From: Thiohalorhabdus denitrificans
Lineage (GTDB): Bacteria; Pseudomonadota; Gammaproteobacteria; Thiohalorhabdales; Thiohalorhabdaceae
Direction of reading: 5' to 3'
Length of the DNA: 64,000 nt
Assembly (NCBI RefSeq): GCF_001399755.1
Contig: NZ_LJCP01000014.1
Span: 248,001-312,000, forward strand
The position numbers and the translations under genes were made by a program. Each line of letters opens with the position of its first letter. Within the stretch, counting starts at the first letter, position 1. Shown here in pieces: positions 1 to 64,000 of the stretch. The notes beneath the pieces are model-generated. The model searched no databases, was not told the origin of the DNA, and saw only the letters and a program-made list of their open reading frames with translations.

Positions 1-79
1 AGAGGGCCTGCAAGGGACGCCCCACCTCTTCCGGGGGGCCATCGTCCGCCAGGGTGGCCTTGAAGCCTTCGAGATCCAT
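1..79 (-). CDS. Partial small hypothetical protein (N-terminus only)
   Basis: The first 26 codons of a minus-strand gene run off the left edge. The ATG follows a strong AGGGAGGAAGC ribosome-binding site. The visible residues begin MDLEGFKATLADDGPP and continue to a Leu-Gln-Ala-Leu stretch. The style recalls short cytoplasmic proteins of under 100 residues, of unknown function, that begin with an acidic leader, an FKA motif and a PP turn. This resemblance is from memory and is weak evidence; no function is assigned. Confidence 0.55.
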   Translation of the reverse strand, partial: MDLEGFKATLADDGPPEEVGRPLQAL

Positions 80-255
80 GCTTCCTCCCTGCGAATTCCT
101 TATCCTGAACAGTGCACCTTGAGCACCCGCGGTCCCTATCCGCTCGGGGAACTGCTTTTGTTGCATTAAATCTGAATCTTTAGAGGGAGAACCACACCCG
201 CACCCCGGGCCCAGGCGGCCCGGAGCCCCGCCACCGCACCGGGGAGGAGCCAGCC

Positions 256-363
256 ATGATGCATTTCGAGGACCGCCAAATGGTCAAGAACCTGGCCGCC
301 GTCCTGGGCGGCCTCATCGGAATCGCCATCGCCCTGATCATCATCGCCAACCTCATCGGCTGA
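256..363 (+). CDS. 35-residue single-pass membrane peptide
   Basis: A short open frame starts at an ATG preceded by GGGGAGGAG with a 5-base spacer and encodes 35 residues. The first 12 are polar (MMHFEDRQMVKN). The rest is an almost unbroken hydrophobic helix, Gly/Ile/Leu/Ala-rich, ending in Asn-Leu-Ile-Gly. This is the layout of a bacterial small membrane protein. It stands alone: the neighbour to the left points away and arsC to the right is on the other strand. An AT-richer stretch around 155-180 may hold the promoter. The family is not recognised; the strong ribosome-binding site and clean hydrophobic profile are the evidence that it is translated. Confidence 0.5.
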   Translation: MMHFEDRQMVKNLAAVLGGLIGIAIALIIIANLIG

Positions 364-399
364 CGCCCCTTCCGGGCACCGGTTCCGGGCACCGGGCCG

Positions 400-753
400 C
401 TAGAGAATCGACCGGACGCTTTCGGGCGGGCGGCCGATGGCCGCGCGCTCCCCGTGGACCACGATGGGCCGCTCGATGAGCTTGGGGTTCTCGGTGAGGA
501 TCCGGAGCCATTCCTCGCGGGAGCGGTCGTCCTGCTTGGACAGCCCGAGCTCCTTGAAGAGCTTCTCCTGGGTGCGGGTGATCTCCAGGGGCTCCTTCCC
601 CAGCATGGCGCAGATCCGGTCCAGCTCCTCCGCCGGGGGCGGGGTCTTCTGGTAGTCGACCACCACCGGCTCCACGCCCTCCTCCCCGAGCAGCTCCAGG
701 GTCTGGCGGCTCTTGGTGCAGCGGGAGTTGTGGTAGATGGTTATGTCCGTCAT
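400..753 (-). CDS. arsC: ArsC/YfgD-family arsenate reductase-like protein
   Basis: A 117-residue protein of the glutaredoxin-dependent arsenate reductase family. Cys12 sits in a HNSRCTKSR loop, and Arg60, Arg95 and Arg108 line up with the Cys12/Arg60/Arg94/Arg107 catalytic set of plasmid R773 ArsC. The ERPIVV segment carrying Arg95 is typical. Length is that of the short YfgD-like branch rather than the 141-residue R773 enzyme. The family transfers electrons from glutathione/glutaredoxin to arsenate. No arsB, acr3 or arsR lies nearby, so true arsenate reduction is unproven and a general thiol reductase role is possible. Start chosen for the GGGAGG sequence upstream. Confidence 0.85.
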   Translation of the reverse strand: MTDITIYHNSRCTKSRQTLELLGEEGVEPVVVDYQKTPPPAEELDRICAMLGKEPLEITRTQEKLFKELGLSKQDDRSREEWLRILTENPKLIERPIVVHGERAAIGRPPESVRSIL

Positions 754-827
754 GTCACCTCCCTGGCCAATCTCCGGTGTCCGGAACTATAGCATCCCGG
801 ACCGGACCGCCGAACGGCCCCAACCCC

Positions 828-1538
828 TCAAACCGCCTCCTCGCCCTCCGGACGCAGGTAGAAACGGCGCCGGATGGCCCCGTCCTCGGCAAGCTCATAG
901 ACCCGCGGCACGGCCAGAGGGATATTAAGGTGCGGGATGTCCTCGTCGGAGATGCCCTCCAGGTACTTCACCAGCCCGCGCAGGCTGTTGCCGTGGGCGG
1001 CCACCAGCACGTCGTCGCCGGCCAGCAGGCGCGGCCGGATCCGCTCCCGCCAGCAGGGCAGCACCCGGTGGACGGTATCGGCCAGGGATTCGGAGGCGGG
1101 GATCTGCCCGACATCGAGGTGTGCGTACTTGGCCTCGAAGCGGGCATGGCGGGGATCGTCGGGCTCCAGCAAGGGGGGCCGCACGGCGTAGGAGCGCCGC
1201 CACTGGTGGAGCTGCTCGGCCCCGTAGAGCTGCTCGAAGGCCGCCTTGTTCTCCCCCTGCAGGGCCCCGTAGTGGCGCTCGTTGAGGCGCCAGTCCTTCA
1301 AATCCGGTATCCACATGCGGTCCATGTGGTCCTGGACCAGCCAGAGGGTGCGGATGGCCCGCCGCAGGTAAGAGGTAAAGGCGAGGTCGAAGGTGTAGCC
1401 GCCGCCGTGCAGCCGGCGGCCGGCTTCCCGGGATTGCTGCACCCCTTTCTCGGAGAGATCCACATCCGTCCAGCCGGTAAACCGATTCTCCAGGTTCCAC
1501 TGGCTCTCGCCGTGGCGGATCAGGGCGAGGTAGGGCAT
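828..1538 (-). CDS. gpmA: 2,3-bisphosphoglycerate-dependent phosphoglycerate mutase
   Basis: A 236-residue histidine-phosphatase-fold enzyme that interconverts 3- and 2-phosphoglycerate in glycolysis and gluconeogenesis. The phospho-acceptor motif RHGESQWN begins at residue 8, followed by [15 protein letters not shown]. The [14 protein letters not shown] segment and the second histidine in AAHGNSLRG are all present, as expected for the cofactor-dependent GpmA class. The start at [12 protein letters not shown] gives the family's usual short N-terminus; a longer frame upstream adds 12 non-conserved residues. In an autotroph the enzyme would carry Calvin-cycle 3-phosphoglycerate toward pyruvate. 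Confidence 0.93.
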
Positions 1539-1622
1539 ATCGGCAACGCTCCATGGAGGGTGGTACTTTCCCACTCTCCCCCATTGCTCCAGGGCTTGCC
1601 AGGCCCCCTCAGTGCTAAGCGC

Positions 1623-2123
1623 TCACCCCTCCACTTTCACCACATCCCCGGGGCCGATCTCCCCGGGTTGCAGCACCCCCAGACACACCCCGCTGTGGCC
1701 GCGCAGGGCCCGGGCCATCCCCGGCTCGGTGAGCTGCTCCAGGTGGCCGCAGGGAGGACGGGCGCCCTGAAGCGCGAACAGGGCCGTGCCGATCCGCAGC
1801 CGCCCCGCCTCCAGATCACGCCCGCGCAGGCCGCGTACCACCAGATTGCGGCGGTGCTCACCGAGCCCCAGGGAGAGCCCCGTGCGACGCTGGATACGCT
1901 CCAGGTCCTCGGCGCGGATCAGGGTAACCGGGCAGGCATCGGTGGCCCGCCAATACCCCTGCCCCGTGGCGTAGCGGTCCCCCGCCAGGCCGGAGCCCCC
2001 CACCTCGACCTTGTCCACCCGGTGCATGGGCGCCCCGGCCTGCGGCGCCACATGGATTTCCTCCAGAACCGCGGGACCACCCCTCCTCAGAATACGCCTG
2101 AGGCCGTGGGGCCCCTTGCTCAC
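1623..2123 (-). CDS. MOSC domain-containing protein
   Basis: About 166 residues with the MOSC (molybdenum cofactor sulfurase C-terminal) fold: GxGLAGDRYATG near the N-terminus, then HRRNLVVRGL, then a conserved cysteine in ARPPCGHLE, and a GHSGVCLGVLQPGEI end. Stand-alone MOSC proteins are thought to handle activated sulfur or bind the molybdenum cofactor. A molybdenum hydroxylase lies about 13 kb away but nothing links them directly. The GTG start is chosen because AGAGGG lies 9 bases upstream; an in-frame TTG nine bases further upstream is possible. No ATG exists in the plausible region. Confidence 0.82.
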   Translation of the reverse strand: MSKGPHGLRRILRRGGPAVLEEIHVAPQAGAPMHRVDKVEVGGSGLAGDRYATGQGYWRATDACPVTLIRAEDLERIQRRTGLSLGLGEHRRNLVVRGLRGRDLEAGRLRIGTALFALQGARPPCGHLEQLTEPGMARALRGHSGVCLGVLQPGEIGPGDVVKVEG

Positions 2124-2154
2124 CGCTGGCAACCCTCTTCGCCTGCGGATGTCC

Positions 2155-2160
2155 TATAAT
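2155..2160 (+). promoter_or_regulatory. Consensus -10 hexamer upstream of the zinc peptidase
   Basis: A perfect TATAAT lies 32 bases before the zinc peptidase ATG, an uncommon match in this GC-rich DNA. I see no convincing -35 box at 16-18 bases, so only the -10 element is called. Confidence 0.4.
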
Positions 2161-2192
2161 TTGGGGTTTCAACCATCGCGTAGAGCGCTTCC

Positions 2193-2876
2193 ATGCATTT
2201 TCTCCTCGCCGCGGTCGTCCTGCTGACCCTGCTTCTCGGCCCCCAGTTCTGGGTCCGGAGCGTGATGGCCCGTTACGGCGAGGAACGGCCCGATTACCCC
2301 GGCACCGGCGGGGAGTTGGCGGCGCACCTGCGGGACCGGCTGGACCTACGCGGCGTACAGGTGGAGGTAACGGAGAAAGGCGACCACTACGACCCCGAGC
2401 GCAAGGTGGTGGCCCTCCTGCCCAATCACTACCACGGCCGTTCCCTGACCGCCGTGGCGGTGGCCGCCCACGAGATCGGCCACGCCCTGCAGGACCAGGC
2501 CGGCTACCGGCCCCTGCATTTGCGCAGCCGGCTGGTGCGCATCGCCCAGGGGCTGCAGCGCACCGGCACCGTGGTGATGATGGCTGCCCCCCTCCTGCTG
2601 ATCGCCAGCCGCTCTCCTTCGGGCCTGATCCTGCCCCTGCTTGCAGGGGTGGTCAGCATCGGTGCCGCGGCGCTGGTGCACCTGGTCACCCTGCCCGTGG
2701 AGTTGGACGCCAGCTTCAAGCGCGCACTGCCCGTCCTCGAGCAGGGCGGCTACCTTCCCGAGGCCGACCACCGGCCGGCCCGGCGCATCCTGTCGGCGGC
2801 GGCCCTCACCTACGTGGCCGCCTCCCTGTCCGGCATGCTCAATCTCTGGTACTGGCTGCGGATGCTGCGGCGGTAA
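2193..2876 (+). CDS. Membrane zinc metallopeptidase (YugP/Zn_peptidase_2 family)
   Basis: A 227-residue inner-membrane protein. It has an N-terminal hydrophobic segment (residues 3-17), a zinc-binding HEIGH motif at 93-97 preceded by NHYHGRSLTAVAVAAHE, and two further hydrophobic stretches around 120-165. An ELDASFKRAL segment provides a probable third zinc ligand. These features match the neutral zinc metallopeptidase family typified by YugP. The substrate is unknown, and membrane-protein quality control is a common guess. It is a single-gene unit. The C-terminal part is again membrane-spanning (about 200-220). Confidence 0.85.
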   Translation: MHFLLAAVVLLTLLLGPQFWVRSVMARYGEERPDYPGTGGELAAHLRDRLDLRGVQVEVTEKGDHYDPERKVVALLPNHYHGRSLTAVAVAAHEIGHALQDQAGYRPLHLRSRLVRIAQGLQRTGTVVMMAAPLLLIASRSPSGLILPLLAGVVSIGAAALVHLVTLPVELDASFKRALPVLEQGGYLPEADHRPARRILSAAALTYVAASLSGMLNLWYWLRMLRR

Positions 2877-2909
2877 GGAAGGGAAGAGGCTGATGAAACG
2901 AAGGGTGCC

Positions 2910-3095
2910 TCAGAACCGGATCCCGGCATACCCCAGAAACCCCCGGTAGGAGTTATCCAACTGGCCGCGCCAGTCTGGATCATCCACCCGGCCATTCAGG
3001 GTAAAGCGGTTGGTCCCCAGGCCGAAGTGCACGTGCTGCAAAGGCGCCATTCCACCGCCAGACGCAGATCATTCAATGCACCCCGCATCAAGGGG
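2910..3095 (-). pseudogene. Degenerate 3' remnant of an outer-membrane beta-barrel protein gene
   Basis: Reading the minus strand toward a TGA at 2912-2910, the frame gives LQHVHFGLGTNRF, TLNGRVDDPDWRGQL and a terminal GYAGIRF. This is the closing strand pattern of a beta-barrel, with the C-terminal Phe used for outer-membrane insertion. Further upstream the matching sequence, LNDLRLAVEWR, continues in a different frame. Restoring one missing base near 3044-3047 joins the two pieces. No start codon or signal peptide remains: the 5' part is replaced by the end of the transporter operon at 3111. I read this as a truncated, frameshifted gene relic. Confidence 0.55.
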
Positions 3096-3110
3096 ATTTC
3101 CCTTACCTTG

Positions 3111-3203
3111 TCAGTCGTCGCCTTCTCCGGGTATCCGTTTCACATAGAGCCAGATGAGAACCCCCAGATAAGCGAAGACCATGACGTTCAGGATCTTGTC
3201 CAT
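3111..3203 (-). CDS. 30-residue membrane peptide coupled to the BCCT transporter
   Basis: Thirty residues: MDKILNVMVFAYLGVLIWLY forms one transmembrane helix and is followed by a basic/acidic tail (VKRIPGEGDD). Its ATG overlaps the TGA of the BCCT gene by one base (TGATG), a classic translational-coupling arrangement. An analogous situation is known in the neurotransmitter:sodium symporter family, where MetP needs the tiny membrane subunit MetS. By analogy this peptide may be an accessory subunit of the BCCT carrier. That role is inference; the overlap and the helix are seen directly. Confidence 0.6.
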   Translation of the reverse strand: MDKILNVMVFAYLGVLIWLYVKRIPGEGDD

Positions 3204-4705
3204 CAATCCGCCCTCCCGGGACGTTCTTGACCCAGGGCCCGTAAGAAGGTCACCACAAGCAGCAGGACGATGAAGACAAAGGGGCCGGCGCTCAGGGCGA
3301 TGATCTGGCGCACCGCCTCGGCGCTGCGGGACAGGATCATGGCCAGACCCAGCACGCCGAGGATTACCCCCCATGTAAGCTTGACCCGCACCCTGGGGTT
3401 CGTGTCGCCGTGGCTGGAGAACATGGCCAGCACGTAGGCGGCGCTCACCACGCTGGTAATGATGAACAGGAAGGCGGCAACGATGGTGGCGATGGTGGTC
3501 AGCGGCGACAGGGGAAGATTGTCTAGGAGGAGGAAGGTGGCCCGATTGACGTCGTCACGTACCACCTCCAGGTCCAGCAGGTCCGCCCTGCCCTGGAAGA
3601 ATCCGGCGCTGCCCAGCACGCCGAACCAGAAGATGGAGAAGGCGGTGGGGACCACCAGCACGCCCACCACGAACTCGCGGATGGTCCGCCCCCGGGATAT
3701 GCGGGCGATGAACACCCCCACGAACGGCGACCACGCCAGCCACCAGACCATGTAGTTCAGGGTCCACTGCGCGAACCAGTCCTCCACGGAACGATCGAAA
3801 AAGGCGTAGGTGCGGAACCCCTGGTGGCCCACCTGGCTCAGGTAGTTGCCGATGGAATCCACTATGGAGCCCATCAGGGTTCCCGTGGGACCGACCAGCA
3901 GAATGTAGACCATGAGGCCGATGGTGATGGCGATGGCCGCATTGGAGAGAAGGGCCATGCCCCGGCTCAGATCCACCGTCAACGGGAACATGTAAGCGGC
4001 GAACAGCACGGCGAACACAGCCAGCGCCAGGCCCATGCCGCCGGGCTCCATCCCTAGCATCCCCGCCACCCCGTCGGAGACCTGGAACACTCCCATTGCC
4101 ACCGAGCCCGCCAGACCGATGGCGGTGGCGTAGATACTCAGCAGGTCGATCACGCCCCCGGTGCCCCGGGTCCAGCGGTTTTCCCCATACACCTGCGCCA
4201 GGGGGGCGCCCACCAGCTGCGGACCGCCCCGCCGGAAGCTGAAGTAGGCGATGACCATCCCCACCATGCCGTAGATGGCCCAGGCGTGCAGGCCCCAGTG
4301 GAAATCGGTTATGAACAGGGCATTGGCGGAGGCCCGGGCCGGGTCAAATTCCTGGCGCAGGAACAGGTAATGGGTTACGGGCTCGGCGGTGCCGTAGAAG
4401 AGCAGGCCCACGCCCATGCCCGCCGCGAACATCATGGTGAGCCAGCTGGGCGTGGAGAACTCCGGGCGGTCGTCGTCCCGTCCCAGCCGTATCTTCCCGT
4501 ACCGGGAAAGCGCCAAGACCACCGCCACGATGAGGAGGATGCTGGTAGTAAGCATGACGAACCAGCCCCGGCTGCGGAACACCAGGGCCACATGGCGCTC
4601 GGCGAGGCCGGCCAGCCCGGCTGTATCGACGATGCCCCACACCGCCACCGCGGTGGTGAGCAGCAAGGCGAGCAGGGACACGAGGTTGCGGGGGGGACCG
4701 CTCAC
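3203..4705 (-). CDS. BCCT-family compatible-solute transporter
   Basis: A 500-residue betaine/carnitine/choline-type carrier with about 12 transmembrane helices. The tryptophan-rich core VWWLAWSPFVGVFIARISRG and the ATIGLAGSVAMG region are diagnostic for the family, which imports osmoprotectants such as glycine betaine with sodium or protons. It starts with GTG, overlapping the stop of the RND pump gene by four bases (GTGA), and ends overlapping the next small gene, so the three are translated from one message. The N- and C-terminal tails are short, arguing against a large osmosensory domain of the BetP type. The exact substrate cannot be read. Confidence 0.92.
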   Translation of the reverse strand: MSGPPRNLVSLLALLLTTAVAVWGIVDTAGLAGLAERHVALVFRSRGWFVMLTTSILLIVAVVLALSRYGKIRLGRDDDRPEFSTPSWLTMMFAAGMGVGLLFYGTAEPVTHYLFLRQEFDPARASANALFITDFHWGLHAWAIYGMVGMVIAYFSFRRGGPQLVGAPLAQVYGENRWTRGTGGVIDLLSIYATAIGLAGSVAMGVFQVSDGVAGMLGMEPGGMGLALAVFAVLFAAYMFPLTVDLSRGMALLSNAAIAITIGLMVYILLVGPTGTLMGSIVDSIGNYLSQVGHQGFRTYAFFDRSVEDWFAQWTLNYMVWWLAWSPFVGVFIARISRGRTIREFVVGVLVVPTAFSIFWFGVLGSAGFFQGRADLLDLEVVRDDVNRATFLLLDNLPLSPLTTIATIVAAFLFIITSVVSAAYVLAMFSSHGDTNPRVRVKLTWGVILGVLGLAMILSRSAEAVRQIIALSAGPFVFIVLLLVVTFLRALGQERPGRAD

Positions 4706-7700
4706 CCTTGCTCCTCCCCGGATTCGTTGTTGGCGGGGCTCGGGACCCTGAACAAAACGGAATAAAGAACCGGAACGATAACCAGGGTCAGCAAGGTGGC
4801 GAAGCCGAGGCCGAACATGATGGTCACCGCCATGGCCACGAAGAAGGCGTCGGTGACCAGCGGGGCCATGCCGAGGATGGTGGTGAGCGCCGCCATGGAT
4901 ACGGGGATCAGGCGGCTCAGTCCCGCGTGGACCACCGCCTGGAAGGGGGGCTTACCGCCGCCCAGCTCCGCACCGATCTGGTCGATGAGGACCACGGCGT
5001 TCTTGATGAGCATGCCGGTAAGGCTCATGAGTCCGAGCAAGGCCATGAAGCCGAAGGGCTGGCCGAACAGCAGAAGCCCCACCGTCACGCCGATGATGGA
5101 GAGGGGCACCGTTAGCCAGATCACCAGGGTTTTCTTGATGGAGTTGAACAGGATGATGACCATCAGCACCATCAGCCCGAAGAAGATGGGCACATAGCCC
5201 GCCAGGGAGGCATTGGCGCGGGCGGAGTCCTCCGCCTCGCCGCCCCAGGCGATGGAATAGCCCGGCATGCCCTTCAGCGGCAGCCGGCCCATGTCCTCCA
5301 CCGGGAGGGTCTCCGGCCCCCACTCCTCCAGGGGCACGGGGTGGCCCAGCACCGCCTCCGTATCCACCCCCAGGGCCTTCTCGATGGGCGCCTTAATGCG
5401 GTTCAGCATCTCGGCCGGCAGCCCCTGGTCCACGTCCGCATGGAGCCGCAGCATGGTGGTGCGGTCGCGGCGCCAGAGGTCGGTGTTCTCGAACTCGGGG
5501 CGGAATCCGGTGACCACCTGGTCGGCGGCGATCATCTCCCCGGCCACCTCGCTCCACACCGGGATGGAGCCGAGGTTGTCGAGGTCGAAGCGCTCCGCCG
5601 AAGGCAGGCGGGCGACGATGGGCAACAATTCGTCCTCCTCGCGATAGACCCCCACCTGCGAGCCCTCCACGGCCATCTCCATGGCCTGGCCCAGATCGGT
5701 GCGGTCGATCCCCGCCCGGCTGGCCTGGGTTTCCGCCAGCTCGGGCCGGACCACCTTGGCCATGTTGCCCCACTCGTTGCGCACCCCCTTGGAGGCGGGG
5801 TCCTCTTCCATGACCCCCTGGGCCTCCTCGGCAAGCCGTCGCAGGACCCGGGGATCCGGGCCGCTGATGCGGAGCTGGAGCTTGCCGCCGGTGGAGGGCC
5901 CGAGTATGAACTGCCGGGCATTGACCACCGCATCGGGGACCTTATCCGGCAGCTCGCGCTGGAGGCGTTGGATCATTTCCGGGATCTCGCGGTAGTCGTC
6001 CACGCTCACCAGCGCCTGGGCGAAGCGGGGATCGAGCTTCTCCACCGGGTAGGTGAGGAGGAAGCGCACCTGGCTGCCGCCCACCTGTGTGGCCACCTGG
6101 GTCACTCCTTCTTGCTTGCGCAGATACTGCTCCACCGGACGCATGCGCTCGGCGGCCTCCTCGATCCGGGTGCCCTGCGGGAACCAGAAGTCCACATAGA
6201 ACTGCGGCCGGGTGGAGTCGGGGAAGAAGCTCTTGGGCACCGCGCCGAAGGCGGCGAGCGCGGCCAGGAACAGGACGAGCACCCCCAGCAGGGTGATGCC
6301 CCGGTGGCGGATGGCCAGGATCAGGAACCGCCGGTAGCCCTGGAAGAGCCCCCCGCTATAGGGATCCCGTCCGGCCTGGTCGCCCCCGGGGGTGTCCCGC
6401 TTCAACAGGGTTTTGCACAGCAGGGGGGTAGTGGTGACGGCCGTGACCCAGCTGAGCAGCAGGGAGATCATCACCACCTGAAACAGGGTGCGGGTGTACT
6501 CCCCGGTGGAGTCCTGGGAGGTGCCTATGGCGGCGAAAGCGAGTACCGCGATGACCGTGGCGCCGAGCAGCGGGATCCCCGTCTGGCCCACCACGTCCCG
6601 GGCGGCGGTTTCTGCGTCCTGGCCCCGCTGCATCCGCACACGCATGCCATCGGTGACCACGATGGCATTGTCCACCAGCATGCCCAGGGCGATCACCAGG
6701 GCCCCGAGCGAAATCCTCTGCAGGGTGATGTCCAACAGGTCCATGAAGAGGAAGGTCCCGCAGATGGTCACCAGCAGCACCGCCCCGATGATCAGGCCGC
6801 TGCGCAGGCCCATGAACAGCAGCAGGACCAGCACCACGATGACCACCGCCTCGATCAGGTTGACCAGGAACCCCCGGACGGACTCCACCACGGCGTCGCT
6901 CTGCACGGCGATGGGGTGCGTCTCCATGCCGATGGGCAGCTGGTCCTGGAGTGCCTCGAAGCGCTCCTTCAGGGCTTGGCCCATGGTGACCACATTGCCG
7001 CCTTCCACCGTGGAGATGCCCAGGCCGATGGCCCGCTGACCGTCCACCCGCAGGATGGTATCCGGGGGATCCTGGTAGCCGCGCTTGATCTCCGCCACGT
7101 CGCCCAGCTGGACCAGATTGCCGCCTTCCCCGCCGCCGCGGATAAGCAGGTCGCCGAACTGCTCCTCGGAACGGAACCCCCCGGTGGGGTTCACGGCGAC
7201 GAGCTCGTCGCCGACAGTGAGGTTGCCGGCCGGCACGGCGATGTTCCTGGCCTCGAGCGCGGCGAAGATGGCCTCGGGCGAGACGCCGAACCGGCTCATC
7301 TGGTCCCGCTGCATCTCCACGTAGATGGTCTCGGGGAGCGCCCCGTAGAGGGTGATGCGCTTGACGTCCTCGGCGCCCAGAAGCTCGCGCTGGAGGAATT
7401 TGGCAACCTCGTAGCGCTCCTTGGGGGTGTAGCCCTTCCCGGTGAGGGCCACGTAGACCCCGTAGACGTCGCCGAAGTCGTCGTTGACCACGGACGGTCC
7501 GGCCCCCGGAGGCAGGTTGCGCTGGGCGTCGTTCACCTTCCGGCGCAGCTCGTCCCAGACCTGCGGCAGGGAGGATTTGTCGTACTGGTCTTTTATGGTG
7601 ACGTTGACTTCCGAACGCCCCCGGGAGGATCGGGATTGGACGAACTTGAGCTGCCCCAACTCCTGGACGGCGCGCTCGATAACATTGGTGACCTCCTCCT

Positions 7701-7878
7701 CCACCTCGCTGGCCGAGGCCCCCGGATAGGGGGTAATGACCACCGCCTCCTTGATGGTGAACTCGGGGTCCTCGAGCCAGGAGAGGTTAAAGAAGGAGCT
7801 GGCCCCTACCACCACCATGAGCACGGTCAGCACCCAGACCGTGACGTTGTTGCGAAGGCTCCATTCAGCGAGGTTCAT
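4702..7878 (-). CDS. RND multidrug efflux permease (AcrB/HAE1-like)
   Basis: A 1058-residue inner-membrane pump of the resistance-nodulation-division superfamily. It has an N-terminal helix (NNVTVWVLTVLMVVVGASSFF), a large periplasmic porter loop, a helix bundle around residues 330-550, a second porter loop, and a C-terminal bundle containing GLMSLTGMLIKNAVVLID. The proton-relay helix reads GMLVDNAIVV: the first Asp is kept but the second Asp of AcrB is Asn here, as in several HAE1 subgroups. It works with the upstream adaptor gene; no TolC-type outer-membrane partner is in the window. Start set at MNLAEWSLRNN, where the conserved N-terminus begins. Confidence 0.93.
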   Translation of the reverse strand: MNLAEWSLRNNVTVWVLTVLMVVVGASSFFNLSWLEDPEFTIKEAVVITPYPGASASEVEEEVTNVIERAVQELGQLKFVQSRSSRGRSEVNVTIKDQYDKSSLPQVWDELRRKVNDAQRNLPPGAGPSVVNDDFGDVYGVYVALTGKGYTPKERYEVAKFLQRELLGAEDVKRITLYGALPETIYVEMQRDQMSRFGVSPEAIFAALEARNIAVPAGNLTVGDELVAVNPTGGFRSEEQFGDLLIRGGGEGGNLVQLGDVAEIKRGYQDPPDTILRVDGQRAIGLGISTVEGGNVVTMGQALKERFEALQDQLPIGMETHPIAVQSDAVVESVRGFLVNLIEAVVIVVLVLLLFMGLRSGLIIGAVLLVTICGTFLFMDLLDITLQRISLGALVIALGMLVDNAIVVTDGMRVRMQRGQDAETAARDVVGQTGIPLLGATVIAVLAFAAIGTSQDSTGEYTRTLFQVVMISLLLSWVTAVTTTPLLCKTLLKRDTPGGDQAGRDPYSGGLFQGYRRFLILAIRHRGITLLGVLVLFLAALAAFGAVPKSFFPDSTRPQFYVDFWFPQGTRIEEAAERMRPVEQYLRKQEGVTQVATQVGGSQVRFLLTYPVEKLDPRFAQALVSVDDYREIPEMIQRLQRELPDKVPDAVVNARQFILGPSTGGKLQLRISGPDPRVLRRLAEEAQGVMEEDPASKGVRNEWGNMAKVVRPELAETQASRAGIDRTDLGQAMEMAVEGSQVGVYREEDELLPIVARLPSAERFDLDNLGSIPVWSEVAGEMIAADQVVTGFRPEFENTDLWRRDRTTMLRLHADVDQGLPAEMLNRIKAPIEKALGVDTEAVLGHPVPLEEWGPETLPVEDMGRLPLKGMPGYSIAWGGEAEDSARANASLAGYVPIFFGLMVLMVIILFNSIKKTLVIWLTVPLSIIGVTVGLLLFGQPFGFMALLGLMSLTGMLIKNAVVLIDQIGAELGGGKPPFQAVVHAGLSRLIPVSMAALTTILGMAPLVTDAFFVAMAVTIMFGLGFATLLTLVIVPVLYSVLFRVPSPANNESGEEQG

Positions 7879-7910
7879 CGGGGAGGCTGTCCTGCGGAAA
7901 GAAGGCCCTC

Positions 7911-7935
7911 TAGGAGCGGCGTCCACGCCGCGACC
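7911..7935 (+). repeat. REP-like hairpin, single copy
   Basis: TAGGAGCGGCGTCCACGCCG followed by CGACC: a 7-bp perfect stem (GCGGCGT/ACGCCGC) with a 2-base loop, headed by TAGGA and tailed by GACC. The same architecture recurs at 30.9 kb and 50.2 kb. This copy lies in the 111-base gap between the RND adaptor and pump genes. Confidence 0.6.
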
Positions 7936-7989
7936 CTGGGGGCAAAGTCGGCTAGGCGCCGCCCTCCAGCTATCGGCCTGGCTTGGGGC

Positions 7990-9081
7990 CTAATAATCAA
8001 TTCCCTCCACCGGATTCACCTTCATCCCCTCCTCCAGCTGGGTTGCCCCGGCAACGGCCACGCGGTCCCCCCGCTTTACCCCTTCCAGCACGCGGATGCT
8101 ATCGGTCCCCGTGAGCTCCCCCGTTTCCACCTTCCGGCGATGCACTTTGTTGGTTTCGGGGTCCACCACCCACACCGAGGGGGCCCCGGATTCGGCGGCG
8201 AAAACCGCCTCGGCGGGGAGGACAAAGCCCTTCCTACCGGTCTGATCCTTTCCTTCCTTGGGCCGGGCAATCAGCGAGGCGGTCATGCCGGGCAGTAGAT
8301 TTGCATTCTCCGGCTGGGGGAGCGCGAAGACGTATTCGAAGGTCTGGGTCTGCGGATCCGCCTCGGTGGCGAACTCTTTGAGCGTGATAGGGAATTCCCG
8401 CTCCGGCAGAGACTCGAACACCGCCACCATCTCCGCCCGCGGCTCCTGGCCCCGGCGGGCCACGATCCGTTCAGGGGCGTCCACCACCAGCTCGATGGTG
8501 GAGACGTCCTGGATGCTGGCCACCGGCTCCTTGGCCTGCACCTCCTGGAACTGGTCCACCATCACCCTGGCCACCACCCCCTTGAAGGGCGCCCGAAGCA
8601 CGGTGTCCTCGACATTCTTCCGGGCCTGTTCCAGGGCCGCCTCGGTCTGCTCCATGCGGGCCCGCGCTTGCTCGAATTCCGTTTGCGAAACGAATCCTTC
8701 CTGCACCAGCTCTTGGGCGCGCCGAAAACTGGCGCGGGCCTCCTGGTATTCCGCGCGGGTGGACCGCAGTTCGGACCGGTAGCGCTCGTCGTCCAGGCGG
8801 GCCACAAGGCCGCCCTTATTGATGGCCTCCCCTTCTTGAACCGGAAGATCCACCACCTGTCCGGAGACCTGGAAGGCAAGATCCACCCGCTGGGCCGCCC
8901 GTACCGTGGCCGGAAACTGCCGGCTGCCCGCCACATCCGCCCCGGTGAGCACCACGGTCTTGACCGGCCGGACCGTCTCCTCCCGCTGTGCATCCTGCTC
9001 CTCCCCCCGCTCACAGGCGCCCAAGCCCGCCATCAGGACGAGGATAAGCGCATTTATCAGGATTCCGCGGGGATTCGCCAT
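7990..9081 (-). CDS. RND efflux periplasmic adaptor lipoprotein (membrane fusion protein)
   Basis: A 363-residue adaptor linking an RND pump to an outer-membrane channel. It has a lipoprotein signal ending in MAGLGAC, then a lipoyl/barrel half (RPVKTVVL, QVSGQVVDLPVQEG), a coiled-coil hairpin of about 100 residues rich in Arg/Glu/Gln, the second lipoyl half (TVLRAPFKGVVARVMVD) and beta-barrel/membrane-proximal domains. The ATG at MANPRG places the lipobox normally; an upstream in-frame TTG would lengthen the signal. It is the first gene of the operon with the RND pump and the BCCT carrier. Confidence 0.9.
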   Translation of the reverse strand: MANPRGILINALILVLMAGLGACERGEEQDAQREETVRPVKTVVLTGADVAGSRQFPATVRAAQRVDLAFQVSGQVVDLPVQEGEAINKGGLVARLDDERYRSELRSTRAEYQEARASFRRAQELVQEGFVSQTEFEQARARMEQTEAALEQARKNVEDTVLRAPFKGVVARVMVDQFQEVQAKEPVASIQDVSTIELVVDAPERIVARRGQEPRAEMVAVFESLPEREFPITLKEFATEADPQTQTFEYVFALPQPENANLLPGMTASLIARPKEGKDQTGRKGFVLPAEAVFAAESGAPSVWVVDPETNKVHRRKVETGELTGTDSIRVLEGVKRGDRVAVAGATQLEEGMKVNPVEGIDY

Positions 9082-9349
9082 GGATGGTTTTACCGCCTCA
9101 ACCAAGGGGTTTTATAACCGGTCTGGTTGCTGACAAATGGGTTCACCGAAGTGCCGGACGCGCCGACCAACGGGGTAAATGGAATTGACTATCAATCTCC
9201 TATAGGCACAGATCCCCTTCCACAGCAAGGTGGTAACCACCCTACCGTGCCGCAAGGTAACCCTGGCTGATGCGGTAAGACCCGGGAGAGGCCGGAAGAG
9301 GGAGTGGACCCCGGCAGCAATGCAAAAAGGAGAAGGAGGCCTGAAATTA
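9082..9349. other. Intergenic region upstream of the RND operon
   Basis: No coding sequence with a credible start is seen between the adaptor gene and the terminator of the barrel gene. The adaptor's promoter must lie here; a small palindrome at 9184-9196 (separate entry) is the only clear regulatory-looking element. Confidence 0.5.
9184..9196. promoter_or_regulatory. Candidate operator palindrome upstream of the RND operon
   Basis: ATTGACTATCAAT is a perfect 5-bp inverted repeat with a 3-base centre, about 100 bases before the adaptor start codon and embedded in an AT-richer patch (9180-9210). Its position and symmetry fit a repressor site, but no regulator gene adjoins the operon. Confidence 0.3.
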
Positions 9350-9397
9350 TTTTGGAAAAAACTTCCAGCCCGATGGACGCCGGGCCACTCGGGCTGG
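9350..9397 (-). terminator. Rho-independent terminator of the outer-membrane barrel gene
   Basis: On the minus strand a perfect 9-bp stem (CCAGCCCGA/TCGGGCTGG, 9365-9397, 15-base loop) is followed by AAGTTTTTTCC. It lies 20 bases past the stop codon of the barrel gene and so probably ends its transcript before the RND operon. Confidence 0.75.
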
Positions 9398-9416
9398 AGA
9401 GGGTCCTGGACAGGAC

Positions 9417-10037
9417 TCAGAATTGCCACAGCAAGGAAGCGCTGATCAGCTCGTTGTCCAGGTTTTTCAGCGGCCCTTCGTCCATCTCGATCCGCTCGTA
9501 CTCGCCCCGGAGCGAGAAGTTCAGCGGCAGGTTCACCTCCGCGCCCAGCCCCCAGGCGAAATCCGTGCCGTTGGGGGTGTTGTCGATTTCGTTCTCGAAG
9601 CCGTCCCCCTGAAGCCTGGCGTTCACGCTCCAGTCGGCCACGCCCACCTTGGCGAAGAAGTCGAAGGCATTCGCCACGGGCAGATATCCCACCAAATACC
9701 CATACCAGGCCTCGGTATCGGCCTTGAGACGATTGCCGCCCAGCTCATCGGTCAGGTTGCCCGCCGGGTTGCCAAGGTCCGCGTAGGCACCCTCAATGCT
9801 GAAGTAGGGGGTCAAGCGGTAGCCGAGGAAAGCCTTGTACGCGGTATCCGACTCGTCGAAAGAGTAATCGATGCCGCCTACCTCCCCTTCCTGCTCGTAG
9901 CTGAACTGGCCCACTCCAGCACCGAAGTAGATGCCCCGCCAGCCGGGGCCCGTGTCCTCGGCCGCCTGAAGGCCCACGGGACCGGCGGCCAGTAGGAGGC
10001 CCGTTCCCATCGCGGTGAGGTGCTTGTGGTAGCCCAT
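9417..10037 (-). CDS. Outer-membrane beta-barrel protein (OmpW/OmpA-like small barrel)
   Basis: A 206-residue secreted protein with a signal peptide (residues 1-25, cleavage after LQAA), followed by alternating amphipathic strands and a terminal SLLWQF with C-terminal Phe, as in porin-like barrels. Repeated patterns such as GIYFGAGVGQFSY, YFSIEGAYADLG and FSLRGEYERI match eight-stranded barrels of the OmpA-transmembrane/Ail type. GAGGAAA sits five bases before the ATG. A strong terminator follows, so the gene is monocistronic. The function is probably structural or surface-related; specificity cannot be read. Confidence 0.82.
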   Translation of the reverse strand: MGYHKHLTAMGTGLLLAAGPVGLQAAEDTGPGWRGIYFGAGVGQFSYEQEGEVGGIDYSFDESDTAYKAFLGYRLTPYFSIEGAYADLGNPAGNLTDELGGNRLKADTEAWYGYLVGYLPVANAFDFFAKVGVADWSVNARLQGDGFENEIDNTPNGTDFAWGLGAEVNLPLNFSLRGEYERIEMDEGPLKNLDNELISASLLWQF

Positions 10038-10384
10038 GGTGGTTTCCTCATACGCCGGCAAATAGGAAGAATCATTCATAAAGAATAGGCCGCCGGTGAA
10101 GGGCTTGCGATGCGGACAGCTCCCCCCGCTATACGGGAGACTAGCCACCAAAGGAGCCAGTAGAGGGGATCGAGAAGGAAAGGGGGCAGGCGGCCCCCGC
10201 CCCTCGCGACGGATGCAGCTTCACGAAGCTGTCAAAGGCGAGATTGGCCAGGAGGGACCAGGGACACCCCAATGAAAAGGTCGACCCGCGTTCGGCCGGG
10301 CACTTGGTGGGCAATACGGGGGTTCTTGATCGTGGCAGCATCCCACCGGGGTGGAGCGCTTGGATCGGAGCCGAGGGGCATCGA
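10038..10384. other. Intergenic region between the barrel gene and the phospholipase gene
   Basis: Open frames here lack ribosome-binding sites and family signatures. The side near 10038-10090 is AT-richer and probably contains the barrel promoter. A G-run/C-run pair around 10183-10203 could form a stem, but without a T-tract I do not call it a terminator. Confidence 0.4.
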
Positions 10385-12040
10385 CTAGAGCTGGCCCTCC
10401 GGGGCGAAGATGGAGAAGACGCCCATCATGAAACGGCGCCACCAGGTTGCCTCCGGATCGGTATCGAACCGCTGCCGCTCGCCCTGCTCGTCAACCGTCG
10501 TCCACACTAGGCGGGGACCGCCGCCCTCCTCCCGTACCCCCCTACGCCGCAGCAGGGGCGGAACAACCCGTGGTGGCTCGTAGTGCAGGCCGAGCCGGTA
10601 GGCCTCCGTGGGCAGCCCCTCCTGCACCAGATTGACCAGTTTGCGGGCGAACGCCGCGCTCTCGATGACCACGCCCAGCTCGCTGTTGAGCCGCAGCGAG
10701 CGCGGATCCAGGTTCATGGAGCCAACGAAGGTGGTTTCCCGGTCGAAGATGAATACCTTGGCATGCAGGCTACCCCCCGAGGAGCCTGAGGAACCCAGCG
10801 GGCTGCCCTTGTGCCGTTCCTCGGGATACCGCCCCGAGGGCTTGAGCTCGTAGAGATCCACACCGGCCTGCAACAGCGGCACGCGATAATTGGCATAGCC
10901 GGCGAATGCCGGCGAGTCGGTGGAGGCCAGGGAATTGGTCAGGATGCGCACCTCCACGCCGCGCTCCTCCAGCTCCGCGAACAGCTCCACCCCGGATTCC
11001 TCCGGGACGAAATAGGGGGAGACGATGAACAGCTCGCGGTCCAGCTCCTCCACCAGCTTGCGAAGCTGCGGTCCGAGCTGGCCCGAGCGCTCCTCGGGGG
11101 CGGTAACAAACTTTTCCGGTTCGTCATAGACCGCGTAGGCCTCCGCCCACAGCAAGGGCAGCTCATGGCGCCGGGCCTGTTGCACGAAATCGCTGCCGCG
11201 CATGGCCGCCGCATACTCCGACCGCCCGACCTTGCGGACATGGGCCGCCAAGCGCCCACGCAGCTCCCGCAGATCGGCCCCGGTGAGCGGCTCCTCCGCT
11301 GTCAGCGCCGCCACCGGAACGGCGAAGGGGCTATTCCAGTAGGCGTCGAAGGAGTCGGAAACGTCCCGCACCACCGGACCCACCGTTAAGACATCGAAGT
11401 CGCGGTAGTCGATCTCGGGCTTGGCCTCGAAGTATTCGTTGCCGATATTGCGCCCGCCGACGATGGCGGCCTGGTTGTCGGCCACGAAGGCCTTGTTGTG
11501 CATGCGCCGGTTGAGGCGGCTGAACTGCCGCACCATTTCCAAGCCGCGGAAGCGGCGCTCGGCGAAGGGGTTGAAAAGGCGCACCTCCACCCTGGGATGG
11601 AGATCGAAGGCCTTGAGCGCCCGGTCATGGCCGCCCGCCGGGAGATCGTCGAGCAGTAGGCGCACGCGTACGCCCCGGTCGGCGGCCCGCATCAGTGCAG
11701 CTAGCATCAACCTGCCGGTGAGGTCGCCGCTCCAGATGTAGTACTGGGCATCGATGCTGCGATCCGCGGCGTTGGCGAGGCCAATGCGCGCCGCCAGGGC
11801 ATCCATGCCGTAACGCAAGGGATAGATCCCCGAGCGGTTGCCGCCATGGGCGGCAACCCGGGGCTCAAACCACTTCCCGAGCCGCGTGTCTCCCGTGCTT
11901 TCAATCGCCTGAGAGGCCTTGCGCTCGTAATCCGTTGGAAGCGTGGCGCACCCGACCATGGCGATCGCCGCCAACAAGAAAAGCCATAGCTCGGGTACCC
12001 GGGCTTTCGGCCCCCCTCTTGAACGAGGAATGGGACTCAT
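10385..12040 (-). CDS. Lipoprotein phospholipase D / cardiolipin synthase-like protein
   Basis: A 551-residue protein with two HKD motifs: HNKAFVADN followed by GGRNIGNEYF near residue 180, and HAKVFIFD followed by GSMNLDPRS near 425. These are the paired active sites of the phospholipase D superfamily. The YYIWSGDLTGRLM and YFVPEESGVELF segments resemble cardiolipin synthase C-type proteins. A lipobox (IAMVGCATL) suggests membrane anchoring from the periplasmic side, unlike classical ClsA with its two N-terminal helices. Start set at MSPIPRSRGG, which has GGGAG seven bases upstream. The likely role is phospholipid transesterification. Confidence 0.88.
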   Translation of the reverse strand: MSPIPRSRGGPKARVPELWLFLLAAIAMVGCATLPTDYERKASQAIESTGDTRLGKWFEPRVAAHGGNRSGIYPLRYGMDALAARIGLANAADRSIDAQYYIWSGDLTGRLMLAALMRAADRGVRVRLLLDDLPAGGHDRALKAFDLHPRVEVRLFNPFAERRFRGLEMVRQFSRLNRRMHNKAFVADNQAAIVGGRNIGNEYFEAKPEIDYRDFDVLTVGPVVRDVSDSFDAYWNSPFAVPVAALTAEEPLTGADLRELRGRLAAHVRKVGRSEYAAAMRGSDFVQQARRHELPLLWAEAYAVYDEPEKFVTAPEERSGQLGPQLRKLVEELDRELFIVSPYFVPEESGVELFAELEERGVEVRILTNSLASTDSPAFAGYANYRVPLLQAGVDLYELKPSGRYPEERHKGSPLGSSGSSGGSLHAKVFIFDRETTFVGSMNLDPRSLRLNSELGVVIESAAFARKLVNLVQEGLPTEAYRLGLHYEPPRVVPPLLRRRGVREEGGGPRLVWTTVDEQGERQRFDTDPEATWWRRFMMGVFSIFAPEGQL

Positions 12041-12561
12041 CACTGGCTCCCTAACGAACCCGGCCAAAAACCCTGTCGGGAATCACCGCTGGATTGGGCG
12101 GACTGCTCTCCTTAGGCTCCCCTTTTCCTTAGGCAAAACCGGATCCTTGGAGAAAGGGAAAGCTTAGGATTCACAGCCGCGCTGCAGAAGATCGCCTTAC
12201 GCCTGGCGGGGAAGCGCTTGCGGGGGGGCCCCATGCGCACTTATGGCCGCAAGGGAGGGTGCTGAGATTAATGCGGTGGCGGACCCCCGCTTCGGAGCCC
12301 TGAAAAGCGAGTGGGTGGGCAGCCCGACCTATGAGACGCAGCCAAAAGTTCGACCGTACGGGATCCCGTGCATCGCGATTGACCACGACAGCCGCCGGCC
12401 ACATTCCACTCTGGACCACCATCCTCACCGGGAATGGGAATTGGGGAGGTCTATCGAACCGGCTGTCCGCCGTGACTTGACCAGAACAGGCGGGGCCACG
12501 CGGGGAGGACCGGAAAGCCGCCCCGCGGGAGGGATTAATCTGCTGTCCCTCGGCCACCCTC
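12041..12561. other. Gene-poor interval
   Basis: Open frames on both strands here have no ribosome-binding site, no signal peptide and no recognisable motif. Their composition looks like the shadow of GC-rich non-coding DNA. No RNA gene structure was recognised. The promoter of the phospholipase gene should lie near 12050-12160. Confidence 0.4.
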
Positions 12562-12756
12562 TCAGTGGAAGAGGTGCCCCCGCCGCAGCTGGCCCTTCCG
12601 GTTCAAGTGGTGGTGCCCCTTCCGGCGCAGGAAGAGGCCCTTCTGCGCCTTCCGCGACCGGCGGGACATATACACGGGAATGGCGATGGCGGAGACCAGG
12701 GCGACCCCGATGGACCCCAGGTAGGCATAGCGGGGCATCCTGCTGCGTTCTTTCAT
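12562..12756 (-). CDS. Small basic membrane protein, 64 residues
   Basis: Starts at an ATG preceded by GGGGGAAGGA with a short spacer. The N-terminal 10 residues are basic, a single hydrophobic helix follows (YLGSIGVALVSAIAIPVYM), and then a strongly cationic tail rich in Arg, Lys and His (RRKGHHHLNRKGQLRRGH). Topology would put the basic tail in the cytoplasm. I do not recognise a family. The good ribosome-binding site and orderly layout support a real gene, isolated between non-coding stretches. Confidence 0.5.
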   Translation of the reverse strand: MKERSRMPRYAYLGSIGVALVSAIAIPVYMSRRSRKAQKGLFLRRKGHHHLNRKGQLRRGHLFH

Positions 12757-12902
12757 GGTCCTTCCCCCTATGGTTGCCGGACGGCCGCGCACCCCGGGTA
12801 GGGGTGGAGGGTCCTTCCAGGCCTTCATTCATTGAGAGAATGCGCCCGAGGGGGGAGTTCCGGGTATAGGGGAGGGCGCCTAGGGAACAGGCTCCGGACG
12901 TC

Positions 12903-13487
12903 TCAGGACAGCAGCTCCTGGCCGACATGCCGCCGGCCCTTCGGGACCTTCCCTTCCACCAGCTCCAGGAAGCCCGCTCCGAAACGCTCCACCTCCTCCC
13001 AGTCCGTGAGCTCCCAGTCCCGGCTGGTGTCGGTGGGGCCGCCGGCCCGGGCGATGATGCGGCGCATCACCCAGCGCTTGAGCCTTCCGTACCGGGTGTA
13101 CGGGATGGCCCCGGCGAAGGTAGCCCACCGGTCCGGCTGCCAGCCCTCCTCGGCGAGGAAGACCTCCACCAGCTCACGGATCTGGGCCTGGGCGGCGGGG
13201 TCGGGGCTGGCCGCCGACCCGCTCACCGAGAAAAAGGCGGATGGGACGGCGCGCAGCTCCGGGCGATGCCGGCGGATGAAACGCCGTATGTAGGCCTGGT
13301 GGTGGCCGGCATGGAGGGAGGCACCCACCAGGACACCGTCACAGGCGGCCGGGGACAGGCCCTCGGGGAGCTGGTCCCCCCGGTGCACCTCCACATGGTG
13401 GTCGGCGCGCCGGATTTGCCCGCCGAGGGTTTCGGCGATCTTGCGGGTCTGTCCCTCGCCGGTGCCGTACACGATCAGGATGCGCAT
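12903..13487 (-). CDS. hemG: HemG-like flavodoxin (quinone-dependent protoporphyrinogen oxidase family)
   Basis: A 194-residue flavodoxin-fold protein. The FMN phosphate loop is YGTGEGQTRKIA at the N-terminus. The segments VLVGASLHAGHHQAYIRRF, LRAVPSAFFSVSGSAA, WQPDRWATFAGAIPYTRY and GGPTDTSRDWELTDWE follow the E. coli HemG pattern closely, including the long insertion that distinguishes HemG from ordinary flavodoxins. The family oxidises protoporphyrinogen IX to protoporphyrin IX in heme synthesis, passing electrons to quinone at the inner membrane. A GGGGGGAGGG sequence precedes the ATG. No other heme genes adjoin it. Confidence 0.75.
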   Translation of the reverse strand: MRILIVYGTGEGQTRKIAETLGGQIRRADHHVEVHRGDQLPEGLSPAACDGVLVGASLHAGHHQAYIRRFIRRHRPELRAVPSAFFSVSGSAASPDPAAQAQIRELVEVFLAEEGWQPDRWATFAGAIPYTRYGRLKRWVMRRIIARAGGPTDTSRDWELTDWEEVERFGAGFLELVEGKVPKGRRHVGQELLS

Positions 13488-13601
13488 GCCGCCCTCCCCC
13501 CCTCGAACCCTGTTCCCCTGGCAACCGGGGCTTTTCGGAGGCCCTGGGAAAACCATTAGCAGAGGTTGGGCGGGAGAGGCATGCGGGGATACCCGTACAG
13601 G

Positions 13602-14102
13602 TCAATAAACGGGCACGAGGTGGTAGCCCTGCTCCTGGTAGCCGATCACGGAGACGAAGCCATCCCCCACCACCTCCAGGCCGGAAAGGAGGCGGTCGGC
13701 GTCGGTGCCGGTGACCTCGAGCGCCACGTTGCATACCTCCAGGCGGACGTTGTCCAGGGACCGCAGTTTGTCGATGCCCTCGCGGACCTTCTCCAGGGCC
13801 TCGGCGTGCTCCAGGGCCTCCAGACTGTCCGGATCCTCCCGAGTGAGGAACTTCACCGAGGGACCGATGAAGGTGAGGACGAAGTCGGGCTCCACCCCCT
13901 GCTCCTCGAGACTCCGGTAGGTGCCCGGAATCAGGTTGAGGTAGAGCCCCAGCTTGGCCGGATCCCCGATGTCGACGAGGAAGACCCCCTTGCCCTCCTC
14001 CACCCCCTGCAGGGCGGCGGCGTCATCGTAGTCCGCCGCCTGGGCGGCCGGAACGGTCAGGACCAGGATCCCCGCCAGAAGCGCCCGAACCAATGTCCCC
14101 AT
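13602..14102 (-). CDS. Periplasmic DsrE-like protein
   Basis: A 166-residue protein with a cleavable signal peptide (VRALLAGILVLTVPAAQAA) and a mature domain resembling the DsrE/YchN fold. VFLVDIGDPAKLGLYLNLI opens it, a FIGPSVKFLT strand lies mid-domain, and the conserved cysteine occurs in VRLEVCNVALEV. Cytoplasmic DsrE relatives carry sulfane sulfur in sulfur oxidisers; exported members of this fold are less understood. An AGGAGG site precedes the ATG. It sits alone, upstream of the HemG-like gene on the same strand with a 114-base gap. Confidence 0.7.
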   Translation of the reverse strand: MGTLVRALLAGILVLTVPAAQAADYDDAAALQGVEEGKGVFLVDIGDPAKLGLYLNLIPGTYRSLEEQGVEPDFVLTFIGPSVKFLTREDPDSLEALEHAEALEKVREGIDKLRSLDNVRLEVCNVALEVTGTDADRLLSGLEVVGDGFVSVIGYQEQGYHLVPVY

Positions 14103-14269
14103 CGTGTCCTCCTGTATGGATCCGAATGTACGTTCGGTGCATTCATACCGGAATTTTTCTGCTGGGGAAAGGGGACACACGGACTCCGGACTCGTGGGCC
14201 CCATGGGGAGGGACGGTCCCGGGAGGAGGGTCGTAGGCGGAGCCGGCGCCCGCGTTGTATCTTGGAAGG

Positions 14270-14617
14270 ATGCGCAAGGATCTCGACATCGACGCCCTGA
14301 GGGAACGGCTGCGCGCCCGCCTCGCCGAGCTCGAGGCCGGCCACGAGGCCCGCACGGAGGCCTCCCGGACCGTGGACCTGGACCAGGCCCGCACCGGACG
14401 CCTGACGCGCATGGACGCCCTCCAGCAGCAGGCCATGGCCCAGGAGAGCAACCGGCGCGCGCAGCTGGAGAAGCAGCGCATCCGCGGCGCCCTGCAGCGG
14501 ATCGAGTCCGGAGACTACGGCTACTGCGTCCGCTGCCAGGAGCCCATCGGGGCGGGGCGCTTGGAGGCGGACCCCTCGGCCACCCTCTGCATCGAATGCG
14601 CCAGCGACACGGACTGA
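14270..14617 (+). CDS. DksA/TraR-family zinc-finger protein
   Basis: 115 residues: a long charged alpha-helical N-terminal region (coiled-coil-like, residues 5-75) and a C-terminal zinc finger, YCVRCQEPIGAGRL followed by TLCIEC (C-x2-C…C-x2-C). This is the short DksA-like layout. Such proteins insert their coiled coil into the RNA polymerase secondary channel, though many short members are uncharacterised. The ATG at MRKDLDID is preceded directly by GGAAGG, an unusually close spacing; an in-frame TTG 15 bases upstream is an alternative. It sits 24 bases before another zinc-ribbon regulator gene. Confidence 0.82.
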   Translation: MRKDLDIDALRERLRARLAELEAGHEARTEASRTVDLDQARTGRLTRMDALQQQAMAQESNRRAQLEKQRIRGALQRIESGDYGYCVRCQEPIGAGRLEADPSATLCIECASDTD

Positions 14618-14641
14618 CCCGAGCCCCCAGGAGCCCCGGCC

Positions 14642-14920
14642 ATGTACCGCAAGGACCTGATCCTGATGCTGCGGGATAACCCCATGGGGGTCGGCGAGCT
14701 GGCCCAGGCCGTGGGCATGCGGCCGCGCGATCTGGCCGGGGAGCTGGAGCACCTGCGCCAGAGCCTGCGCAACGAGCCTTTCCGGCTGGTGATCATACCG
14801 GCCACCTGCCGCAAATGCGGCTTCACCTTCGACGCCGACAAGCTCACCAAGCCCGGCAAATGCCCCCGCTGCCGGGGCACCTGGATCCAGGAGCCGCGGG
14901 TACTGGTGGAAGAAGACTGA
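14642..14920 (+). CDS. Winged-helix/zinc-ribbon transcriptional regulator
   Basis: A 92-residue protein with a helix-turn-helix-like N-terminal half (LILMLRDNPMGVGELAQAVG) and a C-terminal zinc ribbon, TCRKCGFTFD then GKCPRCRGTWI (two CxxC pairs). This is the layout of small predicted regulators grouped with COG3357. It is probably co-transcribed with the DksA-like gene just upstream. The regulatory target is unknown. Confidence 0.75.
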   Translation: MYRKDLILMLRDNPMGVGELAQAVGMRPRDLAGELEHLRQSLRNEPFRLVIIPATCRKCGFTFDADKLTKPGKCPRCRGTWIQEPRVLVEED

Positions 14921-14953
14921 GTCCGGTGCTTCAGCGGGAACCGCCCCCGCCCC

Positions 14954-17446
14954 CTACGATCGGAGGCGACCCTCCCGGTCCAGCACGGGCAACTCCCGCA
15001 GGCGCCGGCCGGTGGCCGCATGGAGGGCATTGGCCACCGCGGGGGCCAAGGGCGGCACACCGGGCTCGCCCACGCCGCCCAGGTCCCCGCCGCCCTCCAG
15101 GATGGCGACCTCCACCGCCGGCATCTCCGGCAGGGTGAGGATGGGCTGGTCCGCGTAGGTAGCCTCCACGGTGGCGCCGTCGGCGAAGGTGATCCCGCCG
15201 TGGAGGGTGGCGGAGAGGGCGAAGGCCACGGCGCCCTCCATCTGGGCCCGGACGCCGTCCGGCTGCACCGCCCGTCCGCAGTCGATGGCGACGGTCACCC
15301 GGTACACCGTCGCCCGGTCGGCCGCGTCCACCGCCAGCTCCACCACCTCGGCCACGATGCTGCCGAAGGAGCGGTACACCGCCAGCCCCTGGTGGCGGCC
15401 CGCCGCCGCCCGGCCCCAGCCGGCCCGCTGGGCCGCCTCCTCCAGCACGGCGCGGTGGCGGGGGGCCTCGGTCAGGTGGTCGAGGCGGAAGGTCAGGGGG
15501 TCCTGGCCCGCCGCGGCAGCGAGCTCGTCCACGAAGGATTCGATGGCAAAGGCGTTGTTGGAGGCCTCCACGGAGCGCCAGGGCCCCGTGGGGATGCCGG
15601 GGTCCGCCTCCACCCGCTCCTCGCGGTAGTGGTGGAGGTCGTAGGGCACCGAGATCCCCCCGAGCGCCATGCGGGGGCCGGCGATGCGCATCCACCAGGC
15701 GTCCAGCCGGTCCTCGTCGTCCACGGCCGCGCGCAGGCGGGCGGCGTGCCCCGGGCGGTAGAAATCGTGGCGGGTGTCGTCGGCCCGAGTCCACAGCACC
15801 TGCACCGGACCCTCCACGTGCCGGGCCACCGCCACCGCCTCGCGCACGAAGTCCGTCTGCAGCCGCCGGCCGAAGCCGCCGCCCAGGAAGGCGCTGTGCA
15901 CCTGGACCCGCTCCGGGGGCAAACCCGCCGCCTCTGCGGCGGCCTGCCGGGCGTCCCCCGGGGCCTGGCTGCCCACCCACACCTCGCAGCGCTCCTGCTC
16001 CACCCGCGCGGTGCAGTTCATGGGCTCCAGCGGCATGTGGGCGAGGTAGGGGGTGGCGTAATCCGCCTCCACCACCCGGGAGGCCATCCCCAGCGCCTCC
16101 TCGGCCCGCCCGAGGAGCCCCCGGGCCTCCCCGGACCGCTCCAGTCCCTCCCGAAGCCGTCGGTGGACCGCCGCGCTCCCCAGCCCGGCCAGCGGGCCGG
16201 GATCCCAGTCCACGCGGAGACGGTCCCGGGCGGCCTCGGCGGCGGGGAAATCGGCGGCCACCACGGCCACCCCATAGTCCAGGGGCACGGCCCGATGGAA
16301 GCCCGGCACCTCGGCCGCATCGGCATCGTCGTAGTCCCACAGCCGCCCGCCGTGGGCGGGGCTGCGCCGCACCACCGCCACCCGCATGCCGGGGAGGTCC
16401 ACGTCCTGACCGTAGACCGTGCGGCCGGTCACCATGTCGGGGGCGTCGAAGCGGGGGACGGGGCGACCCACCAGGCGGAGCCGCTCCGGGGACTTGAGGA
16501 CGGGGTCCCGGGGCGCGCGCAGGCGGACGGCGCGGTGCGCGAGCTCGCCGTAACCGACCCGGCGCCCCGTGTCGGGATGGAGGACCGCGCCCGACTCCGC
16601 CCGGCACTGGTTGGGGGCAACCTCCCACCGCTCCGCCGCCGCGCGGACCAGCACCTCCCGCGCCGCGGCGCCGGCCCGCCGCAGGGGCCCCCAGGCCCCG
16701 CGGATGGAGGTGCTGCCGCCGGTCACCTGCCGCCCCAGGAGCGGGTTGGTGTAGTCGGGATGGGCCGGGGCCAGCACCACCCGCACCCGGGCGGGATCCA
16801 CCTCCAGCTCCTCCGCCAGCAGCAGGGCCTGCCCGGTAAGCGCCCCCTGCCCCATCTCCGCGCATCCCACGGTCAGCGTCACCGTGTCGTCCTCGTGGAC
16901 CCGCACCCAGGGGTTCAGGACTACCCCGGGGTCGGGAGCGGGCCCCGGCCGCTGCAGCGCAGGCCCGTGGCCGGAAGGGGCGGGAACGCCCTCCCGGAGG
17001 TAGCGGGCGGCGCGGTGCACGGCCCGGCGGATGCGGGGGTAGGTACCGCAGCGGCAGAGCACCGGCCCCAGGGCCGCATCCACCTCGGCCTCGGTGGGCT
17101 CGGGATGCCGGGCGAGCAGGGCGGCGGCGGCCACCTCCTGGGCCGGCTGGCAGAAGCCGCACTGGGGCACCTGCTCATCCAGCCAGGCCCGGAGCACGGG
17201 GTGGTCGGGCTCCGCGGCCAGCCCCTCGATGGTGGTCACCGCGCGGCCCCGGGCCTCGGCGAGGGTTGTGGTGCAGGCATGCACCGGGCGACCGTCCAGC
17301 TGGACCACGCAAGCCCCGCACACCCCCACCCCGCAACCGTACTTGGTGCCCTTCAGCCCCAGATCGTGGCGCAGGGCCCAGAGTAGGGCCCGGCTGTCCC
17401 CGGCCTCCACGCGGCACGGCCGGCCGTTTACGGTCAGCTCGATCAT
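14954..17446 (-). CDS. Single-chain molybdenum hydroxylase (IorA–IorB fusion type)
   Basis: 830 residues joining two normally separate subunits. Residues 1-150 form a two-cluster [2Fe-2S] subunit: Cys38, 43, 46 and 58 for the plant-ferredoxin cluster and Cys96, 99, 131 and 133 for the second. A proline-rich linker (about 155-175) leads to a molybdopterin subunit with GCAEMGQGALTGQ, SAFLGGGFGRRLQTDF, a GPWRSVEASNNAFA segment and the catalytic-Glu motif GVGEPGVPPLAPAVANAL. It resembles isoquinoline 1-oxidoreductase/aldehyde dehydrogenase-type enzymes with a membrane cytochrome or quinone acceptor. No FAD subunit or XdhC-type maturation factor is next to it. No Tat signal is seen. The substrate is unknown. 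Confidence 0.85.
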   Translation of the reverse strand: MIELTVNGRPCRVEAGDSRALLWALRHDLGLKGTKYGCGVGVCGACVVQLDGRPVHACTTTLAEARGRAVTTIEGLAAEPDHPVLRAWLDEQVPQCGFCQPAQEVAAAALLARHPEPTEAEVDAALGPVLCRCGTYPRIRRAVHRAARYLREGVPAPSGHGPALQRPGPAPDPGVVLNPWVRVHEDDTVTLTVGCAEMGQGALTGQALLLAEELEVDPARVRVVLAPAHPDYTNPLLGRQVTGGSTSIRGAWGPLRRAGAAAREVLVRAAAERWEVAPNQCRAESGAVLHPDTGRRVGYGELAHRAVRLRAPRDPVLKSPERLRLVGRPVPRFDAPDMVTGRTVYGQDVDLPGMRVAVVRRSPAHGGRLWDYDDADAAEVPGFHRAVPLDYGVAVVAADFPAAEAARDRLRVDWDPGPLAGLGSAAVHRRLREGLERSGEARGLLGRAEEALGMASRVVEADYATPYLAHMPLEPMNCTARVEQERCEVWVGSQAPGDARQAAAEAAGLPPERVQVHSAFLGGGFGRRLQTDFVREAVAVARHVEGPVQVLWTRADDTRHDFYRPGHAARLRAAVDDEDRLDAWWMRIAGPRMALGGISVPYDLHHYREERVEADPGIPTGPWRSVEASNNAFAIESFVDELAAAAGQDPLTFRLDHLTEAPRHRAVLEEAAQRAGWGRAAAGRHQGLAVYRSFGSIVAEVVELAVDAADRATVYRVTVAIDCGRAVQPDGVRAQMEGAVAFALSATLHGGITFADGATVEATYADQPILTLPEMPAVEVAILEGGGDLGGVGEPGVPPLAPAVANALHAATGRRLRELPVLDREGRLRS

Positions 17447-17598
17447 GACGGGCCCCCGGAGCGGTGGTCGCTTCTTCCACCATCGCACCGGCGGGAGTCG
17501 GCGTCAGCCGTGGGCGGGCCTTCCCATGGGGCCGCGAGGGCGGGGCCGATCCGGCTCCGGGCGCAGGTCCAGGGGCGCACCCCGAGCCGTACCGGGCA

Positions 17599-18015
17599 TC
17601 ACCGGTAGAAATACCGTTTCTCCCGCGAATGGATGATCCCCAGGAACAGCTCGGCGTGCACCAGGGCCGCCACCACCACCCCCAGCCAATCGGGCCAGCC
17701 CCGCATGAGGCTGTGGAACTCCACCCCGGCGTAGCCGAGCAGCAACAGCACAGAGGGATAGACGGCGACAGCCGCCACGAACAGGCTCCAGAAGGTCCAG
17801 CCAATGGCGGCCCGGATCTCCAGGAACAGGGGCACGCTCAACAGCAGGACCACGGGATAGGCCCCCAGCGCCCAAGCCGGCACCGGATCCTCGGGGGCCA
17901 GGGAGCTTCCGCCCCCGTCCGTCCAATTCATGGCCAGGCCCGAGGCCAGCCAGACCATGAAGAATACGGTAACGCCCGCCAATGGACTGACCAGAAAAGC
18001 GAAAATCGTGCGCAT
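17599..18015 (-). CDS. Four-helix integral membrane protein of unknown function
   Basis: 138 residues with about four transmembrane helices: residues 3-28, 48-66, 71-93 and 107-128. A Gly/Asp-rich loop (NWTDGGGSSLAPED) lies between the first two and a basic C-terminus (HSREKRYFYR) ends the chain. GGGAGG lies 10 bases before the ATG. The family is not recognised. It is followed 150 bases later by the molybdenum hydroxylase gene on the same strand and could supply a membrane partner for it, but no heme-binding or quinone motif supports that. Confidence 0.6.
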   Translation of the reverse strand: MRTIFAFLVSPLAGVTVFFMVWLASGLAMNWTDGGGSSLAPEDPVPAWALGAYPVVLLLSVPLFLEIRAAIGWTFWSLFVAAVAVYPSVLLLLGYAGVEFHSLMRGWPDWLGVVVAALVHAELFLGIIHSREKRYFYR

Positions 18016-18667
18016 GGCACTCAACCTCCCGAGCGGGGATTTGCACTCGGGACGGGGTAGAGCAAAAGGCGGGCCAACCTCGTAGAGGGCTGAATCCCCT
18101 GGAGAAGGCACCAAGGGACCTGGGTGCTCTCCGGTCGCACTGGCGCCGGACGGCGACGCCCCGCACGCCCCGTGTACGGCAGATGCCTGAATGCGTAAGG
18201 GAAACTGCCCAGGGCCGGAGGCGACAGCCGGGGGGCCGAAGGAAGACCCCCCGCGGGCCTAGCCCACGGCCCGGGAACCTGGACACGGTCATTGAAGGGG
18301 GGGCGGCCCTTGCGGGTAAGCTGAAGGGAGAAGTCCCTAATTCCCTTCTCTCACGGGGTACGAAGGAGGGGCCCGGCCGGGGATCGTTCGCGCTATCCCC
18401 CACGCGTCATCCCCCACGCGTCCGGGCCCACCTCGAGCCCTGGAAGGAACCGGAGGATTCCGGTGCCATACAAAGCCCCCCACCGCCCCGGCGCGGCCCT
18501 CGCCCCGAATTTCAACCAGGGGTTTGGTGTTTCAATCGGTTTTATAACAGGCTATAAGGAGGGCATGGCCCTCGATGCCGGCCCCCGGAGCTCTCGTGGG
18601 CCGACCTTCTCCGGGGGCAAGGGGCCGGCGCCCCGGCCAACAGTTGTTCGGAATAAAGGGGGGAACC
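18016..18667. other. Long intergenic region upstream of the PAS kinase
   Basis: This 650-base stretch has no open frame with a credible ribosome-binding site or motif. It contains several GC hairpins, a 14-bp tandem direct repeat at 18395-18422 and an AT-rich patch at 18525-18560 (GGTTTTATAACAGGCTATAA) that probably holds the promoter of the kinase gene. I did not recognise RNase P, 6S or other known RNA signatures, though an unknown structured RNA cannot be excluded. Confidence 0.4.
18395..18422. repeat. Perfect 14-bp tandem direct repeat
   Basis: ATCCCCCACGCGTC occurs twice in direct succession. Each unit contains the palindrome ACGCGT. It lies about 250 bases upstream of the PAS kinase start codon and could be a paired protein-binding site or a simple duplication. 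Confidence 0.5.
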
Positions 18668-20884
18668 ATGAAGAGCGCTAGTGGAACCGAGTCCCATACG
18701 TCCACAGGGACCTCCCTTTTCGACCAGCTTTTCCGGCACGCCCCCCTGCCCCAGGTTCTGGCCGACCCGGACCAAGGCACCGTCCTCCGGGTCAGTCCCG
18801 CCGCCTGCGACCTCCTGGAGGAGTCCCGGGAGGCCCTGGAAGGCGCCCCGCTGGCCGACCTCTTTCCGGAGCCCGAAGGAGACCTGAACGAGTTCCTGGA
18901 CCGGCTCACCCGGGAGCGGTCGGCCTCCCTGCGCGCCCGGACCTCCCCTTCCCGGGTCCTCGAGCTGCAAGCCACGGCCCTGGAGACCGAGGAGGGGCCC
19001 TGGGCCCACATCGCCCTGCGGGACGTCTCCGCCGAGACGGAGCTGAACGCCGCCCGCGGGTTCCGGGAATCCCTGGTGGAGCATTTCCCCGACGCGGTTT
19101 TCCTGAAGGACCGGCAGGGGGTGTACGAAACCTGCAACACGGAGTTCCTGCGGCGGGTGGGCAAGGGACGCGACGAGGTCCTGGGCGTCCGGGACCGGGA
19201 GGTGATCCCCCCGGAGCTCGCGGAGCACTGCACGGCCACCGACCGCAAGGTGCTCACGGAAGAGCGCCCCCAGGTCACCGAGCGCTGGCTGCAGCGGGAC
19301 TCGGGCGAATGGGTCCTGCTGCAGATCCTCAAGCTCCCTCACCGGGACACCGACGGCCACCTGCACGGGGTGATCGGCGTGTGCCGGGACGTGACCGAAC
19401 GCCACCACACGGAGCGGCGTCTCCGAACCAGCGAGCACCAGCTCCGCGAGATCCTGGAGGCCTCTCCCGAGGGGCTATGGATGGGCGACTTCGAGACCCT
19501 GGAAACCGTGGAGGTGAACGGCGCCCTGTGCGAGATGCTGGGACGGTCCCGGGAGGATCTGCTGGGCACCCGCCCCGACGAATGGATCGACCCGGCGGAC
19601 CGACCCACCTTCTGGGAGGAAGCCACCCGGCGCCGGGAGGCGAAAACGCGGCGGTACGAGATCAGCCTGCTCACCCGGGCGGGGGAGCGGGTACCGGTGG
19701 TGGCGAACGTGAGCACCTCCTACGATCCGGAGGGCGCCCCGCAGCACTCGGTGGCCTTCGTCACCGACGTCACCCACCTCAAGGAGACGGAGCGCTCCCT
19801 GCAGCGGGTCGCCGACATCCTGGAGGCCTTCCCCGGGCCGGTGGTGCTGTGCAGCACCGATTTCAAGGTCCTCTACCAGAACCGCTTCGCCCGGGAGACC
19901 CTGGGGGACTACCAGCCCGGGGCCACCCCGGTCAGCGCGCTCACGGGGGACCACACCTTCAAGGAGGTCATGCAGCGGGAGGCCGTGCCCGCAGCCCGGG
20001 AGGAAGGGTCCTGGACGGGGGAGGTCCCCCTGGTGGACGTCACGGGAAAGGAGCGGCCCTTCCTGATGACCGTGCTGGCCCACTCCGAATCCGACGGGCA
20101 AGTGGAGCGGCTTTCCGCGGTAGGGGTGGACATCGCCCCCCAGAAGGAGGCCGAGGCGCGGGAGAAGCATTACCTGGAGCAGCTGAACCGCATGAGCCGC
20201 CTGATCTCCATGGGCGAGCTGGTCTCCGTCCTCAGCCATCAGCTCAACCAACCGCTCACCGCCCTGAGCAACTACGCCACCGCCGGCACCCAGCTGCTCG
20301 CCCAGAAGAGCGCCATGCCCTCCCAGATCCAGGAGCTCCTGGAGGGGATGGGGAGCGAGGCCCAGAAGGCCTCGGGGATACTGACCCAGATCCGCAACTT
20401 CCTGAAGGGACAGAGTCCCGATCTCCGGCCCCTGGAGGTTAATCCCCTCATCCGGGAGCTGGTGCCCTTCATCTGCACCGGCCACGCGGGGAAGGTCCCC
20501 CCCATCGAGCTGGACCTTGACCAGGACCTGCCCCCGGTGGAGGCGGACGGCATCCAGCTGCAGGAGGCCGTCTTCAACCTGGCCCGCAACGGAATCGAAT
20601 CCTGCCGGGAGCGGAACCCCGAAAGCCCCGGGCCTTTGATCCTGCGCACCCGGAGGACCGAGGAAGGGGCGGAGATCCGCGTCATCGACCACGGCACGGG
20701 CCTGCCCGAGGGCCTCGACCTGGAGGCCCTGGAGCCCTTCTTCACCACCAAGGAGAAGGGACTGGGCCTGGGCCTCTGGATCGTCAAGTCCATCGTCCAG
20801 AGCCACGGCGGCCGGCTGGAGGCCTGGAACAACCCCGAGGGGCCGGGCGCCACCTTCCGGATCGCCCTTCCCGCGGCCGCGTAG
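18668..20884 (+). CDS. Multi-PAS sensor histidine kinase (soluble)
   Basis: 738 residues without transmembrane helices. Four PAS-like modules occupy roughly 15-100, 130-245, 258-375 and 385-500. The last leads into the dimerisation helix with phospho-acceptor His524 in VLSHQLNQPLTAL, then an ATPase domain with N box NLARNGIESC, DHGTGLP and GLGLGLWIVKSIVQSHGG. The HisKA/ATPase pair is of the FixL/DctB-like class that usually signals to FixJ or NtrC regulators. No response-regulator gene adjoins it, so it is an orphan kinase. No heme-binding or flavin-binding PAS residue set is evident. AAAGGGGGG precedes the chosen ATG. Confidence 0.88.
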   Translation: MKSASGTESHTSTGTSLFDQLFRHAPLPQVLADPDQGTVLRVSPAACDLLEESREALEGAPLADLFPEPEGDLNEFLDRLTRERSASLRARTSPSRVLELQATALETEEGPWAHIALRDVSAETELNAARGFRESLVEHFPDAVFLKDRQGVYETCNTEFLRRVGKGRDEVLGVRDREVIPPELAEHCTATDRKVLTEERPQVTERWLQRDSGEWVLLQILKLPHRDTDGHLHGVIGVCRDVTERHHTERRLRTSEHQLREILEASPEGLWMGDFETLETVEVNGALCEMLGRSREDLLGTRPDEWIDPADRPTFWEEATRRREAKTRRYEISLLTRAGERVPVVANVSTSYDPEGAPQHSVAFVTDVTHLKETERSLQRVADILEAFPGPVVLCSTDFKVLYQNRFARETLGDYQPGATPVSALTGDHTFKEVMQREAVPAAREEGSWTGEVPLVDVTGKERPFLMTVLAHSESDGQVERLSAVGVDIAPQKEAEAREKHYLEQLNRMSRLISMGELVSVLSHQLNQPLTALSNYATAGTQLLAQKSAMPSQIQELLEGMGSEAQKASGILTQIRNFLKGQSPDLRPLEVNPLIRELVPFICTGHAGKVPPIELDLDQDLPPVEADGIQLQEAVFNLARNGIESCRERNPESPGPLILRTRRTEEGAEIRVIDHGTGLPEGLDLEALEPFFTTKEKGLGLGLWIVKSIVQSHGGRLEAWNNPEGPGATFRIALPAAA

Positions 20885-20938
20885 CCCGCCGGACAACCTA
20901 CCGCCCCCAAGGCAAGGCCCCCGAACGCCACGCGTTCG

Positions 20939-20962
20939 TGTCCCGGGACGTCCCGGTTTGTC
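20939..20962 (+). terminator. Possible terminator hairpin after the PAS kinase gene
   Basis: The palindrome CCGGGACGTCCCGG (with flanking T/G) is followed by TTTGTCC. The hairpin is GC-rich but the T-tract is short, so termination is plausible rather than certain. Confidence 0.35.
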
Positions 20963-21104
20963 CACCCCCGTAGACCCCTCGTTTCACCTCCCAGGACAGC
21001 GAAACAAACGGACAGCACCCACCCCTTTCCGGGCGAGATTTCAGGGGGTGCGGGGCTCCTGTATTTTAGAGGGTTCTAATCTACTTAATCCAAAAGGGGA
21101 ATTC

Positions 21105-21617
21105 ATGCGGAAGATTTTGCTGTCCGCCGTCCTGGCCCTCGCCTTCCTCGCAGCCCCGGCACAGGCCATGGACCTGGAGCTGTATTCCGGGGACACCTTC
21201 GAGTACGCCGAGACCAGCGAGGACGAGAACTTCGTCTACGCGGACCTGACCTTCGGCGGGGAGGTCCTGCTGCTCCCCTTCTTCGACGGCTGCTGCAACA
21301 TCGACATCCTCGTGGCCGTGATCGAGCCGGAGCTTCTGAGCTATTTCTCCGACACCATCGAGAGCGGGGAGAACATCTACACCTCCACCCTGTCCACGGG
21401 CGAGCGGGTCTACATCGCCAGCCTGGAGGGGGTGCTCTACACGGAGGGACAGATCGGCGTCATGGCCGACCGCATCGGGGAGATGGCGGACCGGATCGTC
21501 TACACCGAAGAGCTGATCGTGGAGACCGAGTACATGATCGTGGACGTCACCCGCTTCTCCCAGGCCAACCTGCTGACCTTCGTGGGCATGCTGAACCCGC
21601 TGACGCTCCTGGAATAG
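21105..21617 (+). CDS. Secreted protein with MADRI-type helical repeats
   Basis: A 170-residue protein with a clear signal peptide (LSAVLALAFLAAPAQA). The mature N-terminal half is acidic, with a short Cys pair (FFDGCCNIDIL). The C-terminal half holds a helical repeat, GVMADRIGEMADRIVYTEEL, that continues as IVETEYMIVDV. Repeats of the form MADRIGxMADRIVxTEEL occur in uncharacterised exported proteobacterial proteins; I recall this pattern but not a function. AAGGGGA sits seven bases before the ATG. A stretch of AT-rich sequence (21060-21090) is the likely promoter, separate from the kinase upstream. Confidence 0.7.
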   Translation: MRKILLSAVLALAFLAAPAQAMDLELYSGDTFEYAETSEDENFVYADLTFGGEVLLLPFFDGCCNIDILVAVIEPELLSYFSDTIESGENIYTSTLSTGERVYIASLEGVLYTEGQIGVMADRIGEMADRIVYTEELIVETEYMIVDVTRFSQANLLTFVGMLNPLTLLE

Positions 21618-21665
21618 GCCGGCATTAGCCTCGCCCGTTACCCCTGGGCCGCCCGGCCCGGGGTG

Positions 21666-21684
21666 GCTGCGGGGCCCGCAGCCC
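21666..21684. terminator. GC-rich hairpin between convergent genes
   Basis: GGCTGCGGGGCCCGCAGCC is an almost complete palindrome lying between the convergent repeat-protein and phosphoglucomutase genes. It has no T-tract on either side, so it may slow or help end transcription but is not a classical terminator. Confidence 0.3.
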
Positions 21685-21716
21685 GCGGCCGGTCCTCCTC
21701 CCTCGACTTTCCCCTC

Positions 21717-23357
21717 TCAGACCACCAGGCTCGGCTCCCTGCGGCCGGTGATGGCCTTCACCTCCGCCACCTCCCGTACCGCCTCGGCGACGTCCCGCAG
21801 CACGTCCCGGCATTCGTCGTTTTGCCGCAGCGGCTCGGCCTCCCACGTCTCCAGGTAGATCCGCAGGGTGGCACCGTCGGTTCCCGTCCCGGACAGGCGC
21901 AGGACGGCCCGGGCGCCGTTGTCGAACCAGAGGCGGACGCCCTGGCCCGTGGTGGTGTGGCCGTCGATGGGATCGGTGTAGCTGAACTCGTCGGCTTCGG
22001 TGACGCGGGGGCCGGCCCCGGTGGGGGTCCCCGCCAGACCGGCGAGCCGGTCGCGGAGGTGGGCCATGAGGCGCTCGCCCTGGTCCCTGGTCAGCCCCTC
22101 GTAGTCGTGGCGGCTGTAGAAGTCGCGCCCGTACCGGGACCAGTGGCCGCGCACCACCGCCTCCACCGACTCCCGGCTGGCGGCGAGGATGGAAAGCCAC
22201 GCCAGCACGGCCCACAGGCCGTCCTTCTCCCGCACGTGGTCGGAGGAGGTACCGAAGGACTCCTCCCCGCACAGCTGGACGCGGTCGGCATCGAGGAGGT
22301 TACCGAAGAACTTCCACCCCGTTGGGGTCTCGAAGCACTCGTAGCCCCGGGCCTCGGCCACCCGGTCCACCGCCCGGCTGGTGGGCATGGAGCGGGCCAC
22401 GCCGGAGACCCGGCCCCGGTACCCGGGGATGGCGTCCAGGTGGTCGGCGATGACCGCCAGGCTGTCGGAGGGATTCACGAAGAAATGCCGGCCCAGGATC
22501 ATGTTGCGGTCGCCGTCACCGTCGGAGGCGGCGCCGAAGTCCGGGGCGTCGTGCCGGAACATGCGCTCCATGAGGTCCCGGGCGTGGGTGGGATTGGGAT
22601 CGGGCTGGCACCCCGCGAAATCCGGCTTGGGCTCGCCGTTGATGACCGTCCCCCGCGGCGCGCCCAGGTCCTCCTCCAGGAGGGCCTTGGCGTAGGGGCC
22701 GGTGACGCCGTGCATGGCGTCGAAGACCATGGAGAAGCTCCCGGAGCCGAGCAGGTCCCGCAGGGCTTCGAAATCAAACAGCTCGGCCATGAGCGCCCGG
22801 TAGTCGGCCACCGGGTCGATGACCTCCACGGGCATGCCCTCCACCTCGGCGGCCCCTTCCCGGGAGAGGTCCACTTCGGCGTGCTCCTGGGTAATGTGGT
22901 AGCCGTGGACTTCCAGGGAGCGGGCGTAGATGGCCTCCGTCACCGGCTCCGGGGCGGGGCCGCCGTTGGCGATGTTGTACTTCACGCCGAAGTCCCCGTC
23001 CGGTCCGCCCGGATTGTGGCTGGCGGTTAGTAGGAGACCCCCGGCGGCCCCCCGTCGCCGGATGGTGGCGGAGACCGCCGGCGTGGAGAACAGGCCGTCG
23101 CGCCCCACCAGGACCCGCCCCACCCCGTTGGCCGCGGCCATGCGCAGGATGGTGTCGATGGCCGTCTCGGTGTAGTAGCGGCCGTCGCCCCCAAGGATGA
23201 GGGTGCCGCCCTGAAGCTCCGTGCAGGTATCGAGCACCGCCTGGATGAAGTTCTCCAGGTAGCGGGGCTGGGAGAACTGCTCCACCGTCTTGCGCAGGCC
23301 CGAGGTACCGGGGCGCTGGTCCTCGAAGGGGGAGGAGACTTCCTCGATGATGGCCAT
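21717..23357 (-). CDS. pgm: Phosphoglucomutase (alpha-D-glucose phosphate-specific)
   Basis: A 546-residue enzyme interconverting glucose 1-phosphate and glucose 6-phosphate. FEDQRPGTSGLRKTV opens the chain, the catalytic phosphoserine lies in LLTASHNPGGPDGDFGVKYN, the metal loop is SDGDGDRNMI, and the sugar-binding loop is EESFG in CGEESFGTSSDHVREKDG. The phosphate-binding region near the C-terminus is RLSGTGTDGATLRIYLE. The length matches the eukaryote-like/PgmA class, about 545 residues, rather than PgmB. GGGAG precedes the ATG. Likely roles are glycogen, trehalose or envelope polysaccharide metabolism. Confidence 0.95.
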   Translation of the reverse strand: MAIIEEVSSPFEDQRPGTSGLRKTVEQFSQPRYLENFIQAVLDTCTELQGGTLILGGDGRYYTETAIDTILRMAAANGVGRVLVGRDGLFSTPAVSATIRRRGAAGGLLLTASHNPGGPDGDFGVKYNIANGGPAPEPVTEAIYARSLEVHGYHITQEHAEVDLSREGAAEVEGMPVEVIDPVADYRALMAELFDFEALRDLLGSGSFSMVFDAMHGVTGPYAKALLEEDLGAPRGTVINGEPKPDFAGCQPDPNPTHARDLMERMFRHDAPDFGAASDGDGDRNMILGRHFFVNPSDSLAVIADHLDAIPGYRGRVSGVARSMPTSRAVDRVAEARGYECFETPTGWKFFGNLLDADRVQLCGEESFGTSSDHVREKDGLWAVLAWLSILAASRESVEAVVRGHWSRYGRDFYSRHDYEGLTRDQGERLMAHLRDRLAGLAGTPTGAGPRVTEADEFSYTDPIDGHTTTGQGVRLWFDNGARAVLRLSGTGTDGATLRIYLETWEAEPLRQNDECRDVLRDVAEAVREVAEVKAITGRREPSLVV

Positions 23358-23577
23358 GATAACTCCCGGTGGCGGTCGGGGTCGGCGGGGTGGGAGGCCG
23401 GCGTCCCCGGGCCCCTCTCATGATCCCATCATCCTTGCGGGGGAATGGGGAAGGCCCGGGGGCGCCGGGGGGCTCCAAACCCTAGATGCTCAAGGGTAGC
23501 GCAACGTGCCCGGGCCCTGAACCTCCAAGGTGGTGGGGGTGGGCCCCATCGGGCCGGTGCAACCGCCCGGGCGGGGC

Positions 23578-24942
23578 CTAGCCCACCGCCTTGGCCTCGG
23601 TCCCCCGGAAATAGTCCCGGCTGATGCGGAACACCACCGGCGACAGCAGCACCAGCGCCACCAGGTTGGGGAAGGCCATAAGGGCCATGGTGATATCCGC
23701 CAGGTTCCAGATGAGCTCCAGGCTGGCCACCGACCCGCTCAGGATCCCCACCACCCAGATCAGGCGGAAGGCCTTCAGGGGCTTCACGCCCGCCAGGAAC
23801 TCCAGGCAGCGCTCGCCGTAGAAGGCCCAGGTAAGGGTGGTGGTGAAGGCGAAGACCACGAGCCCGAAGGCCACCACGAAATCGCCCGGGCCCGGCAGGC
23901 CCTGGCTGAAGGCGGTGGTGGTGAGGCCGGCCCCGGTCTCGCCGCTGTCCCAGACGCCCGTGGTGACAATCACCAGGGCGGTCATGGTGCAGACCACGAT
24001 GGTGTCGATGAAGGTGCCCAGCATACCCACCATCCCCTGGCGCACGGGATCGTCGGTGCGGGCGGAGGCGTGGGCCATGGGCGCCGAACCCAGGCCCGCC
24101 TCGTTGGAGAACAGGCCCCGGGCCACGCCGAACTGGATGGCCGCCATCACCCCCGCCCCGGCGAAACCGCCCACGGCGGCGGTTCCGGTGAAGGCGTCGG
24201 TGACGATCCGCGCCAGGCCCTGAGGGATTTCGGTGTAGTGGTAGCCCAGGATGGCCAGGGCCCCGAGCACGTAGATGACCCCCATGATGGGGACGAGGGC
24301 CTCCGCCACCCGGGCGATGCGGCCGATGCCGCCGACGATGACGGCGAAGGCCACCGCCGCCATGACCGTGCCGGTGAGCCAATGGGGGACCGCCAGGGCC
24401 TGGTGCATCGAGTCGGCCACGGAGTTGGACTGCACGGTGTTGCCGATGCCGAAGGCGGCCACCAGGCCGAACAGGGCGAAGGCCGCCCCCAGCCATTGCC
24501 AGCGGGCGCCCAGGCCGTTCTTGATGTAGTACATGGGCCCGCCCACGTGCATGTTGCGGCTGTCCACCTCCCGGTAGCGCACCGCCAGCACCGCCTCGGC
24601 GTATTTGGTGGCCATGCCCACCAGGGCGGTCATCCACATCCAGAACACGGCCCCGGGCCCGCCCAGGTGGATGGCGGTCCCCACCCCGGCGATGTTGCCG
24701 GTGCCGATGGTGGCGGAGAGGCTGGTCATCAGGGCGCCGAAGGGCGTGATCTCGCCCTCCCCCTTCTGGGCCCCAGGGCGGATCCCGGCCCAGAGCAGGC
24801 GAAAGCCGTAGCCCAGCTTGCGCAGGGGCAGCAGCTGGAGCCCGATGGTCAGGAAGATCCCCGTGCCGAGCAGGAGCACCAGCATCACCGGGGTCCAGAG
24901 GACCCCGCCGACGGACTCCAGGAAGGTGTTCAGTTGTTCCAT
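23578..24942 (-). CDS. Alanine/glycine:cation symporter (AGCS family)
   Basis: A 454-residue sodium or proton symporter for small neutral amino acids, with about 11 transmembrane helices. The family hallmarks are TSLSATIGTGNIAGVGTAI, GGPMYYIKNGLG, FGVARGLFSNEAGLGSAPMAHA and WAFYGERCLEFL. The start at MEQLNTFLESV has AAGGGGA upstream; a longer frame lacks a conserved N-terminus. It is divergent from purB with 100 bases between start codons, so their promoters share that gap. Alanine, glycine or a related osmolyte are possible substrates. Confidence 0.93.
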   Translation of the reverse strand: MEQLNTFLESVGGVLWTPVMLVLLLGTGIFLTIGLQLLPLRKLGYGFRLLWAGIRPGAQKGEGEITPFGALMTSLSATIGTGNIAGVGTAIHLGGPGAVFWMWMTALVGMATKYAEAVLAVRYREVDSRNMHVGGPMYYIKNGLGARWQWLGAAFALFGLVAAFGIGNTVQSNSVADSMHQALAVPHWLTGTVMAAVAFAVIVGGIGRIARVAEALVPIMGVIYVLGALAILGYHYTEIPQGLARIVTDAFTGTAAVGGFAGAGVMAAIQFGVARGLFSNEAGLGSAPMAHASARTDDPVRQGMVGMLGTFIDTIVVCTMTALVIVTTGVWDSGETGAGLTTTAFSQGLPGPGDFVVAFGLVVFAFTTTLTWAFYGERCLEFLAGVKPLKAFRLIWVVGILSGSVASLELIWNLADITMALMAFPNLVALVLLSPVVFRISRDYFRGTEAKAVG

Positions 24943-25006
24943 GCGGTTTCCCCTTTTGTCGCGTACCGGGCCGCCGCCCCCTGAGCCGAGCCGCCGGGCA
25001 TGGTAA

Positions 25007-26410
<1,404 letters not shown>

Positions 26411-26434
26411 AACCCGCCCCACCGTCCGCCCAGC

Positions 26435-26462
26435 AAAAAGGCGGCCCCGAGGGGCCGCCTTA
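26435..26462. terminator. Terminator hairpin after purB
   Basis: A perfect 11-bp stem, AAGGCGGCCCC/GGGGCCGCCTT with a 2-base loop. The plus strand has only TTAACA after it, while the minus strand reads into TTTTTGC, so it should act on both strands, more strongly on the minus. Confidence 0.65.
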
Positions 26463-26519
26463 ACACTTGGGTCAGGGTGAGAACCCCGGCATCGGCCCAC
26501 CACAACCCCGGCGCGCAGG

Positions 26520-26546
26520 CAAAAAAAGCGGCCCCGGGGGCCGCTT
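26520..26546 (-). terminator. Rho-independent terminator of the DUF3015 gene
   Basis: On the minus strand the stem AAGCGGCCCC/GGGGCCGCTT runs straight into seven T residues. It lies 24 bases past the stop codon of the DUF3015 gene. Confidence 0.8.
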
Positions 26547-26570
26547 GAGCTCGGTCCGGATGGCCCCCGT

Positions 26571-27059
26571 TCAGGTCAGGGTGTACCCGGACAGACGGGG
26601 ACTTTCGGCGAGCACCTCGTTCAGGTTCTCCATCACCTCGCCGGCCACCACCTCCTCATCGGCGTAGATGCGGGCGAAGTGCTCCTTGGCGGAGCGGTAG
26701 AAGGCCGGCCGGTCCTCCTCCGCCACTCCCATAAGATCCGCCAGGGAGGCGAGGGCCTCCCCGCCACCGGAAGCCATGTCTCCGGCCAGGGCCTCCATGT
26801 TGTCGTCGATGAACTTGGCGATCTCCTCCTTCGAGCGGACCACCCCGTCCTGCTCGCACCCCAGGGTGCCGGAGGTGATACCGAAGGTCTGGTTCCCGAG
26901 GATGCCGTTGGTGGTCACCGCCAGAACCTGGGGGGCGATGCCCTGCTTGCCGTCGAACAGCATGGTGCCGACGCCGCAGCCGGTGCTGTCCTCCTCCGCC
27001 GCCGCGGGGAAAGCCGGCAAGGCGGCCACGCCGGCGATCAGGAAAGTCTTTCTCCACAT
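26571..27059 (-). CDS. DUF3015 family secreted protein
   Basis: 162 residues with a signal peptide (KTFLIAGVAALPAFPAAA). The mature protein starts with STGCGVGTMLFDGKQG and contains QVLAVTTNGILGNQTFGITSGTLGCEQ (read in two parts), the conserved core of DUF3015. The two Cys regions could form a disulfide in the periplasm. The C-terminal half is acidic and helical. The function of the family is unknown. GAGGGATAGGG precedes the ATG and a strong terminator follows, so the gene is probably expressed on its own. Confidence 0.85.
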   Translation of the reverse strand: MWRKTFLIAGVAALPAFPAAAEEDSTGCGVGTMLFDGKQGIAPQVLAVTTNGILGNQTFGITSGTLGCEQDGVVRSKEEIAKFIDDNMEALAGDMASGGGEALASLADLMGVAEEDRPAFYRSAKEHFARIYADEEVVAGEVMENLNEVLAESPRLSGYTLT

Positions 27060-27117
27060 GGCCCTATCCCTCAATTTGTTAGTGCTCACTTTCACAAAGG
27101 CATTAGGACCACCGGCC

Positions 27118-28104
27118 TTATAGGGTGTCAATACGGAAACGGGGCACCCCGTTCTCGGATCGGGGGGGCTCCCCGGGCCGTCCAAAGCGGCGCCACAGGT
27201 AGCCCGCCAGGAGATCCCGCGCCTCGGGGCGGAGGAAGGTGGTTCCGTGCCCGCCCGCCGGGAACAGGCAGATCCGCTTGGGTTCCTCGGCGGCCCAATA
27301 AAGCTCCCAAGCGTGGCGGACGGGAATAATCCGGTCGCCCCGGTTATGGGTGATAAGGACGGGGATGGGGGCTAGCTCCGCCATGGCCCCGGACGGGCTG
27401 TAGCGGTCCGGCACGTTCCAGGCCAGCCACTGGAAGGGCCAGGTGAGCCAAGTGGAGGCCAGCTTCTCGCGGGTGATCCCCTGGTAGCTGGCGAAGGCGC
27501 TATCCACCACCAGGGCCCGTACCCGTTCCCGGTGGGGGGAACGGCTGACGGCGTAGGGGGCGAGGGCACCGCCGAGGCTCTGCCCGAGGACGGCCAGCGG
27601 GCGCTCCGGGGGCTCGCGCTCGGCCAGGTAGGCCAGGGCGGCCTCCACGTCGGCCAGGGCGCCCTTCAACGACACGGCACCTTCGGAACGGCCGTACCCC
27701 CGGTAGTCGATCAGGAGGACGTTGAAGCCCCGCTCCGGGAGCCAGGCCACCCCCGGCAGATGGTTGCTGATATTCTCCGCGTTGCCGTGCAGGAACAGGA
27801 CGCTTCCGGCGGCATCCTCCGTCTCCGCCGGCAGGTACCAGCCGTGCAGGGACACCCCGTCCCCGGAGCGGAGACGGACCTCCTCGAACTCCAGCCCCAG
27901 GGTAGCGGGATTCAGGACCAGCTCCCGGTCGGGATAGAAGAACAACCGGGTGCAGCCGCCGAGGACGGGCAGCACCAGGATCAGCAGGAGGACCCACAGC
28001 GGGGTGCCGCGAGGCGTGCTCCGGGCCTGGGCTGAAGCTTCCGGCTCCTGTTCCGGCCGAACCGCGCCAGCCCTCCGGGCACCACGCCGCATCCCCCTTG
28101 CCAC
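27118..28104 (-). CDS. Lipoprotein-type alpha/beta hydrolase
   Basis: About 328 residues. An Arg/Ala-rich N-terminal stretch is followed by a hydrophobic segment ending in the lipobox VLGGCTRL, then an alpha/beta-hydrolase domain. FLHGNAENISNH marks the oxyanion region, GQSLGGALAP the nucleophile Ser, HNRGDRIIP the acid, and GGHGTTF the catalytic His. This resembles the BEM46/YfhR-like serine hydrolases. Start is uncertain: GTG at 28104 has a usable upstream sequence, while the ATG at 28092 has none at proper spacing. It follows the BON-domain gene by 13 bases, so the two likely form an operon. Confidence 0.82.
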   Translation of the reverse strand: MARGMRRGARRAGAVRPEQEPEASAQARSTPRGTPLWVLLLILVLPVLGGCTRLFFYPDRELVLNPATLGLEFEEVRLRSGDGVSLHGWYLPAETEDAAGSVLFLHGNAENISNHLPGVAWLPERGFNVLLIDYRGYGRSEGAVSLKGALADVEAALAYLAEREPPERPLAVLGQSLGGALAPYAVSRSPHRERVRALVVDSAFASYQGITREKLASTWLTWPFQWLAWNVPDRYSPSGAMAELAPIPVLITHNRGDRIIPVRHAWELYWAAEEPKRICLFPAGGHGTTFLRPEARDLLAGYLWRRFGRPGEPPRSENGVPRFRIDTL

Positions 28105-28117
28105 GCTCCGGCTCCGC

Positions 28118-28552
28118 TCAGACGCTGCCGGGGGCGGTCAGCTCCGAGATCACCCGGCGGACCCCGTCGATCTGCTCCACGGCCCGCACGGCCCGGGCCA
28201 CCTGCTCCCAGTCCGCCAGCTCGCCGCGCAGGGTGACCACCCCCTCGGTGACGTCCACGTCCACCGCGGTGATGCTGGCGGCCCCCAGCACGCCCGAGAG
28301 GGTGGTCTTCACCCGGGCCTGCAGGGCGCGGTCCTCCGCCCAGGAGCCCCCCTCCTCGGCCCACTCGCCGAGCTTCTCGCCCAGGTAGCGCCCCTGCCTC
28401 CGGGTCTCCTTCTCGATCTCCCGGGCCAGCTCGCCGAGCTCCTTGCCAACGCCGTTGTCGTCCCCGGTGCCCGAGTCTTCCCCGGCCGCCCCCGCCGGGC
28501 CGGACAGGACCGGCACCAGCAGGGCCACCGCCAAACCGGTCTTCCAGCGCAT
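28118..28552 (-). CDS. BON-domain periplasmic protein
   Basis: 144 residues: signal peptide ([19 protein letters not shown]), an acidic linker, a helical Glu/Arg-rich segment, then one BON domain (about 75-140) with [36 protein letters not shown] and [17 protein letters not shown] domains bind phospholipid or other envelope surfaces and occur in OsmY-like stress proteins. Co-transcription with the hydrolase gene downstream is likely. Confidence 0.83.
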
Positions 28553-28670
28553 GCGCCTGCCCCCCTGCTTCCTCAACCGTCTGCCACTGCCCCCGGATCC
28601 CCCCGGAGGCCCCGTTTCTCCCCGGACACCCGGGCCCAAAGGGCCAGCCTGCCCCAGAAGGGTGCGACCG

Positions 28671-29654
28671 TCACCCCAGCGGCGGTCCCTCGTGGGGGAA
28701 GCGGCCCCGGTCGTGCCACCCGCCGTAGTCCAGAAGCGGTCCCTTGGGGACGATGGCGGTGGGATTGAGGGTGGGGTGGCTTCCGTAGTAGTGGCGCTTG
28801 ATGTGGTCCAGGTTCACCGTCTCCGCCACCTTGGGCACCTGATAGAGGTCGCGCAGGTAGCCCGACAGACTGGGGAAGTCGGTGACGCGCTGGCGGTTGC
28901 ACTTGAAGTGCCCGTAGTAGACGGGGTCGAAACGCACCAGGGTGGTGAACAGGCGCCAGTCCGCCTCGGTGAGGCGGTTGCCCACCAGGTAGCGGTACTC
29001 GGCCAGTCGGGTCTCCACGGCGTCCAGGGCGGCGAACAGGGAATCAAAGGCCTCCTCGTAGGCCTCCTGGGTCTGGGCGAAGCCGGTGCGGTAGACGCCG
29101 TTATTGATGTCGTCGTAGACCCAGGCGTTCACCGCGTCGATCTCCGCACGCAGCTCCTCGGGGTAGAAATCCACCCCGGCATCGGCGTAGTCGTCGAAGG
29201 CGCTGTTCAGCATGCGGATGATGTCGGCGGACTCGTTGCTCACCGCCGTGCCGGCCTGCTTGTCCCACAGCAGCGGCACGGTCACCCGCCCGGTGTAGTG
29301 GGGATCGCCCCGCACGTACACCTCGCGGAGGTAGGCGCAGCCGTTGACGGTGTCGGGAATGCAGCCCGGCCCTTCCGAGAAGTGCCAGCCCTCCTCGCCC
29401 ATGATGGGGTCCACCACGGAGACGCTGATGGCCTCCTCCAGACCCTTGAGCTTGCGGAAGATCAGGGTCCGGTGGGCCCAGGGACAGGCGAGGGACACGT
29501 AGAGGTGGTAGCGGCCCGGCTCCGCCGGGAAGCCCGTGGATCCGTCCCGGCTCACCCAGCCGCGGAATGGGCTGTCCGGGCGGACGAAGCGCCCGCCCTC
29601 GGTCTCCGGCGCGAAGGCCTCCTTCTGCCAGACCCCGTCGATGAGCTTACCCAT
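28671..29654 (-). CDS. Glutathionyl-hydroquinone reductase (YqjG/ECM4-type GST)
   Basis: A 327-residue Xi-class glutathione transferase. The catalytic Cys57 lies in [16 protein letters not shown]; the flanking [19 protein letters not shown] and [15 protein letters not shown], and the later [11 protein letters not shown] and [12 protein letters not shown], are family signatures. These enzymes remove glutathione from glutathionyl-hydroquinones and probably protect quinone pools. It is divergent from nadA; the gap of 126 bases holds both promoters. Confidence 0.93.
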
Positions 29655-29692
29655 GATGCTATCCTTATTAATCCAGTCGGAAATTTTCGGCT

Positions 29693-29721
29693 TTGGCCCG
29701 GTCCAAGGGAACGGGTAGACT
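29693..29721 (+). promoter_or_regulatory. Candidate sigma-70 promoter of nadA
   Basis: TTGGCC (29693-29698) and TAGACT (29716-29721) are separated by 17 bases, 60 bases before the nadA ATG. Both hexamers keep the most conserved positions of the -35 and -10 consensus. Sequence-based call only. Confidence 0.45.
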
Positions 29722-29780
29722 TTTGCGGTTCAAGCGGGGATCGCACGCTCTGCCCCCATGGGGAAGCAAGGAGAACGCCG

Positions 29781-30857
29781 ATGGATGCCACGATTACCAT
29801 CCCCGAGGTGACCGACGACCAGCTCCCGGAGGGGCTGTCCACCGAGGATCGGGAGCGCGCCCTGTCCGGGTCCGAGCGTCAGGACCTGGTGGAGCGGGCC
29901 AAGCGGCTCCTCGCCGAGCGGGATGCCGTCCTGGTGGCCCACTACTACACCTCCGGGGACCTGCAGGACCTGGCCGAGGAGACCGGCGGGCACGTGGCCG
30001 ATTCCCTGGAAATGGCCCGCTTCGGACACGACCACCCCGCCAGCACCCTGGTGGTGGCCGGGGTCCGGTTCATGGGGGAGACGGCCAAGATCCTGAACCC
30101 CGAGAAGCGGGTATTGATGCCCACCCTGGAGGCGGAATGCTCCCTGGACCTCGGCTGTCCCGCGGACCAGTTTACGGCATTCTGTGATGCCCATCCCGAC
30201 CACACCGTGGTGGTGTACGCCAACACCTCGGCGGCGGTAAAGGCCCGGGCGGACTGGGTGGTGACCTCCTCCATCGCCGTGGACGTGGTCCGGCACCTGG
30301 TGGAGCGCGGCGAGAAGGTGCTGTTCGGCCCCGACAAGCATCTGGGCCACTACATCGAACGGGTCACCGGCGCCGAGCTGCTGCTGTGGCCCGGCTCCTG
30401 CGTGGTGCACGACCACTTCAAGGCCCAGGAGCTGGAGGCCCTCATGGCCGAGCGCCCCGGCGCCAAGGTGCTGGTACACCCGGAATCCCCGGAGCCGGTG
30501 ATCGAGCTGGCCGATGTGGTGGGCTCCACCACCCAGCTCATCCAGGCGGTCCAGGACCTGGACGCGGACACCTTCATCGTCGCCACGGACCGGGGGATCT
30601 TCCACAAGATGCAGGAGGTGGCCCCGAGCAAGACCTTCCTGGAGGCCCCCAGCGCCGGAGCCGGCGCCACCTGCCGGAGCTGCGCCCACTGCCCCTGGAT
30701 GGCCATGAACGGGCTCTCCAACCTCGTCACCACCCTGGAGCAGGGCTCCAACGAGATCCACGTGGACCCCGAGACCGCGCGTAAGGCCTGGCAGCCCCTG
30801 AAGCGCATGCTCGACTTCAACGAGGAGCGCAAGCGGCGTATCGAGGCGGGCAAATAG
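29781..30857 (+). CDS. nadA: Quinolinate synthase
   Basis: A 358-residue [4Fe-4S] enzyme that condenses iminoaspartate with dihydroxyacetone phosphate to quinolinate in NAD synthesis. The three-fold NadA repeat is visible: [21 protein letters not shown] near residue 50, then [17 protein letters not shown], then [20 protein letters not shown]. Cluster cysteines fall in [21 protein letters not shown] and [17 protein letters not shown] lies upstream of the chosen ATG. nadB and nadC are not in the window. A strong bidirectional terminator lies between it and the convergent thioredoxin gene. Confidence 0.96.
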
Positions 30858-30897
30858 GGGCGGCAGTCCTGCTTGGTTAGATAAGGCCCATTTTCCC

Positions 30898-30978
30898 GTG
30901 GGAGCCCACTTTAGTGGGCGATCGCTTGAGCAGGCACCGGCGCCCAAGCCCGGATCGCCCGCTAAAGCGGGCTCCTAC
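30898..30978. repeat. Inverted pair of REP-like elements
   Basis: Plus-strand copy: GTGGGA, stem GCCCACT/AGTGGGC with loop TT, tail GATCGC (30898-30924). Minus-strand copy: GTAGGA, stem GCCCGCT/AGCGGGC with loop TT, tail GATCCG (30978-30952). The two face each other like a BIME pair. Head, stem length, loop and tail match the elements at 7.9 and 50.2 kb. Confidence 0.7.
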
Positions 30979-31007
30979 AGGCAATGGCCGCTTTTAACAG
31001 AGAACCA

Positions 31008-31048
31008 AAAACAAAATCGGGCCCCTTCCCGGGGCCCGATTTTGTTTG
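31008..31048. terminator. Bidirectional terminator between nadA and the thioredoxin gene
   Basis: A perfect 14-bp stem, CAAAATCGGGCCCC/GGGGCCCGATTTTG with a 5-base loop, flanked by A-rich sequence on the left and TTTTGTTTGG on the right. It can end transcription from both convergent genes. Confidence 0.85.
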
Positions 31049-31075
31049 GATGCAGAACTGCCCCGGGCAGAGGAC

Positions 31076-31456
31076 TCAGCCCTCGCCGCCCTGCTGCTTC
31101 TGCTGCTCCTCGATGTCCTTGCGGACCTGGTCCATGTCGAGGTCGCGGGCCTGCTGGATGATGCTCTCCAGGCCCTCGCGCGGCAGAACGCCCGACTCCT
31201 GGAAGATGATGACCTGCTCGCGGAACAGCATCAGGGTGGGGATGGAGCGGATGCCGAAATGGCCGGCCAGCTCCTGCTCGTTCTCGGTGTCCACCTTGCC
31301 GAAGACGATGTCCGGATAGTCCTCGGAGACCTCCTCGTAGGTGGGCGCGAAGGTCTTGCAGGGCTGGCACCAAGAGGCCCAGAAGTCCACGAAAACCATG
31401 TCGTTGTCCATGATCGTGGACTCGAAATTGTCCTTGGTAAGGTCGACCGTTGCCAC
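31076..31456 (-). CDS. Thioredoxin-family protein
   Basis: 126 residues with a standard thioredoxin fold: VFVDFWASWCQPCKTFAPT carries the redox pair Cys30/Cys33 (WCQPC rather than WCGPC), then GKVDTENEQELAGHFGIRSIPTLMLF with the cis-proline. A charged Gln/Lys-rich C-terminal tail of about 20 residues is extra. It reduces disulfides in the cytoplasm; no signal peptide is present. GTG start with AGGAG six bases upstream. Confidence 0.93.
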   Translation of the reverse strand: MATVDLTKDNFESTIMDNDMVFVDFWASWCQPCKTFAPTYEEVSEDYPDIVFGKVDTENEQELAGHFGIRSIPTLMLFREQVIIFQESGVLPREGLESIIQQARDLDMDQVRKDIEEQQKQQGGEG

Positions 31457-31659
31457 TATGCGCTCCTATACTTGCCGGCAGCGGACGGACGCCCGGGGCG
31501 CCCGCGGGAAAACCTACGATCATCGCACGTCTGCGGTGCCCTGTAACCTGTGCCCAGTCGGCACCCGCGGCCACCACCTCGGGGGACCGGTACGATTGCC
31601 TGAGAACCCATTAGGCTCCTACGCCCCGGCCCCGGTTCCCGCAGGGGCCCGAGCCACCC

Positions 31660-32148
31660 TCAGTCCGCCCCATCCAGGCCGGGGAAGCGCCCCGTCACAT
31701 AGCGGCTGTGGCAGGCGACGCAGTCCCGGGTCATGCGGTTGTACACCTCCAGCTGCCGGTTAGCGTCCCCCTCCTCGGCAGCCTCCGCCAGTTCCGCCGC
31801 GGCCGCGTGAAACCGCTTGTCCAGCCGCACGAACCCCTCGGGGACCGCTGCCCGGAGGTCCCGGCGATCCTCCTCGGTCAGCGACCGCTTGAGGATGAAG
31901 CTGTCATGGATCCCCCGCGCCTCCTCAGCCACAGTGTCGTGGTCCCCGGTGACCAAGGCCGCGAAGGCCGTGGCCATGGACTCCTGGATGGCCTGCATCT
32001 CCTCCCGCAGGAGGCGGTCCAGCTTGGGGGTGAGATCCCCGGTCACCGCCTGCGGCTCGGCCCCGCCGGTCACGGGCGCCGCCCCCAGAACCATCAGGAG
32101 GGCGAGGAGCACGATACGGGGACATCCCTGGGAGCGCGGCTTGGTCAT
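31660..32148 (-). CDS. Periplasmic c-type cytochrome, c'-like four-helix type
   Basis: 162 residues with a signal peptide (IVLLALLMVLGAAPVTGGA) and an all-helical mature domain. A single heme-binding motif, CVACH, lies near the C-terminus (RMTRDCVACHSRYVTGRF). This is the class II cytochrome arrangement, in which the heme attaches on the last helix. The family handles nitric oxide or electrons in the periplasm. AGGAG is placed seven bases before the ATG. It is isolated from other respiratory genes. Confidence 0.8.
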   Translation of the reverse strand: MTKPRSQGCPRIVLLALLMVLGAAPVTGGAEPQAVTGDLTPKLDRLLREEMQAIQESMATAFAALVTGDHDTVAEEARGIHDSFILKRSLTEEDRRDLRAAVPEGFVRLDKRFHAAAAELAEAAEEGDANRQLEVYNRMTRDCVACHSRYVTGRFPGLDGAD

Positions 32149-32246
32149 TGGACCACTCCTGGCTGGATCGTTAATGGGAAAAGCAGCATAATTTTTGCAA
32201 CTTTTCCGGTCAACGGCGAGCCGTCAGTCCGTGGCCCGGCAACCGA

Positions 32247-33086
32247 TCACGGCAACGCGGCCCACCGGCGTGCCTCCCGCTCCCGGGCTGCCCGGTATGC
32301 CTCCATGGCCTGGGGCATCCACTTCCGAAGCCGCTCGATGCGCTTGCCGTGGGGCGGATGGGTGGAGAGGAACACCGGCGGCTCACCCCCCGCCTCGGTG
32401 GCCTTTTCCATGCGCTCCCAGAAATCCACCGCGGCCCGGGGGTCGTAGCCCGCCCGGGCCATGTAGAGCAGGCCGATGCGGTCCGCCTCCAGCTCCTGGT
32501 TGCGGTTGTGCGGAAGCAGGATGCCCACCTGGGCGCCGACCCCATAGGCGGCCAGGAACAGTTGCCGGGTCTGGCCCGGCTTCTCGTTCAGGGCCTGGGC
32601 GAGGGCGATCCCCCCCATCTGCACGAGCAGCTGCTCGGACATGCGCTCCCCGCCGTGACGGGCCGCGACGTGGGCCGCCTCATGGCCCATGACCGTGGCC
32701 AGCTGGGCGTCGGTCTCGGCCACCTCCAGGATCCCCTCGTAGGCGCCCACCTGTCCGCCCGGCAGGGCGAAGGCATTCTTCTGCTCGTCGGCGAAGGCGA
32801 CGAACTCCCATTCCTCCGGGGCCAGCCGAGTATCCTCCGCGGCCACCCGAGCGATGCGTGCGCCCACCTCCGTTACCCGGCCCCGCGCGGCAGGGTCCTC
32901 GGAGACCGGCTCCTCCGCCTTGATCTGCTCGAAGGACTGGGCGGCCATGGAGACCATCTGCTCCTGGGGCACCAGCATCAGGGCGCGCCGCCCGGTCTCC
33001 GGCACGGTGTAGCAGCCCGCCACCAAAACCGCCACAACGGCCAGGATCCACGGTTTCCACCCTCTGCTCCTCACCCAGGAACGCAT
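32247..33086 (-). CDS. M48-family lipoprotein metallopeptidase (LoiP-like)
   Basis: 279 residues. A lipoprotein signal ends at Cys25 (VAVLVAGCYT). The zinc motif HEAAH spans 135-139 in TVMGHEAAHVAARHG, and the third ligand is in NQELEADRIGLLYMARAGYD. ALPGGQVGAYEGIL is the usual substrate-strand region of M48 peptidases. YcaL/LoiP relatives degrade misfolded envelope proteins in the periplasm. GGGAGGAGGCGAGG precedes the ATG. Confidence 0.92.
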   Translation of the reverse strand: MRSWVRSRGWKPWILAVVAVLVAGCYTVPETGRRALMLVPQEQMVSMAAQSFEQIKAEEPVSEDPAARGRVTEVGARIARVAAEDTRLAPEEWEFVAFADEQKNAFALPGGQVGAYEGILEVAETDAQLATVMGHEAAHVAARHGGERMSEQLLVQMGGIALAQALNEKPGQTRQLFLAAYGVGAQVGILLPHNRNQELEADRIGLLYMARAGYDPRAAVDFWERMEKATEAGGEPPVFLSTHPPHGKRIERLRKWMPQAMEAYRAAREREARRWAALP

Positions 33087-33269
33087 GCCTCGCCTCCTCC
33101 CTGACCCTCCGCCTAGCTACCCCGTCCACCCCATAAGGGGCCTCCTGGTTCTCCTGGCAGCGTGCCGTCTCTCAGACCCATAGGCAAACGGACAGCCAAA
33201 ACCCGGCATAAGGAGAGCCCGGAAGTGTATCCCGAAGGACCGGAAAGGGGGCTTCCCCTGAACGATGGC

Positions 33270-33310
33270 CAAACGGAAAACGCAAACGGGGCGGGCCTGT
33301 AGCCCGCCCC
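33270..33310 (-). terminator. Terminator of the secreted-protein operon
   Basis: On the minus strand a perfect 9-bp stem, GGGGCGGGC/GCCCGCCCC with a 5-base loop (33288-33310), runs into GTTTGCGTTTTCC. It lies 37 bases past the small lipoprotein gene and would close the three-gene unit. Confidence 0.7.
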
Positions 33311-33346
33311 ATGGGTAAGGAATCAGCGGAAGACCCGTGGGACCGC

Positions 33347-33583
33347 CTACTGACCCGTGCTGCCTCCATTATCTTCCTGACCCATTCCGGAGCCGCCCTG
33401 GTCCTCGCCATCCTGACCAAAGCCGGCCCCACCCGGGCCCTCACCATTCTCGTCGGGGTTCACCATGGGCTCTCCATTCCCCCCTTGCCCGGCCTGGTCG
33501 CAGCCGGCCAGTGCGAGCCCGCCGAAGAGGCAGGCGGCGAGGAACAGCAGGGTGGTTCCACGGAGGTGCTTGCTATCAGACAT
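33347..33583 (-). CDS. Small Gly/Gln/Asp-rich lipoprotein
   Basis: 78 residues: lipoprotein signal with lipobox LALAGC at about residue 28, then a low-complexity hydrophilic mature part (GQGGNGEPMVNPDENGEGPG and similar). No domain is recognised. It is the last gene of a three-gene minus-strand cluster whose products are all exported and rich in Gly, Gln and Pro; 39 bases separate it from the DUF4168 gene, and a terminator follows. Confidence 0.7.
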   Translation of the reverse strand: MSDSKHLRGTTLLFLAACLFGGLALAGCDQAGQGGNGEPMVNPDENGEGPGGAGFGQDGEDQGGSGMGQEDNGGSTGQ

Positions 33584-33622
33584 TCTCTGCTTCCTTGGTC
33601 CTGTGGGAATAGCGTCGAGGGT

Positions 33623-34078
33623 CTATTCCTCGACCATCTCGGTGACCTTCTGGGTCAGCTCCTGGTCCTGGCGGACGGCGTCGAAGATCTCCTTGTACTC
33701 CTGCAGGCTGAGGCCCTGGGCCTCGATGGCGTCCGCCATCTTGGTCTGCATCTCCTGTTGGATCTTCCGGGCCTTCTCCTCGTTTCCGGCCTGGCCGAGA
33801 TCGCCGGCGTGCTCCTCCTGGATGCGCCGGAGCTCCCCGTAGGCGGCGGCGAACTTCTCCAGGTCGGCGTCGCTGACGTCCTTCGGGGCCGGGGCGGTCT
33901 GGGCGGGAGGCGCGGGCTGCTGGCCCGGCGCGCCCTGGCCCGCCGGACCCTGCTGCTGGCCGCCGGGCTGCTGGGTACCGGGGCCCTGCTGCTGGGCCAC
34001 GGCCGCCGAGGAGAAGCCACCCACCATGCAGGCGACCGTTAGAACAACGAGGGTTTTACGGTTCGGCATCGGAATCAT
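33623..34078 (-). CDS. DUF4168 secreted protein
   Basis: 151 residues: signal peptide (TLVVLTVACMVGGFSSAAVA), a 40-residue Gln/Gly/Pro spacer (QQQGPGTQQPGGQQQGPAGQ and onward), then a helical DUF4168 domain starting VSDADLEKFAAAYGELRRIQ and including KIQQEMQTKMADAIEAQGLS and EYKEIFDAVRQDQEL. The family is common in exported proteobacterial proteins of unknown role. AAAGGATACC precedes the ATG; a second in-frame ATG three codons later is possible. It is the middle gene of the cluster. Confidence 0.82.
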   Translation of the reverse strand: MIPMPNRKTLVVLTVACMVGGFSSAAVAQQQGPGTQQPGGQQQGPAGQGAPGQQPAPPAQTAPAPKDVSDADLEKFAAAYGELRRIQEEHAGDLGQAGNEEKARKIQQEMQTKMADAIEAQGLSLQEYKEIFDAVRQDQELTQKVTEMVEE

Positions 34079-34105
34079 GAAGGTATCCTTTGGTTCGGAA
34101 AGGGC

Positions 34106-34540
34106 TTATTCCCAGGTGGAGCCGCCATCGCTTTCCTGGTCGTCCCCGTAGACGTCGCCGGAGTTACCGGCACCACCCTGCTGGCCGCCGCCGGGGGCTT
34201 GGCCGCCGCCCGGGGCCTGTCCGCCACCAGGGGCCTGTCCACCGCCCGGGGCCTGTCCACCGCCCGGGGCCTGTCCACCGCCCGGGGCCTGTCCACCGCC
34301 CGGGGCCTGTCCACCGCCCGGGGCCTGCCCACCACCGGGGCCCTGCCCGGCTCCGGGCGCCCCCTCCACCGGGGCATCACCGCCGGCGCCACCGGCCCCC
34401 GGAGCGGCGGGTCCTTCCTCCTCGGCGCGCTCTTGGCCGCCGCCCATGCCCGGCTGGGCCAGGGCGCCTCCCGCCAGCATGGCGGTGGCCAGACCGGTCA
34501 CGAGCATCGCTCCCGGGCGGAACCGTTTCTCTTCCTGCAT
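34106..34540 (-). CDS. Secreted protein with PGGGQA tandem repeats
   Basis: 144 residues: signal peptide (AMLVTGLATAMLAGGALAQ), an acidic/Gly-rich region, then nine consecutive PGGGQ units (six-residue period PGGGQA), and an acidic tail ending DGGSTWE. No cysteine or histidine lies in the repeat, so metal chelation is not obvious. GGAGGT lies seven bases before the ATG, which is preferred over an upstream GTG. It is the first gene of the cluster and lies downstream of the predicted sigma-54 promoter. The repeat is encoded by near-identical 18-bp units. Confidence 0.78.
   Translation of the reverse strand: MQEEKRFRPGAMLVTGLATAMLAGGALAQPGMGGGQERAEEEGPAAPGAGGAGGDAPVEGAPGAGQGPGGGQAPGGGQAPGGGQAPGGGQAPGGGQAPGGGQAPGGGQAPGGGQAPGGGQQGGAGNSGDVYGDDQESDGGSTWE
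34190..34350. repeat. 18-bp in-frame tandem repeat array
   Basis: Direct repeats of an 18-bp unit (plus strand GGGGCCTGTCCACCGCCC), about nine units with the central five essentially identical. Each codes six residues, so changes in copy number keep the reading frame. Such identical units are prone to slipped-strand length change. Confidence 0.85.
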
Positions 34541-34690
34541 ACGGATCACCTCCGTTTCGGGTTAATGGCCACCCTCCCCGGAGCAACGGGCATGCCAACC
34601 CGAAAACCACCCCCCTCACAAAAACCAAGGATCTGTTTTAAAAATGAATTTCCCCTAACCCGGCGCCCCCGTGACCCGGCTTCAAGGGGC

Positions 34691-34705
34691 GCACCTTATG
34701 TGCCA
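34691..34705 (-). promoter_or_regulatory. Predicted sigma-54 (RpoN) promoter of the secreted-protein operon
   Basis: Read on the minus strand: TGGCACATAAGGTGC. Against the consensus TGGCACGNNNNTTGC this differs at two positions only and keeps the invariant GG (-24) and GC (-12) at the correct 10-base spacing. It points toward the repeat-protein gene, whose ATG is about 150 bases away. The adjacent divergent operon encodes an NtrC-class activator, which such promoters require. Confidence 0.65.
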
Positions 34706-34733
34706 GAATTTCACATGCGTCATAACTGGCACA
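34699..34733. promoter_or_regulatory. Inverted repeat in the divergent control region
   Basis: TGTGCCAG (34699-34706) and CTGGCACA (34726-34733) are perfect 8-bp inverted arms, 19 bases apart. The left arm overlaps the -24 element of the predicted sigma-54 promoter and the right arm lies just before the kinase ATG. It could be a protein-binding dyad or the trace of two opposed sigma-54 elements. Confidence 0.45.
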
Positions 34734-34742
34734 GGAAATCCC

Positions 34743-36210
34743 ATGGATCTTCGCCTCGCCTTCCTCCTCTACGTCGCCCTCCCCCTCCTCCTGCTGATCG
34801 GCACCGTGGGCTCCGTGAGCGTCGGCGCGCTCGAGGAGCTCAGCGAGAAGCGGCTCAAGGAGGACCTGGAGCTGATCGGCCGGACCCTGCAGAAGCCCCT
34901 GGGACGGGCCATGGAGCGGGGCCGGGAGGGCACTCTGGAGAACGCCCTGGAATCGGCCTTCAGCTTCGGGCGGGTCTACGGCGCCTACCTGTACGACGAG
35001 TCGGGCGAGCGGGTGGCGGCGGCCGGGGCCGCGGCCTACGCCAAGGAGCCCGACCGGGAGGACATCGCCGAGCGGGCCGAAGCGGGCCAGGAAGGCGGGA
35101 CCTACGGGGAGATGGGAGGTCGGGAGGTCTACAGCTACTTCGTTCCCCTGACCGACGGCTCCGGTCGCAACAACGGCCTGGTCCAGATCACCCGGCGGGC
35201 CAGCGAGATCCAGGGGTACCTCCAGCAGCTCCGCGGCTACGGCCTGGCGGGCCTGGCGGGGCTGGCCGTGATCCTGATGCTGGTAACGCTTCTGGGCCAC
35301 CACTTCGCCGTGGGCCGGCCTCTCACCCGCCTGGCCCAGAGCATGAACCGGGTGGCGGCGGGCGACCGGGACCACCGGTCTTCCGAGACCGGGCCCCGGG
35401 AGATCGCCGACCTCAGCCGGACCTTCAACGGCATGCTCCGGCGCATGCAGCAGGACCAGGCGGAGATCCGGGAGCGCCGCATCAGCGAGGAGCGCCTCCA
35501 GCGGGAGCTCCAGCAGTCGGAGAAGATGGCCGCCGTCGGCCGCCTGTCGGCGGGCGTGGCCCACGAGCTGGGCACCCCCCTGAGCGTGGTGGACGGCACC
35601 GCTCAGCGCCTCCTGCGCGACGAGCGTCTGGATGCGGGCCAGCGGAAACGGCTGGAGCGCATCCGCGATCAGGCCGGGCGGATGACCCAGATCGTGGAGC
35701 AGCTCTTGGCCTTCGGCCGGCAGCCCGGGGGGGCGCCCCGCCCAATTTCCACGGAGCAGCTGACCCGGGCCGCCATCCATTCGGTCCGGGACCTGTATGC
35801 GGAGACCGGCGTCGAGCTCGAATGGCACACGCCCCAGCCCCCGCCCATGGTGGAGATCGATCCGGTGCGGGGGGAGCAGGCCCTCACCCACCTGCTCACC
35901 AACGCCGCGCAGGCCACCCCGGGCGGCCGGGTGGGCCTGCGCTGGGAAATCCAGGGGGACGAGGCCGTCCTGACCGTGGAGGACGACGGCCCCGGGATCC
36001 CCCTGGAACGCCGGGAATGGGTCTTCGACCCCTTCTCCACCACCAAGCCGCCCGGGCAGGGAAGCGGCCTGGGGCTGGCCCTGGTCCACGGTGTGGCGGA
36101 GGAGCACGGCGGAACCATCCACATCGAGCACAGCCCCCTGGGCGGCGCGGCCTTCGTCTTGCGCCTCCCCAGGGCCCACCCTTCTGCCGAGCCCGAAACG
36201 GGGGAAAACG

Positions 36211-36218
<8 letters not shown>
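34743..36218 (+). CDS. Membrane sensor histidine kinase (NtrB/ZraS-like)
   Basis: 491 residues: transmembrane helix 1 (about 7-27), a periplasmic sensor region (28-163) without recognisable domain, transmembrane helix 2 (about 165-187), a HAMP linker, then the dimerisation helix with phospho-acceptor His274 (SAGVAHELGTPLSVV) and an ATPase domain (HLLTNAAQATPG, VEDDGPGIP, GSGLGLALVHGVAEEHGG). Its stop codon overlaps the start of the response-regulator gene by eight bases. AGGAAA precedes the ATG. The partner regulator and divergent secreted genes suggest that it senses an envelope condition. Confidence 0.9.
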
Positions 36219-37596
<1,378 letters not shown>

Positions 37597-37618
37597 CCAA
37601 GGACGAGTCCGACAGCCC

Positions 37619-39968
<2,350 letters not shown>

Positions 39969-39970
<2 letters not shown>

Positions 39971-40003
39971 CCCCTGGCGGTGGCCCCAAGACGGGGCCCT
40001 GGG
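39969..40003. terminator. Hairpin between the convergent tex and rhodanese genes
   Basis: AGCCC…GGCCCC–AAGAC–GGGGCC…GGGCT forms an imperfect stem spanning the whole short gap between two convergent genes. There is no T-tract, so bidirectional termination is likely but not classical. Confidence 0.35.
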
Positions 40004-40711
40004 CTACCCCTCCTCCCCGCCCAGGGACCGCTCCTGCAGATACTGCAGAAGGCCCATCTTGGCCGCCTTGCAGGTCTTCTCCTGAGCCGGGGTCCAGGCC
40101 GTCATGCTGATGCCGTCGCAGACATTGTTGATCCAACGGGCCTTCTCGGGCCGCTCCCGGTAGTACCCCGGCCCATGGGGGGAATCGGGCCAGTCGTCCC
40201 CGGAGGCCACCCGGTAACCGGCGTCCTGCCAGGCCGGGAAACCGTGCCGGAGGTAGTAGACCTCCTGCCACCCCCAGTGCACCGCCAGGGCCGCCGAGCC
40301 GCTGGAGCGGGGGCAGTCCACCCCGTTGCAGTAGAACACCACCGGCTCGTCCTGGGCCGCCACCTCCCGCAGGGACTCCTCCGTGAGCTCCTCGAGCTGC
40401 TGGCCCGCGACCTCCCCGGCCCGAACCCAGTTTTCGTCAGGATCGTTCCTCAGGCGCGTGGACCCGGGGATGTGCCCCACCAGGTAGTCCGCCTTCGTCC
40501 TGGGATCCACGAAGGGCACCCCCTCCTGCCAAAGCTCGTAGGCCCGTTCCACCGAAATGGTGGTGGCCCCCTCCACCCGCTCGGGACTGACGTAGTCGGA
40601 GGCCGGCTGGAAGGGGGCGTCCAAACGGTCGGCCACGCCCGATGTAGACACGGCCCAGGCCCATACAGCCAGGGCGGCGAGGCCGCCCATCCCCGGTAAA
40701 GACTTTCCCAT
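40004..40711 (-). CDS. Periplasmic rhodanese-domain protein
   Basis: 235 residues with an N-terminal hydrophobic export signal (GMGGLAALAVWAWAVSTSG). The rhodanese-like domain (about 50-180) has ISVERAYELWQEGVPFVDPR, YLVGHIPGSTRLRND and the active-site loop VVFYCNGVDCPRSSGSA, which contains two cysteines and is longer than in sulfurtransferase rhodaneses. A C-terminal extension holds two further cysteines (NNVCDGISMTAW, EKTCKAAKMG). The family may move sulfane sulfur or bind a thiol ligand in the periplasm, plausible in a sulfur oxidiser. GAGGAG precedes the ATG. Confidence 0.8.
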   Translation of the reverse strand: MGKSLPGMGGLAALAVWAWAVSTSGVADRLDAPFQPASDYVSPERVEGATTISVERAYELWQEGVPFVDPRTKADYLVGHIPGSTRLRNDPDENWVRAGEVAGQQLEELTEESLREVAAQDEPVVFYCNGVDCPRSSGSAALAVHWGWQEVYYLRHGFPAWQDAGYRVASGDDWPDSPHGPGYYRERPEKARWINNVCDGISMTAWTPAQEKTCKAAKMGLLQYLQERSLGGEEG

Positions 40712-40797
40712 GGCTGGCTCCTCGTTGCCCCTTTTTGTTCCCCAGCCTGGTAAGCTACCGGAATTCCCGCAACATGCATAGGGGTTTAGGCGCCCGA

Positions 40798-42792
40798 CTA
40801 CCCCCCGAGCAGCCGCTTCTCCGCCCATTCCAGCCGCTCGGAAGGCCCCCGTAGGACCAGGGCGTCGCCCTCCCGCAGCTCTAGGTCCGGGGTGGGCTCC
40901 TCGCCGCGGATGCCGCCCCGGCGCACGGCGCTCACCTGCACCCCCTGCTCCTCCAGACCCAGCTCGGCCAGCCGCCAACCCACGCTGGGGGCATCCGCCG
41001 GCAGGAGCACAGTGTGAAGCCGCTCGCCGCCGGCCGGGGCCCGCTCCCCCGCATCCAGCTCCGCCCCCGTGAACAGCCCCCGCAGCTGCCGGTAGCCGCT
41101 GGAGCGGGCGTTCTCCAGGAGCCGCATCACCTCCCCCGTGGGCACCCCCAGGGTCAGAAGCAGCTCCGTGGCGAGCATGAGGCTGGCCTCCAGGCTCTCG
41201 GGCAGGACCTCCGTGGCCCCGGCCTCGGAGAGCTCCTCCATGTAGGTGTCGTCCCGGGTGCGCACCAGGATGGGGAGGTCCGGGTACTCGGCGCGCACCC
41301 GGCCCAGGATGCGGAGGGCGGCGTTCACCTCGTCGAAGGTCACCACCAGGGCCCGGGCCCGCCCGAGCCCGGCCGCCTCCAGCAGGTCGCGGTGCGTGGC
41401 GTCGCCGTAGAAGACCCGCTCCCCCGCGTCCCGGGCATCGCGGATGCGGATGGGGTCCAGGTCCAGGGCCACGTACTCCTGGGCCTCGTCGCGCAGGAAC
41501 TTGGCCAGGTTCTGGCCCACCCGCCCGTAGCCGCACAGGATGATGTGGTCCTGAAGCTGGTGGGTGGCCTCCGCCACCTCCCGCTGGCGCTCGGTTCGCC
41601 GCTGCAGGTAGCTGCGGTGCAGGAGGCCCTTGGCCACCACGCCGTTGTAGCGCACCAGGAAGGGGGTCAGGGCCATGGAGACCACCACCGCGGTAAGCAC
41701 GACCTGGCTGGTGGCGGGGTCGAACAGCTCGTGCTTCATGGCCAGGGCCAGCAGGGCGAAGCCGAACTCGCCCCCCTGCGCCAGCACCATGCCGGTGCGC
41801 ACCGCCACCCCGGCCTCGTTGCCCGCCACCCGGGTCAAGGCCGCCACGAGGAGTCCCTTGCCCAGCACCAGGAAGCCCACCAAGGCGACCACCTGGGGCC
41901 AGATGTCGGGGAGCTGGAAGATGTCCAGCCGCGCGCCGATGGTGATGAAGAACAGGCCGAGCAGGACGTCGCGGAAGGGCCGGATGTCCGCCTCGATCTG
42001 GTGGCGGAACTCCGTCTCGCCGAGCATCAGCCCCGCCAGGAAGGCCCCCAGGGCCAGGGACAGGCCCAGCTCGTGGGTAATCCAGGCGGCGGCGAGGGCC
42101 ACCATGAGTACGGTGAGGGTGAACAGCTCCGCCGAGTGGGTACGGGTCACCTCGCGGAACAGGGGCCGCAAGGCGTAGCGGCCCAGGGCGAACATGACGG
42201 CCAGGGCCAGCACCCCCTTAAGCAGGGCCAGGAGGATGGGCCACCACATGGATTCGGCGCCGTTCCCGGCCAGGATCGGGATCAGCACCAGGAACGGCAC
42301 CACCGCCAGGTCCTGGAACAGCAGGATGCCCACCGCGGTGCGGCCGTGCCGGGACTGCAGCTCCAGCTGGTCGGCCAGCTGCTTCACCACGATGGCCGTG
42401 GAGGACAGGGCCAATGCCCCGCCCACCACCACCGCCCCCTCCCAGGAGACGCCGTAGAGCAGGGCGATCCCGGTCCCGGCCGCGGTCCCCAGCACCACCT
42501 GCGCCCCGCCCAGCCCCACCACGGTCCGGCGCATGGCCAGGAACTGAGGCAGGGAGAACTCTAGGCCGATGGTGAACAGCAGGAACACCACGCCGATCTC
42601 CGCAAGGAGCTCCAGGGCCGCACTCTCATGGATCCAACCCAGGCCGTGGGGGCCCGCCAGGACCCCCGCCAGCAAATAGCCCAGCACCGGGGGCAGGTGG
42701 GCGCGCCGCAGGAGCGCCACCGCCACCACGGCCAGCGCCAGGAGGACCAGGAAATCCTGCAAGGGGTGGATCTGCATGCGAAGCTCATCCAT
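40798..42792 (-). CDS. CPA2 cation:proton antiporter with RCK domains (KefB/YbaL-like)
   Basis: 664 residues: about 12 transmembrane helices (residues 10-385) including GYLLAGVLAGPHGLGWI and ALSSTAIVVKQLADQLELQSRHGR, typical of monovalent cation:proton antiporter-2 proteins. A TrkA-N nucleotide-binding domain follows with HIILCGYGRVGQNLAKFL at about 415, then a TrkA-C domain near the end. It exports potassium or sodium in exchange for protons. No KefF/KefG-type ancillary gene adjoins it. Of two possible ATG codons (first and sixth residue) the first is given. Confidence 0.92.
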   Translation of the reverse strand: MDELRMQIHPLQDFLVLLALAVVAVALLRRAHLPPVLGYLLAGVLAGPHGLGWIHESAALELLAEIGVVFLLFTIGLEFSLPQFLAMRRTVVGLGGAQVVLGTAAGTGIALLYGVSWEGAVVVGGALALSSTAIVVKQLADQLELQSRHGRTAVGILLFQDLAVVPFLVLIPILAGNGAESMWWPILLALLKGVLALAVMFALGRYALRPLFREVTRTHSAELFTLTVLMVALAAAWITHELGLSLALGAFLAGLMLGETEFRHQIEADIRPFRDVLLGLFFITIGARLDIFQLPDIWPQVVALVGFLVLGKGLLVAALTRVAGNEAGVAVRTGMVLAQGGEFGFALLALAMKHELFDPATSQVVLTAVVVSMALTPFLVRYNGVVAKGLLHRSYLQRRTERQREVAEATHQLQDHIILCGYGRVGQNLAKFLRDEAQEYVALDLDPIRIRDARDAGERVFYGDATHRDLLEAAGLGRARALVVTFDEVNAALRILGRVRAEYPDLPILVRTRDDTYMEELSEAGATEVLPESLEASLMLATELLLTLGVPTGEVMRLLENARSSGYRQLRGLFTGAELDAGERAPAGGERLHTVLLPADAPSVGWRLAELGLEEQGVQVSAVRRGGIRGEEPTPDLELREGDALVLRGPSERLEWAEKRLLGG

Positions 42793-42959
42793 GGGTTCGG
42801 GGTAACCGTCCGGACATTTCCGGACACCATCGGCGCCCAGCTTACAGGGCGAGAACGGGTTTGCGCATACCGGCCTTTGCCCCCGGCCCCGGGCCTTTTA
42901 TGGTGGGAATACCCCCTTGGGCGGGCCCATTCTGCCACCAAGCAACGCCAGGAGCCCTC

Positions 42960-45383
42960 ATGCCCGGACCCCAGCCCCTGCCACCGGCATCCCTGTACCA
43001 GCGGTGCGATCCCCAGGAGCTATCCTTCCAGACCACCGCGGAGCTGGAGGACCTGGAACGGATCATCGGCCAGGACCGCGCCCTCGACGCCCTGCATTTC
43101 GGGGCGGGCATCCGCAGCGAGGGCTTCAACCTGTTCGTGCTCGGCCCCAACGGCATGGGCAAGCACACGGTGGTCCAGCATTTCCTGGAAGACCGGGCCG
43201 CGCGCGAGCCCGTGCCCCCGGACCGGTGCTACGTGCACAACTTCGAACAGTCCAACCGCCCCCTCCTCCTGGAGCTTCCCCCCGGCAAGGGGGTGCAGCT
43301 GCGCGACGACCTGGACCAGCTGATCGAGGAGCTGCGTACCGCCATCCCGGCCACCTTCGAGAGCGAGGAGAACCAGAGCCGCATCCACGAGATCCAGCAG
43401 GAGTTCAATCAGCGCCAGGAGGAGGCCTTCCAGGAGGTCCAGCAGGAGGCCGAGGAACGCGGAATCACCCTCCTCCAGACCCCCGCCGGGTTCACCTTCG
43501 CCCCGGTGCGCGACGGCGAGGTCCTGGGCCCCGAGGAGTTCCAGAAGCTGGACGAGGAGGAGCGCCACCGCATCGAGGCGGACATCGCCCACCTGCAGGA
43601 GCGCCTGCAATGGGTCCTGCGCCAGGTGCCCAAATGGCGCAAGGAGAGCCAGGAGAAGGCCCAGGAGGTGAACAGGCAGATGGCGGACTTCGCCGTGGGG
43701 CACCTGATCGAGGGCTTCAAGAGCGAATACGCCGATCTACCGGACGTGCGGGCCCACCTGGACGCCATCAAGCAGGATGTGATCGACCACGTGAACACCT
43801 TCCGCCGGGACTCCGCCCAGGAGGAGAGCGAGGAGGACGGGGGCTACGAGGCGCTCCTGCGGCGCTACCGGCTCAATGTCCTGGTGGACAACGGCGGCCA
43901 GCAGGGGGCCCCGGTCCATTACGAGGACCTGCCCACCCACCACCATCTGGTGGGGCGTGTGGAGCACCGCGCCGAGCAGGGCGCCCTGTTCACCGACTTC
44001 CGGCTCATCCGCGAGGGCGCCCTGCACCGCGCCAACGGCGGCTACCTGATCCTGGACATGCGCAAGCTGCTCATGCAGCCCTTCGCCTGGGAGAGCCTGA
44101 AGCGCGCCCTCTACGCCAATGAGATCCGCATCGAGTCCCTGGAGCAGCTCTACAGCTTCCTCGCCACCGTCACCCTGGAGCCCGAGCCGGTGCCCCTGAA
44201 CATCAAGGTGGTGCTGCTCGGCGACCGCTTCCTCTACTACCTGCTGTCCGAGTACGACCCGGACTTCCGGGAGCTCTTCAAGGTGCAGGCGGATTTCGAG
44301 GAGGACTTCGAGCGCAGCACCGAGAACAACGCCTTGTACGCCCAGCTTATCGCCACCCTGGCCAGGCGCGAGGGCCTCCTACCCCTCGACCGCACCGGCG
44401 TAGCCCGGGTCATCGAGCACGCCGCCCGCCTGGTGGAGGACGCCGAGCGCCTCTCCCTGCACAGCGGAAACCTCGCGGACCTGCTCCGCGAGTCCAACTT
44501 CTGGGCCCGGGAGGCCGGGCAGGAGGTAGTCCGGGCCGAGGACGTGCAGACCGCCATCGACAAGCAGACCTACCGCTCCGCCCGCATCCGGGAGCGCCTG
44601 CAGCGCGCCATCCGGAACGACGTGCTGATGATCGACACGGCGGGGAGCAAGGTGGGGCAGATCAACGGCCTCGCCGTGCTGCAGCTCGGCGATTTCGCCT
44701 TCGGCCGCCCCAACCGCATCACCGCCACCGCCCGCCTGGGGGACGGCCAGGTGGTGGACATCGAGCGGGAAGCGGAGCTGGGCGGCAGCATCCACTCCAA
44801 AGGGGTGATGATCCTGTCCAATTTCCTGGCCGCCCGCTATTCCCCCGAGCACCGCCTGTCCCTGTCCGCAAGTCTCACCTTCGAGCAGTCCTACGGAATG
44901 GTGGAGGGCGACTCCGCCTCGGTGGCCGAGCTGTGCGCCCTGCTGTCGGTGCTGGCGGACGCGCCCCTCCGCCAGTCCCTGGCGGTAACCGGCTCCGTGA
45001 ACCAGCACGGCGAGGTGCAGCCCATCGGCGGCGTCAACGAGAAAATCGAGGGCTTTTTCGACGTCTGCAGCCAGCGGGGCCTCACCGGGGAGCAGGGGGT
45101 GGTCATCCCCCGGACCAATGTGGACCACCTGATGCTGCGCGCCGACGTACGCCAGGCCGCCGAGGCGGGCACCTTCGCCATCTACCCGGTCTCCCGCGTG
45201 GACGAGGCCGTGGAGCTGTTCATGGACAGGGAAGCGGGAGCGCGCGACCCCGAAACCGGGCGCTTCCCCTACGGCACGGTCAATCGCCTGGTGGAGCGGC
45301 GGCTGGAGCACTACGCCCAGGTCTATCGCCAGGAGCACGCGGACGGTGACGATCTGTCCGGGGACGGCCAGGAGGATGGCTGA
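42960..45383 (+). CDS. LonB-like ATP-dependent protease (AAA/S16 family)
   Basis: 807 residues. It begins with a bacterial LonB/YcbZ-type N-terminal region (YQRCDPQELSFQTTAELEDL), Walker A FVLGPNGMGKHT, a long helical insertion rich in Glu/Gln (about 120-270), Walker B-like GGYLILDMRKLL, and a C-terminal S16 protease domain. Catalytic Ser652 lies in VEGDSASVAELCALLS and Lys695 in PIGGVNEKIEGFF. Both members of the Ser-Lys dyad are present, so the protease should be active. AGGAG is properly placed. The universal stress gene overlaps its end by eight bases. Confidence 0.93.
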   Translation: MPGPQPLPPASLYQRCDPQELSFQTTAELEDLERIIGQDRALDALHFGAGIRSEGFNLFVLGPNGMGKHTVVQHFLEDRAAREPVPPDRCYVHNFEQSNRPLLLELPPGKGVQLRDDLDQLIEELRTAIPATFESEENQSRIHEIQQEFNQRQEEAFQEVQQEAEERGITLLQTPAGFTFAPVRDGEVLGPEEFQKLDEEERHRIEADIAHLQERLQWVLRQVPKWRKESQEKAQEVNRQMADFAVGHLIEGFKSEYADLPDVRAHLDAIKQDVIDHVNTFRRDSAQEESEEDGGYEALLRRYRLNVLVDNGGQQGAPVHYEDLPTHHHLVGRVEHRAEQGALFTDFRLIREGALHRANGGYLILDMRKLLMQPFAWESLKRALYANEIRIESLEQLYSFLATVTLEPEPVPLNIKVVLLGDRFLYYLLSEYDPDFRELFKVQADFEEDFERSTENNALYAQLIATLARREGLLPLDRTGVARVIEHAARLVEDAERLSLHSGNLADLLRESNFWAREAGQEVVRAEDVQTAIDKQTYRSARIRERLQRAIRNDVLMIDTAGSKVGQINGLAVLQLGDFAFGRPNRITATARLGDGQVVDIEREAELGGSIHSKGVMILSNFLAARYSPEHRLSLSASLTFEQSYGMVEGDSASVAELCALLSVLADAPLRQSLAVTGSVNQHGEVQPIGGVNEKIEGFFDVCSQRGLTGEQGVVIPRTNVDHLMLRADVRQAAEAGTFAIYPVSRVDEAVELFMDREAGARDPETGRFPYGTVNRLVERRLEHYAQVYRQEHADGDDLSGDGQEDG

Positions 45384-46218
45384 GCCCGAAAGCAGCGGCG
45401 ACATCCGACGCATCCTGGTGCTGGTGGACGCCTCCCGCACCAGCCAGGCCGCCCTGGAGGCAGCCGCGGAACTGGCCGCCCGCCACGATGCGGAGCTGGC
45501 CACCCTCTACGTGGAAGAAACGGATCTCCTACGGCTGGCGGGCCTGCCCTTCGCCCGGGAGGTGGGCACCACCTCCGGAGTCAGCCGCCCGCTCAGCTCC
45601 GAGCAGCTGGAGCGGCGCCTCAAGGGGCAGGCCGCCGAGGTGCGCCAGCGCCTGCAGGCCCTGGCGGCCCGGCACCGCATCCGCTGGTCGCTCCAGGTGG
45701 CGCGGGGCCGGGCGGACGCCGTGGCCCTGGCTTGGGCCACCCCCGGGGACCTGCTCGTGGTGGGGAAGACGGGATGGTCGCGCCTGCCCTACAAGCGCCT
45801 GGGCTCCACCCCCCGCGACCTGGTCCGGAAGGCCAACGTCTCGGTAATGGTCTACGCGCCCCCGCCAACCCCCCGACGCCACCCCATCGTCGCCGTGTTC
45901 GACGACCCGCAAAGCGGGCCCCCTACCCTGGCCCTGGCGGCCTACATCGCCCATACCGAGGCAGATACCCTGACGGTGCTCATCCCCGAGGCGGAGGCGG
46001 AACGGCTGGTCCCGGAGGTGCGGCGGTGGCTGGCGGGGCGGGGAGTGGACGCCTCCCTCAAGCTCCTACAAGCCCGGGACCCCGAGGCCCTGACCAACAC
46101 CCTGTCCCGCGAGCGTCTGCAAGCCCTGGTGATCCATCGGAACAGCCCCCTGATCGCCGGGGAGGTCCGCCAGCGGCTCCTGGAATCCCTGGACGTCCCG
46201 GTCGTACTCGTGCCCTGA
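45376..46218 (+). CDS. Universal stress protein with two Usp domains
   Basis: 280 residues. The first Usp domain (about 11-155) has ILVLVDASRTSQAALEAAAE and WATPGDLLVVGKTGWSRLPY; the second (about 165-280) is shorter and diverged (PIVAVFDDPQSGPPTLALAA … VPVVLVP). The G-2xG-9xG(S/T) ATP loop is only partly kept, so nucleotide binding is uncertain. Overlaps the Lon-like gene (ATGGCTGA), which points to coupled expression and a shared stress role. Confidence 0.85.
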   Translation: MAEPESSGDIRRILVLVDASRTSQAALEAAAELAARHDAELATLYVEETDLLRLAGLPFAREVGTTSGVSRPLSSEQLERRLKGQAAEVRQRLQALAARHRIRWSLQVARGRADAVALAWATPGDLLVVGKTGWSRLPYKRLGSTPRDLVRKANVSVMVYAPPPTPRRHPIVAVFDDPQSGPPTLALAAYIAHTEADTLTVLIPEAEAERLVPEVRRWLAGRGVDASLKLLQARDPEALTNTLSRERLQALVIHRNSPLIAGEVRQRLLESLDVPVVLVP

Positions 46219-46617
46219 CCGACCCCGCCCGCCGGACGGGGATTGCGGGGCGTCCAGTCCGCGGCCTTCCGTTTTCCCGCCTGCCCGTTCCTCCCCGGTG
46301 GTTGGCCGGCGGATGCTACCGTCGCCCCTCCTGCCTTCCCGTTCCCCGTAGCCGCTTCCCCCAGCGTAGAAGACAGGGCGGTGCGTATTCCCCGGCCGTC
46401 CCTGCTCGTCCCTTTATGCCCGGTTTACGGATCCTTTCCTTTTTTGGGTGTCCTGATCCGCAAAAACAAAGGTGTCGCCTATAGACGTCAATCCCGGCGG
46501 GCTTATTGCGTATGGACAGATTTAAGGCGATAGTTCCCCATCAGATGGAACCGGGCCGCGCAAACGGGGACAGAAGCCCCTTTGCAGGGCCCCACCAGGA
46601 AACCGAACGGGGCCGCT
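46219..46617. other. Intergenic region upstream of the membrane/VWA pair
   Basis: No gene is supported here. The right half (46440-46510) is AT-richer, contains TTTTTTGGG and TATAGACG and probably holds the promoter of the following operon. No hairpin with a T-tract was found after the stress-protein gene. Confidence 0.4.
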
Positions 46618-48126
46618 ATGTCATTAGCCAATGTCTTCATGATCGTACCCAGCCCGATCCTGTCGGCGCTGATCTGGATCGTTGTCCTCGCCGTTCTGCT
46701 CTACCTGGCGCGGACACCGGTGCACCGCGTATTCCTCTCCGCCAGCCGCGGCCTGTACCGGGTCCTCCGCCTGTCGGCCTTCTCCGTGCTGCGGGCCGAG
46801 AAGCGCATCGCCGACCGCAACCGGGAGGTGCTGCTGGCCCAGGGCCGCGAGGCCGCCGAGCGCCAGATCGAGCGCGAGTTCGACCGGGTGGACCAGACCG
46901 TCCACCGCGAGCTGGCCGGCTATCCGGAGCTCCACCGCCGGATGACCGAGGAAATCACGGCCATCGAGGAGGAGCACAAGAACAGCCAGGAGGTCCCGCC
47001 CTCCCCGCCGGGCTGGACCGAGGCCGTGGACGCTGTGGCCCGGATCCCCGCCAACGGCGACCCGATGGTGGGCAACGTCCTGGACGACATCCGCAAATCC
47101 CTGGAGAAGGCCCACGAGAAGGCCACCTCCGAATATCGCCGGGCCACGGCGGAGCGCCACAAGCTGCTGGAGCGCATGCGTCCCCACTGGCGGAGCCTGC
47201 AGCAGCAGGTGTCCGATGTGGACAAGACCATCAACAGCCTGCTGGACCGCAGCCGCGCCATCGACCGGCAGATGGAGGAGTACGAGGAGACGGTCCGTGG
47301 CACGGACCGGGCGGTGCGCCGGCTCTCGTCCTCCACCCTGACCCAGTTCTTCATCTCCCTGTTCGTGATGCTGATCGCCATCGGCGGGGCCATCATCAAC
47401 TTCAACCTGATCGCCCGGCCCATGGCGGAGATGGTGGGCGGCACCAACGACCTGGCCGGATTCCGCACCGCCGACATCGCGGCCATGGTAATCATCTTCG
47501 TGGAGGTCTCCATGGGACTGTTCCTCATGGAGTCCATGCGGGTCACGCGGCTGTTCCCGGTGATCGGCTCCCTGAGCGACAAGCAGCGCCACCGCATGGC
47601 CTGGATCACCTTCACCATCCTGTTCGCCCTGGCCTCGGTGGAGGCCGGTCTGGCCTACATGCGCGAGATCCTCATGGAGCAGGAGATGGCCACCCAGGCC
47701 ATCCTGAGCGGGGGCGCGGAAGCGAGCGCGGAATCCTCCGCCGACAGCGTCCGCTGGATCACCACGGCCTCCCAGATGGGCCTGGGCTTCATCCTGCCTT
47801 TCGCCCTGGTGTTCGTGGCCATCCCCCTGGAAACCTTCGTGCAGTCCCTGCGCACCGTGCTGGGCATCGCGGCCATGGGCATCCTGCGCGTGGCGGCCTT
47901 CCTCCTCCGGGTCCTGGGCAGCGGCGCGCGCTACGCCGGCCAACTCCTGGTGGACCTCTATGACCTCCTCATCTTCGCCCCGCTCTGGGTCGAGCATCGG
48001 CTGATGGAGCGGGGTGACGGCGGCGACGGGGAGCAAGGCCAGACGCCGCGGAAGCGCCCAACCTCCGGGCCCAAGGCCGCGAAATCCGCCGGCAAGACCG
48101 AGACCGCCAAGGAGGAGCCCGCATGA
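46618..48126 (+). CDS. Coiled-coil polytopic membrane protein of unknown function
   Basis: 502 residues: one N-terminal helix (about 12-30), a long charged coiled-coil segment (about 50-235, e.g. AEKRIADRNREVLLAQGREA, SEYRRATAERHKLLERMRPH), then about five hydrophobic segments (236-262, 283-303, 323-343, 385-430) and a basic Lys/Thr-rich tail. No known domain is recognised. Its stop overlaps the start of the VWA-like lipoprotein gene by four bases (ATGA), so the two proteins are made together and probably work in one envelope complex. Confidence 0.65.
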   Translation: MSLANVFMIVPSPILSALIWIVVLAVLLYLARTPVHRVFLSASRGLYRVLRLSAFSVLRAEKRIADRNREVLLAQGREAAERQIEREFDRVDQTVHRELAGYPELHRRMTEEITAIEEEHKNSQEVPPSPPGWTEAVDAVARIPANGDPMVGNVLDDIRKSLEKAHEKATSEYRRATAERHKLLERMRPHWRSLQQQVSDVDKTINSLLDRSRAIDRQMEEYEETVRGTDRAVRRLSSSTLTQFFISLFVMLIAIGGAIINFNLIARPMAEMVGGTNDLAGFRTADIAAMVIIFVEVSMGLFLMESMRVTRLFPVIGSLSDKQRHRMAWITFTILFALASVEAGLAYMREILMEQEMATQAILSGGAEASAESSADSVRWITTASQMGLGFILPFALVFVAIPLETFVQSLRTVLGIAAMGILRVAAFLLRVLGSGARYAGQLLVDLYDLLIFAPLWVEHRLMERGDGGDGEQGQTPRKRPTSGPKAAKSAGKTETAKEEPA

Positions 48127-48773
48127 AACGCCTGCTACTCCTACTCCTCGTCCCCGCCGTCCTGGTGCTGACCGGCTGCCCCCGCTCGGCGCCTCCGGAC
48201 CGCGGGGTCTACCTGCTGCTCGACACCTCCGGGACCTACACCCAGGAACTCGACAAGGCCCAGCGGATCATCAGTTACGTGCTGTCGCGCATGAACCCGG
48301 GGGACAACTTCGCGGTCGCCCGCATCGACACGGGCAGCTTCAGCGAGAAGGACATCATTGCCCGGACCACCTTCGACGACCGCCCGAGCAAGACCAACCA
48401 GCAGAAACGCCAATTCCGGGAACAGATCAAGGAATACGTGGAAGGGGTGGAGTCCTCCAGGTACACGGACATCACCGGGGGCATGCTGCAGGGCATCGAG
48501 TGGCTCAACGAGGTGGGTCCGTCCCAGAAGGTGATCCTGGTGTTCTCGGACATGAAGGAGGACCTGCCGGACAACTACGTGCGGGACGTGTCCCTGGAGC
48601 TGTCCGGGATCGAGGTGGCGGCCCTGAACGTGACCAAGCTCCGGAGCGACATCGTCGACCCCCGCAAGTACATGTCCCGCGTGGACAACTGGCGGAAACA
48701 GGTCGAGGACGCCGGGGGCGAGTGGCGGATGATCAACGATTTGGACAATCTAACGGGGTTGTTTTCCGGTTGA
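48123..48773 (+). CDS. VWA-like lipoprotein
   Basis: 216 residues: lipoprotein signal with Cys19 (LVLTGCPRS), then a von Willebrand A-like fold. A metal-site motif is visible as Asp34-x-Ser36-x-Thr38 ([12 protein letters not shown]), with [14 protein letters not shown] and [11 protein letters not shown] supplying the other expected residues. Such domains mediate metal-dependent protein contacts. Translationally coupled to the upstream membrane protein. The periplasmic location of the VWA domain and the membrane partner suggest an envelope assembly or sensing unit, which is inference. Confidence 0.72.
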
Positions 48774-48825
48774 GCCGCACGCCAATAATGGACCCAGAAG
48801 CCACGGTCCATCGGGAGGAAGCGGC

Positions 48826-49035
48826 ATGAGCGACCACGTCTACAAGGCTATCGAGCTGACCGGATCCTCGCCCAACTCCATGGAGGAGGCGGTCTCCAAC
48901 GCCATCGCCCGGGCCCACAAGACCCTGCACAATCTCCGCTGGTTCGAGGTGGTGGATACCCGCGGGCACATCGAAGAGGGTAGAATCGTCCACTGGCAGG
49001 TAACCGTGAAGGTGAACTTCACCCTGGACGAGTGA
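48826..49035 (+). CDS. Dodecin
   Basis: A 69-residue flavin-binding protein that forms hollow dodecamers. [40 protein letters not shown] and the C-terminal [10 protein letters not shown] strand match the family, including the tryptophan (LRWFEV) that stacks on the flavin. Dodecins store or buffer flavins. GGGAGGAAGC precedes the ATG. Its stop overlaps an in-frame GTG of the next gene. Confidence 0.93.
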
Positions 49036-49046
49036 GCGAGGGGCGC

Positions 49047-49412
49047 ATGAGCGATTCAACCAGCGGAACCCAGGCCCCGGGGGCCGCCTACGCCGGGCAC
49101 TTCTCCGAGCGGGGCTTCCGCAGCCGGGCCCGGGGCTACCTCCGCCGCGCCGGCCGTGAGGTGGGCGAGAAGGTGCTCTTCCTCTACTACACCCTGGATG
49201 AGCCCGAGCTGCCCGCCTGGGCCCGCTCGGTGATCTACGGGGCACTGGGCTACTTCCTGGCGCCGTGGGACGCGGCCCCGGACTTCATCCCGGGAGTGGG
49301 CTACGCCGACGACCTCGGCGTGCTCACCGCGGCCCTGGCCACGGTGGCGGTCCACGTCACCCCCGAGGCCCGGCGACGGGCGCGGGAACAGCTGGACCGC
49401 TGGTTGGGGTAG
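49047..49412 (+). CDS. DUF1232 (YkvA-like) membrane-associated protein
   Basis: About 121 residues. The family core is seen as VGEKVLFLYYTLDE, WARSVIYGALGYFLAPWDAAPDFIPGVGYADDLGVL and ALATVAVHV. YkvA relatives are small membrane-associated proteins of unknown role. ATG with GAGGGG four bases upstream is chosen; an upstream GTG overlapping the dodecin stop would add five residues. A strong terminator follows. Confidence 0.85.
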   Translation: MSDSTSGTQAPGAAYAGHFSERGFRSRARGYLRRAGREVGEKVLFLYYTLDEPELPAWARSVIYGALGYFLAPWDAAPDFIPGVGYADDLGVLTAALATVAVHVTPEARRRAREQLDRWLG

Positions 49413-49467
49413 CAGGGACCCGCTCCGGCTCAACCCGGCACCGCCGGAAACGGCGCTCCGCGAACAG

Positions 49468-49501
49468 AAAAGGCCCTCGGCGATGCCGAGGGCCTTTTTT
49501 T
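49468..49501. terminator. Strong terminator after the DUF1232 gene
   Basis: A perfect 11-bp stem, AGGCCCTCGGC/GCCGAGGGCCT with loop GAT, followed by a run of seven T residues on the plus strand; four A residues precede it, so it can also serve recR on the minus strand. Confidence 0.88.
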
Positions 49502-49530
49502 GGTCGTTAGGACGCCGCACCGGCGGGAGC

Positions 49531-50136
49531 TCAGTCCTCCTCCAGCGAATACCGCCGTGTAAGGGCCCGATCGATGGTGGAGCCGTCCACGAACTCCAGC
49601 TCGCCCCCCAGGGGCACGCCGTGAGCCAGGCGGGTCACCCGCACCCCCTGCGGCTCCAGACGGTCGTAGATGTAATGGGCGGTCGCCTCCCCCTCCACCG
49701 TGGCGTTGGTGGCCACCACTACCTCGGTGACCCCCTCCGCGATACGCCGGTCCAGGCCGTCAAAGGGCAGGTCCTCGGGTCCGATGCCGTCCAGGGGGGA
49801 GAGCCGGCCCATGAGCACGTAGTAGGTACCGTTGAAGGAGGCCGCCTGCTCCACGGCCGGGATATCCGAGGGGCTTTCCACCACGCACAGGAAGGACTGG
49901 TCGCGCCGGGAAGAGGCGCAGATGGGGCAGAGCTCGGTATCGGTAAGGTTGTTGCACCGCCGGCAGTGGCGCACCTCCTCCAGCGCCCGGTCCAGGGCGC
50001 GCGCCAATACCCGGCCGCCCTCCCGGTCCCGCTCCAGCAGGTGGAAGACCATGCGCCGGGCGCTCTTGGGCCCTACCCCGGGCAGGCGCTGCAGGGCCTC
50101 GGACAGGGCGTCCAGCGAGGGTACGCGCTCACTCAC
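49531..50136 (-). CDS. recR: Recombination protein RecR
   Basis: 201 residues: helix-hairpin-helix (ALQRLPGVGPKSARRMVFHL), a four-cysteine zinc finger (Cys58, 61, 70, 73) and a Toprim domain (LCVVESPSDIPAVEQAASFN, GRLSPLDGIGPEDL). RecR works with RecO and RecF to load RecA at gaps. GTG start with AGGAG upstream. It follows ybaB and dnaX on the same strand as in many Gammaproteobacteria, though a 225-base gap with REP elements separates it from ybaB here. Confidence 0.96.
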   Translation of the reverse strand: MSERVPSLDALSEALQRLPGVGPKSARRMVFHLLERDREGGRVLARALDRALEEVRHCRRCNNLTDTELCPICASSRRDQSFLCVVESPSDIPAVEQAASFNGTYYVLMGRLSPLDGIGPEDLPFDGLDRRIAEGVTEVVVATNATVEGEATAHYIYDRLEPQGVRVTRLAHGVPLGGELEFVDGSTIDRALTRRYSLEED

Positions 50137-50215
50137 CGTTTCGCTTCTCTCCTATACGGTATAGGAACCGCCAAGTACGCCCCGCAGGAAACGGCTAACC
50201 CCCATACCAGCACGT

Positions 50216-50286
50216 TGTGGGAGCGGCCAGTGGCCGCGACAAACGAGTCCCTTTGAGGGTTGTCGCGGCTGATAGCCGCTCCTACA
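50216..50286. repeat. Inverted pair of REP-like elements between recR and ybaB
   Basis: Plus-strand copy: GTGGGA, stem GCGGCC/GGCCGC, tail GACAAACG (50217-50243). Minus-strand copy: GTAGGA, stem GCGGCT/AGCCGC, tail GACAACC (50286-50259). Same head, stem and tail logic as the elements at 7.9 and 30.9 kb. They face each other across a short spacer, like a BIME pair. Confidence 0.75.
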
Positions 50287-50361
50287 GGCACCCTGCATGA
50301 GCCGACTACCCAATTCCGCTTTTTGCCTTCTTGGCGTCCTTGGCGGTTATTAGGTCTTGGC

Positions 50362-50691
50362 CTATTTGAGCATGTCCCCCAGGCCGGGGATGTTGCCCAG
50401 GCCGCCGGTGATGTCGCCCATGAGCTCCTGGGTGCGGGTCTCCACCTTGCCCAGGGCGTCGTTCATGGCCGCGGCCATCAGGTCCTCGAGCATCTCGGCG
50501 TCGTTGTCCTCCATGAGCGAGGGATCGATGGTTACCTTGCGCACGGAGTACTTGCAGGTCACGGTCACCTGCACCATGCCGCCGCCCGCCTGACCGATCA
50601 CCTCCTCGTCAGCGAGCTGCTCCTGGGCCTTCTGCATCTGTTCCTGCATCTGCTTGGCCTGCTTCATCAGGCCGCCCATGCCGCCTTTCAT
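50362..50691 (-). CDS. ybaB: YbaB/EbfC nucleoid-associated protein
   Basis: 109 residues: helical N-terminus ([20 protein letters not shown]), then [20 protein letters not shown] and [20 protein letters not shown], the conserved YbaB core. The protein forms tweezer-like dimers that bind DNA without strict sequence preference. The ATG has AGGAGA upstream. It is directly downstream of dnaX (23 bases), the usual arrangement. Confidence 0.95.
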
Positions 50692-50714
50692 CGCTGTCTC
50701 CTGCGTGTAGCCGT

Positions 50715-52436
50715 TCAGTTGGAGGTGGGGTCCTGCTCGTCGGGTCGCACCGATTCCACCCGGGCGCCGAACTGCTCCTGCAGGACCTGCATGTTGGAGT
50801 CCTTCGCCACCGCCTGCTCCGCCGCTTCCTGGCGCTCCCGCTGACGCCGCTCCCGGGCCGCCGCCGGGCTCTCCGCCTCGGCCCCCTCCCCGAGCTCCTC
50901 GATGGCGATCCGCGGCGTGGCGCCGAAATGGGCGCTCAGCGCCGATTCCAGGGCGGCGCGGAAGCGCTCGCTGCCCGCCGAGAGCAGCTGCTCGGAGGGG
51001 AAGGCCAGGCGTACCCGCTCGGCGGTGAACTCCCTGGGCACGGCGAACTCCAGCACCGCCCGCCACGACGGCGGAACCTCCAGTGTACCCAGGATGCCCT
51101 CCCAATCAGAGGCCGGGCCACCCTGCGAGGTTCCCGCCCCCGGGGAGGCGCCGGACCCCGCCTCGGGCGCCGGGGTGCCGCTCCCGGGAGCGGCCGCCGC
51201 GGGCTCGGCCCCCGACGAGGCGCGCCCCGCGGCCTGCCGGGCCGGGCGGGAGCCCTCGGCCTCTCCCGCCGCCCTTCCGGACGGGGCCGCGCCCTGTGCG
51301 CCGGCGGCGGTTTGGGCGGGCGGCTCCCCGCCGCCCGCCTCGAAAGGATCGAAGGCCACCATGCGCAGCACGGCCATCTCCAGGCCCACCCGCGGGTCGG
51401 GGGCCGCCGCCAGATCGCGCCGCCCCTGCAGGCCGATCTGGTAGAAGAGCTGCACGTCCTCCGGCGCGGTAGCCGCGGCCAGGGCCTCCAGCCGCCGGCG
51501 CTCGTCGGCTACCAGGGTCTCGTCCTCGGCCTCGCGCCCGGGGACCGCCTGCATCACCGCCACCCGGTGCAGCAGCCCCAGCAGGTCGGCCAGGGCGGCG
51601 TCCAGGTCCATGCCGCTGTCGGCCACCTCGGCCACCCGCTCCAGGGCCGCCAGTCCGTCCCGCTCCGCCACCGCCTCCAGCAGGGCCAGGACGCGGTCCC
51701 GGCTGACGGTGCCGAGCATGTCGCGGACCACCGCGTCGGCCACCCGCCCCTCGCCGAAATTGAGGGCCTGGTCCAGCAGGGAGAGGCCGTCCCGCAGGCT
51801 GCCGTCGGCGGCCCGGGCCAGCAGGTCGAGGGCCTCCGCCTCCGCGGCCACCCCCTCCGCCTCCAGGATGGTGCCCATGCGCTCGCGGATGCGCTCGGCG
51901 CCGATGCGCTTGAGCTCGAACTGCAGGCAGCGCGACAGGATGGTTACCGGGATGCGCGCCGGCTCGGTGGTGGCGAAGATGAACTTGACGTGCTCGGGGG
52001 GCTCCTCGAGCGTCTTCAAAAGGGCGTTGAAGCTGTGGTTGGAGAGCATGTGCACCTCGTCGATGAGGTACACCTTGTAGCGGCCCACCGAGGGCATGTA
52101 CTGGACGTTGTCCAGCAGGTCGCGGGTGTCGTCCACCTTGGTGCGGGAGGCGGCGTCCACCTCGATCAGGTCGACGAAGCGGTTCTCCTCGATGGCCCGG
52201 CAGCTGTCGCACACGCCGCAGGGCTCGGCGGTGACGCCCGTATCGCAGTTGAGCCCCTTGGCGAGCAGGCGGCCCACGGTGGTCTTGCCCACCCCGCGGG
52301 AGCCGGAGAACAGGAAGGCGTGGCCCACCCGGCCGCTGTCCAGTGCGTTGGTCAGGGCGCGGACCACATGCTCCTGGCCCACTAGGTCGGGGAACCGCTG
52401 CGGACGCCATTTGCGGGCTAGGACCAGATAGCTCAT
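50715..52436 (-). CDS. dnaX: DNA polymerase III subunit gamma/tau
   Basis: 573 residues. The AAA+ clamp-loader core opens with [20 protein letters not shown], has Walker [21 protein letters not shown], a zinc module ([16 protein letters not shown]), [20 protein letters not shown], and the SRC sensor motif ([11 protein letters not shown]). A proline/alanine-rich linker (about 395-460) separates it from a tau-specific C-terminal domain ([20 protein letters not shown] and beyond). I see no obvious A-rich frameshift site for a separate gamma product. Start fixed by the conserved N-terminus. Confidence 0.96.
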
Positions 52437-52513
52437 GGGCGGGCCTGCGAGCGCGGGAAGAAGGGGCGGCAAGGCCGGACGGGTGCCGGCCCTCCCCCTC
52501 GGGGAAAGCTGGA

Positions 52514-52628
52514 GGCGGCTCCAGCAAGCCACACCACGGCACACGGGATCACTGCTACCGCTGCTCCCTTCCGGGCCTGACGGGGTTCACAGCTTACCGT
52601 TGCGTGGGGGCCTGCCTTCAGCGCCGCC
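52514..52628 (-). ncRNA. ffs: 4.5S RNA of the signal recognition particle
   Basis: On the minus strand the conserved SRP helix 8 motif reads GTCAGGCCCGGAAGGGAGCA, matching the Ffh-binding loops (GGAA tetraloop and asymmetric loop). The 5' end GGCGGCGC pairs with the 3' end AGCCGCC, giving a 115-base hairpin of normal length. ACGCAACGGTAAGCTGTGAA upstream and GTGTGCCG downstream correspond to the E. coli 4.5S arms. It lies between tRNA-Ser and dnaX. Confidence 0.92.
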
Positions 52629-52686
52629 ATCGATCGGGGTACCCCGGCCGCCCTGGTCGGCGGCGCGTCCGCCGGGGTGAAGATGG

Positions 52687-52777
<91 letters not shown>

Positions 52778-52959
52778 ATCAGGAAATCGGGGATTTTACG
52801 GATCCCGGGCCCCTTTGACAACGGGGCGCGGGCGGCCACCTCCGGACACCGGAAAGGCGCACCGGGAACCGCCCAAGTCCTTCGCCCCCGGGAATTTTTG
52901 GCAGCCTGCCGGAGAAGGGGGTATGGTCGATAGAGGGGCACCCAACCGAGGAGCAGGGC

Positions 52960-54363
52960 GTGCTGCGAACGGGGACCTACCTCCTGCTGGTGGTGGCCGG
53001 CGCCGTGATGCTGCTGGGGAGCCCCGCCGCCCCTCAGGAGGGCCCGCGGCCTGCGGAGCGTCCGGTGGTGGTCAGCGCCATGGAGGGCGTGATCGGGCCT
53101 CCGCAGGCGGACTGGATGCGGCAGAGCCTGGAGCAAGCCACCACTCTGGACGCCCGCGCCCTGGTGCTGCGCCTGAACACCCCGGGGGGGCTGTCGGACG
53201 CCATGCGCGACATCATCCAGACCGTGCTCTCCTCCCCCATCCCCGTGATCACCTGGGTGGCGCCCAGCGGCAGCCGGGCCGCCAGCGCCGGCACCTACAT
53301 CTTCTACGCATCCCACGTGGCCGCCATGGCCCCCGGCACCAACCTAGGCGCGGCCACCCCCATCCAGATGGGCGGCGGGGGCACGCCCGGCAGCCCCGGG
53401 GAAGAGCCCGAAGAGGGCCAGGAAGGCGGGGACCAGGCGGAGGAACAGAAGGAAGGCTCCGGCGACCCCGCCAAGCGCAAGATGGTGGAGGACGCCGTGG
53501 CCTATCTGCAGAGCCTCGCCGACCTGCGCGGGCGCAACCGGGACTGGGCGGAGCGGGCCGTGCGTGAGGGGGCCAGCCTACCGGCCCAAGAGGCGGCGGA
53601 GACGGACGTGGCGGACTTCCTGGCCCCCACCCTGGAGGCCCTCCTGGAGGCGGCGGACGGCCGGACCGTGGAGACCGCCGCCGGCGAGGTCACGCTGGAC
53701 CTGGAGGGCGCCCCGGTGGAGGAGATCGAGCCGGGCTGGCGCATCCGCCTTTTGCAGATCCTGGCCAATCCCAACGTGGCCTACATCCTCATGCTCATCG
53801 GCATCTACGGGCTCATCTTCGAGCTGGCCAGTCCCGGCGGGATCGTACCGGGGGTGCTCGGGGGAATCAGCCTGCTGCTGGCCCTGTACGCCTTCCAGGC
53901 CCTGCCGGTGAACTACGCCGGGCTGGCGCTCATGGGCCTGGGCATCCTGTTCTTCATCGCCGAGGCCCTGGTGCCGAGCTTCGGCGCCCTGGGCATCGGC
54001 GGCCTCATCGCCTTCGTGCTGGGCTCCATCATGCTCATGGACACGGATACCCCCGCCCTGGAGGTGGCCTGGCCGGTGATCATCACCGCGGCGGTGATCA
54101 CCGGGGGCTTCATGCTCACGGTGGCCACCATGGCGGCCCGGAGCCACCACCGGCAATCGGTGAGCGGCACCGGCCATCTGATCGGCCGGACGGCCCGGGC
54201 CATCGACGACCTCGACCCCGAAGGCTGGGTGCGCTTCGAGGGCGAGCGCTGGCAGGCCCGCGCCGCGGAGCCGGTAGCGGCCGGCGAGGACGTCCGCATC
54301 ACGGCGGTGAAGGGGCTGACGCTGGAAGTCACCAAACTGGACTCGGCCCACTGGGAGGAATGA
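52960..54363 (+). CDS. NfeD-type membrane serine protease (ClpP class)
   Basis: 467 residues: signal segment, ClpP-like protease domain with LVLRLNTPGGLSDAM and the nucleophile Ser109 (SRAASAGTYIFYASH), a Lys-bearing KRKMVEDAVAYLQ segment, an inserted acidic/Gly-rich loop (about 145-170), then about five transmembrane helices and a C-terminal NfeD/OB domain (GWVRFEGERWQARAAEPVAA). The Ser-Lys pair matches the family prototype PH1510, which cleaves its slipin partner. GTG start with GAGGAG upstream. Paired with the slipin gene three bases downstream. Confidence 0.92.
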   Translation: MLRTGTYLLLVVAGAVMLLGSPAAPQEGPRPAERPVVVSAMEGVIGPPQADWMRQSLEQATTLDARALVLRLNTPGGLSDAMRDIIQTVLSSPIPVITWVAPSGSRAASAGTYIFYASHVAAMAPGTNLGAATPIQMGGGGTPGSPGEEPEEGQEGGDQAEEQKEGSGDPAKRKMVEDAVAYLQSLADLRGRNRDWAERAVREGASLPAQEAAETDVADFLAPTLEALLEAADGRTVETAAGEVTLDLEGAPVEEIEPGWRIRLLQILANPNVAYILMLIGIYGLIFELASPGGIVPGVLGGISLLLALYAFQALPVNYAGLALMGLGILFFIAEALVPSFGALGIGGLIAFVLGSIMLMDTDTPALEVAWPVIITAAVITGGFMLTVATMAARSHHRQSVSGTGHLIGRTARAIDDLDPEGWVRFEGERWQARAAEPVAAGEDVRITAVKGLTLEVTKLDSAHWEE

Positions 54364-54366
54364 GCG

Positions 54367-55146
54367 ATGGAAGACCTGATTACCAACCCGCTGGTGATAG
54401 CGGGGATCCTCGTTGTCCTGTTCCTGATCGCCGCGCTGCGCATCACGCGCGAGTACGAGCGCGCCGTGATCTTCCTGCTGGGGCGCTTCTGGAAGGTAAA
54501 GGGCCCGGGCCTGATCATCGTCATCCCGATCGTCCAACAGGCGGTCCGGATCGACCTGCGCACGGTGGTCCTGGACATCCCTTCCCAGGAGATCATCACC
54601 CGGGACAACGTCACCGCCTCGGTGAACGCCGTGCTCTACTACCGGGTGCTCGACCCGGAGCGGGCGGTGATCCAGGTGGAGTTCTACCGCGACGCCACCC
54701 GCGAGCTGGGCCAGACCACCCTGCGCTCGGTGCTCGGCAAGCACGACTTCGACGAACTCCTGGCCAAGCGCGACGAATTGAACGCCGACATCCAGGAGAT
54801 CCTGGACTCCCAGACCGACGCCTGGGGCATCAAAGTGACCAACGTGGAGATCAAGCACGTGGAGATCCCGGACTCCATGGTTCGGGCCATCGCCCGCCAG
54901 GCCGAGGCGGAGCGCGAACGGCGCGCCAAGGTCATCCACGCCGAAGGCGAGCTGCAGGCGGCGGAGAAGCTGGTGGAGACGGCGGCGCGCATGGAGGAGC
55001 ACCCCGGCGCCCTGCAGCTGCGCTACCTGCAGACCCTCACCGACATAGCCACCGAGAACAACTCCACCACCCTGTTCCCCATCCCCATCGACCTGATGAA
55101 GCCCTTCTTCCAAGGGGGCTACGGGGAGGGCACCAAGGATTCCTGA
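54367..55146 (+). CDS. Slipin (stomatin/SPFH family)
   Basis: 259 residues: N-terminal membrane hairpin ([20 protein letters not shown]), then an SPFH domain ([26 protein letters not shown]-like [30 protein letters not shown]), a coiled-coil region ([20 protein letters not shown]) and a conserved [15 protein letters not shown] end. Slipins scaffold membrane microdomains and are the partner substrate of NfeD proteases. Both are made from one message. Confidence 0.95.
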
Positions 55147-55604
55147 GTAGAGCCCGCCCTAGTCCCCGCCGAGGCTTGCCGAACCGACTTCTGGAAGTTC
55201 CGGGACCGGGCCTGTTACTAGGCCCGGGACCATCGGGCGTGCACCAAGCGCGTCTCCGCCGTAACCCCCTCCAGGCCGCGGGTCCGTACCGCTACGAGCG
55301 GTGAAGACCCCCGCTGAACTCGAGCAGGTTCCCGTCCCGAGCCACCACGATCCCGAACGCGTCCAACACGAGCCCCGGCCGGCAGCCCTCCTTTGCCTTG
55401 CTCCCGCCAGGGGCCGGTAGCGGCTTGGTGTACTGCTCACTTTCTCCGAACCCTTGTCCCAGGCCTCTCGCTCGGTAAGCACTGACCCACGGCAGGCCCC
55501 TCACCGTGATAGACTCCACGCCAATCCGCAAAGGGAAGTCCACACACCGGAAGCATCATGTCCATGACGATGCATTCAAGCGCCCATCCCCGCCGCCTTA
55601 CCCC
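55147..55604. other. Intergenic region with a hairpin after the slipin gene
   Basis: A perfect 8-bp stem (CCGGGCCT/AGGCCCGG, 55206-55227) follows the slipin gene but lacks a T-tract. A minus-strand frame at 55292-55543 codes 83 residues without a recognised motif and overlaps the leader of the next plus-strand gene; I do not call it. Promoter signals for the following operon are not evident. Confidence 0.4.
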
Positions 55605-56471
55605 ATGAAGGCACCCACCCTCGGCATACTGGCGGTCTGCCTGGCGGTCACCCCCCTTTCCGGGTGCGCGCTCCTTGGCGAGCGCTCGGACCCCCCGGTC
55701 AGCCAAACTCGCTTCGAGCAGCGCATGGAAGCCCTGGAAGAGCGCCTTTTGGAGGAGCACCAGCGGCATGAGACGGCCACCAAGACGGAGCGGCGCCGGG
55801 CCAGGCAAGTGCAGGCCCGCATGGCGGCGACCCGGGACCACCTGGAGGCCATCGACGGGGAGCTGACCCGGCAGGGGATACGGCTGCGCCGCGTGGAGAC
55901 CATGCTGGAAGCCGTCCACGGCCCCAATCCTGGCTCGGAGGATCCGAACAGTCCGGAGGTGGTGGAGCTGGACAAGGCGGCCGGCCCCCACCTGATCACC
56001 CTGGGGCGAACCGAGTGGGTGGGCTTCCCCACCCTGGACTTCGCCCTGCAGGCTCGCATCGACTCCGGGGCCGAGACCGCCTCCCTGTCCGCCACGCAGA
56101 TGCAGGAGTTCGAGCGGGAGGGCGAGGAATGGATCCGCTTCCGACTGGCCCTGAGCGACGAGGAGCACGAATTCCCGGAACGGGCCCGGGGCCGGGAGCT
56201 GGAGGCCCCCATCGTCCGCCGGGTACGGATCATCCAGGCCTCCGGCACCACCACGCGGCCGGTGATCCGGCTGCCCGTGCGCGTGGGGCCCATCACCCAG
56301 CGGGCCGAGTTCACCCTGGAGGATCGTACCCGGCTGTCCTATCCCGTCCTGCTGGGGCGGGACTTCATCCGTGACCTCGCCGTCATCGACGTCAGCCGGG
56401 AGATGATTCACGACCGACCCGAGTACCCGGGGGCCGCCGAAGAGGAGAACGGAGAGGACAATGGCTCCTAG
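55605..56471 (+). CDS. Retropepsin-like lipoprotein protease (PF05618-type, RimK-associated)
   Basis: 288 residues: lipoprotein signal with LSGCALLG, a coiled-coil/charged segment (residues 35-105, rich in Arg/Glu), then a compact domain with LGRTEWVGFPTLDFALQARI followed by DSGAETASLSA. The DSGAET motif is the aspartic-protease signature of the family long annotated as ATP-dependent zinc proteases. VGPITQRAEFTLEDRTRLSY and PVLLGRDFIRDLAVID complete the fold. The family occurs beside RimK-like ligases, as here. Start set at the ATG giving a proper lipoprotein signal. Confidence 0.85.
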   Translation: MKAPTLGILAVCLAVTPLSGCALLGERSDPPVSQTRFEQRMEALEERLLEEHQRHETATKTERRRARQVQARMAATRDHLEAIDGELTRQGIRLRRVETMLEAVHGPNPGSEDPNSPEVVELDKAAGPHLITLGRTEWVGFPTLDFALQARIDSGAETASLSATQMQEFEREGEEWIRFRLALSDEEHEFPERARGRELEAPIVRRVRIIQASGTTTRPVIRLPVRVGPITQRAEFTLEDRTRLSYPVLLGRDFIRDLAVIDVSREMIHDRPEYPGAAEEENGEDNGS

Positions 56472-56482
56472 CGCGGATTCCC

Positions 56483-57997
56483 ATGCCCCGCACTAGTTTT
56501 TACGTTCTTGTGGGCGTCCTGCTTGCGGTGGGCCTGGCCATGACCCTCCACCGCCACTTGGTGATGGAGGTGCCTCTCCTGCCGGGTGAGGAGCGGGAGG
56601 TCTGGGAAGTGGAGGCCGTGGTCACCTTCCAGGCCCAGGGGGACCCCGTGAAGGCCTCCCTCGCCATCCCCGCCAGCCCGCCCGGATTCCGCCTGCTGAC
56701 CGAGAGCACCGCCTCCACGGGCTACGGCCTCAACTACCTCGACGAGGAAGGCGGCCGTCGCGCCCAGTGGACGAAACGCCGGGCAACCGGCACTCAGCAG
56801 CTGTACTACGCCGCCCAGTTCCTGGTGGCGCCCGGGGATCCGCCGCCCCCGCCCATCCCGCCCCGGCCACCCCGCACCGTGGTCTGGGAGAGCCCCCTGG
56901 GGGCGGCCGCCAAGGAGGTGCTCGACCAGGCCCGGCAGCGCTCCGCGGACCCCTTGAGCCTCGCCCGCGAGCTCGCCAGCCGTCTGGCCGACCCCGGCGA
57001 CGACGAGAACGTCCAGCTTTTGGCCAAGCGCTTCGATGCCCCCGACCTCCTGGTGCGGCTGCTCCACCAGGCCGGGATCAGCGCCCGGACGGTGGAAGGG
57101 CTGCGCCTGCGGGACAGCCGCCGGCGGCAGAGCACGGAGACCTGGGTGACCGTGCACGACGCGGAAGCGGGGCGGCTGCTGATCAACCCCCGCGACGGCA
57201 GCACGGGCCGGCCCGAGGACCTCCTCCTCTGGGGCACGGGGCACGCGCCGCTGCTGGAGGTGGAAGGCGGGAAGGACTCGCGCGTCCTGTATTCCATGAT
57301 CCAGCGCAGCATCCCCGCCTCCTCGGCCATGCAGGACCAGCTCCGCGAGGAGAGCCTGCTGGACTTCTCCATCCACTCGCTGCCCCTGGGCGAGCAGGCC
57401 CTGTTCAAGAACATCCTGCTGATCCCGGTGGGGGCCCTGATGGTGGTGCTGCTGCGGATCCTGGTGGGCATCCAGACCTCCGGCACCTTCATGCCGGTCC
57501 TGATCGCCCTGGCCTTCATGCAGACCACCCTGACCACGGGCCTGATCGCCTTCGTCCTCATCGTCGGCACCGGCCTGCTGATCCGCAACTACCTGTCGCG
57601 CCTGAACCTGCTTCTTGTGGCCCGGGTGTCGGCGGTGATCATCACCGTGATCCTGATCATCTCCCTCTATTCCCTCCTGGCATACCGCCTCGGGGTCAAC
57701 CAGGGGCTGGTGATCACCTTCTTCCCCACCATCATCCTCTCCTGGACCATCGAGCGCATGTCCATCCTGTGGGAGGAGGAGGGCGCCTGGGAGGTCCTGA
57801 TCCAGGGCAGCGGCAGCCTGCTCACCGCCGTGCTCGCCTACCTGGCCATGAGCGAGCCCCTGGTGCGCCACCTGAGCTTCAATTTCCTCGGCGTGCAGCT
57901 GATCCTCATGGCCGTGGTGCTCCTGCTCGGCAGCTACACGGGCTACCGGCTGTCCGAGCTGCACCGCTTCCGGCACCTCGGCGAGGAGCGGGGCTGA
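56483..57997 (+). CDS. Inactive transglutaminase-like protein with seven-TM domain (UUP1 family)
   Basis: 504 residues: N-terminal anchor helix (about 5-22), a periplasmic transglutaminase-like region (about 100-250) in which no Cys-His-Asp triad is seen, then about seven transmembrane helices (300-495) beginning LFKNILLIPVGALMVVLLRI. This matches the transglutaminase/seven-TM proteins that always adjoin a RimK-like ATP-grasp gene. It lies 11 bases after the protease gene and one base before the ligase gene, so the three form an operon. Confidence 0.83.
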   Translation: MPRTSFYVLVGVLLAVGLAMTLHRHLVMEVPLLPGEEREVWEVEAVVTFQAQGDPVKASLAIPASPPGFRLLTESTASTGYGLNYLDEEGGRRAQWTKRRATGTQQLYYAAQFLVAPGDPPPPPIPPRPPRTVVWESPLGAAAKEVLDQARQRSADPLSLARELASRLADPGDDENVQLLAKRFDAPDLLVRLLHQAGISARTVEGLRLRDSRRRQSTETWVTVHDAEAGRLLINPRDGSTGRPEDLLLWGTGHAPLLEVEGGKDSRVLYSMIQRSIPASSAMQDQLREESLLDFSIHSLPLGEQALFKNILLIPVGALMVVLLRILVGIQTSGTFMPVLIALAFMQTTLTTGLIAFVLIVGTGLLIRNYLSRLNLLLVARVSAVIITVILIISLYSLLAYRLGVNQGLVITFFPTIILSWTIERMSILWEEEGAWEVLIQGSGSLLTAVLAYLAMSEPLVRHLSFNFLGVQLILMAVVLLLGSYTGYRLSELHRFRHLGEERG

Positions 57998-57998
57998 G

Positions 57999-58991
57999 AT
58001 GCTGGTGCGGCCCCGCCGGCTGCTGGCCCGCGGCGTAATCGGCATGAACCGGCGCAACGTCCACTACGTGGGCCGCTACAACGACCGGCGGCTGTATCCC
58101 CTGGTTGACGACAAGCTGCGCACCAAGCTGTTGGCCCGGGAGCACGGCGTCACCACGCCCGAGCTGATCGGGGTGGTGCGCTCCCAGTTCGAGGTCAAGC
58201 AGGTGGCCGACCGGGTGGCGGGCCGATCCGGCTTCGCGGTGAAGCCCGCCAAGGGCAGCGGCGGCAAGGGCCTGCTGGTGATCGATCGCCAGGAGGACGG
58301 CCGGTACCTGAAGCCCAGCGGCGCCGAGGTCACCCGGAAGGACCTCCAGCGCCACCTCTCCAACATCCTCTCCGGCCTCTACAGCCTGGGCGGCGCGCCG
58401 GACGCGGCCGTGATCGAGGAGCTGATCCGCTTCGATCACGGCTTCGCCGATTTCACCTACGAAGGGGTGCCGGACATCCGTGTGATCGTCTTCCGGGGCT
58501 ACCCGGTGATGGCCATGATGCGCCTGCCCACCGCCGCCTCCGACGGCAAGGCCAACCTCCACCAGGGTGCGGTGGGAGTGGGGCTGGACCTCACCGACGG
58601 ACGGGCCCTGCGGGGCGTCCAGTTCGGTCGGCCGCGCACCGACCACCCCGATACCGGGCGCGGGCTGGACGACTTGAAGGTCCCCTACTGGGAAACACTG
58701 CTGAACCTGGCGGCGGGCTGCTACGAATTCACCGGGCTGGGCTTCCTGGGCACGGATCTGGTCCTGGACCGCCACCACGGCCCCATGCTGCTCGAGCTCA
58801 ACGCCCGGCCCGGCCTGGCCATCCAGGTGGCCAACGGCCAGGGGCTGCGGGGGCCACTGGATCTGGTGGAGGGCCTGCCGGAGGGCCGGCCGGTCCACGA
58901 GCGCGTCGCCTTCAGCCGCGAGCGGCTGGGCCACGCCCCCGTGCCCGCCCCGGAACGGCGGGCCGGGGCCCCGGAAGCGGTCCCGGGCTGA
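57999..58991 (+). CDS. RimK-like ATP-grasp ligase
   Basis: 330 residues of the alpha-L-glutamate-ligase-related family. RNVHYVGRYNDRRLYPLVDD opens it; the ATP-binding loops include GFAVKPAKGSGGKGLLVI and VIEELIRFDHGFADFTYEG, and the metal-binding strand is GPMLLELNARPGLAIQVAN. ATP-grasp ligases join carboxylates to amines via acyl phosphates. The amino-acid donor and acceptor in this module are not readable. Start two codons after the upstream stop. Confidence 0.88.
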   Translation: MLVRPRRLLARGVIGMNRRNVHYVGRYNDRRLYPLVDDKLRTKLLAREHGVTTPELIGVVRSQFEVKQVADRVAGRSGFAVKPAKGSGGKGLLVIDRQEDGRYLKPSGAEVTRKDLQRHLSNILSGLYSLGGAPDAAVIEELIRFDHGFADFTYEGVPDIRVIVFRGYPVMAMMRLPTAASDGKANLHQGAVGVGLDLTDGRALRGVQFGRPRTDHPDTGRGLDDLKVPYWETLLNLAAGCYEFTGLGFLGTDLVLDRHHGPMLLELNARPGLAIQVANGQGLRGPLDLVEGLPEGRPVHERVAFSRERLGHAPVPAPERRAGAPEAVPG

Positions 58992-59039
58992 ACGGAAGGG
59001 GTGTCTTTGCGGAAGCGGTCCCCGGCCGCCCCGGCGGGA

Positions 59040-59966
59040 TCACGAAGCCGCCGGCTTACCCGGGAGCTCCAGGGAAAGGCCATCGGCGGCGGCCTCGGTG
59101 GCGGGGAACACCGCCCGCGCCTCCGCCAAGTGGGTGTCCGGGTCGGCGTAGCGCTGGGAGAAGTGCCAGAGATAGAGCGTGTCGGCGCCGGCGTCCCGGG
59201 CGGTGGCGGCGGCCTGGGCGGCGGTGCTGTGGCCGGTCTCTCCCGCCCGTGCAAGGTGCGCCTCGGTGAAGGTGCTGTCGTGCACCAGAAGATCCGCCCC
59301 GGCGGCCAGGGCCACGACGTTGCGATTGGGGCGGGTATCCGAGGAGAACACCAGGCTGCGTCCCGACCGGCCCGGGCCCACCACCTCCTCCGGGCGCACC
59401 ATCCGGCCGCCCTCCCCCTCCACCGTCTCCCCCGCTTTCAGCCGCCCCAGGGCCGGGCCCTCCGGAACGCCGAGCCGGCGGGCGCGCTCCACATCCAGAT
59501 GGCCCGGCTGATCCGGCTCCTGGAGCCGGTAGCCGAGCACCGGCACGGAGTGGTCCATCCAGGCGCTGGTGACCGTGAGGCCGTCCAGCGTCACCGGCGC
59601 CTCCGGGCCGATCTCATGGGCGATGGTGCAGAAGGTGGGCGAGAACGGCGCCAAGTTCACCGCCCGGCGCACGAACTCCTTCACCCCCGGCGGCCCGTAG
59701 ATGTCCAGCCGCCGCTCGCGGCCCATGAGCTGGAAGGTCTGCAGCAGCCCGGGCAGCCCCAGGCAGTGGTCGGCGTGGAAATGGGAGAAGAAGACGGCCC
59801 GCAGCCGGCCGTAGCCCACCCCGGCGGCCTGCAGCGCCCGCAGGGTGCCCTCGCCGCAGTCGAGCAGGTAGAGCCGCCGCCCCCGCTCCACGGCGAGGGC
59901 GGTGACGTTGCGCTGCGGCGTGGGGTAGCCGGCCCCGGTGCCGAGGAAGGTCAGGCGCAGGTCCAT
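59040..59966 (-). CDS. rnz: Ribonuclease Z (tRNase Z)
   Basis: 308 residues of the metallo-beta-lactamase superfamily: [20 protein letters not shown], the zinc motif [40 protein letters not shown] and [12 protein letters not shown]. It matures tRNA 3' ends. Length is that of the short bacterial form. It is followed on the same strand by nothing close and is preceded, seven bases away, by the CopD-like gene. Confidence 0.95.
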
Positions 59967-59973
59967 GGCCGCC

Positions 59974-60447
59974 CTACTGCAGGATCGGCAGGCCCCGCGC
60001 GCCGGCGACGGCGATGACGATCACCACGATCCCGATGGAGAAGTTGGCGCCCACCATCCGACGAATGCGGCCGAGCTGGCGACCGCCTTCCTGCCATTCC
60101 TCGGCCTCCACGGCCCGCCGGAGCTTGCGGTAGGGCGCGAAGAAGACGTGCAGGTAGAGGGCGATCATGAGCAGGCCCAGGCCGTTCATGAGGTGCACGT
60201 ACAGCGGGGCCGCGCCCATTCCTCCCATGTAGCCGAAGATGACCCCGTAGCCGGTGACCAGGAGCAGGATCACCGACGCCCAGACCCAGGGGAAGAAGCC
60301 CCGGAAGGTGGCCACCCACAGGCGCAGGCGCTGGGGACCCTCCAGCTCGGTGGCGGCGGCGGGGCGCTGGAAGGACCAGGCGAAGATCATGCCCCCCACC
60401 CAGAGCACCACAAAGACCACGTGGACGGCGACGAGAAAGGCGTACAT
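59974..60447 (-). CDS. CopD-like four-helix membrane protein
   Basis: 157 residues with four transmembrane helices. Helix 1 ([20 protein letters not shown]) has a His and the others include [16 protein letters not shown] and [19 protein letters not shown] with further His residues. This is the pattern of CopD/heme-binding membrane proteins. A role in copper or heme handling is possible but unproven. It ends seven bases before the rnz start codon, suggesting co-transcription. Confidence 0.72.
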
Positions 60448-60807
60448 GGCGGCTCCTATGATTGCGTTTCCGCGCCCCGGGGCCGGTCCTCGCGCCTCCG
60501 CCGGGAAGCCCCCGCATGGACCGGACCCGGAACCCGCGGAGGGCGAGGACTAAACCGGCCGGGTGAGCGTACTGGTCGGTTTTTCCGGGGGCAGCGTAAC
60601 GGAAGCCCGCCGCCTCCGCCACCGCGCCGACCCATAGATCTTTCTCTATGCAACCCAGAAGAAATCCCTTCTTCTGGAGCCCCATGGGGACCGGTAGAAT
60701 CCGTGCCGCATCCGTTGCCACGCAGCCGACGCGGGCAGGCGCCTTGCGCCCCGGACCCGCGCACCCGATCCGCGCATTTCCATCTCCAGGAACCAAGCCG
60801 CCGGGCC
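60448..60807. other. Divergent promoter region between the CopD-like and CsoS1D-like genes
   Basis: No gene is supported. TAGAAT at 60695-60700, with TTCTGG 17 bases before it, is a plausible -10/-35 pair for the shell-protein gene about 110 bases before its ATG. Confidence 0.35.
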
Positions 60808-61422
60808 ATGATCCAGCTCCGAACCTACGTCTACATCGACTCCCTCCAACCGCAGCTGGCCGAGTACATGGCCACGGTGTCCCAGGGCTTCCTTCCGGTG
60901 CCGGGGGATTCGTGCCTGTGGGTGGAGGTCTCCCCGGGCATGGCCGTGCACCGCCTCACGGACGTCGCCCTCAAGGCCACACGCGTCCGCCTGGCCCAGC
61001 AGGTGATCGAGCGGGAATACGGCTCCCTGGTGATCCACCATCCGGACCAGAGCGACGTCCAGGAGGCCGGGCGCACCCTCCTGCAGCGCCTCGCGGCGCA
61101 GCAGGCCGAGCGCCAGAAATGCGAGGTGGCCTGGAGCGAGACCATCCGCGGTATGACCCCCGACCACACGGTGCTCATCAACCGCCAGGACCGGCGCGGC
61201 TCCATGATCCTTCCGGAGCAGAGCATGTTCATCCTGGAAACGGAGCCCGCCGGCTACATCGTCTACGCCGCCAACCAGGCCGAGAAGGCGGCCAGCATTA
61301 CCCTCATAGACGTCCGGGCCGTCGGCGCCTTCGGCCGATTGACCCTGGCCGGCAGCGAGGCCGACGTGGACGAAGCCGCGGCGGCCGCCATAGCCGCCGT
61401 GGAACGGCCGGCGGGGACCTGA
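60808..61422 (+). CDS. csoS1D: Tandem BMC-domain shell protein, CsoS1D-like
   Basis: 204 residues made of two bacterial-microcompartment domains. The first (about 4-95) has [40 protein letters not shown] and [13 protein letters not shown]; the second (about 105-198) ends with [20 protein letters not shown] and [11 protein letters not shown]. The Glu68-Arg69 pair falls where CsoS1D proteins place their pore-gating Glu-Arg (E120/R121 in Prochlorococcus). The N-terminal extension of the cyanobacterial form is missing. CsoS1D forms stacked trimers with a gated pore in alpha-carboxysome shells. Proximity to cbbL supports the call. Confidence 0.78.
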
Positions 61423-61438
61423 CCGGGATAGGGATCCA

Positions 61439-62002
61439 ATGCATCGTCGCGAGCTGCTTACGCTGCTGGACAGCCACCGTACCCACTTCCCGGAAGAGGC
61501 CGGCTTCGTGGACCGCGCCCGGCGCTTCGTTCTCGACCACCCCGACTGCTTCCACCGGGACCTCCTGCCCGGCCACGTGACCGGGTCCGCCTGGGTGGTC
61601 AACCCGGCCCGCGACCGGGCGCTCATGCTGCATCACGGCAAGCATGACCGGTGGTTCCAGCCCGGCGGCCACGCCGACGGGGACGCCGACATCCTGCGGG
61701 TGGCCCTGCGGGAGACGGCCGAGGAGACCGGCCTGGAACCGGACCGGATCCGCCTGGTGGACGGCACCGTCTTCGACCTCGACCACCACGTCATCCCCGC
61801 CCAGGCGCACTTCCCCGAGCACTTCCATTTCGACGTGCGCTTCCTCGTGGAGATCGACGATCGGCTTCCCGTGCCCGGGAGCGTGGAGTCCCACGAGGTG
61901 CTTTGGCTCCCCCTGAACGAGGTGCCGCGCCTGAACAACAACCGCTCCACTTGGCGCATGCTGGAAAAGACCCGCCGCCTGCGGACCAGCCTGCCTCTGT
62001 AA
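61439..62002 (+). CDS. Nudix hydrolase
   Basis: 187 residues with a Nudix box at about 77-99: GGHADGDADILRVALRETAE followed by ETGLE. The REUxEExGU half is intact (RETAEETGL), while the first Glu of the consensus is Ala, a variation seen in some subfamilies. It hydrolyses a nucleoside diphosphate linked to another moiety; the substrate is not readable. AGGGA lies before the ATG, 16 bases after the shell-protein stop, so the two are probably co-transcribed. Confidence 0.85.
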   Translation: MHRRELLTLLDSHRTHFPEEAGFVDRARRFVLDHPDCFHRDLLPGHVTGSAWVVNPARDRALMLHHGKHDRWFQPGGHADGDADILRVALRETAEETGLEPDRIRLVDGTVFDLDHHVIPAQAHFPEHFHFDVRFLVEIDDRLPVPGSVESHEVLWLPLNEVPRLNNNRSTWRMLEKTRRLRTSLPL

Positions 62003-62060
62003 CCCGGAAGGCCTCCGCAACGCCCTGCCCCGCAGCCCTGGCTGGCGCCGGTGAGGGCTT

Positions 62061-62585
62061 CTAATTGGTCTGGTCGCCCCCGAAGCGATTCAGCCACCGG
62101 AGGCGATCCTGGTAAAGCCGCCACATGCCCTCGGCAATGTCGCCTCGGCGATCCGGCGATGTAAGGCGTCCGGTAGTGAAGGCGGCCAGCGCCTGGCGGC
62201 TGACCAGGTAGGGGCCGTCCCCGGCATCCCCGAAAAAGAGGATGATGCCCGAACGGTTGACACGGGCCGAAGGCAGGATGCCGCCTATGATCTGGGTATC
62301 CTTTTTCCCCTCCCCACCCAGGACCACCCCCTGCTGCCCATAAGGGACCACGAGGCTCCCAACCAGATAGGGAATGGATTCCCCACACGACAGACACACT
62401 TCGACCTCCCCTAGCGCTCCTTCCCGCTCCGCTTCGGAAAGCACCCAAGGATCATCCAGTACGTAGGCCTTTGTCTGCAGGCGAGTCCGGTTCCAGGCAC
62501 CATTGGGCAGGAGCAGGGGGGCCGGACGTGCACAAGTGGGGCAGCGCCACCCACGGGTCCAGGGTCCTTCAACGACGTTGCCCAT
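62061..62585 (-). CDS. Hypothetical protein with two CxxC motifs
   Basis: 174 residues without a recognised family. Two CxxC pairs, WRCPTCARP and EVCLSCGES, are about 50 residues apart and could bind one zinc. The middle has strands (PYLVGSLVVPYGQQGVVLGG) and FFGDAGDGPYLVSRQALAAF; the C-terminus is basic-aromatic (MWRLYQDRLRWLNRFGGDQT). AAGGAGAAACACGGT precedes the ATG, a clear ribosome-binding site. Composition is slightly less GC-rich than the neighbours. It lies between the Nudix gene (convergent) and cbbR (same strand). Confidence 0.6.
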   Translation of the reverse strand: MGNVVEGPWTRGWRCPTCARPAPLLLPNGAWNRTRLQTKAYVLDDPWVLSEAEREGALGEVEVCLSCGESIPYLVGSLVVPYGQQGVVLGGEGKKDTQIIGGILPSARVNRSGIILFFGDAGDGPYLVSRQALAAFTTGRLTSPDRRGDIAEGMWRLYQDRLRWLNRFGGDQTN

Positions 62586-62739
62586 ACCGTGTTTCTCCTT
62601 GGACGGCCGTAGTCCTTCTCGCACTGCGCGAACACCCAACGCCTTATTCTTTGACCTAAGCCACGGCGGTTATGCACTCCCGCCCCCATGCGGGCAGGTA
62701 CTCCTTGCGGCAATACGGGGCGCACCAAGCCTGGCCGCC

Positions 62740-63690
62740 CTACCTCCCAGCCTCATAGGTGGCCTCGGGGACAACCTCCCCGGAGGCCACCTGCTGCACC
62801 AGATCCCCTCCCTCTTCGGTGAGGAAGTCCAGGAAGGTCCGCGCCACCACGGAAAGCTTCTTCTCCTTGAGGTGCACGGCGTACCAGTGGCGCTTCAGGG
62901 GAAAGCCCGCCACGTCCAGCACCACCAGACGGCCCGTGGTGCGCTCCAGGGAGAGGGTGTGCCAGGAGAGCACCGACAGCCCCAGCCCGGCCATCACGGC
63001 CTGCTTGATGGTCTCGTTGCTGCCCAGCTCCATGCTGCCCTTCAGCGACAGACCGCGCTCGGCGAAGTACTGCTCCATGGCCAGTCGGGTACCCGAGCCA
63101 GCCTCCCGGACCACGAAGGGCTCCTCGGCCAGGCGCTCGGGAGTGATCTCCCCTTCCCCCACCAGCGGGTGCTCCGGCGGGGCCACCACCACCAGGGGGT
63201 TCTCGGTGAAGGCGGTGCCGGTGACGTTCATGCCCTTGGGCACGCGGCCCATGATGGCCAGTTCGTCCTCGTTGGCCGCCAGGCGCTCCAGGACGTTCTC
63301 CCGGTTGCTCACCTCTAGGCGGATCTCCACCCCCGGATAGCGCCGCGAGAAGCCCCCCAGCAGGTGGGGGGCGAAGTACTTGGCGGTGGTGGTCACCGCC
63401 AGGCGCAGATGGCCGCGGACCATGCCCGCCAGGTCCGCCACCGCCATCTCCAGATCCTCGAGGCGATGGCGCACGTCCAGGGCCGCCCGCTGCACCTCGG
63501 CCCCGGCGTCGGTCAGGTAGAGGCGCTTGCCCACGTGCTCGATCAGGGGCAGCCCGGCCTCCTCCTCCATCTGCCGGATGTGGCCGGAAACCGCCGGCTG
63601 GGTCATGAACAGCTCCTCGGCGGCCCGGGTGTAGTTGAGGTGGCGGGCCACCGCCTCGAAGACCTGTAACTGGCGAAGAGTAAGGTGCAT
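62740..63690 (-). CDS. cbbR: LysR-type regulator CbbR
   Basis: 316 residues: helix-turn-helix at the N-terminus (LTLRQLQVFEAVARHLNYTR, LFMTQPAVSGHIRQMEEEAG), then the effector-binding domain (LRLAVTTTAKYFAPHLLGGF, NVTGTAFTENPLVVVAPPEH, GSGTRLAMEQYFAERG, LGSNETIKQAVMAGLGLSVL), all typical of CbbR. It activates the Calvin-cycle operon in response to metabolites such as phosphoenolpyruvate, RuBP or NADPH. It is divergent from the RuBisCO large-subunit gene, the classical arrangement. Start placed at MHLTLRQL, the family N-terminus. Confidence 0.93.
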   Translation of the reverse strand: MHLTLRQLQVFEAVARHLNYTRAAEELFMTQPAVSGHIRQMEEEAGLPLIEHVGKRLYLTDAGAEVQRAALDVRHRLEDLEMAVADLAGMVRGHLRLAVTTTAKYFAPHLLGGFSRRYPGVEIRLEVSNRENVLERLAANEDELAIMGRVPKGMNVTGTAFTENPLVVVAPPEHPLVGEGEITPERLAEEPFVVREAGSGTRLAMEQYFAERGLSLKGSMELGSNETIKQAVMAGLGLSVLSWHTLSLERTTGRLVVLDVAGFPLKRHWYAVHLKEKKLSVVARTFLDFLTEEGGDLVQQVASGEVVPEATYEAGR

Positions 63691-63727
63691 ATTGATTTTT
63701 GACCCGGGATAGGGCAGCGGGGATTTG

Positions 63728-63751
63728 GATAACCTTAGAGTTATGGTTACC
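63728..63751. promoter_or_regulatory. Candidate CbbR-binding dyad
   Basis: TAACC (63730-63734) and GGTTA (63745-63749) are inverted 5-bp arms in an AT-rich block between cbbR and cbbL, 10 bases apart. LysR-type activators bind such T-N11-A dyads. The distance to the cbbL start (about 130 bases) and cbbR start (about 40) fits joint control of both genes. Confidence 0.5.
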
Positions 63752-63764
63752 CGAAAAAATCCCG

Positions 63765-63798
63765 ATTTCAAATTATTCTTCCGCCGCCCTAGACTTAT
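63765..63798 (+). promoter_or_regulatory. Candidate cbbL promoter
   Basis: TTTCAA and TAGACT are separated by 18 bases, just downstream of the CbbR-like dyad, and AT-richer than the surroundings. The -35 match is weak, as expected for an activator-dependent promoter. Confidence 0.4.
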
Positions 63799-63881
63799 CC
63801 GCAGTTATCGGGCCGGCACCCCCGAAACGGGCGCCAACGGCGCCCGACCGAATCCACATACCCCATGATAGGAGAAGCGCC

Positions 63882-64000
63882 ATGGGTAAGAAGTTCGAGG
63901 CCGGGGTAAAGGACTACCGGGAAACCTATTGGGAACCGGATTACCCCATCAAGGAAAGCGACTTTCTCGCCTGCTTCAAGGTGACGCCCCAGCCCGGCGT
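63882..64000 (+). CDS. cbbL: RuBisCO large subunit, form I (partial, 5' end)
   Basis: The first 39 codons before the window edge: [20 protein letters not shown] followed by [20 protein letters not shown]. YRETYWxPxYxPxxSDxLACFKxTPQPGV is the N-terminal signature of form IA large subunits. AGGAG sits six bases before the ATG. The enzyme fixes carbon dioxide onto ribulose bisphosphate. The sub-class (IAc carboxysomal or IAq) cannot be settled without the rest of the operon, but the CsoS1D-like gene 2.5 kb away favours a carboxysome. Confidence 0.95.

Follow-up and report, generated by a model that had tools for sequence, protein, structure and literature searches.

What might two overlapping genes without a named family, one encoding a membrane protein and the other a lipoprotein, do together? 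The question is raised by a locus in the window, the whole 64,000-nucleotide stretch of Thiohalorhabdus denitrificans DNA analyzed here. Gene A (46618..48126, forward strand; ATG at 46618, stop at 48126) encodes a 502-residue protein with five transmembrane (TM) helices, and gene B (48123..48773, forward strand; ATG at 48123, stop at 48773) a 216-residue lipoprotein with a VWA domain. Both reading frames are open at these coordinates. The overlap of the second gene with the first, reported in the initial annotation, is found at 48123–48126, where the ATG of B lies on the TGA of A within ATGA. A promoter scan gave no promoter, and two terminator-like sites do not score above shuffled sequences. 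Genes for a LonB-like protease and a universal stress protein lie before A (42861–46218), and genes for a dodecin and a DUF1232 protein come close after B (48826–49412). Among the loci searched, the universal stress protein, dodecin and DUF1232 neighbors recur only at one locus of the same genus (L005, in G001).

Other genomes carry both genes, with identities of 33–78% for A and 30–73% for B, the latter range leaving out one weak 52-residue match. Since the two are conserved and adjacent, the pair is not a product of chance. Among 143 genomes related to that of the window, A was found in 22, B in 22 and both in 21, and the genes are adjacent in 21/21; the exceptions are G074 with A only and G086 with B only, the latter a 52-residue match in a 709-residue frame. 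Similarly, 398 genomes of the phylum gave A in 22, B in 21 and both in 19, again adjacent in 19/19. Here A occurs alone in G257, G074 and G307 (in G307 as a 35-residue fragment at a contig end), and the two B-only cases, G351 and G391, are short, weak matches within long frames. Named genomes, when scanned, yielded 463 relatives of B; in the 80 loci retained from these, A is immediately upstream of B in 77, and the other three (L081, L109, L114) have B at the contig edge. The coupling of the two genes proposed in the initial annotation is borne out, as they are not apart in most genomes in any of these sets. Titles of the records with the pair include Gamma- and Alphaproteobacteria, Mariprofundaceae, Desulfobacterales and Deltaproteobacteria. 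The ATGA overlap (−4) is present in 28 of the 65 loci, out of 77, where the start of B could be assigned. In G146 (L147) both A and B are fragmented and contain stops, as though the two had decayed together. Searches of plasmids and viruses gave no matches, and among the open-licence papers searched nothing was recognizable as the A–B pair.

A conserved third gene beside the pair was considered and rejected, as the flanking genes vary by locus. Among the commonest neighbors are a DUF1249-like frame (named by eye, 19/80 loci) and a fliA homologue, which precedes the pair in L057, L064, L070, L073, L074, L076, L078, L083, L085, L088, L091, L103, L104 and L132; in some of these loci homologues of cheR, cheD and cheB (names by eye) lie upstream. 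The pair could on this account belong to motility or chemotaxis. A comes after the fliA homologue in 14/80 loci, with homologues of cheB and cheD upstream in six of these and of cheR in five (names by eye), and FliG is commoner in genomes with A (17/22 vs 54/121, Fisher p 0.005, uncorrected for kinship or genome size). However, FliG is absent from 5 of the 22 genomes with A, the window's own included, so that A does not occur only with flagella, and most loci have other neighbors. A place in motility or chemotaxis is very improbable.

The initial annotation described the product of B as a VWA-like lipoprotein with a D-T-S-G-T motif, and this description stands in each of its parts. B has a signal peptide with a lipobox ending in Cys19 (codon 48177..48179, forward strand), which is invariant in alignments A1 and A4. 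The sequence D34-T-S-G-T38 (48222..48236, forward strand) is the first motif of a complete MIDAS, made up of D34, S36, T38, T115 (codon 48465..48467, forward strand) and D143 (codon 48549..48551, forward strand); all five residues are kept in 50/50 members of alignment A4. In the B of L018, L180 and L198, D or E stands for MIDAS T38 and S for T115, which makes a variant metal site. The AlphaFold2 model of B, computed with an alignment of relatives, has pLDDT 87 and pTM 0.83. Among solved VWA/I domains, the best Foldseek match is ITIH1 (6fpy, E 1.6e-6), and the top Z is that of ANTXR2/CMG2 (8ft6; Z 15.5, rmsd 2.6, 158 aligned). The profile PF00092 matches B at E 2.4e-4, just under the cut-off, and PF13519 is matched by 35/50 members of the B alignment. 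Judged by the predicted fold together with the predicted metal ligands, B is a MIDAS-type VWA domain. The Pfam scan of its 216 residues finds VWA only, and none of the Cache domains that characterize alpha2delta. From the lipidated Cys to the VWA core the linker spans 6–10 residues in 50/50 members, and Asp occupies position +2 in 0/50.

Searches of Pfam, NCBIfam, PADLOC and PHROGs gave no family above the cut-off for A; the earlier statement that the pair has no named family agrees with these profile searches. The weak matches of A are mostly coiled coils, and those to syntaxin, chemoreceptors, Smc and tape-measure proteins were set aside as coiled-coil matches. The AlphaFold2 model, again with an alignment of relatives, has pLDDT 86.7 and pTM 0.66, and Foldseek returned no match to it at E ≤ 0.001 from the PDB. 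BFVD likewise gave no match at E ≤ 0.001. Generic coiled coils reach Z 8.4 against the model, a score that may reflect only a common arrangement. Family-mean hydropathy reveals five TM segments and a short sixth hydrophobic stretch at 419–429. Long helices are predicted at 32–100, 102–123 and 149–227, between TM1 and TM2. Thus the initial annotation was right to call A polytopic, while its coiled coil of roughly 185 residues proves too short, the helical part comprising about 210 residues.

The topology of A was assigned with the positive-inside rule. By summed family-mean charge, the stretches after TM1 (+4.6) and before TM2 (+1.3), loop 3-4 (+3.6) and the C-terminal part (+2.7) are positive, whereas loops 2-3 (−0.9) and 4-5 (−4.3) are negative. 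From these values we infer that the N-terminus is out, that the charged helical domain of residues 31–241 (46708..47340, forward strand) is cytoplasmic, that loops 2-3 and 4-5 are periplasmic, and that the C-terminus is in. Loop 4-5 (residues 351–379; 47668..47754, forward strand) is assigned to the periplasm by its charges and covaries with B. Periplasmic exposure of A would then be limited to two short loops.

Like MotA/TolQ/ExbB and ZorA, A has a predicted cytoplasmic helical domain that separates TM1 from TM2, and its partner is on the outside; the layout of TolQ has such a domain in the same place. Unlike these proteins, A has five TM helices. At E 0.01 the MotA/TolQ/ExbB family is absent from the Pfam matches of 71 A proteins, no MotA/TolQ/ExbB chain is among the fold matches listed for A, and the ZorA match is weak (E 0.013) and covers only the coiled coil. 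Five TM helices are shared with TTYH and prominin. TTYH1 is the best Foldseek row for A, at a non-significant E of 0.036 and with an alignment rmsd above 35, and Prominin is matched by 1 of the 71 A members (E 0.0052). The large helical part of TTYH is extracellular, whereas that of A is predicted to be cytoplasmic.

A new result concerns A proteins that lack the lipoprotein. Extra A genes were collected from the class (50/369 genomes), the order of G257 (27/194) and the order of G074 (27/54), and their surroundings were fetched. After 9 fragments were dropped and the rest collapsed at 97% identity, there were 189 distinct A proteins. A MIDAS-bearing B accompanies 143 of them (136 with a full MIDAS, 6 with D or E at position 38, and one, L244, with N), a B with a dead MIDAS accompanies one (L137, in G091), and 45 have no adjacent B. 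Two predicted intramembrane residues, E296 in TM3 (codon 47503..47505, forward strand) and E342 in TM4 (codon 47641..47643, forward strand), are both Glu in 143/143 A with a MIDAS-bearing B. Among the 45 solo A, both are kept in one (L215), 43 have lost at least one by substitution, and in L238 the sole difference is a gap in the alignment at 296. The A of L137 has A and G at 296 and 342. When the whole genomes of the 45 solo A were searched, B turned up in 7 (G670, G967, G840, G786, G918, G922, G751), each time, judged by its coordinates, beside another, coupled copy of A. Solo A proteins, without lipoprotein and mostly without the glutamates, are seen for instance at L133, L187, L206, L248 and L260, and no partner gene is common to the solo loci across families.

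The loss reaches beyond the glutamates and is unevenly distributed. Counted in a smaller set of 63 coupled and 39 uncoupled rows, the changes (coupled/uncoupled) amount to 3/37 at V273, 2/27 at Q386, 2/27 at E271, 0/24 at R349 and 0/22 at N261; fewer uncoupled rows are changed at P403 (0/4), G300 (0/7), P394 (0/9), R32 (3/1), D449 (2/2), P268 (1/3), E405 (1/13) and E305 (2/8). Positions at least 95% conserved in coupled A were also scored in 46 uncoupled A, with the half-membrane assignment our own, made from the A model and the charges. Mean loss is 0.51 in the periplasmic half (n=15) vs 0.26 in the cytoplasmic half (n=32; p 0.0023), and the same contrast holds for residues from 240 on (p 0.011). 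The exceptions are P268 and L264, which are kept, and F313 and I402, which are lost. Among the invariants, W133 and Y448 are lost in none of the 46, R32 and R180 in 2% and D449 in 4%. Four polar residues, N261 in TM2 (codon 47398..47400, forward strand), E296, E342 and Q386 in TM5 (codon 47773..47775, forward strand), point 8, 4, 7 and 22 degrees, respectively, from the center of the conserved helix face, a face that reaches significance in TM2 (p 0.001) and TM4 (p 0.0002) but not in TM3 (0.21) or TM5 (0.13). The joint absence of B and of charged residues in the membrane part of A suggests that A and B work as one device.

Such a co-loss could instead be an artefact of fast-evolving solo paralogs of A, in which selection was relaxed and the absence of B and the loss of glutamates were co-inherited in one clade. 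Most solo A do belong to one fast clade with long branches and few independent events. A quick tree of 102 rows has 6 changes of B presence, 3 of them on starred branches, and glutamate loss goes in the same direction in 2.5/3 pairs and never in the opposite one (p 0.25). A careful tree of 80 rows has 3 changes of B presence and gives p 0.5 for E296 alone. The long branches leave placements unsure, and since B was lost in only 3 to 6 independent events, formal phylogenetic support is weak. Nevertheless, uncoupled A keep their other invariants (W133, Y448, R32, R180, D449), and separate losses in genus g161 and in the group of L230, L231 and L233 give the same pattern. In g161 and its kin Microbulbifer hainanensis, the series comprises L124 and L214 (pair present, EE), L215 (no B, EE), L133 (no B, QE) and L229 (no B, QG); a glycerophosphodiester phosphodiesterase-like gene (named by eye) follows in this series. 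An artefact is on balance unlikely, and our reading is firmest where it concerns the pairing and the co-loss.

Co-loss would also be expected if B were a dedicated chaperone or quality-control lipoprotein for the folding, insertion or stability of A, with only the glutamate-bearing A in need of help. Buried charges are costly in a membrane, and solo A have mostly lost them and kept the cytoplasmic invariants; alpha2delta also acts in channel trafficking (PMC6231325). Against a chaperone, the MIDAS is invariant in 50/50 B, which exceeds what this role needs, and the presence of the glutamates in all 143 coupled A argues for a use of their own. We hold the chaperone role to be rather improbable.

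If A and B form one device, they may touch, and covariation across 143 A–B pairs (effective number 96) bears on where. The strongest pairs (A residue first) are D278–P25 and E356–R56, followed by M353–V131, T383–T70, G388–T70 and T359–S55. D278–P25 and E356–R56, both with the A residue in a predicted periplasmic loop, exceed all 60 re-pairings with near relatives. At E356–R56 many rows carry opposite charges, with swaps (ER 26, DK 16, EK 15, KE 3), but RT (15) and NK (4) also occur. Predicted cytoplasmic positions of A covary as well (R227–R56, T33–E104), and M353–V131 has no excess over its own control. Regional enrichment, 20 of the top 40 pairs, was set aside as evidence because a lineage-preserving re-pairing matches it (mean 17.9, maximum 26). 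Deduced from the order of elements, positions 25, 55–56 and 131 of B would lie at strand starts and helix ends, on the pole that faces away from the MIDAS; T70 is at odds with this placement. Docking of the MIDAS on E271 of A as a carboxylate ligand was also considered, and is weakened by replacements of E271 in coupled A (L022, L023, L204) and by covariation that points to the other pole of B.

The sorting of B complicates this picture. In E. coli, a lipoprotein without Asp at +2 goes to the outer membrane. By that rule B is predicted to be in the outer membrane, in conflict with contact to A, since the short linker of B and the short periplasmic loops of A are such that the two could touch only with B at the inner membrane. 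Three resolutions are conceivable: B is retained by A, sorting follows another rule, or there is no contact between A and B. A reading that keeps the rule would place B in the outer membrane, with A as its counterpart in the inner membrane; the two would belong to an assembly that spans the envelope and draws its remaining components from genes elsewhere, and the MIDAS would hold an adhesin, peptidoglycan or an outer-membrane protein. It draws on the lack of Asp at +2 in 50/50 B and on the existence of outer-membrane VWA lipoproteins, among them CglB of Myxococcus. The likeness of B to CglB and its kind, as a lipoprotein with a VWA domain, is by description only, and in contrast to CglB no gliding genes were recognized near the A–B pair. 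This reading is at odds with the predicted cytoplasmic coiled coil and short periplasmic loops of A, the B linker of only 6–10 residues, the lack of a third gene common to the loci, and the top covariation of B, which falls on the periplasmic loops of A. We deem it doubtful. The same idea, an envelope-spanning machine, was suggested in the initial annotation and is not supported: the helical domain of A is on the positively charged, predicted cytoplasmic side, which gives no support to a coiled coil crossing the periplasm, and with such short loops and linker the pair alone is unlikely to reach across it.

The reading we prefer, at somewhat below an even chance, is a single inner-membrane device made up of A and B, in which a polar core would transmit the state of B to the cytoplasmic domain of A. 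B, a lipid-anchored VWA domain, would sit on the periplasmic face of A, probably docked by the VWA pole next to the lipid anchor, and the MIDAS would be left free to bind, in the periplasm, a divalent cation and a ligand. Loop 4-5 and TM5 of A would carry the state of B into the polar cluster from TM2–TM5 (N261, E296, E342, Q386); this cluster is probably a site for an ion, a proton or a metal. The relay would end at the large cytoplasmic helical domain, which would carry a function independent of B. In integrin I domains, binding of a ligand at the MIDAS shifts the far pole of the domain. If B were docked to A by that pole, it would be in a position to transmit ligand binding to TM4, TM5 and the polar core; such a relay, argued by analogy from a docking face that is itself predicted, can only be put forward as what B might do.

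Two described systems offer parallels. In the voltage-gated calcium channel with alpha2delta, a membrane-anchored VWA domain with its MIDAS outside the membrane acts on a polytopic protein, alpha2delta binds a channel loop through its MIDAS, and control of the channel depends on the MIDAS (PMC6231325). The parallel is incomplete, because in alpha2delta the MIDAS itself makes the contact and Cache domains are present, whereas B is a lone VWA domain with covariation at the opposite pole, and because A, unlike the calcium channel, shows no channel fold match. McaA/McaB of magnetotactic bacteria are a gene pair with a periplasmic VWA domain whose functional MIDAS is needed at the cytoplasmic membrane (PMC9512821). 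McaA differs from B in having its own TM and cytoplasmic part and in being tied to magnetosomes; it is set apart by description.

With our study, two hypothetical genes, known from Desulfobacterota-type records and from several proteobacterial classes, become a unit that can be tested at named residues. A more far-reaching possibility, which we advance only tentatively and regard as less likely than not, is that the pair is a new kind of two-protein periplasmic sensor. The MIDAS state of an I-domain-like lipoprotein would be passed by its membrane-side pole to the glutamate pair of A, where it would gate an ion or proton step and drive a cytoplasmic coiled-coil output; the widespread solo subfamily would have dropped the sensor and the glutamates and kept the output. 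The natural solo variants of A are ready-made controls to separate sensing from output. If the coupling of A and B is true, it would show that in bacteria, too, a VWA domain can control a polytopic membrane protein, as is chiefly known for the calcium channels of animals.
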